Origin: Alphaproteobacteria bacterium
GTDB taxonomy: Bacteria > Pseudomonadota > Alphaproteobacteria > UBA9219
Assembly: GCA_028691835.1 (NCBI GenBank)
Contig: JAQUYN010000003.1
Location: forward strand, 1 to 64,000
Length of the DNA stretch: 64,000 nucleotides
Reading direction: 5' to 3'
A program made the translations under genes and the position numbers. The number at the start of each line of letters is the position of its first letter. Within the stretch, counting starts at the first letter, position 1. Below are positions 1 to 64,000 of the stretch, one piece after another. The notes under the pieces are model-generated. The model made no database searches. It was not told the DNA's origin and saw only the letters and a list, made by a program, of their open reading frames with translations.

Positions 1-13
1 GGGAATAACAGAG

Positions 14-82
14 GATTCAGGGTTCAGGATTCAGGGTTCAGGTAGCATATTACCCTGAACCCCTACCCCCTGAACCCTGACT
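14..82. repeat. GGGTTCAGG-type imperfect palindrome after rpsB
   Basis: Repeated GGTTCAGG units on the left are mirrored by CCTGAACC units on the right, forming a long imperfect hairpin directly downstream of the rpsB stop codon. The same unit recurs as a cleaner palindrome at 19535-19608, so this is a dispersed family. It could also end or protect the rpsB transcript, but no clear T-tract is seen. Confidence 0.7.
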
Positions 83-84
83 CT

Positions 85-837
85 TTAGACCTTTGTTTCG
101 CTTGCAGGAACCTTGGCCGAAGCGCCAACGTCAGCGCCGCTGGCGATGACTTCGGCTTCGATACCGTCCAGAACGGACCGAGCCGCCATGTCGCAATAAA
201 GCTCAATCGCACGTGACGCATCATCATTACCAGGGATAGGGAATGTGATGTGTGCAGGATCGGAATTGCTGTCGGTAATCGCAACCACGGGGATGCCGAG
301 CTTGACGGCTTCCAAAATGGCCAGATCTTCCTTGCAAGTATCGATGACAAACAAGATGTCCGGCGTGCCGCCCATATCCTTGATGCCGCCGAGAGCGCGT
401 TCCAATTTATCGCGATCACGCGTCATCTCCAACGTCTCTTTCTTGGTGAACTTAGCCGCATGGGTGCTGAGCTTTTCATCAAGTTCACGAAGACGCTTGA
501 TCGACTGGGAAATCGTTTTCCAGTTGGTGAGCATTCCGCCCAACCAACGATGGTTCACATAATACTGACCGCAACGCTTGGCGGCTTCGGCAACCTTGTC
601 TTGCGCCTGACGCTTGGTGCCAACGAACAACACGCGACCACCCGAGGCGGCTGTGTCGCGAAGCTGCTGCAAAGCGCGCTGCATCATGGGAACGGATTGT
701 TCCAAATCAATGATGTGAACGCCATTGCGCACACCAAAGATGTAAGATTGCATTTTAGGGTTCCAGCTGCGGGTCTTATGACCAAAATGAACGCCAGCTT
801 CAAACAAGTCCTTGAGGGACACGACAGGTACAGCCAT
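85..837 (-). CDS. rpsB: 30S ribosomal protein S2
   Basis: The 250-residue product is ribosomal protein S2, which sits between head and body of the small subunit and is needed for S1 binding. It opens with [20 protein letters not shown], the S2 signature, and contains [11 protein letters not shown] and the [12 protein letters not shown] and [11 protein letters not shown] segments typical of the family. Length is usual for alphaproteobacteria. The ATG at 837 has an AAGGAAG ribosome site just upstream. In this class tsf normally follows rpsB; that would lie to the left of the window. Identification is certain from sequence. Confidence 0.98.
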
Positions 838-1134
838 GTAGTTCTTCCTTTTTTCCGGTTAAGCCACCATGCGTTGTTGCGCCCCTTTTGGGGCACCGGA
901 AGGGCTGCTGGGGATGTCTCCCCCAAACGGCCCAAACGCATGTGCGATTTCCTGTGGCCACAGCGGCCACGGGTTAGGACGTTCTTCTAGCGGATTGGTT
1001 TGGTTAATACAAGAGGATCAGACCAAATTTCTTCTAAGAAATTATATAAAAGCTGGAATTTTGTAGACTTAAGAGTCCCATATTTGCGAGGTTTGCCTAT
1101 CGAAGGCTCAATTTCTTTCAATTTAGAGGATTTT
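838..1134. other. Non-coding spacer between rpsB and a divergent small gene
   Basis: This 297-base spacer holds the rpsB leader on the minus strand and the promoter region of the divergent gene at 1135. Several short hairpins are visible, for example around 885-925 (GCCCC/GGGGC and GGGGA/TCCCC arms). A TATAAT hexamer occurs on the minus strand near 1043-1048, but no convincing -35 box goes with it. S2 leaders in proteobacteria are often regulatory; I cannot demonstrate that here. Confidence 0.4.
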
Positions 1135-1527
1135 ATGAAATTCGTACCTGTAATGAAGATTACCACTGTAACTCTTGCCGCCCTTACATGTTTTGGCAAC
1201 ACCACTGTCGGTGCCAAAGAAGCCCATGAAATTGACCCAAGCCTCTACGCCCCCAATTCGCTCATCGCGCAGGCAGTCAAGAGAGTTGATGATTTTCGCA
1301 AAAGCAATTGGAAAGCAGCTCAAGCGGCCAAAAATGGGGACTGCTCTGCTGCGACAGAGGCACTTACTGAAGCAACAAACAGCGATCTAGATCTTATGCC
1401 TTTTGTTGATGCCGATAAGAATCTTCGTGAAGCAGTAAGGAAAAGCATCGCGGATTCGTTCAACGATACAGGCACCGCTGTTCAGTTTTGCAACCCCAGA
1501 TCGAGAGCCAGTGAATTGGCTTTGTAA
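1135..1527 (+). CDS. Small secreted protein of unknown function
   Basis: The 130-residue product starts with a basic, then hydrophobic stretch (MKFVPVMKITTVTLAALTCF) that reads as a signal peptide, likely cut near TTVGA/K. The mature part is a hydrophilic, mostly helical domain with two cysteines (GDCSAATE and VQFCNPR) that could form a disulfide in the periplasm. I prefer the ATG at 1135, preceded by AGAGGA, over an upstream in-frame start at 1000. I do not recognise the family. The gene is divergent from rpsB and stands alone. Confidence 0.6.
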   Translation: MKFVPVMKITTVTLAALTCFGNTTVGAKEAHEIDPSLYAPNSLIAQAVKRVDDFRKSNWKAAQAAKNGDCSAATEALTEATNSDLDLMPFVDADKNLREAVRKSIADSFNDTGTAVQFCNPRSRASELAL

Positions 1528-1693
1528 CCGCTGGCTTCAAAATCTATTCATGCTCTTAGAACGAGATAAAAACGATACGTTACCCTTGATTTACGAATTG
1601 TGAACAGGCACTCAAAAACAATGGGCTTATCCCACCTCATAGACTGATCGCACTTCAAGCGTTTGTTTTTGAAAACAATCAGTGCCACAATCC

Positions 1694-1796
1694 CGCCACC
1701 CTCCCCTTGCGGGAGGGTCGAGAACGCTTCAGCGTTTTCGGGGAGGGGTTGGCTGTGCCTTACGTGGTTTAGACCCCTCCCGCAAGGGGAGGGTGG
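1694..1796. repeat. CCCTCCCCTTGCGGGAGGG palindromic repeat
   Basis: Two self-complementary units face each other: CCACCCTCCCCTTGCGGGAGG at the left is mirrored by CCTCCCGCAAGGGGAGGGTGG at the right, with a smaller AACGCTTCAGCGTT hairpin inside. The rest of the 342-base gap between 1527 and 1870 holds nothing else I can support. Related units occur at 55274-55450. This is a REP-like dispersed palindrome. Confidence 0.75.
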
Positions 1797-1869
1797 CCTC
1801 GGCAAATGAAGTTTGAAAAACTATTTTTGAAGTGCGCTGCGTATAAAACGGGAGAAATAAAAAACGCCC

Positions 1870-2634
1870 TTACCCCACCACATACCCCAGCAATATACAA
1901 CGGCGAAGGTCGAAAAGCTTAAGGGCCGGGCCACGCTCGAGGTCTTCGCCGGTAAAGTTCGGCTTGGTTGGGTCGGCAGAGTTGCGGGCCCCATAGTGCA
2001 TCAACTTATAACTCGAATCTTTAACGACCTCGCGCTCTTGCCACTGATGAAGGGCAACCTTGTCTTGGGTTTTCCACGTCGGGTGCAACTCTGAACATCC
2101 AGCCAGAGCCGCCGTTGTGGTGAAGCTCTTCGCCTTCAAATCATAGACGACTGAAACCGGATGACGGGGAGAATAGTGCGGCAGAATGACCGACTCGCAA
2201 CGGACAGGGTCCCCCCATATATTTTGACGAGCCGCATTCCAAAAGTCCTGTTGAACCCCTGCTCTTGCGCTGAAAACCACGGCTTGATAGCTCACCTTTT
2301 TTTCATAAGCGAGCCCTATAGCTTTCCTCACCGTATCAATGAGCGCAGTCGCGGCCAAAGCAAAGAAGGAAGGCCGAATTGCCTTCAGCATCGCGCCAAC
2401 CGTTGCCCTTATAACCAAAGGGTTATCATCGTCGATATGGGCCATAACGATCGTTGGATCGGCCTCACCTTCGCGCTGGACGATGATCGCCCCCACAAAA
2501 GCCGATGGATCAAAGAGGCTGGCCCTTAGGGCCTGAACGCCATGACGCACCCCTTTCCCAATGCCAAAAGTTGCGGCTGGAAGATCAATCCATTTCGCTG
2601 GACCCGTTGAAGGTTGTTCTCGAAATACACTCAT
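1870..2634 (-). CDS. Hypothetical protein, probable paralogue of the neighbouring upstream gene
   Basis: A 254-residue soluble protein with no signal peptide or membrane segment. I do not recognise the family. Its middle contains FVGAIIVQREGEADPTIVMA followed by HIDDD, closely matched by GVGAVFLQEREE...VVMANIDD in the product of 2688-3431. Beyond this motif the two share similar length and a similar order of hydrophobic strands, so I infer tandem paralogues. The layout weakly recalls CheD/NTAN-type deamidases, but the catalytic Gly-Ser-Cys is missing, so I assign no function. The two genes are 53 bases apart and probably co-transcribed. Confidence 0.65.
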   Translation of the reverse strand: MSVFREQPSTGPAKWIDLPAATFGIGKGVRHGVQALRASLFDPSAFVGAIIVQREGEADPTIVMAHIDDDNPLVIRATVGAMLKAIRPSFFALAATALIDTVRKAIGLAYEKKVSYQAVVFSARAGVQQDFWNAARQNIWGDPVRCESVILPHYSPRHPVSVVYDLKAKSFTTTAALAGCSELHPTWKTQDKVALHQWQEREVVKDSSYKLMHYGARNSADPTKPNFTGEDLERGPALKLFDLRRCILLGYVVG

Positions 2635-2687
2635 AAAATCGCCCCTATAATTCTAACATCTTACATTAAAAGAATAACGCAACACAT

Positions 2688-3431
2688 TCATATTAAAATA
2701 TATTCTGTCATAAGCCGAGGACTCTTTTGCGGCAAAGCGACATCGGCAAGGGTTGTCCTTCGCAAGGGAGCCACCCCATAATCTTTTGCCGTTGGCGTAT
2801 AGATTTTTTCGCCCCCACATTCGACTCCAAGCGACATGGCGTCGATCACTTCAGGGCGAAGGGACTTGCGATCCTCCGCCGCGGCAATATGAGCCCGAAC
2901 CTCATCGTCATTTGCAAGGCCAAGCTTGACGCGGCTTTTATAATCTTGCAAGGGGATCACCTGCCCCGTCACAAGGCTCACGCGAAGCTCGTGATGCACA
3001 AGATTAACGACAGATTTATTAAAGACGATGCCTGCCGCACAAAGAGCACTCGCAAACACAAGAGCCGAAGAACCATAACAGGGTGCCGCGACAAAATGCG
3101 CCGTGTATCCTCTCTCCTTTTTTCCTAAAAGGAGCGCGAGCTGTCGCGCAGCAAGCTGCATGCTCCCTTGTCCGCAGTGGTCATCAATATTGGCCATGAC
3201 CACACGAACGAGCTTTCCTTCTTCTCGTTCCTGCAAAAAGACGGCCCCGACGCCGAATTCCGGAACGACCGCGACATCCGCAACGGGGGGCTTGGGGGCG
3301 TTTTGCCTCCGGCGCCGGAACTTCCCCGTCACGGGGTCACGGCCCAGTTTCGGGTAGGCAAAATCGACCAGAACATGGGCTGGCGGAATCATCAATATGA
3401 AAGGTGGCACGCGTATGCGGCTCTTAAGCAT
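2688..3431 (-). CDS. Hypothetical protein, first gene of the tandem pair
   Basis: A 247-residue protein of unknown function, encoded just upstream of its apparent paralogue at 1870-2634. The shared core is VGAVFLQEREEGK...VVMANIDDHC. The N-terminus has a basic patch (GKFRRRRQNAPKPP) which could bind nucleic acid or be a linker. Six cysteines are scattered without a metal-site pattern. The start at 3431 is the first methionine; MLKSRIRVPPF is preceded by a weak purine-rich stretch only, so the start is uncertain. No transfer signature is obvious beyond lying in an accessory region. Confidence 0.6.
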   Translation of the reverse strand: MLKSRIRVPPFILMIPPAHVLVDFAYPKLGRDPVTGKFRRRRQNAPKPPVADVAVVPEFGVGAVFLQEREEGKLVRVVMANIDDHCGQGSMQLAARQLALLLGKKERGYTAHFVAAPCYGSSALVFASALCAAGIVFNKSVVNLVHHELRVSLVTGQVIPLQDYKSRVKLGLANDDEVRAHIAAAEDRKSLRPEVIDAMSLGVECGGEKIYTPTAKDYGVAPLRRTTLADVALPQKSPRLMTEYILI

Positions 3432-3543
3432 TTCTCAATTTTTTCTGATCTATCGGAAAGAGCCATCATAAGGGAGAGCCCTCCCCAAACTCAATTAGTT
3501 TCAGCGGCGAAGCATGGCAAAGAACTCAGATTAAGAAACAGTA

Positions 3544-3667
3544 AATGGGATGCCAGCCTTCGCTGGCATGACAACTCATTTTGGTTCATGCGGGTTAAGT
3601 TTCCACTGATTTTGTAAAACGTAGAGTCGACAAAAACCGTCATGCCAGCGAAGGCATCCCATTTGTT
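3544..3667. repeat. Paired ATGCCAGCGAAGG inverted repeat
   Basis: A hairpin unit ATGCCAGCCTTCGCTGGCAT at 3550-3569 and an inverted, slightly shortened copy at 3642-3660 are both flanked by the word AAATGGGAT or ATCCCATTT, giving terminal inverted repeats of about 27 bases around a 70-base core. It lies in the 379-base gap between 3431 and 3811, which holds no gene I can support. Copies of the unit recur at 29771-30086 and 56031-56120. Confidence 0.75.
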
Positions 3668-3776
3668 TTTTTGCCTCCCTTATTCATATTTTGTTAACCA
3701 GAATTCGGGGCCCTTAACGGCGAAGGCTTCCCCTGTATGAGACGTGTAAGAAGAATCATCCTTAACGCTCACATTG

Positions 3777-3793
3777 TTAAGGTTCAACCTTAA
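3777..3793. promoter_or_regulatory. Short perfect palindrome upstream of a secreted-protein gene
   Basis: TTAAGGTTCAACCTTAA is an 8-bp-arm palindrome ending 17 bases before the TTG start at 3811. Its size and place fit an operator or a leader hairpin. No regulator is known, so this is only a candidate. Confidence 0.3.
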
Positions 3794-3810
3794 AATAAGG
3801 GATAAACACC

Positions 3811-4200
3811 TTGAAACTCAAACATTATTCGCTCTTACTCGGAGCTTCCGTCCTCTGTCTGACCGCTGGAGCCGTTCATGCTGAAGGCACACGCCCCACC
3901 GAAGCCAAAATGAAGGCTGTGCATGATTGTGCCGCCTCAAATGGTGTCGAAATGCCTACCCCTCCGGCAGGAGCTCCCCCCAAGGGCGAAAAGCCAGCAA
4001 AACCTCCTGAAGGCGGAAAAGAAGGCGACGGCAAAGGCCCCCATGGCCCCAAGCTTACTGACGCCCAAAAAGCTATCATGGATGCTTGCTTTGCCGAGCA
4101 AGGCCTGACCCCACCCAAGGGCCCGCCCCATGGCGGTGAAGGCAGAGGCGGCAAGGGTCCGCGCCCTGAAGGCGGTCAAGCCCCCGCCGCCAGCGAGTAA
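3811..4200 (+). CDS. Secreted Pro/Gly/Lys-rich protein with internal repeat
   Basis: The 129-residue product has a clear Sec signal peptide (LLLGASVLCLTAGAVHA, cut before EGTRP). The mature chain has two copies of a short unit: a helix ending in a cysteine, then hydrophobic-polar-Pro (KAVHDCAASNGVEMPTPP and KAIMDACFAEQGLTPPKGP), separated and followed by low-complexity Pro/Gly/Lys linkers. The single cysteine of each unit could pair. The start is TTG, preceded by AATAAGG. A strong terminator follows at once, so it is monocistronic. The family is unknown to me; a periplasmic or outer-surface role is inferred. Confidence 0.7.
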   Translation: MKLKHYSLLLGASVLCLTAGAVHAEGTRPTEAKMKAVHDCAASNGVEMPTPPAGAPPKGEKPAKPPEGGKEGDGKGPHGPKLTDAQKAIMDACFAEQGLTPPKGPPHGGEGRGGKGPRPEGGQAPAASE

Positions 4201-4207
4201 GAAAACA

Positions 4208-4237
4208 AAAAGGGAGGGTGTCCGCGCCCTCCCTTTT
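4208..4237 (+). terminator. Rho-independent terminator of the secreted-protein gene
   Basis: Arms AAAAGGGAGGG and CCCTCCCTTTT flank an 8-base loop starting 8 bases after the stop codon at 4200. The A-rich left and T-rich right edges make it bidirectional, so it may also serve the convergent gene ending at 4263. Confidence 0.85.
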
Positions 4238-4262
4238 GATCTTCAATTTTATTTCCAGCCTT

Positions 4263-5258
4263 CTAACCCTGAATCATGATAGAGGCATTCATTTTGAAAA
4301 GAACATCCGGATGAACCGCAGGCACAGGTTCCGGCTTTTTGGCAATCCGCTCGCCCGTCTTGGGATTGTATCGTTCCATGGAATCGAATCCCCATATTTT
4401 GCCATCAGAAACAGCCATAACAGGAATGTAGGCAGGCAGCAGAGGCTTCACAACATCCCATGAAGCCCTGTTATTCTCATAATAATAGGTTTGCCCCAGT
4501 TGTTCTCCGCGCTCTTGGTTTCGCCCTGTTCCCTCAACAATCGTCCATACCTGTCGCGCAGGGTTATAGAGCGCCAGATTGGCATGCCCCACGTCCTTCT
4601 CCTGCAAATAACACGCAACGAAAATATGTTGCGGTTTCACACCAAGTTGGCGTGCCAAGATATAACGGCTTAAAGCAAAATCCTTGCAATCGCCAAACCC
4701 GCTTCCCCTTAAAACGGCGGCGGTCTTTGGCAAATCTTCCCAGTCTGTGTGAGGCACGAAATTTACCGACCGAAACGCGTTTGCGAGGACATCGATAACG
4801 GCCTCGACTCGCTCATCATAAGCCTTAGGAAGCGTGTCGCGAATCTTGAGCGTTTTCGAGGTCAGGTCAGCCGCCACGTCCCGATATTCGGCAGAAACCA
4901 GCTCCTTTTCCGTCACAATGTCCAGCATCCCGGTCCGGCCACAAACAGGATGCGAACGGAAGCGAAGACAAGTCGTCTCGTCCCCGATGCTCGTTCCAAC
5001 CATCAGGTTATAGGCAGCCTTGGCCACATTGGTCGGAATTTTCTCGATCACTTTCGAAAGGCTGACGGCACGATACCCTTGGAAAACCTGATTGGAAATC
5101 GAGGAAGGAAGCCAGCCTTCCATCATCAAAAGTTGAGAAATGGTTTGGCTAGGTTCCGACACACAGATCCCCTGCTCCGCGTGAAGAAGGTGAGGCCAGA
5201 AAGCCGACAACAAAGCCGATGTTTTGATAAAAGTGCGTCTCGTTAACATTTGAGCCAT
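4263..5258 (-). CDS. Periplasmic transglutaminase-like cysteine protease (BTLCP, LapG-like)
   Basis: The 331-residue product belongs to the bacterial transglutaminase-like cysteine proteinases. The N-terminus MLTRRTFIKTSALLSAF is a twin-arginine-type signal, so export through Tat is likely. The catalytic cysteine lies in GFGDCKDFAL (about residue 191), the histidine in VGHANLAL (about 225), and the third position in VWTIVEG, where the usual Asp appears to be replaced by Glu or shifted. Family members such as LapG cut large surface adhesins; no adhesin or LapD partner is encoded in this window, so its substrate is open. The gene is alone, convergent with the secreted-protein gene. Confidence 0.85.
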   Translation of the reverse strand: MAQMLTRRTFIKTSALLSAFWPHLLHAEQGICVSEPSQTISQLLMMEGWLPSSISNQVFQGYRAVSLSKVIEKIPTNVAKAAYNLMVGTSIGDETTCLRFRSHPVCGRTGMLDIVTEKELVSAEYRDVAADLTSKTLKIRDTLPKAYDERVEAVIDVLANAFRSVNFVPHTDWEDLPKTAAVLRGSGFGDCKDFALSRYILARQLGVKPQHIFVACYLQEKDVGHANLALYNPARQVWTIVEGTGRNQERGEQLGQTYYYENNRASWDVVKPLLPAYIPVMAVSDGKIWGFDSMERYNPKTGERIAKKPEPVPAVHPDVLFKMNASIMIQG

Positions 5259-5348
5259 TTTGCCATAAGTAAATCGTTTTGCTCACGTATCAAATAATAC
5301 CAATCAAGGTCAATCCTATTTATCTCAATATATGACAAAGCGTGAGAA

Positions 5349-8300
5349 TCACCACTCTTGAACTTCAAGGCCATAGCCGATTTGTCTAAGGCTAGACTTT
5401 AAGTCGTCGGTCAAGAGCCATGAGCCGGGTAATTCGACTTCGGCAACTTCGTCGTCCAAATCCAGAGCCAGCAGCACCTTGCCTCGCCCCGCCGTGGCCG
5501 TCGAAAGCTGTTTTTGAATCGCTGGCAAAACCGCCCCGTCATAGAGCTTGATGCGGATACCTTGAGCCAAGCGGGACGCCACATCGGACAACCGCTCAAA
5601 GCTCCGCGCAATAAAGCGAATATCACCGCCGCCGCTTTCGGCACTGGCTTGGCCTTGCCCCCCTTGCACATCGACATCGACCAAGACGGCTTGCCCCGCC
5701 TCCAAAATCTCACGGGTGGAAGTCAAAAGATCCGAAAAGACCGTAACCTCAAATGACCCCGTTGCATCCGATGCCGAAACAAAGGCAAAGCGATTGCCGG
5801 ATTTCGACGTGCGTTCTTGCCGCGCCATGACAATACCCGCCAACTTCATGCGCCCCGAACCTTGGGCCTGCCGACGCGCCGGAACCTCAACGATAGAAAC
5901 AGCCCCCAGCCGTTCCAGCAAGGCGCTGTAATTATCCAAAGGATGCGCCGACAGGTAAAAGCCAAGCGATTTAAACTCGTTTTGAAGACGGGTCAGCTCG
6001 TCCCAAGCTTTGGTCGTCGGCAGATTCGGACGCGGCAAAGCCATATCCATCGCGCCAAAAATGCTGGCTTGTCCACTGGCTTTTTCATCGACCACGGCAT
6101 GCGCATGCTTCAATAAAATATCAATTGAACCAATCACCTGCGCCCGGCTTTTGCACAACAGATCAAATGCCCCTGCGCTTGCCAAACCCTCCATCTGCTT
6201 ACGATTAATGGCACGAGGATCGACCCTCTCCACAAAATCAAACAAGTCTTTAAACGGCCCGGCTTGCCCCCGCGCCGCGACAAGCGACTGCATCGCCGCC
6301 GCCCCGACGCCTTTGATAGCAGCCAAGGCATAGCGAATGGCCCCCTTGCCGCTTTCTTGTATCTCTGGCCGAAAAGTCGGGAACGAATGATTGACGCTAG
6401 GCTGCAATAGTAAAATACCATGACGATTCAACTCTTGCCGGAAAACTGACAATTTGTCGGTATCGTTCATTTCGAAGTTCATTGCCGCCGCAAAGAACTC
6501 AACCGGATAATTGGCTTTCAGCCACGCCGTCTGATAGGCAATCAACGCATAAGCCGCCGCATGGGATTTATTGAACCCATAGCCTGCAAACTTGTCGATC
6601 TGGTCAAAGATCAGCTCGGCTTGCTCTTCGGGAATACCGTGAAGCTTGGCCGCGCCCTCCTTAAAGGTGTTGCGCTGCTTGGCCATTTCCTCAGCCTTTT
6701 TCTTCCCCATCGCTCGGCGCAGCAAATCCGCGCCGCCGAGGCTATAGCCAGCCAAAATCTGCGCAGCCTGCATAACCTGTTCCTGATAGATCAGAATGCC
6801 GAATGTATCCTTCAGGATTGGCTCCAACAAAGGGTGCAAATAATGCACCTCTTCCAGTCCGTTTTTGCACTTGATATAGGTCGGGATGTTATCCATCGGG
6901 CCCGGACGATAAAGCGCCACCAAAGCAATAATATCTTCAAAGCGATTGGGTTTCAGACGACGCAGCATGTCGCGCATCCCCGAACTTTCAAGCTGGAACA
7001 CGCCCGTTGTGTCGCCACGCGTCAAAAGCGTATAGCTTTTTTCATCATCAAGCGGGATATGCGCCAAATCCACATCAACGCCGCGCTCTTTCAAAAGATC
7101 GACGGCATTTTGAATCACGTCCAGCGTTTTCAGGCCCAAAAAGTCGAACTTCACAAGGCCAGCAATCTCGACCATTTTCATATTGAACTGGGTCGCGGGC
7201 AAAGGCGAGTCAGGATCACGATAAAGCGGGACAAGATCGACAAGCGGCCTGTCGCCAATCACAACGCCTGCCGCATGGGTCGAGGCATTGCGGTAAAGCC
7301 CTTCAAGTTTGAGCGCAATGTCCATCAGTTGCTTGACGGTCGCATCGGCCTGCCGCATTTGCTCAAGCTGCGGCTCCATCTCAAGCGCCTGCCCCAGTGA
7401 AACAGGATTAGCGGGATTGCTGGGCACCAATTTGCAGATTTTATCGACATAGCCATAAGGCATCGCCAAAACGCGCCCTACGTCACGCAACACCGCTCGC
7501 GCTTGCAACTTACCATAGGTGATAATTTGGGCCACGCGATCCGCGCCATATTTGCTTTGCACATATTGGATAACCAAATCGCGACGTTCCTGACAAAAAT
7601 CGACGTCGAAGTCAGGCATCGACACGCGCTCTGGATTCAAGAAACGCTCAAACAGCAACCCAAAACGCAACGGATCAAGATCGGTAATCAACAACGCCCA
7701 TGCGACAACAGACCCCGCGCCCGAACCACGCCCCGGCCCCACAGGCACATTATTCGTCTTCGACCATTTGATAAAATCGGACACGATCAAGAAATAACCG
7801 GGAAAACCCATCTTGATAATAATGTCCAGCTCGAACGACAAACGATCATCATAGGCCTTGCGATCCGTAATCCCCAGAGATTCAAGCCGTTTATTAAGGC
7901 CTTCTTCGGCTTGGGCGCGAAGTTCTTCAACTTCCGTACGCTCGACTTCCATCGGGAACGGCGGCAAAATGGGCCGACGCGGCTCTGGCATAAAGGCGCA
8001 ACGCTTAGCAATCACAAGCGTGTTATCACAAGCCTCAGGTAAATCCGCAAACAAAGCGCGCATCTCAGCCGCCGATTTAAAACGGTGATCGGGCGTCAGA
8101 CGGCGGCGATTTTGCTGGGCGATAACGACTTTGTCTGAGATACAGAGCAACGCATCGTGCGCCTCATACATGTCTTCGGTTCCGAAATAGACATCATTCG
8201 TCGCGACAAGCGGAAGATTATGTTGATAGGCAAGGTCAATCTGTGCAGCTTCGATTTTCTGCTCATTCTGCCCGACTTCACCACCATGATGACGGCCAAT

Positions 8301-8858
8301 TTCCATATAAAAACGGTCATAAAATAGTTCTTTAAGCCGCCCTAAACGCTCATCCGCCGCTGGAGCCTGATTTTCTAAAAGAAGCCGTCCAATGGGGCCT
8401 TCCGCGCCGCCTGACAAGGCGACAAGCCCGCCCGCATACCGCGCCAACTCTTCATAGGTCACATAAGGATCGGGGCGGTCCGTCACAATAAAAGACTGCG
8501 TGACAAGCGCCGATAAGTTCCGATAGCCAAGCTCATTCTGCACAAGCAAAACAAGTTGATCATACAAATCGCGCCGCGCCGGGATCTTCCCCGTTGTCGC
8601 TTGTTCGGGGCGAATAAGGGCCACTTGGCACCCGATGATAGGTTGAATGCCAATTTCACTGGCGGCCATCGCGAACTCAAGCGCGCCAAACAGGTTCCCC
8701 TTATCCGTCAGCGCAACGGCAGGCATATCATGTTGCAGACACAGCTTGATCAAATCCTTGCGTGGCCCTTTGCCCTTGCCTTCTACAACACGAATCGCCC
8801 CTTCCGCCAAGGAATAGGCCGAGTGAACGCGCAGATGGATGAAGTCGGCAATGGTCAT
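5349..8858 (-). CDS. dnaE: DNA polymerase III alpha subunit
   Basis: This 1169-residue protein is the replicative polymerase catalytic subunit. Visible parts, in order: an N-terminal PHP domain (FIHLRVHSAYSLAEGA), the nucleotide-binding GPGRGSGAGS (about 374-383), the catalytic acidic motif MPDFDVDF (D416, D418), the thumb/fingers region with GVFQLESSGMRDMLR and YGFNKSHAAAYALIAYQTAWLKA, a helix-hairpin-helix region (AAIKGVGAAAMQSLV) and a C-terminal OB fold (MKLAGIVMARQERTSKSGN). Length is normal for DnaE1. The ATG overlaps the stop of the upstream HAD gene by 4 bases (ATGA), implying coupled translation. Confidence 0.98.
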   Translation of the reverse strand: MTIADFIHLRVHSAYSLAEGAIRVVEGKGKGPRKDLIKLCLQHDMPAVALTDKGNLFGALEFAMAASEIGIQPIIGCQVALIRPEQATTGKIPARRDLYDQLVLLVQNELGYRNLSALVTQSFIVTDRPDPYVTYEELARYAGGLVALSGGAEGPIGRLLLENQAPAADERLGRLKELFYDRFYMEIGRHHGGEVGQNEQKIEAAQIDLAYQHNLPLVATNDVYFGTEDMYEAHDALLCISDKVVIAQQNRRRLTPDHRFKSAAEMRALFADLPEACDNTLVIAKRCAFMPEPRRPILPPFPMEVERTEVEELRAQAEEGLNKRLESLGITDRKAYDDRLSFELDIIIKMGFPGYFLIVSDFIKWSKTNNVPVGPGRGSGAGSVVAWALLITDLDPLRFGLLFERFLNPERVSMPDFDVDFCQERRDLVIQYVQSKYGADRVAQIITYGKLQARAVLRDVGRVLAMPYGYVDKICKLVPSNPANPVSLGQALEMEPQLEQMRQADATVKQLMDIALKLEGLYRNASTHAAGVVIGDRPLVDLVPLYRDPDSPLPATQFNMKMVEIAGLVKFDFLGLKTLDVIQNAVDLLKERGVDVDLAHIPLDDEKSYTLLTRGDTTGVFQLESSGMRDMLRRLKPNRFEDIIALVALYRPGPMDNIPTYIKCKNGLEEVHYLHPLLEPILKDTFGILIYQEQVMQAAQILAGYSLGGADLLRRAMGKKKAEEMAKQRNTFKEGAAKLHGIPEEQAELIFDQIDKFAGYGFNKSHAAAYALIAYQTAWLKANYPVEFFAAAMNFEMNDTDKLSVFRQELNRHGILLLQPSVNHSFPTFRPEIQESGKGAIRYALAAIKGVGAAAMQSLVAARGQAGPFKDLFDFVERVDPRAINRKQMEGLASAGAFDLLCKSRAQVIGSIDILLKHAHAVVDEKASGQASIFGAMDMALPRPNLPTTKAWDELTRLQNEFKSLGFYLSAHPLDNYSALLERLGAVSIVEVPARRQAQGSGRMKLAGIVMARQERTSKSGNRFAFVSASDATGSFEVTVFSDLLTSTREILEAGQAVLVDVDVQGGQGQASAESGGGDIRFIARSFERLSDVASRLAQGIRIKLYDGAVLPAIQKQLSTATAGRGKVLLALDLDDEVAEVELPGSWLLTDDLKSSLRQIGYGLEVQEW

Positions 8859-9529
8859 GACGTTTTTTTGTACCCTTCGATCAAAGACGGCAACGCAGGC
8901 ATATCATCAAAAATTGAATCCGGTTTTTCGGCTTTGATCCTCTCGCGCCAGGACTCGCTCACGTGACTTCCACCCAGATAAGCAAAGACCGTCATGCCCG
9001 CCGCCTTGGCCGCTTGCACACCGGGAACAGAATCTTCAATTACCAAACACTGTGCCGGCGCAACGCCCATTTGCTGTGCCGCAAATAAAAACACATCCGG
9101 CGCAGGCTTACCCTGAGCGACTTGGGATGAGCAGAAAATCCGCCCATCAAAAAAGGGCAACAGACCTACAATCGTCAAAGCATGGCGATTTCGTTCAACC
9201 GAGCTTCCCGAGGCCACGCACATGGGGTTGTGAAGGCCGCTTAAAACAGCGGCTAACCCTTCAATCGGCTTGAGATGATCGGTAAAGCCACGCAAGGTTT
9301 CTTGATAAACCTTTTCATGAAAAGCCGCATCCAATTGTTCATATCCGGCTTCACCGACAAGATCACTTGCACCGTTGCCGGCACTCTTTCCGGCAAATCG
9401 TTCGATATACTCTTCAGTTGTGATGGGATAGCCGCTCGCCGTGGCCAAGGCCGCAGGAATGGCACACGCGATCACCTCGCTGTCAACAAGGCACCCATCA
9501 CAGTCCCAGATGATAAGGTCAAAAGACAA
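8855..9529 (-). CDS. HAD-superfamily hydrolase (phosphoglycolate/beta-phosphoglucomutase-like)
   Basis: A 224-residue HAD hydrolase. Motif I is WDCDGCLVDSE near the N-terminus, giving the nucleophile Asp and general acid Asp; motif II is the Ser of CVASGSS; motif III/IV is KPAPDVFLFA followed by CLVIEDSVPGVQAAKAAGM. An alpha-helical cap between motifs I and II matches subfamily IA. Such enzymes dephosphorylate small sugar or nucleotide phosphates; the exact substrate cannot be read from sequence. The gene overlaps dnaE by 4 bases. The 179-base gap to ssb holds nothing recognisable. Confidence 0.9.
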   Translation of the reverse strand: MSFDLIIWDCDGCLVDSEVIACAIPAALATASGYPITTEEYIERFAGKSAGNGASDLVGEAGYEQLDAAFHEKVYQETLRGFTDHLKPIEGLAAVLSGLHNPMCVASGSSVERNRHALTIVGLLPFFDGRIFCSSQVAQGKPAPDVFLFAAQQMGVAPAQCLVIEDSVPGVQAAKAAGMTVFAYLGGSHVSESWRERIKAEKPDSIFDDMPALPSLIEGYKKTS

Positions 9530-9708
9530 ACTACATCTCCACCGAATACTGAATATTTGTCTGGAATATCCCGATGGGCTTACACCAATAACAAAACAAA
9601 GCCATCAACTGGCACAAGCCGGTATCCAGAGTAACATAAACGAACTAAACCATACGAGATTCTGGATGCTTGGAATCGGCCACTTTGATCGAAGACCAAA
9701 GACAGTCC

Positions 9709-10188
9709 TTAAAATGGAATTTCGTCGTCCAGATCAGGAACGTTTGAGCTTCCAGCACCTAGCGAGCCGCCAGAAGAAGCCCCTCCACCAAAGGACGAAT
9801 CATCGCCGCCATAGCTGGAGCCACCACCGGAACCACCCTTGCTGTCTAACATTGTCAGCTCACCACGGAAGGGACGTAAAACAACCTCAGTCGTATAACG
9901 TTCTTGCCCATCCTTATCGGTCCATTTACGCGTCTCAAGCTGACCTTCAACATAGACCTTGGCGCCCTTTTTCAGATAGCGCTCACAGACCGTAACAAGA
10001 TTGTCGTTCGTAACGGATACGCGGTGCCATTCCGTGCGTTCTTTCCGTTCGCCAGTCGCCTTGTCTTTCCAATTTTCAGAGGTCGCAAGCGTAAAGCTGG
10101 CCACACGTCCCCCGCTTTGAAACGAACGGACTTCAGGATCTTTGCCCAGATTACCCACGAGGATGACTTTATTAACGCTGCCGGCCAT
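9709..10188 (-). CDS. ssb: Single-stranded DNA-binding protein
   Basis: The product is SSB: an N-terminal OB fold ([57 protein letters not shown]), a Gly/Ser-rich flexible linker, and the acidic tail DLDDEIPF that docks repair proteins. I choose the ATG at 10188, preceded by GGAGA at good distance, rather than one four codons upstream which has no ribosome site; this gives 159 residues. It is divergent from uvrA, as in many proteobacteria, and shares with it the SOS box at 10263-10277. Confidence 0.97.
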
Positions 10189-10262
10189 GATCTTCTCCAT
10201 TTGAATGCTATGAAACTCGAAGTGACAATACCGAGACTCCTTCGAATCCGCAAATCTTTTTT

Positions 10263-10277
10263 GTTCTTTTTTTGTTC
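10263..10277. promoter_or_regulatory. LexA operator (SOS box) between ssb and uvrA
   Basis: GTTCTTTTTTTGTTC is an exact match to GTTC-N7-GTTC, the LexA-binding direct repeat of alphaproteobacteria. It lies in the 125-base spacer between the divergent ssb and uvrA starts, about 25 bases upstream of a TATAAA hexamer (10303-10308). Placement on a known DNA-damage gene makes a real operator likely. Confidence 0.85.
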
Positions 10278-10313
10278 TTGTTTTTTGGATTCGTTTGGAT
10301 CATATAAAACATT

Positions 10314-13157
10314 ATGAGTAAAACGATTCCAGAAAATAAAACGATCCATGTTCGCGGGGCGCGTGAGCATAACCTCAAGAACATCGACGTTGTGATTCCC
10401 CGCGACCAGCTGGTCGTGATTACGGGCCTGAGCGGATCGGGCAAATCCTCCCTCGCCTTTGACACGATCTATGCCGAAGGCCAACGCCGCTATGTTGAGA
10501 GCCTGTCCGCCTATGCCCGCCAATTCTTGGAGATGATGCAAAAACCGGATGTGGACGCCATCGACGGCCTGTCCCCCGCCATCTCGATTGAACAAAAAAC
10601 GACCTCACGCAATCCACGTTCAACGGTGGGAACCGTTACCGAAATTTACGATTACATGCGCCTTTTATTTGCGCGAATCGGCGTACCCTATTCCCCTGCC
10701 ACGGGCCTGCCAATTGAAAGCCAAACCGTTTCACAAATAGTAGATCGCATCGCCGCAATGCCCGAAGGCACCAAGCTTTTGATCCTTGCCCCCATCGTAA
10801 GAGGCCGCAAAGGCGAATACCGCAAAGAACTTGCAGACCTTCAAAAACAAGGCTTTCAACGCGTCAAAATCGATGGCGAAGTCTATGACATCGATGAAGC
10901 CCCTCCCCTCAACAAAAAAGTCAAACACGACATTGCCGTGGTTGTGGATCGCCTCGTCGTCAAACCGGATATGGGCCATCGTCTGGCCGATTCCGTTGAA
11001 ACATCGTTGCATCTTGCCGATGGATTGATGTTCGCCGAAAACGCAATGACACATGAGATCACCACCTTTTCATCCAAGTTTGCCTGCCCCGTCAGTGGCT
11101 TTACCATTGACGAGATTGAACCACGCCTCTTTTCCTTCAACAGCCCACATGGGGCCTGTCCCGTTTGTGATGGCCTTGGCGAAAAGCTGTCCTTTGATCC
11201 CACTTTGGTCGTGCCAGACGAAAAACTCAGCCTCAACGAAGGCGCGCTCGCACCATGGAAAACGACGTTTGCGGCGTTCTATCAAAACACGCTGGCCGCG
11301 CTGACCAAACATTATAAGCAAAGCATGGAAACACCGTGGCATAAACTGTCCGCCGATTGCCGTGAGGCCATCCTTTACGGCACGGGCGAGACATCCATTA
11401 AAATAGCCTACGACGACAGCTCTCGCGCCTATCAAACCAATAAACCCTTCGAAGGCGTGATCCCCAATCTGGCGCGTCGCTGGCGCGAGACAGAGAGCAA
11501 CTGGATCCGCGAAGAAATCAGCCGCTATCAATCCTCCATCCCCTGCGAGGCATGTAAAGGGCACCGCCTGAAGCCGGAGGCCTTGGCCGTGAAAATTGCA
11601 GGCCTTCACATCAGCAACGTCGCCGCCTTTTCCATTGTAGAAGCCGGAAAATGGTTTGCTGCTCTCAATAAAAAACTGACGCAAAAACAGCGCGACATTG
11701 CGGCGCGTATCCTCAAAGAAATCAATGAACGGCTTGGGTTTCTCAATAATGTCGGCCTGTCCTATCTGTCGCTTGCGCGTGCGAGCGGCACACTTTCAGG
11801 CGGCGAAAGCCAACGCATCCGTCTTGCCTCGCAAATCGGATCGGGACTGACGGGTGTTCTATATGTTCTGGACGAACCGTCTATCGGCCTGCATCAACGC
11901 GACAATGATCGCCTGCTTGAAACGCTGAAACGCTTGCGCGACCTTGGCAACACTGTCCTCGTTGTCGAACATGACGAAGACGCTATCCGCGCCGCCGATT
12001 ATCTAATCGACATGGGGCCCGGCGCCGGCATACATGGCGGCCATGTGGTCGCAGCGGGAACGCCGCCTCGGGTCCTTAAATGCAAAGAAAGCCTCACAGC
12101 CCAATATCTGACAGGCAAAAAATCTATTCCTATCCCTACGCGTCGCCGCAAAGGACGCAAAGGCGAAGGACTCGAGATTTTTGGCGCACGCGAGAACAAC
12201 CTGAAAAATCTGCGCGTCAAATTCCCGCTTGGCATTCTAACCTGCGTCACAGGCGTATCGGGCAGCGGCAAATCCACACTCGTCAACGAAACACTTTATA
12301 AAGCCCTTGCCAAAACGATCAACAAAGCCCGCGCCATTCCCGGAGCGCATGACGAAATCAAGGGCATCCAATATATCGACAAAATTATCGACATTGACCA
12401 ATCCCCCATCGGGCGCACGCCACGCTCGAACCCCGCGACCTATACGGGCGCGTTCACACCCATTCGCGATTGGTTCGCGGCTCTGCCAGAATCCAAAGCA
12501 CGCGGCTATGGGCCGGGGCGCTTCTCGTTCAATGTCAAGGGCGGACGCTGTGAAGCTTGCGAAGGCGATGGCGTTACCAAGATCGAGATGCATTTCCTGC
12601 CGGACGTTTATGTGACCTGTGACGTGTGCCACGGACGACGCTATAACCGCGAAACCTTAGAGATTTTGTATCGCGGAAAATCTATCGCGGATGTTCTCGA
12701 TATGACAGTCGAAGAAGGTGCAATCTTTTTCGCCGCCGTTCCATCCCTGCACGACAAACTGCAAACATTGGAACGCGTCGGCCTCGGTTACGTCAAGATT
12801 GGACAAGCCGCCACGACACTTTCGGGTGGTGAGGCCCAACGCGTCAAGCTCGCCAAAGAGCTTTCCAAACGGGCGACAGGCAAAACGCTTTATATTCTGG
12901 ATGAACCCACAACGGGGCTGCACTTTGACGATGTGCGCAAATTGATGGAAGTGCTGCACGAGCTGGTCGATCAAGGCAATACCATCATCGTGATCGAGCA
13001 TAATTTGGAAGTTATCAAGACCGCCGATCACATCATCGACCTCGGCCCTGAAGGTGGGGACGGTGGCGGCCATATTGTCGCCACCGGCACCCCGGAAGAA
13101 ATCATCGCCAACAAAGCCAGCATAACAGGTCAATACCTGAAGTGCTGTCTTCGTTAG
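10314..13157 (+). CDS. uvrA: Excinuclease ABC subunit A
   Basis: This 947-residue protein finds DNA lesions and loads UvrB in nucleotide excision repair. It has two ABC ATPase halves: Walker [15 protein letters not shown] near residue 38 and [14 protein letters not shown] in the second half; signature motifs [13 protein letters not shown] and [13 protein letters not shown]; Walker [14 protein letters not shown] and [13 protein letters not shown]. Zinc-binding cysteine pairs are seen at [15 protein letters not shown] and [16 protein letters not shown]. The ATG has no clear ribosome site and lies only 6 bases after a TATAAA, so a leaderless or very short-leader transcript is possible. It is controlled by the SOS box upstream. 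Confidence 0.98.
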
Positions 13158-13591
13158 TCGCACCCACACGTATAGGCGTAAATGGGTCCGGCATATTTGG
13201 CCACCCCATTCCTCACAGCCCAAACATCGGCAGGATCTTCTTTATCAAGCAAAGGGAACTGACGACGTGACTGTTCGAAAGAAAGCGCCACACCATCTTG
13301 TGGTGAAGAAGCGACACCAACCACACCATCCATACCAAGGCTTTCTGCCGCCCTGATCTCCTCAAGTGACATTGTGTTAACCGGAGCCGCACATGGATTT
13401 ACGGCATTAAAAAACCCCCGGCTGTGGGGGGTGGCAGTGGCTCGAAGGGCTTTGGTGGGTACAGTCATCTCAATAAACCCACTTTTTGCAACTGTCGGAT
13501 GCTTTCGATAAACACTAGACGTCGGTTTCCAAGTACCGTCTTCCGTCGGCATTGGAAACATTGTTATTAAGGATGGGGGCATTTTCGTCAT
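13154..13591 (-). CDS. Hypothetical protein convergent with uvrA
   Basis: A 145-residue protein I do not recognise. The ATG at 13591 has GGGAG 9 bases upstream, which supports a real gene. There is no signal peptide. A middle helix ([20 protein letters not shown]) is followed by a charged stretch ([16 protein letters not shown]) and the chain ends in YAYTCGCD, a C-terminal cysteine pair. Its last four bases overlap the end of uvrA on the other strand. A GC-rich hairpin inside the gene (around 13415-13430) does not break the frame. Confidence 0.5.
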
Positions 13592-13774
13592 ACTTTATTC
13601 TCCCGCAAAAAAGAAAAACTACCGATAAAGAGAGTTCTATATTGCCGTTATTACTTGCGCAATACTTGAAACTAAAAATATTTGACTTTACGTTTAAAGT
13701 AAGCTACATATATGTTGTCATGCTGTCCACTAGACGATCCCAAACAAGCAGACAAACCCCTCGCTTTCTTTTGA

Positions 13775-13806
13775 TCTGGACATTCTTTTTGGCAAGAATG
13801 TCCAGA
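13775..13806. promoter_or_regulatory. Perfect 13-bp-arm hairpin in an intergenic gap
   Basis: TCTGGACATTCTT is mirrored exactly by AAGAATGTCCAGA across a 6-base loop. It sits in the 416-base gap between the starts of the divergent genes at 13591 and 14008. A T-run appears only some 16 bases later, so it is not a classic terminator; a protein-binding palindrome or leader structure is as likely. Confidence 0.5.
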
Positions 13807-14007
13807 AACCCGAATAACAATTGATTTTTTAAGGTATCCAGTTTTTACTTAGATCAATTTGAAGTGAGATCGGCCAAATCAAAAAAGTAACCGCTTGACC
13901 TCTTTGCCAGTCGAGCAGATTCACGGGAACGGTTGCCGAATGAAGCCGTCAATCTTATCACGATCCACTTATCTATTTGCGCCTTGTACAGCCAAAGGAA
14001 AAACATT

Positions 14008-15531
14008 GTGACAACGCCAAAATCTCTGACAGACACTGCGCTTTCCCGCTTACGCGCATTGACGACAGGTAATGATGTTGCACCCGACCTTATCCATTTT
14101 ATCGACAGCGATGAACAAACCTATACAGTCTGTGGCAAACTCACCCTAACGCCCCACCTTTCCGTTAAAAGCCGGATGGTTCTGGGGCGCGTTAAAGGGA
14201 AAGACCGCAAAATCCTCTCTTCATTCGAAGAGCTCAACACAGAAATAAAAACGCTCGAGAAGGAATTCAAAAGCGACGCAACATGGCTGGACACAGCGCT
14301 TGAAGAATTGGAAAAGGAAAGCGGTCACGGCTGGGGCCACACAGACGCGCTTTTAACATGGTCAAAAAAAACAACCCTGTTGGCAGCAACCGAAAACTGC
14401 CCCACATGTCGAGGCTCTGCCCAACGAACATGTCCCGAATGTAAAGGGCTTGGCACACTTCATTGTCATTACTGCGAAGGACGTGGCCACGAGCTTTGTA
14501 TTCTTTGCGCAGGGTCAGGAAAAGATCCTCACGATCAACAAAAGCAATGCCCTACATGTCAAGGCACACGCTATTCCCTTTGCCGCTTTTGTCAGGGAAC
14601 AGGTAAACTTCCTTGCCCAACATGCAACCATCAAGGGACTATTCTTTGTGCCGATTGCAAAGGAACGGGCTGCATCAGCCGTGAAGCCATGATCAAGCAA
14701 GCCGCCGATATGCAGTTCACGCTTCACTCAACGGCAGACCTTCCAAGTGGCCTTTTGCGCACGATTTCCCGCATCGGCGATGAGAAACTCCATAAAGGCC
14801 ACGCCGACATCACAATGCGCCCCTTGTCTGACGAAGAGAAAAAGGACAAGGCCGTGATAGACATCACACTTGAAGCCCAAATCCCTTATGCCGACATCAA
14901 AGTGCGCTTTGGAAAACGCGCTATACTTGTGTCATGCTTTGGCAAAAGAGCCGTCCTTTCTGGCGTTCCGCCCTTCTTGGACGATGCGCTTAAAACGCCA
15001 AGAGAGCACCTCGCGCAAACAGCCAAAGGAACGCTCCCTTTAGAAGGCGCATTACAAACACGCCTTCTTCGTGAAGCCTTGGACCTCTCTCTATCCGGGA
15101 AAAACAGCCCCAACTCCTTGCGCCGTCTCTATCCCATCGGCCTTTCTGCAAACGTAGCCGCAGAAATTATGAACAATTTGCGCCTCGCCTTGAAAGTCGC
15201 CACGAGCCGCACACGTCTCATTTCTGCAGCTTTGACTGTTCTTTTCTCAACGCTTCTTTTCAGTGGGCTTTTCTTCACACCTACTTTCATGACCGTAACG
15301 CAGGGCCTCACCGCCATCCCCCTTATGGCTGCCATCATTGTCATCCCGCTTCTTGTCATAGCCGCCAGTTGGCTTGTGCTTCTTCATTCAACCAAGTGGG
15401 GGCTTCACCGCCGTTTCCCCACAGCAACGGTCGCGCTTTCACAAAGCATCGGAAAAACAGGCTATTCGGCGCTGGCTCTTATCGCCGCGCTCTATCTCGT
15501 CATTTTGTATTTTTCAGGACACCTCGTCTAA
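14008..15531 (+). CDS. Membrane protein with an eight-unit DnaJ-type zinc-finger domain
   Basis: The 507-residue product has three parts. Residues about 131-222 hold eight CxxC units, most in the form CxxCxGxG (CPTCRGSA, CPECKGLG, CHYCEGRG, CILCAGSG, CPTCQGTR, CRFCQGTG, CPTCNHQG, CADCKGTG), twice the four found in DnaJ; they should bind four zinc ions. There is no J domain (no HPD). Residues about 405-503 form three membrane helices. The N-terminal 130 residues are soluble and unfamiliar. I chose the GTG at 14008 because AAAGGA precedes it; an in-frame ATG at 13933 lacks one. A redox or protein-folding role at the membrane is only an inference. Confidence 0.75.
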   Translation: MTTPKSLTDTALSRLRALTTGNDVAPDLIHFIDSDEQTYTVCGKLTLTPHLSVKSRMVLGRVKGKDRKILSSFEELNTEIKTLEKEFKSDATWLDTALEELEKESGHGWGHTDALLTWSKKTTLLAATENCPTCRGSAQRTCPECKGLGTLHCHYCEGRGHELCILCAGSGKDPHDQQKQCPTCQGTRYSLCRFCQGTGKLPCPTCNHQGTILCADCKGTGCISREAMIKQAADMQFTLHSTADLPSGLLRTISRIGDEKLHKGHADITMRPLSDEEKKDKAVIDITLEAQIPYADIKVRFGKRAILVSCFGKRAVLSGVPPFLDDALKTPREHLAQTAKGTLPLEGALQTRLLREALDLSLSGKNSPNSLRRLYPIGLSANVAAEIMNNLRLALKVATSRTRLISAALTVLFSTLLFSGLFFTPTFMTVTQGLTAIPLMAAIIVIPLLVIAASWLVLLHSTKWGLHRRFPTATVALSQSIGKTGYSALALIAALYLVILYFSGHLV

Positions 15532-15556
15532 ATCAAGAAACAAGGGAAACCCGCCA

Positions 15557-16459
15557 ATGTCCTCTCTTCCCACGAAAGACAATAAAGCCAACATGCCACT
15601 TCCCCTTCTTGGCCTTGGCACATGGGGCATGGGCGGATACAAAGAAAGAGATCCGAACAATGACGACGCTCGCGATATTCAGGCCATACGCGATGCGTTT
15701 TCAAACGGCCTAACGCATATCGACACAGCCGAACTCTACGCGCAGGGGCGCACTGAAGAACTTGTCGGGCAAGCCATTCAAGACCTGCCGCGCAGCTCTC
15801 TTCTGATCGCAAGCAAAGTCATGGGCCTAAATCTTGGCTATGACGACACACGCGCCGCATGCGAGCGGTCGCTTCAAAGACTCAAAACAGATTACATTGA
15901 TCTCTATTATATCCACTGGCGGAATCTCGATATTCCGCTCAAGGAAACAGCCAAAGCCCTCAACGAGCTGCATCGTGATGGGCGCATCAAACATATTGGC
16001 GTTTGCAATTTCAACGTCAACTCAATGAAAGAACTTCAAGCGCATTTGGACAGGCCCATTGCTGTAAACCAAAGTCACTACAGCCTTGTGTACCGCGAAC
16101 CTGAACGCACCGGGCTTCTCGATTATTGCCGAGACGAGAACATCTCTTTCCTCGCGTAGCGCCCCGTCATGTGGAATGAAGCACATCGACCTTCTCCATG
16201 TGGCAACGCATGGGAACGCGGGCACGTTCCCCTGTTCGACCAAATGGCAGACCGCTATGGCAAGCCCAACATTCAAGTTGCCCTGAACTGGCTTATCAAC
16301 CAACCGAATGTTTCGGCACTCGTCAAATCATCGCGGACTGAACATTTAAAAGAAATTCTCGACAGCCTGAATTGGGTGCTTGCACCGGAAGATATTGAAC
16401 GTCTGCGGCGCGAATTCCCGCATCAAAAGGACATCTCGAGCGCCGTTCCCTTAGGGTAA
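15557..16459 (+). pseudogene. Aldo/keto reductase, interrupted by one amber codon
   Basis: The frame encodes a classical aldo/keto reductase: LGLGTWGMGG, the catalytic Asp-Tyr of HIDTAELYAQG, Lys of SKVMGL, and IGVCNFNV. After ENISFLA an in-frame TAG at 16157-16159 replaces the Trp expected in the family motif A-W-R-P; the same frame then continues with RPVMWNEAHRP and ends normally with family C-terminal features (ALNWLINQPNVSALVKSS). A single G-to-A change (TGG to TAG) explains this, so the gene is recently broken, or the base is a sequencing error. It follows the zinc-finger membrane protein by 25 bases. About 300 residues if restored. Confidence 0.85.
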
Positions 16460-16523
16460 AAATGGCAGTTCTAGTCCGTTTTTTATATACAGCAATATCA
16501 ATGTGTTAGATAAAAATGGGCAT

Positions 16524-16580
16524 CTCTCGTCGAGCTGAGCGTGGGATTGCACGCACAAAGGACCTTCAGCTCGACGAGAG
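16524..16580. repeat. 15-bp inverted repeat after the reductase
   Basis: CTCTCGTCGAGCTGA at 16524-16538 is exactly mirrored by TCAGCTCGACGAGAG at 16566-16580 across 27 bases. It follows the broken reductase gene and precedes a MITE-like element. It may be a terminator-like structure or another REP-type unit. Confidence 0.6.
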
Positions 16581-16700
16581 CGCGAATTTCGATTTTTTGA
16601 CACCATATCTTGTACACGATGGCGTGCAAAAATCACAACATATAGCGGGTCAAAAACTGAAGTTCCCAAACTTCAAAAAATCGGAAAGTTTGATCGATGA

Positions 16701-16849
16701 TATAGTCGTTTTAGTTAAGAATTCTCCATAGGCGAAAATTGTCTTTGGCCGAAACGAGGCGCGTAAGCGTACACAGAAGTACGTGCGCAGCCGAGATGAG
16801 GCCAAAGGCGATTTGCAGCCATGGGGAATTCTTAAATGAAATGACTATA
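16701..16849. mobile_element. MITE-like element, 149 bp, TA-ended
   Basis: TATAGTCGTTTTAGTTAAG at the left and CTTAAATGAAATGACTATA at the right are imperfect inverted ends that continue through GAATTC and CCAT for over 30 bases. The interior folds back as well (CTTTGGCC with GGCCAAAG; GCGTAAGCGTAC with GTACGTGCGC). No coding capacity. Ends beginning with TA fit a derivative of an IS630/Tc1-type transposon, which duplicates TA; no transposase is present in the window. Bases 16850-17280 hold only repeats. Confidence 0.7.
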
Positions 16850-16965
16850 CCCACCGCCAGATGAACTGACCCGTGGGCTCACGAGCGGTTGCGAGGAGCT
16901 CTCCTCTCGCCGGACAATCCTCTCCTTTATAATCAAATCAATTAATAATGGGGCATCCTCTCCGT

Positions 16966-17118
16966 TTGTCATTCCGGACAAGCAGTAACGACGTTATCGT
17001 CGTTACTGCGCAGATCCGGAATCCCATTTGGTTTCTTTTCTCAACAAAAACAAAAGAAAATGGGATTCCGGATCATCGCGCCGCGCGTGATGCGCGCGCC
17101 GCTCGTCCGGAATGACAA
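16966..17118. repeat. GTCATTCCGGA nested palindrome
   Basis: TTGTCATTCCGGAC at the left mirrors GTCCGGAATGACAA at the right; inside, GGATTCCGG-type arms pair again (GATCCGGAATCCCATTT with AAAATGGGATTCCGGATC). A smaller hairpin AACGACGTTATCGTCGTT lies within. Same family as the units at 34050, 38309, 39711, 51077 and 57381. It lies downstream of atpA, in a 620-base gene-free stretch. Confidence 0.85.
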
Positions 17119-17280
17119 TCGGAGAGAGCGTGTTCGACAATGTTCCAATGTTATTAGAAATAACTATAAAAGCAAGGGGGTATGTCCGGCAAGAGGCGTA
17201 CGAGGCGCAGAGCGAATGAGTGAGAACCACGTGCCCAGCGACCCCGTTCATAGGCCCGCTGGTATAAAAAACACGGACAC

Positions 17281-17312
17281 AAAAAACGCCCCGATTGCGC
17301 GGGGCGTTTTTT
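17281..17312. terminator. Rho-independent terminator after atpA
   Basis: AAAAAACGCCCCG and CGGGGCGTTTTTT flank a 6-base loop starting 23 bases past the atpA stop codon. It is symmetrical and works in both directions. It closes the atpH-atpA transcript before any atpG. Confidence 0.93.
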
Positions 17313-17334
17313 AAACTTCAATCAGAAAAACTAA

Positions 17335-18864
17335 TTACACAAACTCACGAACATAATGTTCCATGAACGCCTTCAGCTTTTCTTCTGTCTCTGGCTTGAT
17401 CTGCTTATCGTTGCGGATGGATGCCAAAATGTCAGCTCCATGTCCACGCAAACCACGCAACAATCCTTGCTCAAAGCGGAAAATGTCATCCACTTTAATC
17501 GTGTCAAGATAGCCCTTCACTCCTGAATAAATCGAACAAACCTGTTCTTCAACAGGAAGCGGCGCATATTGGTTTTGCTTCAACAACTCGGTCAAACGCG
17601 AACCACGGTTCAAAAGATTCTTCGTCGAAGCATCAAGATCCGATGCGAATTGCGAAAAAGATTCCATTTCGCGGAACTGAGCCAGATCAAGCTTGATCGA
17701 ACCGGCAACCTGCTTCATGGCCTTGATCTGAGCGGCAGAACCAACACGGCTAACCGACAGACCCACGTTAATGGCTGGACGGACGCCCTTATAGAATAAG
17801 GTGGTTTCAAGGAAAATCTGACCATCTGTGATCGAAATCACGTTGGTCGGAATATAAGCAGACACGTCACCAGCTTGCGTTTCGATGATGGGCAGAGCTG
17901 TCAACGAACCCGCGCCATGCTTGTCGCTCATCTTCGCCGCACGTTCCAAAAGGCGAGAGTGAAGATAGAACACATCGCCAGGATAGGCTTCACGGCCTGG
18001 TGGACGACGCAACAGCAATGACATTTGGCGATAAGCAACAGCTTGCTTGGACAAATCGTCATAAACGATCAGCGCATGCTTACCATTGTCGCGGAAATGC
18101 TCGCCCATCGTGCAACCGGTATAAGGTGCGATGAACTGAAGAGGCGCTGGTTCCGAAGCCGTCGCGGCAACGATGATTGAATACTCAAGCGCACCGGCAT
18201 CTTCCAATGTCTTGACAATCTGAGCCACTGTCGAACGCTTTTGTCCGATAGCAACATAGATGCAATACAGCTTTTTCTTATCGTCGCCACTGTCGTTAAT
18301 GGCCTTTTGGTTGATAAAGGTATCGAGAACAACGGCCGTCTTGCCCGTTTGACGATCACCAATGATCAGCTCGCGTTGGCCACGACCAACGGGAACAAGT
18401 GAGTCAATCGCTTTCAATCCCGTTTGCATCGGTTCACTGACCGACTGGCGAGGAATAATGCCAGGAGCTTTCACTTCCACGCGCATCATTTTTACGTTCT
18501 TCAACGGGCCCTTGCCGTCGATGGGATTGCCCAAACCGTCAACAACGCGACCTAAAAGGCCGTCGCCAACAGGAACTTCCACAATCGTATCTGTACGCTT
18601 GACAATGTCGCCTTCACGGATGCTGCGGTCATCACCGAAAATAACGACGCCAACACAGTCCGTCTCAAGGTTCAGGGCCATACCCTTCACGCCATTTTGG
18701 AACTCAACCATTTCGCCAGCGCGAACGTTGTTCAGGCCATAGACCAGCGCAACACCATCACCGATGGAGAGAACCTGTCCGACTTCTTCCATTTCCGTAG
18801 AAATGCCGAGCGTCGCAATCTGCTGCTTGAGAACTGAAGAAATTTCTGATGCGCGAATATCCAT
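17335..18864 (-). CDS. atpA: ATP synthase F1 alpha subunit
   Basis: The 509-residue alpha subunit of F1, the regulatory nucleotide-binding partner of beta. Seen: the N-terminal helix region ([16 protein letters not shown]), Walker [15 protein letters not shown], the [15 protein letters not shown] and [20 protein letters not shown] segments, and the ATP-synthase alpha signature [17 protein letters not shown]. Length is standard. It overlaps the atpH stop by one base (TAATG). In nearly all bacteria atpG follows atpA; here a terminator and repeats follow instead, so gamma, beta and epsilon must be encoded elsewhere, or there was a rearrangement or misassembly. Confidence 0.98.
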
Positions 18865-19451
18865 TACGCTGCCTCCTGTTGTGTTTTCAACTGACGCTCT
18901 AGGCGCGCCAACTTTCCTTTAACCGACGCATCAATCAGACGCGACCCTAATCTTACGATCATCCCACCGATAAGGCTGGAATCTTCTTCAACGACCAGCT
19001 TAACAGTGCCCGCCAACATCTTGCCAAGCTGAGAAGAAAGCTTAGCTTCCTGATCCTTGGAAAGAGCCTTGGCCACGGTAACTTGAGCCGTATATTCACC
19101 ACGCTTAACGGCCAAATCAGCCATAAACGCATCGATCATGAGCCCGAGATAGGCCAAACGACGATTGCGAGCAACCTGCATCAAAAAAGCAGAAGTCAGC
19201 TCATGCAGCTTCACTTTTTCGACAACTTTTTTGATCACATTTTGAATCTCGTTGGCTGGCAAGCGCGGATAAGTCGCCATGACATGAAAATGTGGGTCTG
19301 CGTCAATGACCTGCGTTAAAGCGTTCAAGTCAGCAGCAACAGCGTCAATAGCCTTCTTTTCATGAGCAAGGTCATAAAGAGCGGCAGCATAACGACGCGC
19401 CAAAATAGCCGCCTCGCCTGCGATAACCTTAGGTATATGAGTTTTAGACAC
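18864..19451 (-). CDS. atpH: ATP synthase F1 delta subunit
   Basis: The 195-residue delta (OSCP) subunit, which ties the F1 head to the peripheral stalk. Family features: an N-terminal helical bundle ([20 protein letters not shown]) and the C-terminal signature around [29 protein letters not shown] chose the GTG at 19451 because GGAGA lies just upstream and the length fits the family; the open frame extends 27 codons further upstream without support. It is the first gene of the transcript from the promoter at 19497-19524. Confidence 0.96.
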
Positions 19452-19496
19452 GATTGTCTCCAGATTCTCGTCAAGATTCGTGAAACTTGTCAGGGG

Positions 19497-19524
19497 AAAT
19501 AGCAGAGGTTGGGACGGGTTGCAA
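19497..19524 (-). promoter_or_regulatory. Promoter of atpH-atpA
   Basis: On the minus strand TTGCAA (19524-19519), a 16-base spacer and CTATTT (19502-19497) form a sigma-70-type promoter about 45 bases upstream of the atpH start. Hexamer choice fits alphaproteobacterial housekeeping promoters. Confidence 0.55.
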
Positions 19525-19534
19525 CACCTCAAAT

Positions 19535-19608
19535 AGGGTTCAGGGGTCAGGATACAGGGGTCAGGAAGAATCTTTTTGCTGAACCCTGTATCCTGACCCC
19601 TGAACCCT
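19535..19608. repeat. Perfect GGGTTCAGGGGTCAGG palindrome reaching into tag
   Basis: Twenty-five-base arms (19535-19559 and 19584-19608) are exact reverse complements around a 24-base loop. Each arm consists of tandem variants of GGGTTCAG/GGGTCAG. The right arm and loop form the last 16 or so codons of the tag gene, so the repeat has been absorbed as coding sequence. Same family as 14-82. Confidence 0.9.
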
Positions 19609-20127
19609 TATTTTTGTTGCCTCCGCCAACGCATAAACCGGACATCCCCGCTTATGCGCACCCTCCAAATAACCTAGGCTCATAAGGAATTCTCCCACAA
19701 TTTCGCCGCCTGTGAACTTGAACGTCTTTTTGAACAACTTCACCCATGATTCTCTGGATTGAGGATGGTGAGCGTCAAGCCACGCCGCGAAACTCCCCGC
19801 CTCTTGGCGAATCGTTTGAATGCGCCGGGCGTTTTCGATGATGGCCGCGATCTTGAGTCGGTTACGGATAATCGCGGGATCAGCCAAAAGGCGCGTCACA
19901 TCCGCTTCGCCATAGGCAGCCACCTTATCAACGGTGAACGAATCAAAAGCCGCATTGAGCGCGGGCCGCTTCTTCAAAACAATTTCCCACGACAGACCCG
20001 CTTGCATGATCTCCAGCGCGAGACGCTCGAAAATCACCCGCTCGTCACGCGAAGGAAAGCCGTATTCCGTATCGTGATAGGGGCCGTGGATCGGGTGCCC
20101 TTTGGCCATTTCACAGTAATCGACCAT
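19561..20127 (-). CDS. tag: DNA-3-methyladenine glycosylase I
   Basis: The 188-residue product removes 3-methyladenine from alkylated DNA. Family features: the N-terminal Cys of DYCEMAKGHP, PYHDTEYGFPSRDERVIFE, the aromatic pocket ALEIMQAGLSWEIVLKKR, and HKRGCPVY; Cys5, His18 and the late His/Cys pair give the zinc site of Tag. The last 16 residues (IRVQGSGYRVQQKDSS) are encoded by one arm and the loop of the palindrome at 19535-19608 and are not part of the normal fold; family members end soon after the zinc ligands. Start ATG at 20127 follows AAGGAAGGAG. Confidence 0.95.
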   Translation of the reverse strand: MVDYCEMAKGHPIHGPYHDTEYGFPSRDERVIFERLALEIMQAGLSWEIVLKKRPALNAAFDSFTVDKVAAYGEADVTRLLADPAIIRNRLKIAAIIENARRIQTIRQEAGSFAAWLDAHHPQSRESWVKLFKKTFKFTGGEIVGEFLMSLGYLEGAHKRGCPVYALAEATKIRVQGSGYRVQQKDSS

Positions 20128-20142
20128 GCCCCGGCTCCTTCC

Positions 20143-20655
20143 TTACGCCCTCCTCGGCGTCAAGGACAAAGAAATACCTTCCCCCAAAACATCTTCATCA
20201 AACACCTTAAAGCTGTTGACCTTTGCAACATAAAGCTTCGACTCGATGACGTTCTTCATCAAATCATCAATGTTGGTGATCCACTTTTTAAGGCCGGAAA
20301 AACGCTGCATATAAAGCTTGCCGCCTTCAAGGATTGTGAGGCCGTGAGCCGGAGCGCATGTCGCAAAAAGCTGAAGCCCCTTTTTGTGCTGATCCCATTC
20401 TTGATGCGAATCATAAACGGAAATGGCAACCGATTCATTCTCGCCGATATTTAAGGAATGTTGGCTTTCTGGATGCGAAAGGAAGAAAATATCCAAATGC
20501 TCATTAAAACAGAAATAGGCCGTGTTGATATAAGCCTGCCCGTCCTTAATTGTCGCAACGGACATAAGCGTGTTGGCCTTTAAAATATCCGACACCACCC
20601 CATTGACAAAAGCATCCGACCGATCTGCTAGTCCGTATTTCAAGTTTAAACTCAT
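20143..20655 (-). CDS. Pyridoxamine-5-phosphate-oxidase-like FMN-binding protein
   Basis: A 170-residue split-barrel protein of the PNPOx-like class. The pattern LMSVATIKDGQAYINTAYFC, DIFFLSHPESQHSLNI and SVAISVYDSHQEW is the typical flavin-binding beta-barrel core. True PdxH substrate residues are not evident, so it is likely a general FMN- or F420-type reductase or a heme/flavin-binding protein; the substrate cannot be told. The start is ATG at 20655, sharing a base with the rnj stop, or GTG one codon earlier. It lies in the nuo-birA-coaX-rnj transcription unit. Confidence 0.75.
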   Translation of the reverse strand: MSLNLKYGLADRSDAFVNGVVSDILKANTLMSVATIKDGQAYINTAYFCFNEHLDIFFLSHPESQHSLNIGENESVAISVYDSHQEWDQHKKGLQLFATCAPAHGLTILEGGKLYMQRFSGLKKWITNIDDLMKNVIESKLYVAKVNSFKVFDEDVLGEGISLSLTPRRA

Positions 20656-22349
20656 CACACCCTCACCAAATGGACATCAATAACGGGCTTCTTACCCTGC
20701 GATTCACGAAGGAAGCGCCGGACGATTTGTATAATCGCCTGCTTCATCACGTTATCATCCAAAAGCGTCGAGCGCGACATTTGCTCGACACCGTCAAGAA
20801 CGGCTGTAGCAATCTCTTCGCGCAAACTGACTAAAGCCTTTTCATCATCAATGCCAAGCAATGTAACCTGAGGTTCACTGGCCACCAGACCACGACGATC
20901 AATGGCAAGCGTCACAACAGCCACGCCATTAAAGTTCATCTTGCGGCGATGCTGCGTCACCGTCTGATCCAAAAAACGCAGGTTCTTACCGTCAAGGCCC
21001 CAGCGACCGGACTGAACTTCGCCAACAACCTCATGCAGGCCCGGCCCCAAGCGAATAATCTGGCCGTTATGGGGAATGATAACCGTGTCGATGCCAACAG
21101 ATTGCACCAACGCCGCATGCTCGGTCTGATGGCGAAGCTCGCCATGCACAGTGACAACCATTTGGGGATGAAGCCAACCGTAAAGCTTGGCCATATCAGC
21201 ACGACTTGCATGACCAGAAGCATGCAAGATTTTGTCTTGCGGCGCAAAGTCTGCAGTGACGACATGAACGCCCTGACTGATCAGTAAATTCTGTACACGG
21301 GCAATCGGTTTTTCATTGCCGGGAATCTCACTCGCCGAATAAATCACCGTATCGCCGCGTTCAAACACAACGACGGGATGATCAAAAACGGCAATGCGCG
21401 ACAGGGCCGCTTTTTTTTCGCCCTGACAGCCTGTTGAGATCATCACAATTTTATCGCGCGGAGCCTGCATGGCTTCATGTTCGCTCAGAAATTGGCTGAA
21501 CTCCGGCAAATAGCCAAGACTTTCTGCAATCTCAGCATTGCGCCAAAGCGAACGCCCCACAAGCGAAACATAGCGCCCCTGCTCATGTGCCACTGCAGCA
21601 ATCGATTTCACACGAGCAATGTTGCTCGCAAAACAAGTCACAACGATCCGCTGACGAAGGGAAGCAAAAACCGATTTCAGACCCTTCTGCACTTCGATCT
21701 CGGACGGCGTATGCTTGGTCACCATCGCACCGGTCGAATCGCCAACAACAGCAAGGATTCCCTCATGCCCCAATTCTTTAAGCCGCGTTTCGTCCGTCAA
21801 ACGGCCTACGATGGGATCGTCATCCAGCTTCCAATCGCCCGTGTGAACCACCTGCCCAAATTGCGTTTTAATAACAACCATGGCGCTGTCGGGAACGGAA
21901 TGCGTCACCGACACCATTTCAACCTTGAATGGGTCCAGCTCAAACAATCCACCAAGAGGGATCTCAATAAGCGTGACGAGTCCCTGAAGACCAGCTTGAG
22001 CAATCTTGCCGCGAAGCAATCCAATAGCAAACGGCGTGGCATAGATCGGACAACGAAGTTCATTCCACAAATAAGGAATAGCCCCTAGGTGATCTTCGTG
22101 CGCATGCGTGATCACAATGCCAAGCAAATCTTCGCGACGCTGGGCAATGAAACTGATGTCCGGTGTGATAATGTCGATGCCGGGCGTGGACTCGTCGCCA
22201 AACATAATCCCGCAATCCACCATCAGCCATTTTCCGGCTGTGCCATACAAATTGAGATTGATGCCAATCTCACCCGATCCCCCAAGGGGCAAAAGCCACA
22301 AAGCGTCGTCAGGGGGACGGTGGGTATCTTTCTTGATCTTCGCGCTCAT
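20655..22349 (-). CDS. rnj: Ribonuclease J
   Basis: The 564-residue product is a metallo-beta-lactamase/beta-CASP nuclease with 5-prime exonuclease and endonuclease activity in RNA decay and rRNA maturation. Evidence: LPLGGSGEIGINLNLYG, metal motif HAHEDHLGAIPYLW (about residues 82-95), HTGDWKLDDDP, the beta-CASP region with VSLVGRSLWRN and STGCQGEKKAALSRIA, and HASGHASRADM. The C-terminal 110 residues are the RNase J dimerisation domain. It starts two bases after coaX ends. Having both rnj and pnp in the window is normal for this class. Confidence 0.95.
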   Translation of the reverse strand: MSAKIKKDTHRPPDDALWLLPLGGSGEIGINLNLYGTAGKWLMVDCGIMFGDESTPGIDIITPDISFIAQRREDLLGIVITHAHEDHLGAIPYLWNELRCPIYATPFAIGLLRGKIAQAGLQGLVTLIEIPLGGLFELDPFKVEMVSVTHSVPDSAMVVIKTQFGQVVHTGDWKLDDDPIVGRLTDETRLKELGHEGILAVVGDSTGAMVTKHTPSEIEVQKGLKSVFASLRQRIVVTCFASNIARVKSIAAVAHEQGRYVSLVGRSLWRNAEIAESLGYLPEFSQFLSEHEAMQAPRDKIVMISTGCQGEKKAALSRIAVFDHPVVVFERGDTVIYSASEIPGNEKPIARVQNLLISQGVHVVTADFAPQDKILHASGHASRADMAKLYGWLHPQMVVTVHGELRHQTEHAALVQSVGIDTVIIPHNGQIIRLGPGLHEVVGEVQSGRWGLDGKNLRFLDQTVTQHRRKMNFNGVAVVTLAIDRRGLVASEPQVTLLGIDDEKALVSLREEIATAVLDGVEQMSRSTLLDDNVMKQAIIQIVRRFLRESQGKKPVIDVHLVRV

Positions 22350-22351
22350 GT

Positions 22352-23128
22352 TTAGGCCGTCTTTCTGTTCTGTTCATAGATCAGCGACAAGCCTCTCAAG
22401 GTCATATCGGTATTGATCTCATCAATGGCAGGTATAGAGTCAACAAACAGCTTGGACAATCCCCCCGTCGCAATAACCGTCATCGGCATGCCGAATTCAT
22501 CCTTAATACGGGCGATAAGGCCCTCAATCATGCCAACATAGCCCCAATAGACACCCGATTGGATGGCAGTGACAGTCCCCGTCGCAATAACCTTGGGCGG
22601 GCGCACAACGGCCACACTTGGCAATTTTGCTGCCGCCATATGCAAGGCGCGAATGGAAAGATTGATGCCCGGAGCAATCACCCCGCCGCAATAAGCGCCT
22701 TCCCCATCGACCACATCAAAAGTCGTCGCTGTTCCAAAATCAATCAAAAGCAGCGGCGTTTTATAAAGCGACACGCCCGCAACGGCATTGATAAGACGAT
22801 CTGCCCCCAGTTCCTCTGGTCGATCAATCTTGACCTTGATGCCGGTTTTAACATCTGGCGACCCAACAAGCAGGGGCTCGCAATCAAAATGCTCGCGGCA
22901 AAGCTTCAGAAGATTAAAGTTCACATCCGGCACAACGCTACCGATAATTGCATCAGTCACGTCATGCGCCTGAACACCGACCCCAGCCATCAATGTCTTG
23001 AGGAACACGGCATATTCATCGGCGGTGCGCTGGGTATTCGTCACGGCACGCCAAAGGCCAATTTGCGTCGTCTCGTCGAAGAGAGCAAAAACGGTATTTG
23101 TATTTCCAGCATCGATAGCAAGCAACAT
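22352..23128 (-). CDS. coaX: Type III pantothenate kinase
   Basis: The 258-residue product phosphorylates pantothenate, the first step to coenzyme A. The ASKHA-fold phosphate-1 motif is MLLAIDAGNTNTVFALFD, the pantothenate site PEELGADRLINAVAG, and the phosphate-2/adenosine motifs LLIDFGTATTFDVVDG and VIATGGLSKLF are present. The enzyme type needs a monovalent cation. Position between birA and rnj, behind nuoN, is the standard alphaproteobacterial order. Start ATG at 23128, 15 bases after birA. Confidence 0.97.
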   Translation of the reverse strand: MLLAIDAGNTNTVFALFDETTQIGLWRAVTNTQRTADEYAVFLKTLMAGVGVQAHDVTDAIIGSVVPDVNFNLLKLCREHFDCEPLLVGSPDVKTGIKVKIDRPEELGADRLINAVAGVSLYKTPLLLIDFGTATTFDVVDGEGAYCGGVIAPGINLSIRALHMAAAKLPSVAVVRPPKVIATGTVTAIQSGVYWGYVGMIEGLIARIKDEFGMPMTVIATGGLSKLFVDSIPAIDEINTDMTLRGLSLIYEQNRKTA

Positions 23129-23143
23129 GCAACTCAGCCCTTA

Positions 23144-23875
23144 TTACATCAGAAAAACATCACCCGCATGTATAACCTTTTCCGATCCGTCCGCCAATCT
23201 CAGGATCAAGCCGCCATCGGAATCCAATCCTGCAAAGTTCCCGTTGATTTCGCATGTCGGGAACCGAATCGATAGAGGACCACGATGCACATCGGACAAC
23301 CAGGCCCTTCTGACGGGATCAAACCCATCATATTTCAAGGTCAAATACCAGTGATGAAGCGCACAAAGAAAGGCATCCAGGACAACCTCAAGACGAACAT
23401 CTGCCCCATGCGCACGAAGCGAAGTCGCGGGATAAGGCAAATCCTCTTGCGGCGCCCAGCCAACATTAATCCCCACGCCGACAACAAGCCAATCCACACG
23501 GTTTTGGTCGGCAGAACCAACATCGATCAAAATCCCACTGACTTTCTCATCGTTGATCAAGACATCATTGGGCCATTTAAGCGACAAAGCCGTATCTCGA
23601 TGCACCTCGGCGATAGCATCATAAACGGCCATAGCTGCGGCAAAACTGTACTGTCCGGCATTTTGAATTGAACAATCAGGACGAAGAAGAACGCTTACAT
23701 ACAAATTGCCTTCGGGTGACTGCCACGTGCGGCCAAGCCGCCCTTTTCCATTGATTTGACTTTTGGCCTGAATGACAAGACCTTCGGGCTGCCCGGATTC
23801 AGCAGCTTCTCTGGCGATTAGATTTGTACTCTCGACGGAATCTAAACAACGCAATGTGAAAAAAGGAGGAATCAT
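23144..23875 (-). CDS. birA: Biotin-[acetyl-CoA carboxylase] ligase
   Basis: The 243-residue enzyme makes biotinyl-AMP and attaches biotin to the carboxylase carrier protein. Seen: DSVESTNLIARE, the biotin/ATP loop GKGRLGRTWQSPEGNLYVSVLLRP (read as GKGRLGRTW plus NLYVSVLLRP), LKWPNDVLINDEKVSGIL and VGVGINVGW. There is no N-terminal DNA-binding domain, so it is a plain ligase and not a repressor. The ATG overlaps the nuoN stop (ATGA). Confidence 0.95.
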   Translation of the reverse strand: MIPPFFTLRCLDSVESTNLIAREAAESGQPEGLVIQAKSQINGKGRLGRTWQSPEGNLYVSVLLRPDCSIQNAGQYSFAAAMAVYDAIAEVHRDTALSLKWPNDVLINDEKVSGILIDVGSADQNRVDWLVVGVGINVGWAPQEDLPYPATSLRAHGADVRLEVVLDAFLCALHHWYLTLKYDGFDPVRRAWLSDVHRGPLSIRFPTCEINGNFAGLDSDGGLILRLADGSEKVIHAGDVFLM

Positions 23876-25335
23876 TTGAACAACAAACTTTCGGCGGCTA
23901 TTTGCGCCTGCTCAAGAAAAGGCGCGGGATAAAGAATAAAAACGACAAGGCTTAACGACAAGAGCATGACAAAAACCTTGGGAAGGGTCCCCGAAGTCAC
24001 GTCCACTGGCAAGCCCTTCGGCGAATCAAAATACATAATTTTGACAATCCGCAAATAATAAGCTGCGGCGATCACACTTGTTAATACGCCGATAATCGCA
24101 AGCCAGATAAAACCGCCCTGGACTGCGGCTAAAAGCACAGAATATTTCCCAAAGAACCCAGCTAAAGGCGGGATGCCCGCCAAAGAGAACAACGCCACGG
24201 ACATCGCCGCCGCCACGGCGGGCTGCGTTTGCGAAAGCCCTGCAAGATCAGGTATCGTCTCGATTCCCTGTTCCTTATGGCCCAAAAGAGACAAGCTCCC
24301 TAAAATGGCAAGTGTCGCCGTGGCATATACAGCCAAATAAACCAACACACCTTGAACCCCAGCGACAGCGGCCTGTGAAAGAGCATCGCCACCAACCACG
24401 ATCACACCGATCAGGATCGTCCCAACATTCACGATGGCGCTATACCCCATCAAACGCTTCAAATTGGTTTGGCGCAATCCAGCGAAAGCCCCCAGAGCCA
24501 TAGAGGCGATGGAAAGAACGATCAAAGCGGGTTGCCAAAGCGAAGCCATAGCAACAAAGGGACGCGCCAGAACAAGGGTCACGAGGGCCATCGCGGCAAC
24601 CTTAGAAGCCGAAGCCAAAAGCGCCGTCACAGGCGTAGGCGCCCCCTCATATACATCAGGCGTCCACATATGAAACGGCACAGCGGATATTTTAAAGGCC
24701 AGTCCAGCGACAACAAAAATCAGGCCAAGGCCCAATCCAAGCGGCAAGCTTGCGCCGTGATCCCCAATGACTTGAGCGATCCCAGCGAAAGAGGTGGTCC
24801 CGGCAAAGCCATACACGAACGACAAACCAAAGAGCATAATGGCCGAAGAAACGGCGCCAAGCATAAAATATTTCAGACCCGCTTCGCTTGAACGGGTTTC
24901 CTCCAGTCGCATGGATACCAACACATAAAGCGGCAAATTCTGAAGCTCGATCCCGACATAAAGCCCGATCAAATCACTGGCCGAAATCATGAGCATCATA
25001 CCCAACGTCGCCAAAAGAACCAAAACAGGAATTTCCGGTTTTTGGTCTTCAGCACGAGGAAACGCGCCAGAGGCAACAATCAAGCCAAAACCACTTGCGC
25101 CCAGCACAATCATCTTGGCCAAGCGCTGAAACGCGCCCGTTGCAAACATGCCATAAGTCGTGCTGTTTTCTGCCGGACTAAGAACAACCAAGAAAGCCGT
25201 CCCTAACAACACCACAACCGCCAACGCCGTCGTACTGATAAACGAACGACGCCCTCGAAAGACGCTGAACAAAAGCAAGAAAAGCCCAGAGCAGGCCAAA
25301 AAGACTTCGGGAGCAACCAAGGTAAAATCGATCAT
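23872..25335 (-). CDS. nuoN: NADH-quinone oxidoreductase subunit N
   Basis: The 487-residue, roughly 14-helix proton-pumping antiporter-like subunit of complex I. Recognised by the Proton_antipo_M core: YVGIELQNLPLYVLVSM, the lysine helix VAGLAFKISAVPFHMWTPDVYEGAP, RQTNLKRLMGYSAIVNVG and LFSLAGIPPLAGFFGKY. I chose the ATG at 25335 with GGAGGA upstream, overlapping the nuoM stop by 4 bases; the open frame extends another 53 codons but that part lacks membrane-protein character. Confidence 0.97.
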   Translation of the reverse strand: MIDFTLVAPEVFLACSGLFLLLFSVFRGRRSFISTTALAVVVLLGTAFLVVLSPAENSTTYGMFATGAFQRLAKMIVLGASGFGLIVASGAFPRAEDQKPEIPVLVLLATLGMMLMISASDLIGLYVGIELQNLPLYVLVSMRLEETRSSEAGLKYFMLGAVSSAIMLFGLSFVYGFAGTTSFAGIAQVIGDHGASLPLGLGLGLIFVVAGLAFKISAVPFHMWTPDVYEGAPTPVTALLASASKVAAMALVTLVLARPFVAMASLWQPALIVLSIASMALGAFAGLRQTNLKRLMGYSAIVNVGTILIGVIVVGGDALSQAAVAGVQGVLVYLAVYATATLAILGSLSLLGHKEQGIETIPDLAGLSQTQPAVAAAMSVALFSLAGIPPLAGFFGKYSVLLAAVQGGFIWLAIIGVLTSVIAAAYYLRIVKIMYFDSPKGLPVDVTSGTLPKVFVMLLSLSLVVFILYPAPFLEQAQIAAESLLFK

Positions 25336-26846
25336 CGGTTGTCCTCCATCTCTTGACCAGGCCTTTCGTCGTGCGCTTGCACGGGAACAATCGACGCCAC
25401 CGTCGGCGCAAAAACGACACGGAACGTGGTTGGATACAACCCCATCCACAACACCAAAACAAGCAGCGGCGTAAACATCGCCAGCTCGCGCCACGTTAAG
25501 TCAGGCATCGCCTTCACGTCCGCCTTCTCGGCCACGCCAAAGAACACACGGCGATAGAGCCACAGCATATACGCGGCCCCTAAAACAATGCCCAAGGCAG
25601 CCAATGCCGCAATCTTTCCGTCCATCAACCACGCGCCCTGCATCGTCAAAAACTCACCGATAAAGCCAGATGTGCCCGGCAAACCGACAGCGGCCAACGT
25701 AAAGACCATGGCAACAGAAGCATAACGCGGCATCACGGTGGCCACGCCGCCAAAGCGCGCAATCTCGCGCGTGTGAAGACGCTCATAAACAACACCAACG
25801 CAAAGGAACAACGCTGAGGCGACAAGACCATGCGAAAGCATGACCATCATCGCGCCCTCAAGCCCCTCTGGCGTGCCTGAAAAAATCCCAAGCGTGACAT
25901 AGCCCATATGCGCCACCGACGAATAAGCAATCAGCTTTTTCATATCCGTCTGCGCCAAAGCAACCAGCGACGTATAGACTATCGCGACCAGGCTGAGCGC
26001 AATCACCAGCGGCGCGAAAACGGCGCTCGCCTCTGGCAACATCTGCAAGCTGATCCGAATAAAGCCATAACCGCCCATCTTGAGCAGCACGCCTGCAAGA
26101 ATAACCGACCCTGCTGTCGGGGCTTCCACATGCGCATAAGGCAACCATGTATGAAACGGCCACATCGGGGTCTTTACGGCAAACGAAGCGAAGAAAGCCA
26201 GCCACAGCCAAAGCGCCAGCTCCTTCGAAAACGGAAAGGAAGTCAATACCGTCATATCACTTGTACCAGCGGTTAAGATCATTGCAAAAATCGCAACAAG
26301 CATCAGAACCGAGCCGAGGAACGTATAGAGAAAAAACTTCATCGCAGCGTAAATACGGTTCTCACCGCCCCAGATTCCAATGATCAAGAACATGGGGATC
26401 AAAACGCCTTCAAAGAACACATAGAACAGGAACAAGTCCAACGCCGTGAACATGCCAATCATCATTGTTTCAAGAAGCAAGAGCGCAACCATAAAGGGGC
26501 GCACCCGTTCCTTCACGGCAAAGCCAGAGATCATCGCAATCGGCGATAGCAAGGTCGAGAGCAAAACAAACCACAGCGAAATCCCATCCACGCCCTTGTG
26601 ATAGGCAATGCCGAACGAAGGAATCCACTCATGCTTTTCAATAAACTGAAATCCCACAACGGATGGATCGAAATTCGTATAAAGGCCTAACGACAAAACA
26701 AGGGTCAGAAGCGAAACAGCCAAGGCGACGCCACGCACGCGCCATGCAAAGGACTCACTTTTGCTTCCACACGGCAAAAGGAATAAACCAAACGCCCCGA
26801 CCAGCGGCAAGAACGTAATCAGGCTAAGTAAATATCCATGCATCAT
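25332..26846 (-). CDS. nuoM: NADH-quinone oxidoreductase subunit M
   Basis: The 504-residue antiporter-like membrane subunit of complex I. Features: DGISLWFVLLSTLLSPI near residue 85, the key Glu helix FYVFFEGVLIPMFLIIGIWG, the Lys helix FAVKTPMWPFHTWLPYAHVE, DMKKLIAYSSVAHMGYV and VGLPGTSGFIGEF. Normal length. It begins 3 bases after nuoL ends and overlaps nuoN by 4 bases, so M and N are translationally coupled. Confidence 0.98.
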   Translation of the reverse strand: MMHGYLLSLITFLPLVGAFGLFLLPCGSKSESFAWRVRGVALAVSLLTLVLSLGLYTNFDPSVVGFQFIEKHEWIPSFGIAYHKGVDGISLWFVLLSTLLSPIAMISGFAVKERVRPFMVALLLLETMMIGMFTALDLFLFYVFFEGVLIPMFLIIGIWGGENRIYAAMKFFLYTFLGSVLMLVAIFAMILTAGTSDMTVLTSFPFSKELALWLWLAFFASFAVKTPMWPFHTWLPYAHVEAPTAGSVILAGVLLKMGGYGFIRISLQMLPEASAVFAPLVIALSLVAIVYTSLVALAQTDMKKLIAYSSVAHMGYVTLGIFSGTPEGLEGAMMVMLSHGLVASALFLCVGVVYERLHTREIARFGGVATVMPRYASVAMVFTLAAVGLPGTSGFIGEFLTMQGAWLMDGKIAALAALGIVLGAAYMLWLYRRVFFGVAEKADVKAMPDLTWRELAMFTPLLVLVLWMGLYPTTFRVVFAPTVASIVPVQAHDERPGQEMEDNR

Positions 26847-26849
26847 GCC

Positions 26850-28811
26850 TTACGCCCCCCTTACCAAAGCCCAACCAGCGAGCAACATGAGTGCCACGGC
26901 CATCACCATCGCATAGTGATAAAGATAGCCCGTCTGGGCCTTGCGAATGTCATCCCCGACACGAGAAGCCAGCGCAGCGGCTCCGTCAGGCCCGAACCTA
27001 TCGATGCCCCCATCATCGCCTTTGTGCCACAAAAACGCGCCCCAACGAGGCAAGCTGCGTACAAACAGAAAATCATAAAGCTCGTCAAAATAATACTTAT
27101 TAAAGACGACCCGATAAACGATACCAAGACGACGCGCAATGGCGGCAAGATAGTAGGGTCGGCGCACATAAAGCCAAACGGAAACCCCAATCCCAAGCAA
27201 CGCCATAACCAACGGCGCCATTCGAGCAAGTTCGGGGACATGATCGTGCATTGCAGGCGCATGATCCGGCAAAACAAAAAGGACGTTCTGCCAAAAAACG
27301 CCATCGGGCGCACCAGCGAACCAATCCTTAGCCACACAGCCAACGATCAGCGCCCCAAGCGCGAGCGGCAGAAGCGGAGCCAGCATGATCCATGAGGATT
27401 CATGGGCATGCGCGGCAACCTGCGCATCGCCGCGTGGCTCGCCATGAAAGGTCAAGATCAACAAGCGCCACGAATAAAAGGCCGTCATAAACGCGGCCAT
27501 CAGACCGAGGCCATAGGCCACATAGCCGTACCAAGTCCCCCGAGCGAATGCAGCCTCAAGAATCATATCTTTGGAATAAAAGCCGGAAAAGCCGAACAAG
27601 CCCTCAATGCCAATCCCGGCCAAAGCCAACGATCCGATCCACATCAAGGCATAGGTCACGGGGATCTTACGCCACAGGCCACCCATCTTGCGCATATCTT
27701 GTTCGCCTGCCATGGCATGAATGACGCTGCCTGCCGCAAGGAACAAAAGGGCCTTAAAGAAGGCATGAGTCATCAGATGAAAAATCGAAGCGCCATAAGC
27801 CGACACGCCTGCCGCAAAGAACATGTACCCAAGCTGGCTCATGGTTGAATAAGCAATCACGCGCTTGATGTCGAACTGCGTCAATCCTATCGAGGCTGCA
27901 ACAACCGCCGTAACCGCACCGACGACCGCCACCACGGCCAAGGCCGCAGGGGCATACTCAAACAAAGGCGAAAGTCGCGCCAGCATGAACACACCCGCCG
28001 TCACCATCGTGGCCGCATGGATCAAAGCCGAAACGGGTGTGGGGCCTTCCATCGCGTCGGGAAGCCATGTGTGCAACCCGATTTGGGCTGATTTTCCCAT
28101 CGCCCCCATAAACAGCAAAAGCGAAATCACAGTTAAAGCAGGATATGAAGAGCCAGCAAAAATAAATTCTGCATCAACAAGTTGTGGTGCGTTCTTAAAA
28201 ATCACATTGAAATCAAGCGAGCCAAAAATTTGATACACCCCAAAGATCCCAAGCAGAAATCCAAAGTCGCCCACCCGATTGACCAAAAAGGCTTTCATGG
28301 CCGCCATGCCAGCACGAGGCTTCTCATACCAAAAGCCAATCAGCAGGTAGGAAGCCAGACCGACCCCTTCCCAACCAAAGAACATTTGAAGCATGTTGTC
28401 GGCGGATACGAGCATCAACATGAAGAAAGTAAATAAGGACAGGTATGACATAAAGCGAGGCACGCCCTTATCGTGGTGCATATAGCCCACAGAATAAACA
28501 TGGACCATCGCCGAAACCCCGTTGACGACGAGCATCATAATGGCCGTCAGCGTGTCGATCCGAAGGGCCCAATTGGTCTTAAGCCCGCCCGCTTCAATCC
28601 ATGTTGCCAAGATATGGGTGCGCGGCGCGGCGCCAAAAGAAACCTCGTAAAAAATCGTTCCTGACAAAACCGCAGCCGCAAGAACGGCAAGGCAGGTCAC
28701 GATCTGTGCGCCGCCTCGATCCCCGAGCCTATGCCCGCCAAACCCAGCCACAACGGCCCCCAACAGAGGCAAGAAAACGGCGGCACAGTCTAACATTATG
28801 TGCGTATCCAT
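26850..28811 (-). CDS. nuoL: NADH-quinone oxidoreductase subunit L
   Basis: The 653-residue most distal proton-pumping subunit, with the long C-terminal lateral helix that braces the membrane arm. Features: LRIDTLTAIMMLVVNGVSAM, FFGWEGVGLASYLLIGFW, MGKSAQIGLHTWLPDAMEGP, FDIKRVIAYSTMSQLGYM and a hydrophilic region with EPRGDAQVAAHAHES before the last helices. Typical length. It starts 7 bases after nuoK ends. Confidence 0.98.
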   Translation of the reverse strand: MDTHIMLDCAAVFLPLLGAVVAGFGGHRLGDRGGAQIVTCLAVLAAAVLSGTIFYEVSFGAAPRTHILATWIEAGGLKTNWALRIDTLTAIMMLVVNGVSAMVHVYSVGYMHHDKGVPRFMSYLSLFTFFMLMLVSADNMLQMFFGWEGVGLASYLLIGFWYEKPRAGMAAMKAFLVNRVGDFGFLLGIFGVYQIFGSLDFNVIFKNAPQLVDAEFIFAGSSYPALTVISLLLFMGAMGKSAQIGLHTWLPDAMEGPTPVSALIHAATMVTAGVFMLARLSPLFEYAPAALAVVAVVGAVTAVVAASIGLTQFDIKRVIAYSTMSQLGYMFFAAGVSAYGASIFHLMTHAFFKALLFLAAGSVIHAMAGEQDMRKMGGLWRKIPVTYALMWIGSLALAGIGIEGLFGFSGFYSKDMILEAAFARGTWYGYVAYGLGLMAAFMTAFYSWRLLILTFHGEPRGDAQVAAHAHESSWIMLAPLLPLALGALIVGCVAKDWFAGAPDGVFWQNVLFVLPDHAPAMHDHVPELARMAPLVMALLGIGVSVWLYVRRPYYLAAIARRLGIVYRVVFNKYYFDELYDFLFVRSLPRWGAFLWHKGDDGGIDRFGPDGAAALASRVGDDIRKAQTGYLYHYAMVMAVALMLLAGWALVRGA

Positions 28812-28818
28812 GCTCGCT

Positions 28819-29139
28819 CTATCCCTTCATCTCAGAAAGATCGTCCACCTCAATGGTCGCACGTTGACGAAAGGCCACAACAAAGATGGCCAAACCGATA
28901 GCCGACTCCGCTGCTGCAACGGTTAAAATCATCATCGTGAAGACTTGCCCGGCTAGCGTGCCTGAAAAATGTGAAAACGCCACCAAGTTGATATTCACGG
29001 CCAGCAGCATCAGCTCAATCGCCATCAAAAGGATAATCACATTACGTCGGTTCAGAACCACGCCCAAAAGGCCGATCAGAAACAGCATCGCGGCAAGGCT
29101 CAGATAATGGCCAAGACCTATGGTCAGCATCGTTTCCAT
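28819..29139 (-). CDS. nuoK: NADH-quinone oxidoreductase subunit K
   Basis: The 106-residue, three-helix subunit at the joint between quinone module and pumping modules. It shows [39 protein letters not shown] with the two functional glutamates (ELMLLAVN and, later, [11 protein letters not shown]). Start ATG shares one base with the nuoJ stop (TAATG). Confidence 0.97.
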
Positions 29140-29741
29140 TATAACGCCCCCTCTCCACTTTTCACTTTGCGCAACTCAACGACATCTTCACGCCGCACAT
29201 CCAGTTGCGCCCACACCTTTTGCTTTTTCACATGACGTGGTTTGCGATAGGTCAACGTGATCGCCCCGATCATCGCAACCAAAAGAATCAAGCCCACAAC
29301 CTGAAACGGATAAGCAAAATCCGTATAAAGAACCCGCCCTAACGCCCGCGTATTCTCTGGAGCCTCGGCAACGTCCTGAAGCAAGGGAGCAACCTTGCTG
29401 GCTGGCCAAGCCCAGATGGCAATCAACATCTGAACCAAAAGAACGCCACCAACGCCGAGGCCGATTGGCAAAGTCTGACGCAAGGCTTCACGCGGGGCGG
29501 CCCCTTTTACATCCAACATCATCACGACGAACAGGAACAAAACAGCCACCGCGCCGACATAAACAATCAGCAAGATAAAGGCGAGGAACTCGGCCCCGAC
29601 AAGAAGAAACAGCCCAGCCGCATTAAAAAAGGCAAGAACCAAAAACAATACAGCCGTCACGGGCTGCCGCGCCGTGACAACCATCACCGACGACGCGATC
29701 AACACCAAGGCAAACATATAAAAAAGAAGTCCTGCGATCAT
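29139..29741 (-). CDS. nuoJ: NADH-quinone oxidoreductase subunit J
   Basis: The 200-residue five-helix subunit whose third helix undergoes the pi-bulge transition. Recognised by [40 protein letters not shown] and [12 protein letters not shown], plus [21 protein letters not shown]. The start ATG at 29741 is separated from the preceding operon gene by a 354-base insertion of repeats and a GIY-YIG gene, whereas nuoI and nuoJ are normally adjacent. Continued transcription through the insertion is presumably required. Confidence 0.96.
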
Positions 29742-29770
29742 GCGTCACCTCGAGAATTAAGCAAACTACA

Positions 29771-30086
29771 TGGGATGCCAGCCTTCGCTGGCATGACGAA
29801 GAAGGCACACCTTGCACGCATATCCAAAACCGCTTTTTCCTTTGGCACACTCAGACTCCGCGAGAATTCCGGTCTGGTCATGAGCGGTTGCGAGGAGCCG
29901 GACGCTCGCCGGACCGAAGAAGCCAAGAAGAACAGACCTTTCCGCTCGGCAAGCGGCAGGCGAGGCGCAGAGCGAATGCGGTGGGCTGGCGGGACGACTG
30001 GGGTTTTAGCAGATAAAGAGTATAAAAAAGACATCTTTGCACGACGCATTAAGAATCTCGTCATGCCAGCGAAGGCTGGCATCCCA
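29771..30086. repeat. 316-bp element with ATGCCAGCGAAGG inverted ends, between nuoI and nuoJ
   Basis: The ends TGGGATGCCAGCCTTCGCTG and CAGCGAAGGCTGGCATCCCA (each continuing to a 28-base arm with GCATGACGA/TCGTCATGC) are inverted. The core carries GAGCGGTTGCGAGGAGC (29882) and CGAGGCGCAGAGCGAATG (29961), both also found at 16885 and 17201, so the core is itself a dispersed repeat. It fills the space from nuoJ to the GIY-YIG gene. An apparent plus-strand frame inside it (29775-30143) is repeat sequence, not a gene. Confidence 0.8.
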
Positions 30087-30095
30087 TTTCCATTT

Positions 30096-30389
30096 TTACT
30101 TGTTAAAATCTTCCGCCAAATCACGCCAAACAGGATTGAATGACTTGATCCGGTGCGTCTTCCACTCACGTTTCCATGCCTTGATGCATTTCTCCCGATG
30201 AATAGCCTCGTCAATGGTGGAGTATTCTTCATAATACACCAAACACTTAAGGCCATATTTCTTAGAGAAGCCGGGATACACACCCGTTTTATGTTCCCAG
30301 ATTCTTCGCGCAAGATCACTGGTAACACCAGTGTACAGCGTCCCATAAGGTTTGTCCGTAATGATATAGACCCAAGACCGTTTCTCCAT
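30096..30389 (-). CDS. GIY-YIG nuclease-family protein, copy 1 (inserted after nuoI)
   Basis: A 97-residue protein consisting of a single GIY-YIG domain of the UPF0213/YhbQ-like type. Motifs: SWVYIITDKPYGTLYTGVTS (the VYI and LYTG halves), catalytic Arg in DLARRIWEHKTG, and the conserved Glu in EAIHREKCIKAWKREWK. The true start is ATG at 30389, exactly 13 bases after the nuoI stop. It is in the same direction as nuo and 83 percent or so similar in its first hundred bases to copy 2 at 34208-34498 by eye. The domain cuts or nicks DNA in other families; here a homing or module-mobility role is inferred. Confidence 0.9.
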   Translation of the reverse strand: MEKRSWVYIITDKPYGTLYTGVTSDLARRIWEHKTGVYPGFSKKYGLKCLVYYEEYSTIDEAIHREKCIKAWKREWKTHRIKSFNPVWRDLAEDFNK

Positions 30390-30402
30390 AATGGCCCATT
30401 CC

Positions 30403-30894
30403 TCATCCCTTCCTCCGATCCGCCGCAAGGTTGGCGGCAAGAACAGATTCCCAACGATCGCCATTCGCAAGCAACCGCTCCTTCGTATAAAGCAGCTCCT
30501 CATGCGTCAAGGTTGAGTATTCAAAGTTCGGCCCCTCAACAATCGCTTCGACGGGGCAAACTTCTTGGCACAAACCGCAGTTGATGCATTTGGTCATATC
30601 AATGTCATAGCGCGTGGTGCAACGCGAGCCATCGGCAGCTGGCGCAGCTTCAATCGTAATGGCAAGAGCGGGACACACGGCCTCACATAATTTACACGCA
30701 ATACACCGCTCGCTTCCATCAGCATAACGGCGCAGCGCATGCTCACCACGAAAGCGCGGACTGATACGGCCCTTTTCGTAAGGATAGTTGATCGTAACCT
30801 TGGGCCTAAACATATAACGAAAAGTCAGCGCAAGACCGGACAATAAATCCAGACCCAGCCAATATTTCCAGCGGCGTTTGAGAAGGTTCATCAT
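30403..30894 (-). CDS. nuoI: NADH-quinone oxidoreductase subunit I
   Basis: The 163-residue 8-iron ferredoxin-like subunit holding clusters N6a and N6b. The two binding sets are [16 protein letters not shown] and [16 protein letters not shown], with [17 protein letters not shown] before them. I place the start at ATG 30894, preceded by AAGGA; an ATG at 30906 overlapping the nuoH stop is the alternative. An inserted GIY-YIG gene begins 13 bases after the stop. Confidence 0.96.
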
Positions 30895-30902
30895 GGCGTC
30901 CT

Positions 30903-31919
30903 TCATCCTCCCACCGGCAAACTGCCCGTCAACATTGAAACCGTTGCCACAACGACGACCCAGATCAGTGACAAAGGCAAAAAGAATTTCCAACCGATAC
31001 GCATCAGCTGATCATAGCGATAACGCGGCATGGTGCCGCGTATCCACAAAAACACGAACAAACACACGGCGATCTTCAGCGCGAACCAAATAAAGCCCGG
31101 AATAAAGGCCAAAGCCTGAACTGGCGGCAACCATCCCCCAAGGAACAAAAGGCTGGTCAACGCGCTCATCAAGATCATGTTCGCATATTCACCCAAAAAG
31201 AACATGGCAAAGATCATCGCCGAATATTCGGTATTAAACCCGCCGACAAGTTCGGATTCGCCTTCCGGCAAGTCAAAAGGGCTGCGATTTGTTTCGGCCA
31301 GCGCCGAGGCAAAAAACAAAATAAACATCGGAAACAAAAGCGAACAGGCGAACCAACCGCTTTGCGCCTGCGCCTCGACAATCTTGCTAAGATTCAGCGA
31401 ACCAGCTTTCAACAGCACCGTCACCAAAATCAGGCCAATGGACACTTCGTACGAAATCATCTGCGCAGCGGAACGCAGACCTCCCAAAAACGAGTATTTC
31501 GAGTTTGAAGCCCAACCCGCAATAATGATCGCATAAACGCCGAGCGATGAGATCGCGAGCAAATAAAGCACGCCCACATTGATATTCGCCAGAACAAGTC
31601 CCACATCAAACGGGATCACAGCCCACGCTGACAGAGCCAGCAGAAATGTGAAAATCGGTGCGCCAATAAACAGCGGGATATTGGCCTTCGTAGGCAAGAT
31701 GGTTTCCTTGCACAAGACCTTGATTCCATCGGCCATCGGCTGAAGCAAGCCAAAGGGCCCCACGACATTCGGGCCTTTGCGTATTTGGATAGCCCCCAAA
31801 ACCTTGCGCTCGGCCAATGTCAAATAAGCCGTCGCGCCCAGCACAACCCCAAGAATGCACACAATGCCAAGCAGCATCCAAAACAGCGGCAAAAGATACT
31901 GGTCCATAAGTTCGGTCAT
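30903..31919 (-). CDS. nuoH: NADH-quinone oxidoreductase subunit H
   Basis: The 338-residue, eight-helix subunit that forms the quinone-access channel. Features: [53 protein letters not shown] and [20 protein letters not shown], plus [16 protein letters not shown] at the end. ATG at 31919 overlaps the nuoG stop (ATGA); a frame extension of 17 codons upstream is inside nuoG and has no support. Confidence 0.98.
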
Positions 31920-33982
31920 GATTGCCCCTCCTCCCTCTTTTGGATCAACGGCAAAATCTCTGCCGTGCACTTGGCCATCGTTGGCGAAGTGCGAGAGATC
32001 GGATCTGTCATATACGTGTTTTCAATCACAGGGGTAAAAGCCTGAAGCGATAGCGTGCCAGAACGCCCAAACGATTTCCATGGCGAAGGAACGCACGCGC
32101 CAATCTCCTTTAAATGCGGCGCAAAAGCAAACATCTCACTGCGCACATCATCAAGCGTATCAAAGTCCAAGGGCTTGCCGAGCGCTTGCGCCAGTAAGGC
32201 TAAAATGGCCCAGTCTTCGCGGGCTTGGCCAGGCGGGAACAAAGCGCGGCGGGCCATCTGCGGACGCCCCTCGGTATTCACATAAATGCCGTCTTTCTCT
32301 GTCGGCGCTGCCGATGGTAAAATCACATCCGCACGCGCCGCGCCGCGATCACCATGGTGCCCTTGGTAAATTACAAAGGTCCGTCCAAGGCTGCTCGTAT
32401 CGATTTCGTCGGCACCCATCAGATAAAGCACATCGATACGATTAGCCTGCGCGGCACCAAGAATTGAATTGGTCGCAAGACCGTATTGTCCACTTGGCAC
32501 AAACCCGAGATCGAGCCCACCGGTGCGAGCGGCAGCAAGCTGCAACACGTTAAATCCGTTCCAATCATCCCGGACCATCTCGAACGATTCCGCGAGTTCA
32601 CGAGCTAGTGCATGCAAGGGTCCTCCATCAGGCCTCGCCAATGCGCCAGCGCCGAGAATAATCATCGGATTTTTAGCCGCTCGCAAAAGGTCAGCAAACT
32701 CATGGCGATTATCAATCAAGTCGCGCATCGCAACAGGCGAGTAACCGACATGATGATACGGATAGCCAAGATCAACGGCCTCACCGATCATACCGACCAC
32801 ACAGCCGCCCTTACGCCAACGCTTGAGAAGCCGCGCGTTAACAAGCGTCGCTTCATGCCGGGGATTGGTCCCGACAAGCAAAATAACATCGGCCTTTTCA
32901 ATGCCGGCAATGCCACTATTCATCGTGTACGCCGCCCGCGTGCTAATGTCGTAATCAGCGCCATCTTGGCGGCAATCAAAATGAGGCGTGTCGATCTTGG
33001 TCAAAAACTTTTTGAAGCTGAAAAGCGTTTCGCAATCCACAAGATCACCCGCCAACGCTGCGATACGATTGGGCGTGATGTTGCGTATTTTCTTGGCAAT
33101 CAAGGTAAGTGCTTCATCCCACGTGGATTCCCTTAACCGCCCCTCTTCGCGGATATAGGGCCGATCAAGACGTTGCAGCCGCAGACCATCATAAGCAAAA
33201 CGGGTCTTATCGCTGATCCACTCTTCATTAATATCTTCGTTCAAACGAGGCAAAACGCGCATCAGCTCAGTGCCACGCGTGTCGATACGAATATTGCTGC
33301 CCACGGCGTCAAGCACATCAATGCTTTCCGTTTTGGTAAGCTCCCAAGGACGCGCCTTGAACGCATAGGGCTTGCTGGTCAACGCGCCAACGGGGCACAC
33401 ATCGACTAAATTGCCCGACATCTCAGAACGTAGAGGACCTTCATTAAAGGACGTGATTTCCATTTTCTCACCGCGAAAGACGCCGCCAAGCTCTGGCGAT
33501 CCTGCGATCTCTTCCATGAACCGCACACAACGTGTGCAATGGATACAACGCGTCATCACGGTCTTAATCAAGGGACCAAAATCTTTATCGCGCACGACGC
33601 GGCGTGGCTCTGTATAGCGACAACGGTCACGACCATAGGCGACAGCCTGATCTTGCAAATCGCACTCACCGCCTTGATCACACACGGGGCAATCAAGCGG
33701 GTGATTGATCAGCAACATTTCCATCACGCCCTGCCGCTCTTTCTTCACGGCCTCCGTATCCGTATGTACAACCATGCCTTCGCTGCACGGCAAGGCGCAG
33801 CTTGCCACAGGTTTGGGCATCTTCTCGACATCAACAAGGCACATGCGACAACTTCCGGCCACGGTCAGTCGATCATGATAGCAAAAACGCGGAATTTCGA
33901 TGCCCAATTGTTCACAGGCCTGAAGAACAGACGTTCCTGCCTCAACCTCAACCTCTTGTCCATTGATGGTCAGCTTGATCAT
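31916..33982 (-). CDS. nuoG: NADH-quinone oxidoreductase subunit G
   Basis: The 688-residue iron-sulfur subunit. N-terminal [2Fe-2S] domain with [20 protein letters not shown]; then the His/Cys set [18 protein letters not shown] and the 4Fe-4S cluster [16 protein letters not shown], followed by a molybdopterin-oxidoreductase-like domain ([37 protein letters not shown]). The extra N7 cluster Cys set of E. coli NuoG is not apparent, as usual for this class. A 225-base spacer with a palindrome and then a GIY-YIG gene separate it from nuoF. Confidence 0.98.
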
Positions 33983-34049
33983 GCCGCCCCCAATATAAAA
34001 TACAGGTGTGACAAAGGCCGTCTGTCGACAATCATCCGACCATTCACCA

Positions 34050-34180
34050 TTGTCATTCCGGGGCGCGCCTTGGCGCGAACCCGGAATCCCATTTGTTTGG
34101 GTTGATTAGAAAAAAGAAATGGGATTCCGGAGCTGCGCCCTTCTGTCGCCCACGACAGAAGAGCTTGTCCGGAATGACAA
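34050..34180. repeat. GTCATTCCGG nested palindrome between nuoF-side GIY-YIG gene and nuoG
   Basis: TTGTCATTCCGG mirrors CCGGAATGACAA at the two ends; the inner pair GGAATCCCATTTGTTT/AAAGAAATGGGATTCC folds back, and TTCTGTCGCCCACGACAGAA is a third hairpin. It lies directly behind the GIY-YIG gene copy 2 and ahead of nuoG. Confidence 0.85.
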
Positions 34181-34207
34181 CGTCGAGATTTTTGTGAACA
34201 GGCAAAA

Positions 34208-34498
34208 TTAGAGATGCCCTTCACCACAATCTTTCCACCTGTGATTAACCTTGTGAATAAGGTCAATTTTCCAGTCCCTTCTCCACTTCTTAATTTGTTT
34301 TTCACGCTGAATGGCTTCTTCAATTCGTGCGTACTCTTCATGATAAACGAGCAACTTAAGGCCATAGCGTTTTGAGAAACCAACATACATCCCCGTTTTG
34401 TGTTCCCAGATGCGACGCGCAAGATCATTTGTGACACCAACGTACAACGTGCCATAAGGCTTGTCCGTAATGATATACACCCAATACCGTTTTTCCAT
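34208..34498 (-). CDS. GIY-YIG nuclease-family protein, copy 2 (inserted after nuoF)
   Basis: A 96-residue single-domain GIY-YIG protein, close homologue of copy 1. Motifs: YWVYIITDKPYGTLYVGVTN, DLARRIWEHKTGMY and EAIQREKQIKKWRRDWK. The start is ATG at 34498, again exactly 13 bases after the TGA of the upstream nuo gene, here nuoF. Same direction as the operon. The nested palindrome at 34050-34180 follows. Differences from copy 1 are spread along the gene and largely conservative, so both copies appear to have been under selection to keep the protein. Confidence 0.9.
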   Translation of the reverse strand: MEKRYWVYIITDKPYGTLYVGVTNDLARRIWEHKTGMYVGFSKRYGLKLLVYHEEYARIEEAIQREKQIKKWRRDWKIDLIHKVNHRWKDCGEGHL

Positions 34499-34511
34499 TT
34501 TGACCTCATCA

Positions 34512-35795
34512 TCATGCCGCCCCCTTGGCTTGCGCACGCGCTCTGATAATACGTTCTTCCATAACGGGTCGGAAATGTCGGATCAAACCTTGCACAGGCC
34601 ACGCAGCAGCATCACCAAGGGCGCAAATCGTGCGGCCCTCGATCTCTTTGGTCAAATCCCATAGCGTATCGATTTCTTCGACCGTCGCATCACCGCGCAC
34701 CATCCGCTGCATCGTACGATAAATCCATCCTGTGCCCTCACGGCACGGTGTGCATTGGCCACAACTTTCATGCATATAAAAACGGCTAAGGCGCGCAATG
34801 GCCGCGATAATATCGGTGGATTGATCCATCACAATCACACCTGCCGAGCCAAGCGCAGACCCCACCGCCGAAAGCCCGTCATAGTCCATAATAGCGTCTT
34901 CGCACAGATGCTTTGGCAAAACAGGAACCGACGAGCCTCCGGGAATAATGGCAAGCAAATGATCCCATCCGCCGCGCACACCGCCAGCATGTTTCTCGAT
35001 CAATTCACGAAGCGGAATTCCCATCGACTCTTCAACATTACAAGGCGTGTTGACGTGACCTGAAATGCAAAACAATTTCGTTCCCGCATTCTTGGGGCGA
35101 CCAATACTTGCATACCACTTGGCACTGCGCCGCAGAATCGTTGGCACGCTTGCAATCGTCTCAACATTATTCACAGTCGTCGGGCACGCATAAAGACCTG
35201 CATTCGCGGGAAAAGGCGGCTTGTTGCGAGGCTGCCCCTTCTTGCCCTCAAGGCTTTCCAACAACGCGGTTTCCTCGCCGCAGACATAAGCCCCGGCGCC
35301 GCGATGCAAATAAATGTCGCAATCCCAACCAGAGCCACAAGCATTCTTGCCAATCAAGCCAGCCTCATAAGCTTCGTTGATCGCATGCTGCAAATGCCGG
35401 GCTTCATTCACAAACTCACCGCGAATATAAATATAAACCGTGTGCGCATGAACAGCGACCGCCGCGCAAACAGCACCCTCCAGCAACAAATGCGGATCAA
35501 AGCGCAGAATATCGCGATCCTTGCACGTACCCGGCTCGGACTCGTCGGCGTTGACAATCAAATAATGTGGACGTTCTGAGGGTTTCGGCATAAACGACCA
35601 TTTCAGGCCTGTACCGAATCCAGCCCCGCCACGTCCGCGCAAACCCGATGCCTTAATCTCCTCAATAATCGCAGCCGATCCTTCTTGAATGATCGCAACC
35701 GTATTATCCCAAACGCCACGCCTACGCGCCCCTTCCAAAGTCCACGGGGCTTGCCCATACAGGTTTGTAAAAATGTGATCCTTATCCGCTAGCAT
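34512..35795 (-). CDS. nuoF: NADH-quinone oxidoreductase subunit F
   Basis: The 427-residue NADH- and FMN-binding subunit with cluster N3. Features: [20 protein letters not shown] (NADH/FMN glycine-rich loop), [38 protein letters not shown], and the 4Fe-4S set [12 protein letters not shown] with a fourth Cys in [11 protein letters not shown]. The ATG at 35795 overlaps nuoE by 7 bases; GGAGGG lies just upstream. Confidence 0.98.
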
Positions 35796-36370
35796 AGGCC
35801 CTCCTTGCCCTTCCCGCAGGCACAAGACCCACACCGACCTGTCTGTGATCCAGCCGTGGGCTTTTCACCATGAGCCAAAGCATCAATAATCTTCACCACA
35901 CTGTCCGGTGTGAGATCTTCGTAATAATCATCATTAATCTGCATCACGGGCGCATTCACGCACGCCCCCAGACACTCAACCTCTTTAAGCGTAAACACCC
36001 CGTCAGGTGTCGTCTCCCCGGCCTTGATCCCAAGACGAACTTCGCACGCTGTCGCGACGGCCTCGCCACCAGCCAGCCAGCAAGGCGTCGTGCGGCAAAG
36101 CTGAATCAAGTATTTCCCGACAGGATCCAAATTGAACATCGTGTAAAAGCTGGCGACTTCAAAAGCCTTGATTGCGGGAATTTCAAGAAAGTCGGCAACA
36201 TAAGCAATCGCGGCACGAGGAAGCCAGTTTCGGTTCTGTCGCTGAGCCAAATCAAGCAAAGGCAAAATCGCGCTGGCCTGCTTGCCTGCCGGATATTTCG
36301 CGATAATCCGCTTGGCCTCGGCCAAATTCTCGGACGTAAAAAAGAAGGTTTCAGGTTGATTAGTTTGCAT
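35789..36370 (-). CDS. nuoE: NADH-quinone oxidoreductase subunit E
   Basis: The 193-residue thioredoxin-fold subunit with the [2Fe-2S] cluster N1a. The four ligands are in [13 protein letters not shown] and [13 protein letters not shown]. The C-terminal tail [16 protein letters not shown] is cysteine-rich, as in some alphaproteobacterial NuoE proteins. No start has a clear ribosome site; I chose ATG 36370 ([15 protein letters not shown], the family N-terminus), which overlaps the end of the unknown gene upstream by 11 bases. ATG 36388 and TTG 36430 are in-frame alternatives. Confidence 0.95.
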
Positions 36371-37052
36371 GGCAGGATGATCGGGCATAAGAGGTTGAAT
36401 AAGGGGGATGAGGTCGAACTTTTCCAGCAAGCGAACAGCTCCCGTCCGGCTTCATGTCGCTGAAATAATCATTTTCAGCTGGGAAACGCGGTTTCGTACG
36501 CCGCTCAACCCAAAAATCTGTAACGTAAGAACCAAGACAAACAAGGGACGGATTGCAGCACTGGAGAGCCAACACGAAATCGTCCACCGGAGCGATCCCT
36601 TTGAAGACTAAATCTTTATTCGTGCCAGAAAAAGCCATATAAACGCAAGGGCACTTGCCATCAGAAAGAAGAATATGCCCATCAACACTCACACTGGATC
36701 CTAGGCTTGTTTGGTGGTTTCTCCCGACCCTAAACTCTCTATTCATCCATGATCGCCACCCGGAAGGCAATCCTGCGGACAAAAAACCTGAAGGCGTAAT
36801 ATTATGTTCAGCCCGAATAATGGTAACCCTGCCAGAAGCCTCTGCGTGAGCAACTTCCGCCAGATAACGATCTAACGTGCCGGGATTGGCATTAGGCATC
36901 CAGAAAGTCCGATCAATCCACTCATGAAGTGGAACACAAACAAAGCGAAAAAAACCACCATTTTGAGATCGCACAACGTTAGAGACAACAACTTCCTTGC
37001 CGCTCAGCTCATACGTATCGCCAATTCGTGTCCGTCGTGCAGGCTGCGTCAT
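36360..37052 (-). CDS. Unknown gene inserted between nuoD and nuoE
   Basis: A 230-residue protein of no family I know. Its ATG overlaps the nuoD stop (ATGA), and its own TAA overlaps the start of nuoE, so it is fully built into the operon. No signal peptide or membrane helix. The centre has [20 protein letters not shown] and [17 protein letters not shown], giving several cysteines but no metal-binding pattern. Basic residues are common near both ends. nuoD and nuoE are normally neighbours, so this is an accession to the operon; whether it serves complex I is unknown. Confidence 0.65.
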
Positions 37053-38260
37053 CGGTCAATCTCCCCAAAGACAATGTCCAAACTGCCAATAATCGCCACG
37101 ACATCGGCCAGCATGTGGTCCTTCGACAAAAGCGGCAGAACTTGCAAATGAGCAAAGCTCGGCGGCCTGATTTTGCAGCGATAGGGCTTGTTCGTCCCAT
37201 CCGCGACAAGATAAACGCCGAACTCGCCCTTCGGGGCTTCAATCGCCGTATAAGTCGCACCCGCAGGCACGTGATAGCCCTCACTCGCCAACTTGAAATG
37301 ATGAATCAAAGCTTCCATCGATTTTTCAATATCTTCGCGATCCGGCCTTGCAACCTTGTAATCATCGACCATCACGCGCCCTTCGGGCATACGCTCGATG
37401 CACTGGCGCATGATCCGCACGGATTGGCGCATTTCATCCATGCGCACTAAGTACCGCGCATAGCAATCGCCCGTTTTCCCGACAGGCACATCAAAGTCAT
37501 ACGTCTCGTAACCATCATAGGGTTGGCTTTTGCGCAAGTCCCACGCCACGCCCGTTGCCCGCAGCATTGCGCCGGACAGCCCCCACGCGAGAGCCTGTTC
37601 TTGCGTCATGACTCCAATATCGACGGTGCGCTGTTTGAAGATCCGGTTCTCGGTCAGCAATGTTTCAAGATCATCAAGCAACGGCAAAAATGTATGGGTA
37701 AAGGCCTCAATGTCTTCCAACAACCCATCGGGCAAATCCCGCGCCACACCACCGGGGCGTATATAATTCGCATGCATGCGGGCGCCGGATACGCGCTCGT
37801 AAAACCCCATCAGCTTTTCACGTTCTTCAAAGCCCCAAAGCGCAGGCGTGATCGCGCCCAAATCCAAGGCGAACGTTGTCACGGCCAAAAGGTGATTCAA
37901 AAGCCGCGTGATTTCCGCGAACATCACACGGATGACCTTGGCCCGTTCAGGCGGCGTAATCCCCAACAACTTTTCAACGGCAAGCGAAAAGCAATGTTCC
38001 GAGGCCATGGGTGATACGTAATCCAGCCGATCAAAATACGGCAAGGCCTGCGTATAAGTCTTATGCTCGATCAGTTTTTCGGTGCCCCGATGCAAAAGCC
38101 CAATATGCGGATCGGCCCGTTGCACAACTTCGCCGTCCATCTCCAAAATCAAGCGCAGCACACCATGCGCTGCCGGATGCTGTGGCCCCATATTGATCGT
38201 GAAGGGCGCGCCTTCCTGCCCCTGCCGATCCCGCAAAACAACTTGTACAGGTTCGGTCAT
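37049..38260 (-). CDS. nuoD: NADH-quinone oxidoreductase subunit D
   Basis: The 403-residue 49-kDa-type subunit that forms the quinone pocket together with NuoB. Features: [58 protein letters not shown], and the C-terminal [20 protein letters not shown] and [20 protein letters not shown]. Normal length. A 271-base stretch of palindrome and GIY-YIG remnant separates it from nuoC, which usually abuts it. Confidence 0.98.
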
Positions 38261-38308
38261 GCGGGACCTCTTTGCATGTTACACACACAATGATCAATTA
38301 TATGAACC

Positions 38309-38421
38309 GTCATTCCGGACACTTTTCTTTTCTTACCCCCAGAACGCTTGAAAGCCGAACAACACATAGTAGAGCCGTCATTCCGGGGCGCACTTTTTAG
38401 CGCGAACCCGGATTCCGGATT
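38309..38421. repeat. Two partial GTCATTCCGG units between nuoC and nuoD
   Basis: CGTCATTCCGGAC at 38309 and a second GTCATTCCGG at 38377, followed by GCGCACTTTTTAGCGC and CCGGATTCCGGATT, are half-units of the family seen whole at 34050 and 57381. They lie on the nuoD side of the GIY-YIG remnant. Confidence 0.7.
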
Positions 38422-38439
38422 AAACTTTCTTTCGCCACC

Positions 38440-38518
38440 CAAGATCATTCGTAACACCAATGTAAAGCGTGCCGTAGGGCTTATCCGCGAGGATATGAAC
38501 CCAAAAACTTTTCTACAC
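38440..38518 (-). pseudogene. GIY-YIG nuclease remnant, copy 3 (after nuoC)
   Basis: Read on the minus strand, the frame gives KSFWVHILADKPYGTLYIGV followed by TNDL, the first 25 residues of the GIY-YIG proteins encoded at 30096 and 34208. The expected ATG is GTG and the second codon is TAG; after TNDL the homology stops and palindrome sequence begins. The position equivalent to the start codon is again exactly 13 bases after the upstream stop codon, here that of nuoC. This is a dead, truncated copy. Confidence 0.85.
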
Positions 38519-38531
38519 GAAGCACCCCGCA

Positions 38532-39128
38532 TCATCCCTCCCCCCGCTTTTGCACATCCGTGACGCCCTGCCATGGCGAGAGCGCATCAAAGGCGCGATA
38601 ATCTTGCTGCAACGAAAGAGGCTCGGACACCACGCGACGCTGCAAATCGTCATAATGCACTTCCGTAAAGCCGGTGAGCGGGAAGTCGCGGCGCAGCGGG
38701 TGGCCTTCAAAACCATAGTCTGTCAAGATCCGGCGCAAATCGGGATGCCCCGAAAAACGCACGCCATACAGGTCGAACACTTCGCGTTCAAACCATCCGG
38801 CAGACGGATAAACCTCGGCCACCGAAGGAACCTCGGCCACTTCGTTCGTTTGAACCTTCACAGTCAAGCGCCAATTATGACTGAGGCTGAGAAGTTGATA
38901 CACCACATCGAAGCGCTCCAACCGATTGGGATAATCAACGCCGCACACATCCATCAACTGGTGAAAGCGCGTCGCAGGATGATCCCGCAACAGCGCAAGC
39001 GCCTGTGCGATTTTGGGGCGCTGCACGGCAATGGTCACCTCGTCGCGTTCACACGCCACAACAACGGTGATAGCACCCAAAGCCTCTCTGACAGCATCAA
39101 CAAGGGTCCTATGGCGAAGCTCGATCAT
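38532..39128 (-). CDS. nuoC: NADH-quinone oxidoreductase subunit C
   Basis: The 198-residue 30-kDa-type subunit of the peripheral arm. Features: [40 protein letters not shown] and [20 protein letters not shown] followed by [12 protein letters not shown], which is the family signature. It overlaps nuoB by 4 bases (ATGA). The dead GIY-YIG copy starts 13 bases after its stop. Confidence 0.98.
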
Positions 39129-39694
39129 TTGCGGCTCTCCATCATATCAAGGATGGCAGGTTGGCCGCCGCACCGTATCTTACGATGCAACTGCAAGAGG
39201 CCATAGACCAAAGCCTCTGCCGAGGGCGGACACCCCGGAATATAAATATCGACGGGCACAATGCGATCGCACCCGCGCACGACAGAGTACGAATAATGAT
39301 AATAACCACCGCCATTCGCGCAACTTCCCATCGAAATCACCCAACGTGGCTCTGGCATTTGATCGTAAAGCAGACGAAGCGCAGGAGCCATCTTGTTGGT
39401 CAGCGTTCCGGCAACAATCATCACGTCCGATTGGCGAGGACTGGGGCGCGGCATCATGCCAAAGCGGTCAAGGTCATAACGGCTCATATAAGCATGGATC
39501 ATTTCAATGCCACAGCACGCAAGCCCGAACGTCATCGGCCACATAGAGCCAGTACGCGCCCACGCCATCAGATCATCGAGCTTGGCAAGCATAAAGCCCT
39601 TGTTCTGGACTTCACCGCCAATCAAACGCGCCGAAGCTTCCATCCGGGCACGGATCGCGGGATCGTCGGAGAGTTGCAAAAAGGACGTTTTCAT
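39125..39694 (-). CDS. nuoB: NADH-quinone oxidoreductase subunit B
   Basis: The 189-residue subunit with cluster N2, the last iron-sulfur centre before quinone. The cluster ligands lie in [14 protein letters not shown] (paired Cys), [11 protein letters not shown] and [16 protein letters not shown]. The region [19 protein letters not shown] is typical. A palindrome at 39711-39777 separates it from nuoA. Confidence 0.98.
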
Positions 39695-39710
39695 TCGCGC
39701 CCTCCCTCTC

Positions 39711-39777
39711 CGTCATTCCGGATTCCATTTTCTTTCGTCCCTTTTAGGGCCGAAGAGAAAACGTCTCCGGAATGACG
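39711..39777. repeat. GTCATTCCGG palindrome between nuoA and nuoB
   Basis: CGTCATTCCGGA and TCCGGAATGACG are the outer arms; the inner arms TTTTCTTTCG/CGAAGAGAAAA and CCCTTTTAGGG fold back. No nuclease gene accompanies this copy. Confidence 0.85.
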
Positions 39778-39818
39778 ATATCTTGGCCTTGCCGCGCTAA
39801 AAGCGGGAGCGCACTCAT

Positions 39819-40187
39819 TTAATCCCATTCCAAGGCTCCCTTCTTCCATTCATAAATAAAACCAACGGTCAGAACGCCTAGAAAAACCATCATCGAAGCA
39901 AAGCCTGCCCAACCGATATCCGCCAAGACGATGGCCCAAGGAAACAAAAGCGCAATTTCCAAATCAAAAATAATGAACAAGATGGCGACAAGATAAAAAC
40001 GCACATCGAACTTGGCCCTCGCATCGCCAAACGGAGGGAACCCACATTCATAAGGCGCATTTTTATGAATATCGGGACGTTGCTTGGCGAGCAAAAACGA
40101 CAAAGCCACCGCCACCACAGCCATGCCAAAGGCAATGACCATAAAAAGCAGGATGGGGAAATACTCGCTTAAAAAACTATCAACCAT
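39819..40187 (-). CDS. nuoA: NADH-quinone oxidoreductase subunit A
   Basis: The 122-residue, three-helix subunit at the quinone entrance and first gene of the nuo operon. Features: [20 protein letters not shown] with the conserved Cys, [20 protein letters not shown] with the key acidic residues, and a final helix [20 protein letters not shown]. Start ATG 40187. No strong promoter can be called in the 109-base spacer upstream; a CTATAG hexamer at 40213-40218 (minus strand) lacks a good -35 box. Confidence 0.97.
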
Positions 40188-40296
40188 GAGGGCCGGGTCC
40201 CATCATTCACGCTATAGAAAGGGAGGCGCGAACGCCTCGCGCAATAGCTTGCTGCGAGTACCACTAAAAATCAAGACATTGATACAAAGTTCTTGT

Positions 40297-40800
40297 CTAA
40301 ACCGTATTCATACCGCATGCGATATGTCGCCAAAACATGACTTTCTGCAATCTCAATCGATCTTGCTGTCTCAACAAACGCTGCACCTGATCATCAACTG
40401 TCTTTTGCCAAGCCCCCGGCTGCACCCTGACAAAATGCGTCTTTCGCGAAAAATACAGGGTTGAGAGAACCTCACGGCTTCGAGCTTTCTCTGGATCAAT
40501 GCGCTTCACGGATAAGTGAAGCAGGGCAACGGGCCCCTTTGTTTCCGTCAAAAGAAAATAAAGGTCTTCCTGCGTCCCCTGTCCCCCTGACAGCAATCGA
40601 TTCTCAAAGCACACGAATCCGGGATGTTTCACCCGTTGACCGCGCTTCGCGATCTCAAGGCAGGCCAAAACGAGCTGAACCCGCCTAAGCGAATCTTGGG
40701 TTCGTTTTTGCGCTAAACCTGATGACAAGATCAAGGAATCAAGATCTCGCAAACAACGAAGCCTGTTTTTAGGAAACTGATATTTTTCGATTAACGTCAT
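40297..40800 (-). CDS. Hypothetical basic protein upstream of nuo
   Basis: A 167-residue, strongly basic protein of unknown family. It has an N-terminal Arg/Lys-rich helix region (YQFPKNRLRCLRDLDSLILS), a central beta-like part with FLLTETKGPVALLHLSVKRI and YFSRKTHFVRVQPG, and a glutamine/arginine-rich helical end (DDQVQRLLRQQDRLRLQKV). No signal peptide. The charge suggests nucleic-acid binding, but no motif proves it. It lies between tRNA-Asp and nuoA, in the same direction as both. Confidence 0.55.
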   Translation of the reverse strand: MTLIEKYQFPKNRLRCLRDLDSLILSSGLAQKRTQDSLRRVQLVLACLEIAKRGQRVKHPGFVCFENRLLSGGQGTQEDLYFLLTETKGPVALLHLSVKRIDPEKARSREVLSTLYFSRKTHFVRVQPGAWQKTVDDQVQRLLRQQDRLRLQKVMFWRHIACGMNTV

Positions 40801-40890
40801 GACAGAATATAAAGTTTCTTAAAAAACAATGCGTTCAAACCAAACTTCGAAAACCTTTGTAAGAGCCGAGCCTTTGAGGGGGGCCAAAAA

Positions 40891-40967
40891 TGGCGCGAGA
40901 GACGGGACTTGAACCCGCGACCTTCGGCGTGACAGGCCGACGCTCTAACCAACTGAGCTACTCCCGC
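40891..40967 (-). tRNA. tRNA-Asp (anticodon GTC)
   Basis: A full cloverleaf reads on the minus strand: acceptor GCGGGAG/CTCTCGC with one G-U pair, D arm with AGCTCAGTTGGTTAGAGC, anticodon loop CCTGTCACG, T arm GCGGGTTCAAGTCCCGT, discriminator G and an encoded CCA, then TTTT. Anticodon GTC reads Asp codons and its G34 is the site of queuosine, made by Tgt and QueA and glutamylated by GluQRS, all of whose genes are in this window. Confidence 0.98.
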
Positions 40968-41024
40968 ATTCTCACAACCAAGGCCCTGAAGGCCTTGTTC
41001 CTGTCTGTCACAACAGGCGGCAAG

Positions 41025-41053
41025 CTTTAGGGCAAAACCCCCTGCTCTGTCAA
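41025..41053 (-). promoter_or_regulatory. Promoter of tRNA-Asp
   Basis: Minus strand TTGACA (41053-41048), 17-base spacer, CTAAAG (41030-41025). A start some 7 bases further would give a leader of about 50 bases before the tRNA, in which the hairpin CAAGGCCTTCAGGGCCTTG lies. Confidence 0.7.
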
Positions 41054-41138
41054 CCTTCGAAACATCGAAAAAAGGCTAAAAACGCATTCTCTCCCTTTTA
41101 CCCTGCGCAAACGAACACCCCACAAATGCATTTGGCAC

Positions 41139-41275
41139 AAAAAAACTGCTATCCCCCCCAGAATAACAGCCCTATCCCCCTCAATTCAGGTCCGCTCAAA
41201 CCCTGTCCAAAACCTCTACCCGCAGCCTTGCCCCACAAAAGCTGAGCGGCAAGCTCTGGACGCACCACCCCGTAG
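41139..41275 (-). ncRNA. Putative small RNA, about 137 nt
   Basis: A strong promoter (41282-41310) and a rho-independent terminator (arms CTGTTAT and ATAGCAG, 41169-41146, then seven T to 41139) bracket this purine-rich stretch, which has no open reading frame of note. Internal hairpins can be drawn, for example GCTTGCC with GGCAAGGC. It does not show the 4.5S, 6S, tmRNA or RNase P RNA signatures. It sits between gluQRS and tRNA-Asp. The identification rests on the two signals only. Confidence 0.55.
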
Positions 41276-41281
41276 GAGTGT

Positions 41282-41310
41282 CAATAGCACAAGGGGCCGC
41301 TCCGAGTCAA
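41282..41310 (-). promoter_or_regulatory. Strong promoter of the putative small RNA
   Basis: Minus strand TTGACT (41310-41305), 17-base GC-rich spacer, CTATTG (41287-41282). The form is that of stable-RNA promoters of alphaproteobacteria. No coding region lies downstream before the terminator at 41139-41169. Confidence 0.65.
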
Positions 41311-41395
41311 GGGAATAATCATCGTGACGCAAAGATTTTTCATCCCCCGTTAACCTGTGTAGCTGGCGATCTACTCTAACAGTTTGCTGAAATGC

Positions 41396-42268
41396 TTAAG
41401 AAAGACGAGAAAGCTCACCCAAATCCCGCAGCGCAAGGGCGCGCACATCCTCACAAGACAAGCCAGATTCCCGTAAGGCGAGCAAAGTGTTGGCTTGATC
41501 GCGTTTGGCAAAACGTTTTCCTGCGGCATCTTTCAGCAAAGCATGATGGTGATACACGGGAACAGGCAAATCGAGCAAAGCCTGAAGCAGGCGATGAATA
41601 TCAGTCACAGGAAAAAGATCTTCTCCCCGCGTGACCAATGTGACTCCCTGCAATGCGTCATCGACGACAACACTGAGATGATAGCTCATCGGAACATCCT
41701 TACGCGCCAAAACGACATCGCCAAAGCGCTCTGGCCTCGCGATAACCTCCCCCACGCCAAGATCAACCCAGAGCAAGGGGCCACCAACGCTTTCCACGGC
41801 TTTTTGCATATCCAGCCGCCACACGGCTTGCCGCGTTTGGCCAAGATCTTGTCGTTGCACTTGGGACAAAGACCGACACGTGCCGGGGTAAACAGGACCC
41901 TCTTGATCCTGTGGCCATCCATGCGGGGCATAACCGGCGGCAGCCGCTTCAGCCAAGACCTCTTTGCGCGTGCAAAAACACGGATAGATCAACCCGCGCT
42001 TTTCCAATCGAGAAAGAGCGGCTTGATAGTCATCCCTGTGCTCGGATTGCTTGCGCACAGGCGTGGGCCAGAAAAGCCCAAGCCAAGCAAGATCTTCATA
42101 AATACCCTCAACAAACGCGGGCTTACAGCGCACAGGATCAATATCTTCAACGCGCAAAAGAAATTGGCCCCCCGCTTCCTGCGCCTTGCGAAAAGCAAAG
42201 AGCGCCGAAGCGGCATGGCCGAGATGGAGGGCCCCTGTTGGGCTTGGAGCAAAGCGTGTAACAATCAT
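41396..42268 (-). CDS. gluQRS: Glutamyl-Q tRNA(Asp) synthetase
   Basis: A 290-residue truncated glutamyl-tRNA synthetase that attaches glutamate to queuosine at position 34 of tRNA-Asp. It has the class I HIGH-type motif (TRFAPSPTGALHLGHAASAL), RVEDIDPVRCKP, the zinc site CFCTRKEV with Tyr and Cys further on (AGYAPHGW, YPGTCRS), DVPMSYHLSVVVDDALQGVT and the KMSKS-like GKRFAKRDQ. The anticodon-binding domain of GltX is absent, as expected. The ATG at 42268 overlaps the next gene upstream (ATGA). Its substrate tRNA gene is 429 bases downstream. Confidence 0.95.
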   Translation of the reverse strand: MIVTRFAPSPTGALHLGHAASALFAFRKAQEAGGQFLLRVEDIDPVRCKPAFVEGIYEDLAWLGLFWPTPVRKQSEHRDDYQAALSRLEKRGLIYPCFCTRKEVLAEAAAAGYAPHGWPQDQEGPVYPGTCRSLSQVQRQDLGQTRQAVWRLDMQKAVESVGGPLLWVDLGVGEVIARPERFGDVVLARKDVPMSYHLSVVVDDALQGVTLVTRGEDLFPVTDIHRLLQALLDLPVPVYHHHALLKDAAGKRFAKRDQANTLLALRESGLSCEDVRALALRDLGELSRLS

Positions 42269-44190
42269 GGTTGGGGTCTGGCGACCTCGTCGTCCTTCTT
42301 GACTTGAAAAAGTTTGTACCCTTGCATGAACGGGATCCGAACGGGTATCAGCCAATCGGGAACTCGATCTGCAGCGAGTTGTTCGGCAAAGCTTGCCTTG
42401 GGACTTAAATCCTGATGGCCATCGGAACCGATCAAGATTTCGCCGCTCTTGTTGTAATACAAAGGCGACATATTGGGACTCACCAACACCATATCGGCAT
42501 CAAGTTCGCGGGCAATCTTAAGCGACTCGTGTGGGTCACTTGCCGTGAAGAAAGCCATCCCGCGCAGATTGCCACGCACGTTGGTATGATACGGTGCCGC
42601 AAACACACTGTGTGGAGTGTGAAAAAGGATCTCAGCGCCATCATCCATCATCGCCAGAATACGACGGGGATGATCGCCAAAATAATGCAAATTACCCAAA
42701 ACAAACCAAAGCCCGTGGGTTATGCTCTTCCCATTGGGCGTTCCTTGAATCGGGAACAAAAGAACCCCCTTGTTGAAGCTGCGGCCATCTGTCAAAGCGG
42801 GAAGCAAAACACCAAACAAAGGCCCGACAAAAAGGATCAAGCAAAGCTCAGCGGCAAAGCGACTGCGTCCCTGCTTGGTTTTTCCTAAATAAATCCATCC
42901 TTTGTGTAAAAGCCAAGCAAACGGAAAAACGGCAAACAGTTGAGCATAAAGCGTCACGCGTTGTTGATAAAACAGGGCGAGAATCAAAGAAAGAGAAAGG
43001 GCCAAGAAAAAGAAAAACCAAAGGGCTCGTTCTTGGCCTCGTGACTTGATCATGCGCCATAAACTGATTCCGATGGCAACAAGCGGCCCAAGAACCAAGA
43101 CGAACAGCCGCCCCCAACCTGCAATCAACATAATCTTGGGAATAGCCTCTGAAATGTTCGGGAAAAGCAAAACCGCGAGCTGAGGATCAACGCCCCCATA
43201 CGGCCCTGCAAGCAAATCTGGCGATGAAACAAGAAAAGTGGTGCCCATCAACAGGGCAAACAAACCAACGCTCATCACACGGGCCTGAACGTTCCGTATC
43301 GACGCAACCAGCGCAGTAAACAAAAAGACAAACGCCATCGCGCCAGCCAACGCGACATACAAATAAGAAAAAGCCAAGGGATTAAGATCAAAGAAGTGCG
43401 AAGGGGGCACAGCCAAAGCAAGAAACAAATTGCTAAAAGAAAAGAGCGAGACACCAAAAAGGCCGCCAGCCAAAGCATGCTCCCGCCGTCCCCAAACGGC
43501 GCACCCGCCCACAAAGAGCGCCAGAAAAAGAACCCATAACAAAAGCTCAAGGGCAATACTAACCCCCAAGGCCAAAAAGAAAGCCGCCCCAACGGACCAC
43601 GCCCACGTCTCTGGTCGGCGCATAAACCGCAGCACACAGCCCACAGCCAGCAAGGTCAAAAGTACGGCAAGGCCATGATGATCGACGCGCCCCATTGAAA
43701 ATTGGAAGGTCACGTAAGGCGCACATAACGCAATGGGGGCCGTCAGCCGCGTCCAAGCTGGATCCATCACCGCCCTGGCAACCCAGACAAGTGCCGACAA
43801 GAAAGCGGCGAACAATAGAGGCGGATAAAGGCAGGCCGTCAGATACGCCGCCATACGCCAATCCAGCCCCAAAGCATGGAGAGGCCACATGATCGCAGCC
43901 AAAGGCAGCTCGGCAAGGCGAGAATAATGAATAGGCACGCCTTCAGGTGGAGCCAGACGATGAAGAACCGAATCAAACCAGCTTTGCCCATCAAGCCAAT
44001 CAATGACCCGAACAAAGTGAATATAGTCATCAGAATCCCAAAACGCCCCCAAAACCAAGGGACTGTTCGGATGGATCAGAAAACACCAAAGAAAAAAGGA
44101 CCAGACAAGAAACGGCAAATAAAGAAAAGGCGGAGAGAAAGCTTTATAAAGAAAAGAAAGAACTGCGAGTCTGGCCATCATAACTTCCAT
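42265..44190 (-). CDS. STT3/AglB-like multi-pass glycosyltransferase
   Basis: The 641-residue product has some 12 membrane helices followed by a soluble C-terminal part, the layout of GT-C oligosaccharyltransferases. An acidic pair (FWDSDDYIHF, residues about 51-60) in the first external loop and GRVDHHG (167-173) match the STT3/PglB/AglB pattern. The WWDYG-type sequon-binding motif is not evident, so N-glycosylation is not proven; O-antigen or lipid-sugar transfer is possible. Start may be ATG 44190 or 44178 (GGAAG between). It is coupled to gluQRS by a 4-base overlap. No glycan-synthesis genes are near. Confidence 0.7.
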   Translation of the reverse strand: MEVMMARLAVLSFLYKAFSPPFLYLPFLVWSFFLWCFLIHPNSPLVLGAFWDSDDYIHFVRVIDWLDGQSWFDSVLHRLAPPEGVPIHYSRLAELPLAAIMWPLHALGLDWRMAAYLTACLYPPLLFAAFLSALVWVARAVMDPAWTRLTAPIALCAPYVTFQFSMGRVDHHGLAVLLTLLAVGCVLRFMRRPETWAWSVGAAFFLALGVSIALELLLWVLFLALFVGGCAVWGRREHALAGGLFGVSLFSFSNLFLALAVPPSHFFDLNPLAFSYLYVALAGAMAFVFLFTALVASIRNVQARVMSVGLFALLMGTTFLVSSPDLLAGPYGGVDPQLAVLLFPNISEAIPKIMLIAGWGRLFVLVLGPLVAIGISLWRMIKSRGQERALWFFFFLALSLSLILALFYQQRVTLYAQLFAVFPFAWLLHKGWIYLGKTKQGRSRFAAELCLILFVGPLFGVLLPALTDGRSFNKGVLLFPIQGTPNGKSITHGLWFVLGNLHYFGDHPRRILAMMDDGAEILFHTPHSVFAAPYHTNVRGNLRGMAFFTASDPHESLKIARELDADMVLVSPNMSPLYYNKSGEILIGSDGHQDLSPKASFAEQLAADRVPDWLIPVRIPFMQGYKLFQVKKDDEVARPQP

Positions 44191-44235
44191 AGAATTTTTA
44201 AAAACTGGCGTTAACCCTAAGGCCGCGCAAGACGA

Positions 44236-44456
44236 TATATAACCCGAGTTATGGGTTTAACACACTGATAAAAATAAGAACGGTGTCATTGCGAGGAGGC
44301 CTATTGGCCGACGAGGCCATCCATCTCCCGCATTTTCAACGTAGGCCCATGTTGAAACAGTAGGAGATGGATCGCCACGGCCCCTGAAGAAGGGGCCTCG
44401 CGATGACGAGTCCTTTATGTTTATCACCGGTATCAACCCATAACTCGGGTTATATA
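44236..44456. mobile_element. MITE-like element, 221 bp, with TATATAACCCGAG ends
   Basis: TATATAACCCGAGTTATGGG at the left is exactly mirrored by CCCATAACTCGGGTTATATA at the right; the arms extend imperfectly to TGATAAA/TTTATCA, over 30 bases. The interior carries a second palindrome running from GTCATTGCGAGG to CCTCGCGATGAC, with GGAGATGGAT inside. No transposase. It fills the gap between two divergent genes and lies close to the fhs start, so it may carry or disturb promoter signals there. Confidence 0.75.
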
Positions 44457-44576
44457 AAGAAATCAGGGGGCCTTGCCTAACTTTTTCGCCCTGCCCCCCT
44501 GTGCTTTTCCTTAAAGTTGTTCTATACACGCCCTCATGAGATTTCTTTGATGCAAAGCAAGGAAGGAAACGCCCCC

Positions 44577-46250
44577 ATGACTACGCCGCTTGATGACATC
44601 ACCATCGCCCGTCAGACCCCCCTTTTGCCCATCGAAGACATTGCCGCCAAAATCGGCATCTCACCCCAAGCTCTTTATCGTTATGGACCACACAAAGCCA
44701 AAATCCCAACCGAAACCATCGCCGCCCTTGAACCCCAAGCCAACGGCAAACTCATTCTCGTCACGGCCATCAGCCCCACGCCAGCTGGCGAAGGCAAAAC
44801 AACCACGACTATCGGCCTTGGCGATGCCATGGCGCGAATTGGCAAGAAAACTCTGATCTGCCTGCGCGAGCCATCGCTTGGCCCCTGCTTTGGAATCAAG
44901 GGCGGCGCAACCGGTGGCGGCAAAGCGCAAGTCGCGCCGATGGACGAGATTAATCTGCATTTCACAGGCGACTTCCACGCGATCACCTCGGCTAACAATT
45001 TGCTGGCTGCCATGATCGACAACCATATTTACTGGGGCAATGCGCTTGGCATCGATCCCTCGAAAACATCATGGCGGCGCGTCATGGACATGAATGACCG
45101 TGCTTTGCGTCAGATCATCGTCAGCCTCGGGGGCAACGGTCAAGTTCGTGAAGATGGCTTTGACATTACCGTAGCCTCCGAAGTTATGGCCATCTTCTGC
45201 CTTGCGCGATCCTATGCCGACCTTGAAGAACGTCTTGGCAATATCGTAATCGGCCAACGCTTCAACAAATCCTTTGTGCGCGCCAAAGAAATTCTGGCCG
45301 CGCCAGCAATGACGGCTCTTCTTCGCGACGCATTCCAACCCAACCTTGTGCAAACGTTGGAACACACGCCCGCGCTGATCCATGGCGGGCCGTTCGCGAA
45401 TATCGCGCATGGCTGCAATTCCGTAATCGCTACAGATACCGCGATGAAGCTCGCAGATTTCGTGATTACCGAAGCAGGCTTTGGGGCCGACCTTGGCGCT
45501 GAAAAGTTCCTGAATATCAAATGCCGTCAGGCAGGCTTACGTCCCTCCGCGATTGTCGTTGTCGCAACCATTCGCGCCCTTAAGATGCATGGCGGCGTGG
45601 CCAAAGACGCGCTTGGCACAGAAAACGTCGCCGCCGTTCGCGGGGGCCTCGGCAATCTGATCCGCCACGTCGAGAACGTGCAAAAGTTTGGCGTGCCCGC
45701 TATCGTCGCGATCAACCACTTCACCAGCGATACGGAAGCCGAAACCGCCATTGTGCGCGAAGCATGCGAAGCCATTGGCGTGAAGGCCCATTTCTGCAAT
45801 CACTGGGGTGAAGGCGGTGCGGGGGCGATCTCGCTAGCCGAAGATGTTGCCGCGCTTGCCACAAGCGGACGGGCCGATTTCAAACCGCTCTATCCTGACA
45901 ACATTTCCCTTGCTGAAAAAATGCGCACCGTTGCCAAAGAAATCTATCGCGCCCGCGATATTGAAATGCTGCCATCGGTTGCCGCCAAGCTTGCGATGTA
46001 CGAAAAAGAAGGCTATGGCCACCTGCCCGTCTGCATGGCCAAAACGCAGTACAGTTTTTCGGCAGACCCCACGCGCCTTGGCACGCCCGAAGATCACATT
46101 GTGCCCATCCGCGATGTGCGTCTATCAGCTGGCGCAGGCTTCGTCGTCGCGCTGTGTGGTCAGGTCATGACCATGCCCGGCCTGTCACGCGACCCCGCCG
46201 CTCACCGCATCCACGTCAACAAAGACGGCTTGATCGACGGGTTGTTTTAA
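44577..46250 (+). CDS. fhs: Formate-tetrahydrofolate ligase
   Basis: The 557-residue enzyme makes 10-formyl-THF from formate, THF and ATP in one-carbon metabolism. Evidence: the P-loop-like [20 protein letters not shown] (about 66-85), [56 protein letters not shown] and [20 protein letters not shown], all signature segments. Start ATG 44577 with AAGGAAGGAAA before it; a 20-codon upstream extension is not supported. Monocistronic, downstream of a MITE-like element. Near-complete family length. Confidence 0.98.
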
Positions 46251-46374
46251 GGGTCCGCCCGATGAATCATTCATGGCTTGTCTCGGTTCTAACGCTCCCC
46301 CCATCGCAGGCAGGGATAGGGAGGGGGGACGCAAACACGAGGGTTCAAAGTGGAGTCAATTTATCGGGCCTCTA

Positions 46375-46731
46375 TCACTCACACGTCAGCTTTTCACCAC
46401 CCGTTTGTAGGTTGAGTCCGGTCACACCCTCACGCGGAATGGTGCATGGTAAACGTTGTCTCATTTTCTCATCATGAAGTTTCAAAAGCTCGTTCTGCTC
46501 CTTGGTTGCCTGTGCCCCAGTTTTTTCCATAAGAGCGGCGGGCCCTGTCACAAAAAACTTCACGGCACTGGCTAACGCTGACATGCGACGACCATCTTCG
46601 ACGATACTATTTCCGACCTTCTTGAATAAAGCCACACCATCATCGACAACACCGTTCAGTCCCTTGGGATGAAGAGCCATAAAGGCCGTGCAAAGCAAGG
46701 GAGCCACAATACCAACCACAATTTTCGTCAT
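46375..46731 (-). CDS. Small exported or membrane-anchored protein of unknown function
   Basis: A 118-residue protein with a hydrophobic N-terminus (MTKIVVGIVAPLLCTAFMAL) that may be a signal peptide or anchor. The rest is helical, with a second short hydrophobic stretch (ALASAVKFFVTGPAAL), and two late cysteines (LPCTIP and KLTCE, the latter at the very end). I chose ATG 46731 with GGTGGG upstream; the frame extends 20 codons further. Family unknown. A GC-rich imperfect palindrome lies at about 46289-46332 between it and fhs. Confidence 0.5.
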   Translation of the reverse strand: MTKIVVGIVAPLLCTAFMALHPKGLNGVVDDGVALFKKVGNSIVEDGRRMSALASAVKFFVTGPAALMEKTGAQATKEQNELLKLHDEKMRQRLPCTIPREGVTGLNLQTGGEKLTCE

Positions 46732-46836
46732 TTTACCCACCGCGTCTATCCTCTTATCTGCCCGTTTTGATGAGCAGTTTATACCGCACAAATCCTGAAA
46801 CTAATTCGCACTTTTTTTAGTTAATTTGGGGGAAAC

Positions 46837-48213
46837 TCAGCTCACCGCCATCGCGCCGACGACGCCGACCATAAAGAGCGTCGCAATCCAGCCCATCATT
46901 TTCAGCTTAGGCGGAATGGTGTGATCGCCCATGATCTTTTTCGACGAAGCCATATGCATCATGACAATCATCAACGGCACAGCAATCACACCGTTCAAAA
47001 CGGCGCTCCAGAACAGCGCCTTAATGGGGTCGATCCCCGTGAAGTTCATCAACGAGCCAACAACCATAGCGCCCGCAAGCGTGCCGTAGAAGGCCTTGGC
47101 CTCACGTGGCCGACGGCCAAGGCCAATGTGCCAATCAAGCGCCTCGCCCACCGCATAGGCCGACGAAGCGGCGAGAACGGGCACAGCAAGCATGCCGGTG
47201 CCGATAATGCCCAAAGCGAACAGCGCGAACGCAAAATCTCCCGCCAAGGGTTTCAGGGCAAGCGCTGCTTGGCTTGAGGTCTGAATATCCGTGATACCAT
47301 GCGCATGAAGCGTTGCGCCTGCTGTCAGCATCACAAACAAGCCGACCAAATTCGCAAAGCCCATTCCGATCCACGTATCAAAGCGAATGCGTTTAGCTTC
47401 GCTTTCAGCCTGTTCGGGCGCGATCAATAATGGCTGCGCTTCAGGATTGGAAATCACATCCTCAGCCTCTTGCGTGGACTGCCAGAAAAACAGATAGGGG
47501 CTAATCGTCGTGCCAAACACGGCCACAATTACGGCCAAAAACTTAGCATCAAACGTGATGTGCGGGACAAACATGCCCCTTAAAACCTGATCCCACGGCA
47601 TATCGATGACGAGGACAACGCCAACATAGGAAAACAACGACAACGTCAACCACTTCAACACAGCAATATAGGTGCGATAATCGGTGAACAGCTGAAGACC
47701 GATACACGCCAAACCAAAAAACGCCGCCCAAACGCGAGCAGGCCCACCAATGACAAGCTGCAAAGCTGAACCCATCGCGCCCAAATCCGCCGCCAGATTA
47801 ATGACGTTGGCGATCAGCAAAAGCGCAACCAGAAACCGCAACAACGAAATGGGATAGAACAAGCGCAAATTGCCCGCCAAGCCAAAGCTTGTCGTGCGGC
47901 CAATACGGGCGCTGATTTCTTGAATAGAGGCCATCAAAGGATAGGCCAGAACCATCGTCCAGCCGAGCAAAAAGCCGAACTGGGCGCCCGCTTGGGAATA
48001 GGTTGCAATACCGCTTGGATCATCATCCGCCGCGCCGGTAATCAAGCCGGGGCCAAGGCGTCGCCAGAAGTTGATCGGATAGCGGTAAAGTTTCCACATA
48101 CGCGCCCCCTTACCGAACCAACAGGCAAACGGCAACACAGCGCACAAGATGCGCAAAGCGCTCAAAAGCGCGATAGGAAACAGTATGGCTGGTAACCATT
48201 GTTCACCTCCCAT
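46837..48213 (-). CDS. NRAMP-like divalent metal transporter, divergent type
   Basis: The 458-residue protein has 11-12 membrane helices and belongs to the NRAMP superfamily. In helix 1 the canonical DPGN metal motif reads ADDDPSGIATYSQAG, and in helix 6 the usual Met-containing motif is replaced by FGTTISPYLFFW, so the metal site lacks the selective methionine. Such branches may carry Mg or other ions instead of Mn/Fe; the true substrate is unclear. About 38 residues, with one extra hydrophobic segment, precede the conserved core; ATG 48213 with GGGGGA supports this longer start. Confidence 0.8.
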   Translation of the reverse strand: MGGEQWLPAILFPIALLSALRILCAVLPFACWFGKGARMWKLYRYPINFWRRLGPGLITGAADDDPSGIATYSQAGAQFGFLLGWTMVLAYPLMASIQEISARIGRTTSFGLAGNLRLFYPISLLRFLVALLLIANVINLAADLGAMGSALQLVIGGPARVWAAFFGLACIGLQLFTDYRTYIAVLKWLTLSLFSYVGVVLVIDMPWDQVLRGMFVPHITFDAKFLAVIVAVFGTTISPYLFFWQSTQEAEDVISNPEAQPLLIAPEQAESEAKRIRFDTWIGMGFANLVGLFVMLTAGATLHAHGITDIQTSSQAALALKPLAGDFAFALFALGIIGTGMLAVPVLAASSAYAVGEALDWHIGLGRRPREAKAFYGTLAGAMVVGSLMNFTGIDPIKALFWSAVLNGVIAVPLMIVMMHMASSKKIMGDHTIPPKLKMMGWIATLFMVGVVGAMAVS

Positions 48214-48252
48214 GACATCCCCCTAGGGATCGGAAGGTGACAAGAGGAGGCC

Positions 48253-48360
48253 TTAGATCAGGCTCGCCTTAATCATCCCACCGAAGCGGCAGGGGGTGCT
48301 GATAACGTTTTGTGTGTATCCGGACAAATCTGAGGGGATACAACTACTGTCGTCGTCCAT
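48253..48360 (-). CDS. Candidate 35-residue leader or small protein upstream of the NRAMP-like gene
   Basis: An open frame from ATG 48360 to TAA encodes MDDDSSCIPSDLSGYTQNVI and 15 more residues (ending MIKASLI). It has the purine-rich AAAGAGAAGA just ahead of the ATG and lies 39 bases upstream of the transporter on the same strand. It could be a regulatory leader peptide, a tiny protein or chance. No similarity is recognised. No manganese or magnesium riboswitch consensus was found in the same leader. Confidence 0.3.
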   Translation of the reverse strand: MDDDSSCIPSDLSGYTQNVISTPCRFGGMIKASLI

Positions 48361-48493
48361 TGTCTTCTCTTTAGGTTAATCGGCAAAGCCAAGGCGTCAA
48401 AAATAATCTTAATACCAAGGCGGTTGGCTGATGTACGCCCTGAATCATATAAAAGTCAACTGATTAACTTTACTTTCCCTTACGCCACCAGAC

Positions 48494-49087
48494 CTAGGAA
48501 TGATGAGGGAAGCTTTTATTCAGTGCAGCCCGGAGATCGTATCGATTCAGGCTGGCTGTTGCCCTCGACCTATGCAGCAACTCTTCCTTGCGCATGGCAA
48601 GCATCACATGGGGCAAAGCCGCAATAAGCCATCCAGCATACGATGGATTCACACGCAATTTTGCAAAAGGTGCCTCATGGCGATTTTTAGTGCGATAGAC
48701 ATCGAAAGACAGCGCTTCTTCACTCCCAGACCCAGACGCGTCAAAAGAACAATACGCGTCGTATTTGCCTGCACCACCGACCTTGCAACGCCACCATGAT
48801 TGTTTCTTTTTCCCATGTGGCTGTGTGTGAACAACTGCTGCCCCCGCAGCGCGGCGCATCTTGTCAACGAGAACGTCTAGAAAATAGGTCGTAATAGCTT
48901 TAATTCTGTGTGAATCTCGGCTTTCCTTTGCAACCTGCTGTGAAAAGTTTCCACTCACAATCACATATTGCCGCACATTACTCGCCCGACACTGAAATGC
49001 GGTTTGTCCTGCGCTGAATCGGTAATACAGATCATGGCCTGTGACGGCATAAGCTAATTCGTGAGACGTTCCGCCAACATCATCCAT
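48494..49087 (-). CDS. Hypothetical protein
   Basis: A 197-residue soluble protein from ATG 49087 (AAAGG upstream); a GTG at 49222 would add 45 residues. I do not recognise the family. Visible segments: GHDLYYRFSAGQTAFQCRAS near the N-terminus, KKKQSWWRCKVGGAGKYDAY in the middle and SLNRYDLRAALNKSFPHHS at the end. Basic residues dominate. It stands alone, upstream of the NRAMP-like gene in the same direction, across a 133-base gap. Confidence 0.5.
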   Translation of the reverse strand: MDDVGGTSHELAYAVTGHDLYYRFSAGQTAFQCRASNVRQYVIVSGNFSQQVAKESRDSHRIKAITTYFLDVLVDKMRRAAGAAVVHTQPHGKKKQSWWRCKVGGAGKYDAYCSFDASGSGSEEALSFDVYRTKNRHEAPFAKLRVNPSYAGWLIAALPHVMLAMRKEELLHRSRATASLNRYDLRAALNKSFPHHS

Positions 49088-49383
49088 AATTGAACCTTTT
49101 GGGATTTGGTAAATAACGCTGATGTTTTCGCATTTTGGGGATTTGAATTTCAAGTGCAATATATAGTTAATACCTTGCAGAGACTTCTTTTTCTGCTTCT
49201 GCGCGAACAATATCGTGCTCACCTTTGTTTACAACCAAGTCCATACCGTTAGAATGATTGGTTCGTTAACGTTCATTCTTTTATTTTCCCAAGACTTCAC
49301 CTATAGTGCCCCAGTTTTGCCATAGCGTTCTGTTACCATACTCAAACGGTTTATTAGGCCGAAAACCACAGGCAGGCTCGTTT

Positions 49384-49929
49384 ATGAAACGACTTTTTGT
49401 TCTTATACTACTGACGAACATCCTCGCATGTGGGGCCGCACCTGTTTCAGCCAGTGACAACACCTTCTTGAGCACCGGCATGGGGGCGGCACTGGGCGGT
49501 TTTGTGGGCAGCCAATTTGGTAAAGGTGATGGTCAGCTCGCCGCGACGGGCGCAGGCGTTTTCTTGGGCGGCATGATGGGCAACAGATTCGGACGCTCAA
49601 TGGATCGCGCTCATTCCTATTCTTACGGCGGGGGGTACAGCCCCTCAATGTCGTACTATCCCACCTATCCCTACTATCAACCCAACTATGTCGCGCCACC
49701 ATCCGCGTCGCAACCACAGGTTATTTTTGTCCAGCCTGAAGTCGTCGATTATTACAGACCGCGCCACCGCGCCGTTCTGGTCGAGGAAGGCTATGTTGGC
49801 CCCCAGACACCAAAACGCAAACGTCATTGCCGCGAGTTCACACAAACCATTCGCATTGATGGACAGGCCCACGAAAGCTATGGCACCGCTTGCCTACGCC
49901 CCGACGGCACGTGGCAGATTGAACCATAG
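49384..49929 (+). CDS. 17-kDa surface antigen-like glycine-zipper lipoprotein
   Basis: The 181-residue product resembles the rickettsial 17-kDa antigen family. Signal peptide KRLFVLILLTNILAC ends in a probable lipobox (ILAC), so the mature protein is likely an outer-membrane lipoprotein. Then a glycine-zipper pair (GMGAALGGFVGSQFGKGDGQ and GAGVFLGGMMGNRFGRSMD), a Tyr/Pro-rich linker, and the conserved tail CREFTQTIRIDGQAHESYGT followed by ACLRPDGTWQI. The start is ATG 49384. It ends 5 bases before queA but is functionally unrelated. Confidence 0.85.
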   Translation: MKRLFVLILLTNILACGAAPVSASDNTFLSTGMGAALGGFVGSQFGKGDGQLAATGAGVFLGGMMGNRFGRSMDRAHSYSYGGGYSPSMSYYPTYPYYQPNYVAPPSASQPQVIFVQPEVVDYYRPRHRAVLVEEGYVGPQTPKRKRHCREFTQTIRIDGQAHESYGTACLRPDGTWQIEP

Positions 49930-49934
49930 CCATC

Positions 49935-51044
49935 ATGTCATCTCTTCCGCCCTCTCCTGATTGGCAACTTGCCGACTTTGATTTTGACCTGCCCGAGGAT
50001 CGCATTGCGGCCTTCGCTGTTGAACCACGCGATTCGGCGCGGCTCCTGCACGTCAATGGCTCCACGCTCGCGGACTATCATGTCACGGATTTGCCCGGTT
50101 TGCTGCGCGAAGGCGACATTCTCGTTATGAACGATACACGCGTGATTCCGGCCCGGTTGTTCGGGATGCGTGGCGAGGTCAAGGTTGAAGTAATGTTGAA
50201 TAAGAAGCATTCGCGCGATTGTGCGTTAACGCCGAAGACTGACTGCCAAAGGCTGAATGTCCCTATCTGGTCGGCCCTTGCCCGTCCGGGCAAACGTCTG
50301 CACGTTGGCGATACGATCCTCTTTGCCGAAACCTTTTCTGGCGAGGTTATCGACAAATGCGAAGGCGGAGAAATTCTGATCCGCTTTCACTGTGCCGATG
50401 AAGACTTCTTTGCGTGCCTCCACCAACATGGGCATGTGCCCTTGCCGCCCTATATCAAACGCCCCGACGGCGACACGCCCGAAGACCGCACACGGTATCA
50501 AACCATCTATGCTGCGCGTGAAGGCGCCGTCGCCGCACCAACAGCAGGGCTTCACTTTACACCAGAGCTCTTCGCCAAGTTGGATGCCAAAGGCATTGAA
50601 CGCGCGACCGTGACGCTACATGTCGGCGCGGGGACATTCCTGCCCGTCAAAACCGAGCGTGTCGCCGATCACAAGATGCACGCCGAGTGGGGTGAGATTA
50701 CACCAGAAACGGCATCCTTTTTGAACAAAGCCAAAAGCGAAGGCCGCCGCATTGTCGCCGTCGGCACCACCTCCTTACGCGTGCTTGAAAGCGCGGCGGA
50801 TAAAAGCGGCGTTGTGCATCCCTTTAACGGCGAGACTTCTATCTTTATCACGCCCGGTTACAAATTCCGCGCTATTGATGCGATGATGACGAACTTTCAT
50901 TTACCAAAATCGACGCTATTTATGCTGGTTTCCGCTTTGGCCGGACTCGACAACATGCGCGCCGCCTATCGCCACGCCATTGACAATAACTATCGCTTCT
51001 ACTCCTATGGGGACACAACGTTGCTGGAGAGGGAGCGGGTGTAA
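49935..51044 (+). CDS. queA: S-adenosylmethionine:tRNA ribosyltransferase-isomerase
   Basis: The 369-residue enzyme converts preQ1 in tRNA to epoxyqueuosine using the ribosyl part of SAM. Signature segments: FDLPEDRIAAFAVEPRDSAR, DILVMNDTRVIPARLFGMRG, AREGAVAAPTAGLHFTPELF, LHVGAGTFLPVKTERVADHK with MHAEWGEI, and NFHLPKSTLFMLVSALAG. Somewhat longer than the E. coli protein because of an insertion around residues 78-95. It is followed by tgt across a palindrome; together they form the tRNA queuosine unit. Confidence 0.97.
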   Translation: MSSLPPSPDWQLADFDFDLPEDRIAAFAVEPRDSARLLHVNGSTLADYHVTDLPGLLREGDILVMNDTRVIPARLFGMRGEVKVEVMLNKKHSRDCALTPKTDCQRLNVPIWSALARPGKRLHVGDTILFAETFSGEVIDKCEGGEILIRFHCADEDFFACLHQHGHVPLPPYIKRPDGDTPEDRTRYQTIYAAREGAVAAPTAGLHFTPELFAKLDAKGIERATVTLHVGAGTFLPVKTERVADHKMHAEWGEITPETASFLNKAKSEGRRIVAVGTTSLRVLESAADKSGVVHPFNGETSIFITPGYKFRAIDAMMTNFHLPKSTLFMLVSALAGLDNMRAAYRHAIDNNYRFYSYGDTTLLERERV

Positions 51045-51076
51045 TGCACCCTCTTTTCTTTAAGAAACCATCTCTC

Positions 51077-51124
51077 CGTTGTCATTCCGGACGTCCCTGT
51101 TTAGGGACGTCCGGAATGACAACG
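51077..51124. repeat. Perfect GTCATTCCGG palindrome between queA and tgt
   Basis: CGTTGTCATTCCGGACGTCC plus CT is mirrored base for base by AGGGACGTCCGGAATGACAACG-type sequence, giving 22-bp arms around a 4-base loop. It is the cleanest member of the family in the window. No T-tract follows, so termination is doubtful. Confidence 0.9.
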
Positions 51125-51179
51125 GCAAGATAGATGAAGACGATAAACAATGCTTTTGACTGATACCAAGGAACCGCAC

Positions 51180-52310
51180 ATGACCGCTTTCTCCTTTACG
51201 ATCCACAACACAGACGGCAACGCACGACGTGGCCTAGTTTCCACCGCGCATGGCACGTTTGAAACGCCCTGTTTTATGGCAACCGCAACCGCCGCCACCG
51301 TCAAAGCCATGACAACGGATCAGGTACGTGCAACGGGCGCAGAATTAGCCATTTGCAACACCTATCACCTGATGTTGCGGCCCACGCCGGAACGCGTGGC
51401 GGCCCTTGGGGGTTTGCATAAGTTCATGAACTGGCCCGGCCCTATCGTCACGGATTCCGGCGGCTTTCAAGTCATGTCGCTTGCGGGCTTGTGTAAATTG
51501 ACAGAGGAAGGCGCAACATTTCAGTCCCACGTGGATGGAAGCAAGCACGAACTGACCCCCGAACGCTCGATGGAAATTCAAAGTCTGCTCGACAGCGACA
51601 TCACGATGGCGCTGGATGAATGCACGCCGCACCCCGCAACACACGAAGTCGCCGCCGAATCCATGCGCCGCTCCATGCGCTGGGCCGAGCGTTGCCGCGA
51701 GGCGTTTCAAAAGCGCGAAGGCTATGCCCTGTTCGGCATCGCACAGGGCAGCACCTATGAGGATCTGCGCCTTGAGTCCGTACAGAAACTTGCCGAGATC
51801 GGGGTTGACGGGTTCGGCATCGGCGGGCTCGCCGTTGGCGAAGGCCAAGACGAAATGTTCCGCGTGCTCGATTTCACCCTTCCCGCCGTCCCCACCGACA
51901 AGCCGCGCTATCTGATGGGTGTAGGCACGCCTTCGGATATTGTGGGCGCGGTTTTGCGCGGGATTGATATGTTCGATTGCGTGATGCCGACACGCGCAGG
52001 CCGCACAGGTCGAGGCTATACCCATCGCGGCCAAATCAATATCAAGAACGCCCGCCATACGGCAGACCCTCGCCCTTTGGACGAGCGCTGCACCTGCCCC
52101 ACTTGCGCAAATTATTCACGCGCCTATCTGCACCATCTTTTCCGCTGCGAAGAAATTCTGGGGCCGATGCTGCTGACGCAACATAACGAAGCCTATTACC
52201 AATTGCTGATGAAAAATTTGCGCGACGTCATCGAGCAAAACACGCTGCAATCCTTCGCCGCGCAGTTCGCGCAGGATCAGGAAAGCGGCGACATTCCGCC
52301 ACTTGCTTGA
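51180..52310 (+). CDS. tgt: tRNA-guanine transglycosylase
   Basis: The 376-residue enzyme swaps guanine 34 for preQ1 in tRNAs with GUN anticodons. Features: [36 protein letters not shown] (catalytic Asp), [20 protein letters not shown] (nucleophile Asp) followed by [16 protein letters not shown], and the zinc ligands of [17 protein letters not shown]. Start ATG 51180 with AAGGAA upstream. Works with QueA (preceding gene) to modify tRNA-Asp, among others. Confidence 0.98.
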
Positions 52311-52398
52311 TAGATTTACAAAGTTTTCGCTCTTTAGTTTCGCGAAAAAAACGTTACAATCGGACGATTACTCTAGAAATTATGAACACAAGTTTTCA

Positions 52399-53049
52399 AT
52401 GGCCCGCATTCAACGTTACGCTCTGTTTATCGATTATCAGGATCACTATCTTCAATGGCTCCACTGGCCGGATCGGGAGGCATTTAAACACAACGCTCGC
52501 GAAGTAGCGGATGTCCTGACACAAAACGGGCACACGCCGATCTGGATTCTCATGCAACCCAGTTATGGCACCAGCCTCTACAACAAACCGCCCAGTTTTA
52601 TATCTCCCGAAGAGCGAGATAGTCCCGACCAACAAGAACGCATCCTTTTGCATAGCCTTTTCTTCGATCCTGATCTTATCCGTCCCGGCGAGGGACTCAT
52701 GATCAAAACAAATAACAACGCATTCGCCTTTGATGATAATCCGATGGTCGCATACTTCCGGCGTCAGGCTGCTTTGATCGAAACGACCTTATGCGGTGCC
52801 AACACAACCCAATGCGTCGCCAGTACGGTTTGCGGCATTGCGCAAACACCTGTTATTCATCGCTGCGCGGTTCTGACCGACCATCTGGCCGATATGAATT
52901 TTGATCGGGACGGGAGAAACCCGCCCGATTGGCATCAAAAGAGAGTGTTGAGCCGACTTGCGGACAAAGACAAACGCAAATTCTCGTTTCTGACAGCACA
53001 GGACTATCTGAGAAATCTGACCCCCTACACAAAAAAGGCGACGCCGTGA
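52399..53049 (+). CDS. Isochorismatase-like cysteine hydrolase family protein
   Basis: The 216-residue product follows the isochorismatase/nicotinamidase layout: catalytic Asp in YALFIDYQDHYL (residue 12), Lys in LMIKTNNNAFAF (about 103) and Cys in GANTTQCVASTVCGIA (about 139), with LTDHLADMN after it. The spacing fits the D-K-C triad of the fold. Sequence is divergent and the substrate is unknown. I place the start at ATG 52399; the frame opens upstream from a TTG at 52303 inside the end of tgt. It lies behind tgt, same strand, followed by a terminator. Confidence 0.65.
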   Translation: MARIQRYALFIDYQDHYLQWLHWPDREAFKHNAREVADVLTQNGHTPIWILMQPSYGTSLYNKPPSFISPEERDSPDQQERILLHSLFFDPDLIRPGEGLMIKTNNNAFAFDDNPMVAYFRRQAALIETTLCGANTTQCVASTVCGIAQTPVIHRCAVLTDHLADMNFDRDGRNPPDWHQKRVLSRLADKDKRKFSFLTAQDYLRNLTPYTKKATP

Positions 53050-53062
53050 AGCGCCGCCTTTT
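53033..53062. terminator. Bidirectional terminator between the hydrolase gene and pnp
   Basis: AAAAGGCG and CGCCTTTT with further inner pairing form a hairpin flanked by A-rich and T-rich edges. It overlaps the last codons of the hydrolase gene and lies 25 bases beyond the pnp stop, serving two convergent transcripts. Confidence 0.8.
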
Positions 53063-53086
53063 CTTTGTTCAACCAATCAACGTTGA

Positions 53087-55204
53087 TTACCCATCCTGCT
53101 TGACGGACAGATCTTCGCCCGTAGCTTGATCGACAACCTTCATCGACAGCTTGACCTTGCCGCGATCATCCACGCCCAAAACCTTGACGCGAACTTCTTG
53201 GCCTTCGGTCAAAATGTCGCCGACTTTCGAGATACGTTCCTTGCTGATTTCCGAGATATGGACGAGGCCATCCTTGGAACCCAAGAAGTTTACGAACGCG
53301 CCGAAATCGACGATCTTGACGACCTTACCGACATAGACAACGCCGACTTCAGCCTCAGCCACGATACCCTTGATCCAAGCGATCGCAGCGTCGCCAGCCT
53401 TGCTGTCAACGGCGGCAACCTTAATCGTGCCATCGTCTTCGATGTCGATCTTGGCACCTGTCGTTTCGCAAATCTCGCGAATGACCTTACCACCCGAACC
53501 GATGACTTCACGGATCTTGTCCTTGGGGATCTGGATCGTCGTGATGCGCGGCGCGTTCTGGTTCACGCCTTCGCGTGCGCCTGTCAGAGCCTTGGCCATC
53601 TCGCCCAAGATGTGCAAGCGACCTTCCTTGGCTTGGCCAAGGGCGATCTGCATAATCTCACGTGTAATCGAGGTGATCTTGATGTCCATCTGCAAAGCTG
53701 TCACGCCCTGCTCGGTACCGGCCACCTTAAAGTCCATATCGCCGAGGTGATCTTCATCACCCAGAATATCGGACAAAACGGCAAAGCCCTTTGGTTCCTT
53801 AATCAAGCCCATCGCGATACCAGCAACAGGGCGAACCAAAGGAACACCAGCATCCATCAATGACAACGACGTTCCACAAACTGTGGCCATCGAAGACGAA
53901 CCGTTAGACTCGGTGATTTCAGAAACCACGCGAACTGTGTACGGGAACTTGTCTTTCGTTGGCATAAGCGGATGAATGGCGCGCCAAGCAAGCTTTCCAT
54001 GGCCAATCTCGCGACGACCGGGGCCAGACATGCGACCTGTTTCACCAACCGAGTAGGGAGGGAAGTTGTAGTGCAGCATAAAATGCTCACGATACTCACC
54101 TGTCAGCGCGTCGATGATTTGCTCATCTTGGCCAGTCCCCAGTGTGGTCACAACGACCGCCTGAGTCTCGCCGCGTGTGAACAAAGCCGAGCCATGCGTG
54201 CGATCCAAGAAACCAACCTCGCCCACAATCGGACGAATGGTCTTGGTGTCACGACCATCAATGCGGCGGCCTGTATCAAGAACCATCGCACGAACGTGAT
54301 CGTACTTCATTGTGTCAATCGCGTCGAGAACATGGGCAGCATCCATTTCCTCGGCAGGAATAGCGGCCAAAGCCTTTTCCTTCATCTTGTCAAGCTTGGC
54401 ATAACGGATTTGCTTGGCTGTTTCACCATACGCATCCTTCAGGTCAGCCCCGATAATGCCTTCCAACTTGCCCATCAACGCAGGACGATCATAAGGGGCC
54501 GGAGCCAACTCACGAGGATCCTTGGCGCTTACTTCTGCAAGCGAGATGATCAAATCAATGACGGCTTGCATCTGGTCATGACCAAACACAACAGCGCCGA
54601 GCATCACTTCTTCCGAAAGCTCCTTGGCTTCAGACTCGACCATCAAAACGCCTTCACGCGTTCCTGCGACGAGAAGCTCAAGTGAACTTTCTTCAAGCTG
54701 TGCGATGGTCGGGTTCAAAACGTACTCGCCGTTAATGTACCCAACGCGGGCCCCAGCAATCGGGCCAAAGAAAGGAATGCCGGAAATCGTCAAAGCGGCA
54801 GAGCAGCCGATCATGGCGACGATGTCTGGGTTGTTTTCCAAATCGTGGCTGAGAACCGTGGCGATCACTTGCGTTTCGCAAAGATAACCTTCTGGGAACA
54901 GCGGACGGATCGGACGATCGATCAAGCGGCTCACCAACGTTTCGATTTCTGTCGGGCGCCCCTCACGGCGGAAGAACCCACCGGGAATGCGGCCAGCCGC
55001 AAAATACTTTTCTTGATAGTTCACGGTCAGCGGGAAGAACCCTTGACCAGGCTTTGCTTTTTTCGCGCCGACGACGGTACACAAAACAGCTGTGCCCCCC
55101 ATCGTAATCATCACGGCCCCATCGGCCTGACGTGCGACTTTGCCTGTTTCGAGGACGAGCTTGCGGCCGCCCCAATCCATTTCTTTACGATATACTGTAA
55201 ACAT
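53087..55204 (-). CDS. pnp: Polyribonucleotide nucleotidyltransferase
   Basis: The 705-residue phosphorolytic 3-prime exonuclease. Order of domains: first RNase PH ([20 protein letters not shown]), the linking all-alpha domain, second RNase PH with [20 protein letters not shown] and the catalytic [19 protein letters not shown], then KH ([20 protein letters not shown]) and S1 ([20 protein letters not shown]). It ends the nusA-infB-rpsO block. The rpsO-pnp junction, usually short, here holds a GNAT gene and about 490 bases of palindromes. Confidence 0.98.
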
Positions 55205-55273
55205 TTTTCCGTCTTTCCTTTCGTTTTGAGAAAAGGTCTTGGGCGTTTTTCTAAAAACCAGTTTCCCTCTTTT

Positions 55274-55450
55274 CCCCTCTCTCCTTGCGGGAGAGGGAGC
55301 AAAATCTTGAACTTGCCTTCTTGCAAGTTCTTAGATTTTGCAGGTGAGGGGTCTGCTTTCTTCTCCAACAATCGGACCCCCCACCTGAAAAAACTAAGGC
55401 GTTACTTCGTAACACCAAATTTTTTCTTCCTCCCCCGCAAGGGGGGAGGG
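55274..55450. repeat. Cluster of hairpins upstream of pnp
   Basis: Four hairpins follow each other: CCCTCTCTCCTTGCGGGAGAGGG (55275-55297 by half arms CCCTCTC/GAGAGGG), GCAAAATCT/AGATTTTGC (55299-55342), GGCGTTACTTCGTAACACC (55398-55416) and CCTCCCCCGCAAGGGGGGAG (55429). Units 1 and 4 belong to the family at 1694-1796. They lie in the long pnp leader, where RNase III cleavage and autoregulation act in other bacteria. The rest of 55205-55541 shows no gene. Confidence 0.7.
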
Positions 55451-55541
55451 ATTAAGGGAGAGATCGTTTTTGCCTATTACCCTCTTCTTTTCCCGTTCCT
55501 TCTCTTCGTGACGTCCTGCCGACCCCCATGGCCAACAGCCT

Positions 55542-55979
55542 TCATGCTGCTAGTCGCTTCATGAATCCTAGGCGTTGGTGGCCGATTGGGAAATCGTCCA
55601 TCACAACAAATTCTTTGTAACCGAGTTTGGGGTAGAAGTCTGGCGCATCAAAACTCTGCGTCCATAAATAGACCCCTACGCACCCTCGTTTTTGGGCCTC
55701 GTCTTCAGCCGCCATAATCATGGCCGTACCGAGAGCCTGCTTTCTCAAATCTTCTTGAACCCAAACAGAGTCGATATAAAGCCAATTCCAAAAAGTCTTG
55801 CCATACAGACCGGCAACAACCGTTTTGTCTGCATCGCGCTTGACTATGGACAGAGGGGTGAAAATGAGAGCGGGCATGGTCTGCACAGCCGTGTGTGCTG
55901 CCAAGCCATCTTCAAGAGCTTTAAGATCAAGCTCGGAAATCGTGTCAGAAACTTCAAACGAACAACTGTTCAAGTGCAT
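55542..55979 (-). CDS. GNAT-family N-acetyltransferase inserted between rpsO and pnp
   Basis: A 145-residue GNAT protein. The acetyl-CoA site is WLYIDSVWVQEDLRKQALGT (with the variant R/QxxGxA loop RKQALGTA), followed by GVYLWTQSFDAPDFYPKLGY, the typical C-terminal beta strand and Tyr. Substrate unknown. It lies between rpsO and pnp, flanked on both sides by palindromic repeats, and so appears to be an insertion into a conserved operon. Start ATG 55979. Confidence 0.85.
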   Translation of the reverse strand: MHLNSCSFEVSDTISELDLKALEDGLAAHTAVQTMPALIFTPLSIVKRDADKTVVAGLYGKTFWNWLYIDSVWVQEDLRKQALGTAMIMAAEDEAQKRGCVGVYLWTQSFDAPDFYPKLGYKEFVVMDDFPIGHQRLGFMKRLAA

Positions 55980-56030
55980 CTATCCCATCAACTGAGGCAG
56001 GCGGATTCCTGTCTCACCTTTATCGAAAAC

Positions 56031-56120
56031 AAATGGGATCCCAGCCTTCACTGGGATGACGGTTCGAGTGGCAATGTTCGCCGCTTTACGTCATGCCAGC
56101 GAAGGCTGGCATCCCATTTA
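56031..56120. repeat. Two ATGCCAGCGAAGG-type hairpins downstream of rpsO
   Basis: GGGATCCCAGCCTTCACTGG at the left is a mutated unit and ATGCCAGCGAAGGCTGGCAT at 56094-56113 an intact one; AAATGGGAT and ATCCCATTT bound the pair, as at 3544-3667. It lies between rpsO and the GNAT gene. Confidence 0.8.
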
Positions 56121-56133
56121 ATTTCTTCTTTTC

Positions 56134-56403
56134 TTATTTTCTCAATCCCAATTCGGCGATCAACTTTTCATAGCTGGCCTTCTTGGTCTTTTTCAAATAG
56201 GCGAGCAAACCGCGACGGTTGCTGACCATCATAAGCAAACCACGACGCGAATGGTGATCTTTTTTATTCTTTGCAAAATGTTCCATCAAATCATTGATGC
56301 GGCGCGTAAGGATCGCGATCTGCACTTCGGGCGAACCTGTGTCGCCTTTAACGCGAGCATGGTTGGCAATAAGGGCCTGCTTTTGAGCTTTGTTCATCGA
56401 CAT
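56134..56403 (-). CDS. rpsO: 30S ribosomal protein S15
   Basis: The 89-residue S15 binds the central domain of 16S rRNA. It has the signature [20 protein letters not shown] followed by [18 protein letters not shown]. Exact family length. It follows truB by 17 bases; next in the usual order is pnp, here displaced by a GNAT gene. Confidence 0.98.
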
Positions 56404-56420
56404 CGTGTACTCCTATAAAT

Positions 56421-57335
56421 CTAGAATGTGAATCCGCGCACCACGACGAGCGATCCGTTTCGAACCTCGACCAACGCGACGGGAGTTCCTTGATGCGTAG
56501 CCAGAATAACTGGTTGATCCATCAAAAACAACTGATCCGCCCGAAGGAGAAGACTTTGTCCAGAACGCAAACGCTGCGCTTCGCTCGCGGTAAGAATCAA
56601 ACCCGGGATGTCGTCCAGCGCCGATCCAATCGCAAGCAATGCCGTTTGGGCGTCGCCGTTATGCGACAATTCCTCCAGTTTATCTAGTGAAATCGCACTT
56701 TCAAGGCCAAAAGGCCCCACTTTTGTCCGCCGCAAGGCCCCAACATACCCAAAAGTCCCCACCTTCAACGCTAAATCGCGGGCCAAAGACCGCACATAGG
56801 TCCCCTTGCCGCACTGGACCCGAAAATCGGCCCGATCCGGCGAAGGCATAGCCAAAAGCTCGAATTCATCAATTCGCACTCGTCTCGACTTCATTTCGAG
56901 AGGCTTTCCAGCGCGAGCCAGATCATAGGCCCTCTGCCCGTCAATCTTGATCGCTGAAAAGGTCGGCGGCGTTTGATCGACTTCACCTAAAAACTGAGGA
57001 AGCGCGGAAAGAATTTCTTTTTCCGTTGGGCGATAAGAACTTGAGGCCATAACCTCACCTTGCGCATCATCTGTCGTGCGCTGCTCGCCCCAGAAAACCG
57101 AGAACAAATATTCCTTCTCGCCGTCCATCACATAGGGAACGAGCTTCGTCGCCTCACCAAAAGCCAAGGGCAAAATCCCGCTGGCCAAGGGATCAAGCGT
57201 CCCACCATGGCCGACCTTCTTGCCGCCGATGAACTTACGCGCCCGCCCCAAAGCTTGCGTCGAGGTCAGGCCCAACGGCTTATCAAGAATAAGCCAGCCA
57301 TGAAGGGTGATATAGGTTTGTTTGTTTGGGTTCAT
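56421..57335 (-). CDS. truB: tRNA pseudouridine(55) synthase
   Basis: The 304-residue enzyme forms pseudouridine 55 in the T loop of tRNAs. Features: LDKPLGLTSTQALGRARKFI, the catalytic Asp motif VGHGGTLDPLASGILPLAFG, ATKLVPYVMDGEKEYLFSVF and RVQCGKGTYVRSLARDLALK. A C-terminal PUA-like part follows. Normal length. Preceded by a nested palindrome that separates it from rbfA. Confidence 0.97.
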   Translation of the reverse strand: MNPNKQTYITLHGWLILDKPLGLTSTQALGRARKFIGGKKVGHGGTLDPLASGILPLAFGEATKLVPYVMDGEKEYLFSVFWGEQRTTDDAQGEVMASSSYRPTEKEILSALPQFLGEVDQTPPTFSAIKIDGQRAYDLARAGKPLEMKSRRVRIDEFELLAMPSPDRADFRVQCGKGTYVRSLARDLALKVGTFGYVGALRRTKVGPFGLESAISLDKLEELSHNGDAQTALLAIGSALDDIPGLILTASEAQRLRSGQSLLLRADQLFLMDQPVILATHQGTPVALVEVRNGSLVVVRGFTF

Positions 57336-57380
57336 GTTCTAAACAAATATGCCTTCAACATTTCAGAAAAACATCTCCAT

Positions 57381-57493
57381 TTGTCATTCCGGGGCGCGCT
57401 TATTAGCGCGAAACCGGAATCCCATTTTCTGTTCTTTTGGGAAGGGAATGGGATTCCGGATCGCCCCGAACAGGGGCGTCCGGAATGACAACG
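57381..57493. repeat. GTCATTCCGG nested palindrome between rbfA and truB
   Basis: TTGTCATTCCGGGGCGCG and GGGGCGTCCGGAATGACAAC are the outer arms; GCGCGCTTATTAGCGCG and CCGGAATCCCATTTTC/AATGGGATTCCGG fold inside. Same family and order of inner units as 34050-34180. Confidence 0.85.
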
Positions 57494-57525
57494 GTATTCA
57501 TCACTCACAATTGAAACGTTCCGCT

Positions 57526-57942
57526 TCACTCTGCATCTGTGATGATATCATAGGGAACTTGATCGCTTTTCAAATCCTTCGCGACTTCCGGCGCATTAAG
57601 CAAACGATCAATATTCGTTGCGTAGGAGAAACTTGTGTCCACCTTAAAATCAATCTTGGGCGTGAGGCGTAAGCGCACCGTCTTGGCAATCTCATGGCGG
57701 AAAAACCCGCCAATTGTGTTGAGGATTTTACGGGTAACATGCGCATCTGCGCCTTCCCCCATCACCGTGAAAAAAGCCGAAGCGTTGCTGAGGTCCGGGC
57801 TGATCTGCACTTCGGAAATCGTCACGATCGGCGGCGTGAACTCACGCGGCCACGGGACATCCCCGCGTTGAAACAGCATCGCAAGCGCATGCCGGATCTC
57901 TTCCCCAACCTTTAACTGTCTTTGTGTTCGCATGAAGCCCAA
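57526..57942 (-). CDS. rbfA: Ribosome-binding factor A
   Basis: The 138-residue KH-like factor helps mature the 5-prime end of 16S rRNA. Features: RQLKVGEEIRHALAMLFQRG, ITISEVQISPDLSNASAFFT and the C-terminal VRLRLTPKIDFKVDTSFSYA. The start is TTG 57942 or ATG 57933; either way it lies inside the last codons of vapC, overlapping by about 22-31 bases. Expression is therefore likely coupled to translation of the inserted toxin gene. Confidence 0.95.
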   Translation of the reverse strand: MGFMRTQRQLKVGEEIRHALAMLFQRGDVPWPREFTPPIVTISEVQISPDLSNASAFFTVMGEGADAHVTRKILNTIGGFFRHEIAKTVRLRLTPKIDFKVDTSFSYATNIDRLLNAPEVAKDLKSDQVPYDIITDAE

Positions 57943-58325
57943 TCCACCTTTTCGATATCCGTTTTGTCAAAATCATCACCCTTATACAATAAGAGGTCGC
58001 CCATTTCCTTGGCAACGGCATAAGATATGCAGTCCCCAAAGTTCAACTTGGCTGGATGATTACCGCGTCCATATTTTTGAAAAGCTATCGTCGCCAACAA
58101 GACATGCTTATGCGTGAAAGGAAAAACGTCAATCTCGCTTATGGACATCAGTTTATACAAATCCGCCAAGCCGCCATCGCCCCGACGCGCGTAAATAACC
58201 ATGCTTGCCTCAAACAAGGTCGGCGCGGCAATTTGGCACTCATGTTTCGACAGGCACGCCAAAAACGCGCCAGCCTCAGGCTCTTTTTGTAAAATGGCAA
58301 TCAATGCCGAACTGTCAATAATCAT
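57912..58325 (-). CDS. vapC: VapC-type PIN-domain toxin
   Basis: A 137-residue PIN-domain ribonuclease of the VapC type. The acidic residues are in MIIDSSALIAIL (Asp4), TLFEASMVIYAR (Glu), and LNFGDCISYAVAKE with LLYKGDDFDKTDI (two Asp). VapC toxins cut initiator tRNA or rRNA loops. It overlaps the vapB stop by 4 bases and its own end overlaps the rbfA start. It is an insertion between infB and rbfA. Confidence 0.92.
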   Translation of the reverse strand: MIIDSSALIAILQKEPEAGAFLACLSKHECQIAAPTLFEASMVIYARRGDGGLADLYKLMSISEIDVFPFTHKHVLLATIAFQKYGRGNHPAKLNFGDCISYAVAKEMGDLLLYKGDDFDKTDIEKVDWASCEHKDS

Positions 58326-58591
58326 AGGGTCGGAGCCCCATGCTCATCATACCCAAGAATCTCGTCCTCACTTCGCGTATCCAACAGGGGCAAAGAAGAG
58401 CAATGCCGCGCAATCTCCATGCCTATTTCCACAAGATTTTCGACCTTCCGCGCTTTACGGCGTTCTTCCATAACGCGCATGTTTTCCAAGGCATCAAAAA
58501 CTGTGTGCGTAATCGTCTGCCCACGCATCTTGGCGACCTTGTGCGCCAGTTCCGCCGTTTTCTGGTCTTTAATACTTAATGTCTTGGTCAT
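58322..58591 (-). CDS. vapB: VapB-type antitoxin
   Basis: An 89-residue protein upstream of vapC. N-terminal LSIKDQKTAELAHKVAKMRG and QTITHTVFDALENMRVM form a ribbon-helix-helix or Rv0623-type DNA-binding part; the acidic/flexible C-terminus (LLDTRSEDEILGYDEHGAPT) should block the toxin active site. Start ATG 58591. Such antitoxins repress their own promoter, which must lie in 58592-58690. Confidence 0.85.
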   Translation of the reverse strand: MTKTLSIKDQKTAELAHKVAKMRGQTITHTVFDALENMRVMEERRKARKVENLVEIGMEIARHCSSLPLLDTRSEDEILGYDEHGAPTL

Positions 58592-58694
58592 TTCCAGCCC
58601 CTGCTTTCATCCTAGGAACCTAATTAGGTTGCCTTCATTATAACACAAGGGGGATCAAGAAACAAATAGCAACCCAACATACTGTTTCCTTTTA

Positions 58695-58762
58695 TTATTT
58701 CGTCGTCAAAGCAACCTTGATACCAAGCCCAACCATCAGCGCACCACATGTACGATCAAGCC
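58695..58762 (-). pseudogene. C-terminal remnant of a LysE/RhtB-type exporter gene
   Basis: On the minus strand the frame LDRTCGALMVGLGIKVALTT-K-stop runs directly out of the end of the upstream small gene. It matches the usual last helix and end of LysE/RhtB amino-acid exporters (LDR-x-x-GALhhGLGhxhAL). Nothing else of such a gene is present, so it is a stub left by a deletion or replacement. Recognition is by pattern only. Confidence 0.45.
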
Positions 58763-59103
58763 TTTTTTAAGTCCTCACGCATGGCATCCAATAGCTCCCC
58801 GTGGGCCAAAAATCGGCCATTTCTGTCCTCATTTGTATCAACCATGTTTTGAGCGGCTTTGGACACACGTTCGGAACCAAAAAGCTTACAACGTGTTTGC
58901 CATAGGGCATACGCTTTAGCATTTTCATCTGATGGATAAACCGCTGCGTCATGTAATGATTCCAACAACCCCAAGTATGCTTCGCGCATTTCTTGATAGG
59001 ATCGTTCTTTCACCTTGGTTTTATTTACAAGGAAATGATCCACGATTCCCTTTAGCAAAGAACCTATGCCAAGACCGCCAACTAATGGAAAAAACCAATC
59101 CAT
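58756..59103 (-). CDS. Small membrane-anchored protein of unknown function after infB
   Basis: A 115-residue protein with one N-terminal hydrophobic segment (MDWFFPLVGGLGIGSLLKGI) and a helical cytoplasmic or periplasmic part (KVKERSYQEMREAYLGLLES) ending in DAMREDLKKA. Family unknown. Its start lies 9 bases after the infB stop. Its 3-prime end abuts and overlaps the LysE-type remnant, suggesting it replaced most of that gene. Together with vapBC it separates infB from rbfA. Confidence 0.6.
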   Translation of the reverse strand: MDWFFPLVGGLGIGSLLKGIVDHFLVNKTKVKERSYQEMREAYLGLLESLHDAAVYPSDENAKAYALWQTRCKLFGSERVSKAAQNMVDTNEDRNGRFLAHGELLDAMREDLKKA

Positions 59104-59112
59104 TTTGCCTTC

Positions 59113-61803
59113 TTACAACTGACGGGCGATCTCTTCGATCTCGAAGCATTCGATCACGTCGTCAGCCTGCATGTTGTCATAGTTTTCAAACGCCATGCCG
59201 CATTCAAAGCCTTCGCGGACTTCTTTAACTTCGTCCTTCATGCGTTTGAGCGTTTTCAGCGCGCCTTCATGGATCACAACGTCATCGCGCAGCAAGCGAA
59301 CCTTCGCACCGCGTTTAACGATGCCTTCGGTAATCTTACAACCCGCAACCTTGCCAACCTTGGTGATGTTGAAGACCTGCAAGATCTTAGCATTGCCAAG
59401 GAACTTCTCGCGTAGTTCAGGGGCCAACATGCCCGTCAAAATCTGCTTCACATCGTCGATCACGTTATAAATGATCGAATAGTAGCGAAGCTCAACAGCG
59501 TCGCGTTTGGCAAGCTCACGCGCTTGCGGATTGGCGCGAACGTTAAAGCCGATAATCATGCCGCCCGAAGCATTGGCGAGCGTGACATCCGATTCAGTCA
59601 CAGGACCAACGGCGGCATCAAGCACACGCACCTTCACCTCGGCATTGTCTTCCGACAATTTCACAAGCGCGGTCTTCAACGCTTCGACAGAGCCATGAAC
59701 GTCGGCCTTGATAAGGATAGCAAACTCCTTAGCCGAACCGGCCTTGATGTTTTCCATCATCTGTTCAAGCGTCGAACGCGGCGTTGTGGCCGTGGCCAAA
59801 GCGCGACGGCGGCGCATGCGGAACTCGCTGATTTCACGAGCGCGCGATTCGGATGGCACAACCATCAGCTCATCGCCCGCGACGGGCGTTCCGTTCAAGC
59901 CGATAACCTCAACAGGCATAGCAGGGCCAGCGGCAGGAACATTCTTGCCATGGTCGTTGACAAGGGCGCGAACGCGTCCCCATTCAGCGCCAGCAACAAA
60001 AATGTCGCCAACATGAAGCGTACCACGTTGGATCAGAACCGTCGCGACAGAGCCACGTCCCTTTTCCATCTTGGCTTCGACAATCGCGCCTTCGGCGGGA
60101 CGATCAGGATTGGCCTTAAGATCAAGGATTTCGGCTTGCAACAAGACAGCCTCTTGCAACTTATCAAGACCCGTGCGCTGCTTGGCCGAGATTTCGACCG
60201 ATAGCGTATCGCCGCCCATTTCTTCGACCTGCACATCGTGCGAGAGCAATTCTTGACGCACGCGATCAGGATTAGCCGCAGGCAAATCACACTTATTGAT
60301 GGCAACAATCATCGGGGCTCCGGCGGCCTTGGCATGCCGGATCGCCTCAATTGTTTGAGGCTTAATGCCATCATCTGCCGCAACAACAAGGATCACAATG
60401 TCGGTGACATTCGCGCCGCGAGCGCGCATTTCCGTAAAGGCCGCATGACCCGGCGTATCGATATAAGTGATACGATCAAAGCCATGAATAGGCTCGGCCA
60501 TGACAACTTGATACGCGCCGATGTGCTGCGTAATGCCGCCAGCTTCGCCAGCAACCACATCCGTTTTACGTAACGCATCCAAAAGCGATGTCTTCCCATG
60601 ATCGACGTGCCCCATCACGGTCACAACAGGGGGTCGAGGCAACAATTTCTCCTCGGTATCCTCGATAATCGAAAGACCAGATTCAACATCCGATTCCGCA
60701 ACACGCTTAAAGCGATGGCCAAACTCTGTCGCGACCAACTCGGCCGTATCGGCATCGATGCTTTGCGTAATGGTCGCCATAACGCCCATCTTCATCAAAC
60801 ATTTGATCACGTCAGCGCCACGTTCGGCCATACGATTGGCGAGTTCTTGCACCGTGATAACTTCAGGAATAATCACGTCGCGCACTTGCTTGACGGCTTC
60901 CATCTTTTGCATGGCTTGGCGTTTTTCACGCTCCATACGACGACGCATCGCGGCCACTGAACGATGACGCCCACTGCCCTCTTCACCATCCAAAGCCTGC
61001 TGAACATTGACTTTACCTGTACGGCGACGATCCGTACCGACAGACCCGCGCCGAGGAGCGGCCCGTCCACCCTTGCGATTCCGATCCTCACTTTCGTCTT
61101 CAGATCCAGCCCCACGGCGAATACCAGGAAGAACACGTTCAGCCGCTGTGGCCGCCCCACGTCCGGGCGCTGGCGTTGCTGTTCGCAGCGTTGCAGAGCG
61201 TTCGCTATCGCTTGTGCCGGGGCGCGTCGAAGCCAATTGGCGCGCGCGCTGTTCATCCTCAACCTTACGACGTTCGCCATCCATGCGCTCTTGTTCTTGA
61301 ATCAAACGCAGCTCATCAAGCTCACGTTGACGAAGACGCTCGCGCTCTGTGATGGGAGGGCCTTCAGGAATCGCAGCCTCAAGCGCAGCAATCTCTGCCG
61401 CAATCTTCGCCTCTGATTCTTCAACTTTACGCCGTTGCTCATTCTCAATCACAGCACCACGTAGGGCCCGCATGCGAGATTCACGTTCTTCCTGTGTCAG
61501 CTTGCGGCCAGCAACCACAGGTGCAGCCGGAGCCCCACCAAGCGATATCTTACCCCCCATATCTGCTGTACGGGCTGATGTCATACCAGCTTTGGTTTCG
61601 GTCACCGATGTGGCGGACGCGGCGGCCTCAGACGAACGCTTGCGCTTAACCTCGACAGCGACGGTTTTCGAACGGCCATGAGAAAAACTCTGGCGCACAG
61701 ATCCGGCACCCCCAACCTTGGCCTCTGGGGCCAATGGTTTCTTAAGCTCGAGCTTGGGCTTACCACCAAGACTTAGGACTTTCTTCGGCTCTTGATCAGT
61801 CAT
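59113..61803 (-). CDS. infB: Translation initiation factor IF-2
   Basis: The 896-residue GTPase brings initiator tRNA to the ribosome. A charged, coiled-coil-rich N-terminus (residues 1-310, with [20 protein letters not shown]) precedes the G domain: GHVDHGKT (398-405), DTPGH (449-453), NKCD (503-506); then beta-barrel domains and the fMet-tRNA-binding C-terminus ([40 protein letters not shown]). It overlaps the upstream ylxR gene by 8 bases. Family length is typical for alphaproteobacteria. Confidence 0.98.
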
Positions 61804-62464
61804 GTTCGTCTGCTATCCAGTCTGCGTTTGTTTTATCGTTTGGTTCACTCATCTGTACGGCTCTGACCCCTTGCCAGCGCACGCAGTCACTCTTTAATTT
61901 CTTCGTCAACGGATGGGGCCGAAGCCCCACAGATGCCAAATGCTCGTGCCCTAAGGCCGCGCCAAGCTCTTCCCGCGAAAAACCTGAATCGAGGATATTG
62001 GCCCGCGACAACTTCTTACGGCAATCCCGGCCCGCATCAGAAGCCATCAAAAGAAAGGCCAGTTCATCGTGGGAAAGCGCATGCTCGACCTGGGGTTGGC
62101 CCGTTACAACGGCCCCGGCGCTTCTGGCAAGGCCCAAAAGCTCCAGACACCGACGCGCCAACAACCGCTCCGTCTGCTCAAGAAGATCAGAAGGAACGAC
62201 GGCTTTCGTTTTAGCTGCACGGGAAAACATATTTTTAGCGATAGCCTGAGCCAACAGATCGCGTCGCGCCGAAACCCACAAGCCTCGTCCAGGAAGGCGC
62301 GCCGCAAGATCAGGAAACACGACAGATTCAGGTCCAAGAACGAAACGGATCAACTCATCTTTTGGCTTAATCTCACCCGTAACAAGGCAACGGCGCGCCG
62401 TCGGCGGAATAATTACCGCCGAAACGACCGTTTCGTTGTCTGATGGTGTGAATGCCGTGAGCAT
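61796..62464 (-). CDS. ylxR: YlxR/DUF448 RNA-binding protein fused to an L7Ae-like domain
   Basis: A 222-residue protein with two domains: YlxR-type ([20 protein letters not shown] and [19 protein letters not shown]) and an L7Ae/L30e-like domain ([20 protein letters not shown] followed by [16 protein letters not shown]). This fusion is standard between nusA and infB in alphaproteobacteria; an RNA or transcription-regulator role is assumed. The start is ATG 62464, 29 bases past nusA; upstream codons of the frame are inside nusA. Confidence 0.93.
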
Positions 62465-62493
62465 ATGCGTTCGTTGGACCTCATCTTCTAAGC

Positions 62494-64000
62494 TTAAGCA
62501 GGTGTGTCGGCATCTTCGTCCGCAAACCAATGCGCACGAGCAGCCATAATCACTTCATTAGCACGATTTTCTGTCAGTTCATCTTCACCAACAATTTCGC
62601 GCAGTTCGTCGCCAGCCAAATCGGCAACGTCATCCAAGGTTTTTATGCCTTTTTCACCCAGTTTAACGGCCATTTCGATTGTCATATGGAGCAAGGACAA
62701 CACATCATCGGTGACCCCCAAATCACGGCGCTTGGCCTGAAGCTTCGCAGCTTTCTCAGCCAACCATGCACGAGCGCGTTGCTGCAATTCAGAAGCAACT
62801 TCAATATCAAAGCCTTCGATTTCTGCCAATTCATCAACGGGCGTATCGGCAATCTGCTCAACACGGGTAAACCCTTCGCTGACCAAAAGATGCGCAATCA
62901 CATCATCAACGGACAAAGCTTCGATAAACAGTGTGGTACGAACGCGCAGTTCTTCCTGACGACGCTCGGACTCTTCTTTTTCCGTCAGAATGTCGATATC
63001 CCAGCCCGTCAGCATCGAAGCAAGGCGCACATTTTGGCCGCGACGACCGATGGCCAATGAAAGCTGTTCATCAGGAACGACAACATCCATACGGTTGCTG
63101 TCTTCATCCAAAACAACCTTGGCAACTTCGGCGGGAGCTAACGCGTTCACAACAAACGTGGCGGGGTCCTGCGACCAAGGGATAATGTCAATTTTCTCGC
63201 CCTGAAGCTCGCCCACAACAGCCTGAACGCGGCTTCCCCGCATGCCAACGCATGCGCCGACAGGATCGATGGAGCTGTCATTCGAAATCACGGCGATTTT
63301 CGCACGGCTGCCCGGATCACGAGCGACCGACTTAATCTCGATAATGCCATCATAAATCTCTGGCACTTCTTGCGTGAACAACTTAGCCATAAAGATCGGA
63401 TGGGTGCGCGAGATGAAAATCTGCGGCCCGCGTTGTTCTTCACGTACATCATAGATATAAGCGCGAACGCGGTCACCATTCTTGAAATGCTCGCGAGGCA
63501 GCGATTCGTCACGGCGCAAGATAGCTTCAGCACGCCCCAAATCGATGGTCACGTTGCCATATTCGACGCGCTTGACGATACCGCTAACGATTTCGCCGAC
63601 GCGATCCTTGTATTCGATGAATTGACGGCGACGCTCGGCTTCGCGCACTTTTTGCACGATCACTTGCTTTGCGGCTTGCGCGGCAATGCGGCCCAGATCA
63701 ATCGGAGGAAGATCATCAATGATATATTCACCGATAACGGCATCTGGCTTGCTGCGCTTGGCCGCCTTCAGATTAATTTGCGTATGTTCGTCTTCAATCG
63801 TTTCAACGACCAACAAATAACGCTGCAACTTGCTCTCGCCCGTTTTACGGTCGATCGTTGCGCGAATATCATGTTCATAGCCGTACTTGGCGCGTCCGGC
63901 TTTTTGAATCGCCTGCTCCATCGCTTCCAAAACTTCATCACGCTCGATATTCTTTTCGCGCGCTACGGCATCGGCTACATGCAACAATTCCATCGTCTGA
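62494..64000 (-). CDS. nusA: Transcription termination/antitermination factor NusA (5-prime end probably outside window)
   Basis: At least 499 residues. Order: N-terminal RNA-polymerase-binding domain ([20 protein letters not shown]), S1 ([20 protein letters not shown]), KH1/KH2 ([40 protein letters not shown]), and two C-terminal acidic repeats ([40 protein letters not shown]). The first ATG is at 63993, but relatives have several residues before ELL[10 protein letters not shown] and the frame is open to the window edge, so the start is probably to the right of it. First known gene of the infB-rbfA-rpsO-pnp block. Confidence 0.97.

Follow-up and report, generated by a model that had tools for sequence, protein, structure and literature searches.

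The 64,000-nucleotide stretch of DNA that we analysed (hereafter, the window) carries a real, conserved gene whose product is undescribed as a family. This product contains an array of eight regularly spaced CxxC units, which we call the ladder. Comparison of homologous sequences supports the view that the ladder is one long antiparallel hairpin with two arms, in which unit 1 would pair with unit 8, 2 with 7, 3 with 6 and 4 with 5.

The ladder gene and its family

The ladder gene starts with GTG at 14008 and ends with a stop codon at 15529-15531. An earlier note on this DNA had described the reading frame at 14008-15531 as encoding a membrane protein with eight CxxC units and no J domain, and both the frame and the units were found there. 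The features discussed below, all on the forward strand, are as follows.

10263..10277, +, LexA-box-like GTTC-N7-GTTC, 51 bp before uvrA; comparable position before uvrA in relatives L041, L043 and L045
10314..13157, +, uvrA, the recurrent upstream neighbour, 854 bp from the ladder gene in the window
13994..13999, +, Shine-Dalgarno-like AAAGGA, 8 bases 5′ of the GTG (from sequence)
14008..15531, +, whole ladder gene, 507 amino acids, GTG start; homologues keep the frame
14008..14346, +, N-terminal alpha/beta domain, residues 1-113, without family match; also recognised in alphaproteobacteria of other families
14347..14397, +, long strand leading into the ladder, residues 114-130 (AlphaFold2/DSSP)
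14398..14508, +, ladder arm 1, CxxC units 1-4, residues 131-167, step 11
14509..14547, +, apex loop, residues 168-180, the main site of length variation among homologues
14548..14658, +, ladder arm 2, CxxC units 5-8, residues 181-217, step 11
14671..14724, +, long strand that follows the ladder, residues 222-239 (AlphaFold2/DSSP)
14725..14961, +, beta domain C-terminal to the ladder, residues 240-318, without solved relative
14974..15147, +, helical domain, residues 323-380, modelled with high confidence, without solved relative
15217..15273, +, predicted membrane helix 1 (TM1), residues 404-422
15328..15384, +, predicted membrane helix 2 (TM2), residues 441-459
15472..15528, +, predicted membrane helix 3 (TM3), residues 489-507

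The CxxC units begin at residues 131, 142, 153, 164, 181, 192, 203 and 214, and five of the eight match the full CxxCxGxG pattern. Their number is not due to chance, since 100,000 shuffles of the protein's own residues yielded at most six CxxC, a maximum reached in two shuffles. An alignment of 26 homologues from the window's order, which are 25-47% identical to the window protein, shows no variation at any of the 16 array cysteines, and the same holds for a wider set of 29 rows. As homologues hold both the frame and all 16 cysteines at this level of identity, we conclude that the gene is real.

Within its order (most likely Micavibrio-like), the ladder gene is present as a single copy in 30 of 33 genomes, including 20 of the 21 of good quality. 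Of 385 genomes sampled across the class, 14 have the gene, which occurs in seven families outside the window's order. Scanning genome contigs with an alignment of close relatives recovered 13 relatives, all in metagenome-assembled genomes and some of them labelled Micavibrio; a scan of genome contigs with the single protein gave no relative. A tblastn search against plasmids found relatives in Methylorubrum extorquens AM1 and in Azospirillum. In profile comparisons, the AM1 homologue, encoded at NC_012811.1, complement 635480-637117, is near full length (15-497 of 514, E = 2.6e-40), as is that of Azospirillum brasilense Sp7 (E = 7.4e-34 plus 1.2e-13). IMG/VR contained no relative of the protein. 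PHROGs returned weak matches only, to families of unknown function, and PADLOC returned none for the window protein, so that neither of these searches pointed to a phage or defence gene.

The earlier note had also stated that no bacterial family was known to have such a layout, and this was borne out in Pfam and NCBIfam, where no described family covers the window protein and no match to one of known function emerged. No model in either collection extends beyond the zinc part, and for the window protein the matches there fall below curated cut-offs: 22.1 bits for PF00684 (gathering score 32.7) and 19.4 bits for PF25436 (gathering score 27). A distant homologue, G154, is the only one to pass the PF00684 cut-off (33.5 vs 32.7). 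When the N-domain, the ladder and the C-domain were each given an HMM of their own, all three HMMs recognised other alphaproteobacterial members, and recognised those of AM1 and Azospirillum more weakly. In G154 the N-domain and ladder are matched, and the C-domain is not significant; in the distant G104 only the ladder is matched, with N- and C-domains not detected by their HMMs. Judged by these comparisons, the ladder protein forms an alphaproteobacterial family of its own, with a predicted architecture of N-domain, ladder, beta/helical domain and three membrane helices.

Spacing, fold and orientation of the ladder

In most homologues the CxxC units are spaced 11-11-11-17-11-11-11. Loss of this cysteine spacing among homologues was looked for and did not emerge: the arms keep an exact 11-residue spacing in 35 of 39 homologues, and the four exceptions are insertions or extra units. 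Changes within arm 2 were seen in L019 and G154. In the homologue alignment, length changes and indels fall mostly at the apex, where the step is 15 to 19 residues (28 in G154). One homologue (L030, from genome G032) has two extra CxxC units exactly at the apex, spaced 17-15-17, which gives five units per arm. The AM1 homologue has six units, three per arm (11-10-20-11-11), and the Azospirillum array is shorter and degenerate.

Covariation between the arms, calculated from 32 non-redundant arrays with phylogeny handled by APC and the redundancy cut only, peaks on the anti-diagonal that a hairpin would produce (p = 0.0004 in a targeted permutation test), while the register expected for tandem copies gives p = 0.98. 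An untargeted scan was not significant overall, though it too peaked at the hairpin position. Since the targeted band was chosen on structural grounds but after the untargeted scan had peaked there, the hairpin p value is somewhat optimistic. A tandem duplication of a four-unit domain is not supported, as the covariation register is antiparallel and does not link unit i with unit i+4. The suggestion of a doubled DnaJ-type domain in the earlier note thus stands as to number, the window protein having twice as many units as DnaJ, and not as to arrangement: the array is not two DnaJ domains in register or in tandem, but four units on each arm with an 11-residue step. From the apex-biased length changes and the covariation, we infer four zinc sites per chain.

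The AlphaFold2 model of the window protein has a mean pLDDT of 89.7, and its two long strands (residues 114-130 and 222-239) flank the array directly, as would be expected for a hairpin array protruding from a single beta domain. With the whole model as query, Foldseek matched BSD2 (6ekb, E = 4.6e-3, probability 0.99) and the DnaJ cysteine-rich domain (CRD; 0.055), and matches in PDB and BFVD were confined to the zinc part. Modelled separately, residues 219-400 are also confident (pLDDT 88), and gave no fold match below E = 1. Judging from these models, no solved relative is detectable outside the zinc part. The best sequence matches by hmmsearch were likewise to BSD2 (1.1e-5) and the DnaJ CRD (1.1e-9).

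The three C-terminal membrane helices that the earlier note had proposed correspond to hydrophobic stretches at about residues 404-422, 441-459 and 489-507. Among the 29 homologues for which three helices are predicted, K and R residues number 4.1 per 20 residues before TM1, 1.1 between TM1 and TM2, and 5.3 between TM2 and TM3, a distribution that puts the ladder on the cytoplasmic side of the membrane and the C-terminus on the outer side. This predicted orientation, with the N-side in, is thus supported by computation. Consistent with an external C-terminus, the tail that follows TM3 in Azospirillum weakly matches a peptidoglycan-binding model (20.5 bits, against a cut-off of 23).

Comparison with known CxxCxGxG proteins

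Like the central domain of DnaJ (PF00684), the ladder is built from CxxCxGxG, and unit 4 with the apex closely resembles DnaJ unit 1, both having a 17-residue gap. However, DnaJ has four units spaced 17-22-14, a J domain and substrate domains, whereas the window protein has eight units with an 11-residue step. As the earlier note had claimed, the J domain, the hallmark of DnaJ (type I Hsp40), is absent: Pfam and NCBIfam gave no J-domain match for the window protein, and the same genome encodes its DnaJ elsewhere, with an HPD motif and units spaced 17-22-14.

The closest resemblance in fold is to BSD2 and ZnJ2 (PF25436, PDB 6ekb and 9ci1), which are also J-less CxxCxGxG zinc hairpins with an 11-residue arm step (11-24-11 in BSD2). 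These are small, soluble plastid Rubisco chaperones with two units per arm, whereas the window protein is bacterial, has four units per arm, and, at 507 amino acids, has additional N- and C-domains and three membrane helices. ZnJ2 prevents aggregation without DnaK, and a cysteine-deficient mutant of it retains this holding activity (PMC5818400).

ORANGE (OR), compared here by its published layout only, shares with the window protein the lack of a J domain, the presence of membrane helices, and CxxCxGxG units placed three residues apart, which amounts to an 11-residue step (PMC6985574). It differs in being a plastid protein with two units per arm and two membrane helices before the zinc domain, where the window protein has three helices after an eight-unit domain. 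The membrane-bound ORANGE holds its client by its N-terminus and dimerises via half of its zinc domain (PMC6985574). The thylakoid proteins LQY1 and FIP likewise combine membrane attachment with a CxxCxGxG domain and no J domain (PMC4754418, PMC5915565), but are small plant proteins with a single anchor before a zinc domain of usual size. As plastids thus have membrane-bound J-less CxxCxGxG proteins, the layout of the window protein is not without precedent. By its spacing, we read the register of the window array as being of the BSD2/ORANGE type, not the DnaJ type.

Human SSUH2/fls485 (C3orf32), compared by description only, is eukaryotic and shares CxxCxGxG repeats, with at least four of them plus truncated ones (PMC2838759). 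Haloarchaeal plasmid proteins such as WP_222923734.1 have 18 CxxC units, mostly with a step of 11, followed by hydrophobic stretches; unlike the window family, they have a C-terminal winged-helix-like stretch, and the N- and C-domains of the window family were not detected in them. Such 18-CxxC proteins are syntenic in two Halobaculum species (L087:4491-6929 and L088:4347-6767), beside GMC oxidoreductase genes, and their winged-helix-like stretch matches AbiEi_4 at 16.6 bits, under the cut-off. CxxC arrays with the same 11-residue step also occur in a 642 kb uncultured phage (L089, LR756502.1).

Any likeness in working to the J-less plastid zinc chaperones is a separate matter from membership, and the window protein lacks defining features of DnaJ, BSD2 and ORANGE. 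The dimerisation of ORANGE through its zinc domain fits a different role, in which the ladder would be a structural scaffold and not a chaperone: a rigid arm by which the protein self-associates or docks a single fixed partner within an envelope complex. The number of rungs varies (three, four or five per arm) while the register of the arms is kept, as in a length-tuned spacer, and the probable peptidoglycan-binding tail of the Azospirillum version lies past the membrane helices. However, the only conserved partner gene found was uvrA, and that in a minority of loci, and we consider this role rather unlikely, if still a serious contender.

A thiol-disulfide oxidoreductase or redox switch at the membrane, from which zinc would be released on oxidation, also has precedents: the CxxCxGxG-repeat proteins LQY1, a thylakoid zinc protein, and CYO1 have disulfide-isomerase activity (PMC4754418), and DnaJ is a weak thiol reductase, an activity for which its zinc domain is needed (PMC4428491). 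Yet all 16 cysteines of the ladder show the same conservation and a regular pairing in which no reactive pair stands out, their predicted location is the cytoplasm, which is reducing, and no thioredoxin-type partner recurs in the gene neighbourhoods. The uniform conservation and the cytoplasmic location make a redox role less likely, and we regard it as improbable. The earlier note had suggested a thiol chaperone or redox sensor; with all 16 cysteines strictly conserved in an apparently cytoplasmic array, zinc in a structural role fits better than a reactive thiol switch.

Gene neighbourhood and candidate function

The genes around the ladder gene are mostly unrelated housekeeping genes that differ by genome, and in the neighbourhoods surveyed only uvrA recurs, with no chaperone or protease partner consistently nearby. 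Elsewhere in the window, a direct repeat of 250 nt (30160-30409 and 34269-34518, 75% identical) lies within the nuo (complex I) cluster, its copies falling in spurious-looking ORFs between nuo genes, and an ordinary rpsB RNA (Rfam RF01815, 841-946, minus strand, 48.3 bits) precedes the rpsB gene at 85-837.

The uvrA gene is adjacent to the ladder gene in 12 of 35 informative loci. In ten of these (eight genomes of family f1, G025 of f3 and G132 of f103), it precedes the ladder gene on the same strand at a distance of 45-199 bp, and in the other two it is divergently adjacent; in G078 it is about 1 kb away. In the window, an ORF of 145 amino acids (13154-13591, minus strand) stands between the two genes, and the shorter gap in the ten relatives implies a gain here or a loss there. 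The window and three relatives have LexA-like boxes before uvrA, although about two matches to this pattern are expected by chance across the window. These observations could suggest that the ladder protein is a DNA-repair accessory, which LexA would control together with uvrA and which would bind either DNA or UvrA at the membrane. However, 21 loci for which 1 kb or more of upstream sequence is available lack uvrA there, the gaps of 45-199 bp leave room for an independent promoter, and the arrangement may be inherited order only. The net charge of the ladder is also at best slightly positive (averaging +4 across some 100 residues). We assign a repair role little probability; the uvrA linkage may reflect old gene order or a shared SOS transcript, and our proposal does not rest on it.

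An inner-membrane zinc store or zinc sensor would be compatible with the membrane helices and the four proposed zinc sites per chain, but no zinc transporter or regulator gene recurs beside the ladder gene, and the rigid spacing suggests structure, not storage. This role appears very improbable.

By analogy with ZnJ2, ORANGE and LQY1, a membrane-tethered holdase or assembly scaffold is the most likely function. Specifically, we propose, with confidence that falls slightly short of even, that the ladder protein is an inner-membrane protein whose cytoplasmic zinc ladder serves as a membrane-tethered J-less holdase or assembly platform, with zinc in a structural role. Each 11-residue step would consist of a CxxCxGxG turn and a short strand, and the antiparallel arms would be clamped by four Zn(Cys)4 rungs (1-8, 2-7, 3-6 and 4-5) into a rigid ladder. 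This hairpin would project from a beta domain built of sequence on both its sides, and the three C-terminal helices would anchor the protein in the inner membrane, N-side in. It would then act like BSD2, ZnJ2 and ORANGE, binding clients at the membrane independently of ATP and DnaK, with zinc contributing to structure rather than catalysis. Client binding, the holdase role and zinc occupancy are all inferred here. Similar CxxC units are found in anti-TRAP, so a zinc domain alone is not proof of chaperone activity, and the location of a client-binding site is a guess, because no known match exists for the N-terminal, beta or helical domain.

If the proposal is true, J-less zinc chaperones, so far found mainly in plastids, would have in the ladder protein a membrane-tethered bacterial counterpart whose zinc hairpin is doubled in length. 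A broader and more speculative idea, which we find possible but doubtful, is that of a prokaryotic zinc ladder of tunable length, with three to five rungs per arm in the window-protein family and more in the haloarchaeal arrays, that acts as a rigid, projecting, membrane-anchored arm for holding proteins. Such an arm would be of a kind undescribed in bacteria, and important enough to be nearly universal in an order. The ladder protein is near-universal in its order and lies outside every curated family tested. As full-length members exist in M. extorquens AM1 and A. brasilense Sp7, which can be grown and manipulated, its function is directly testable.
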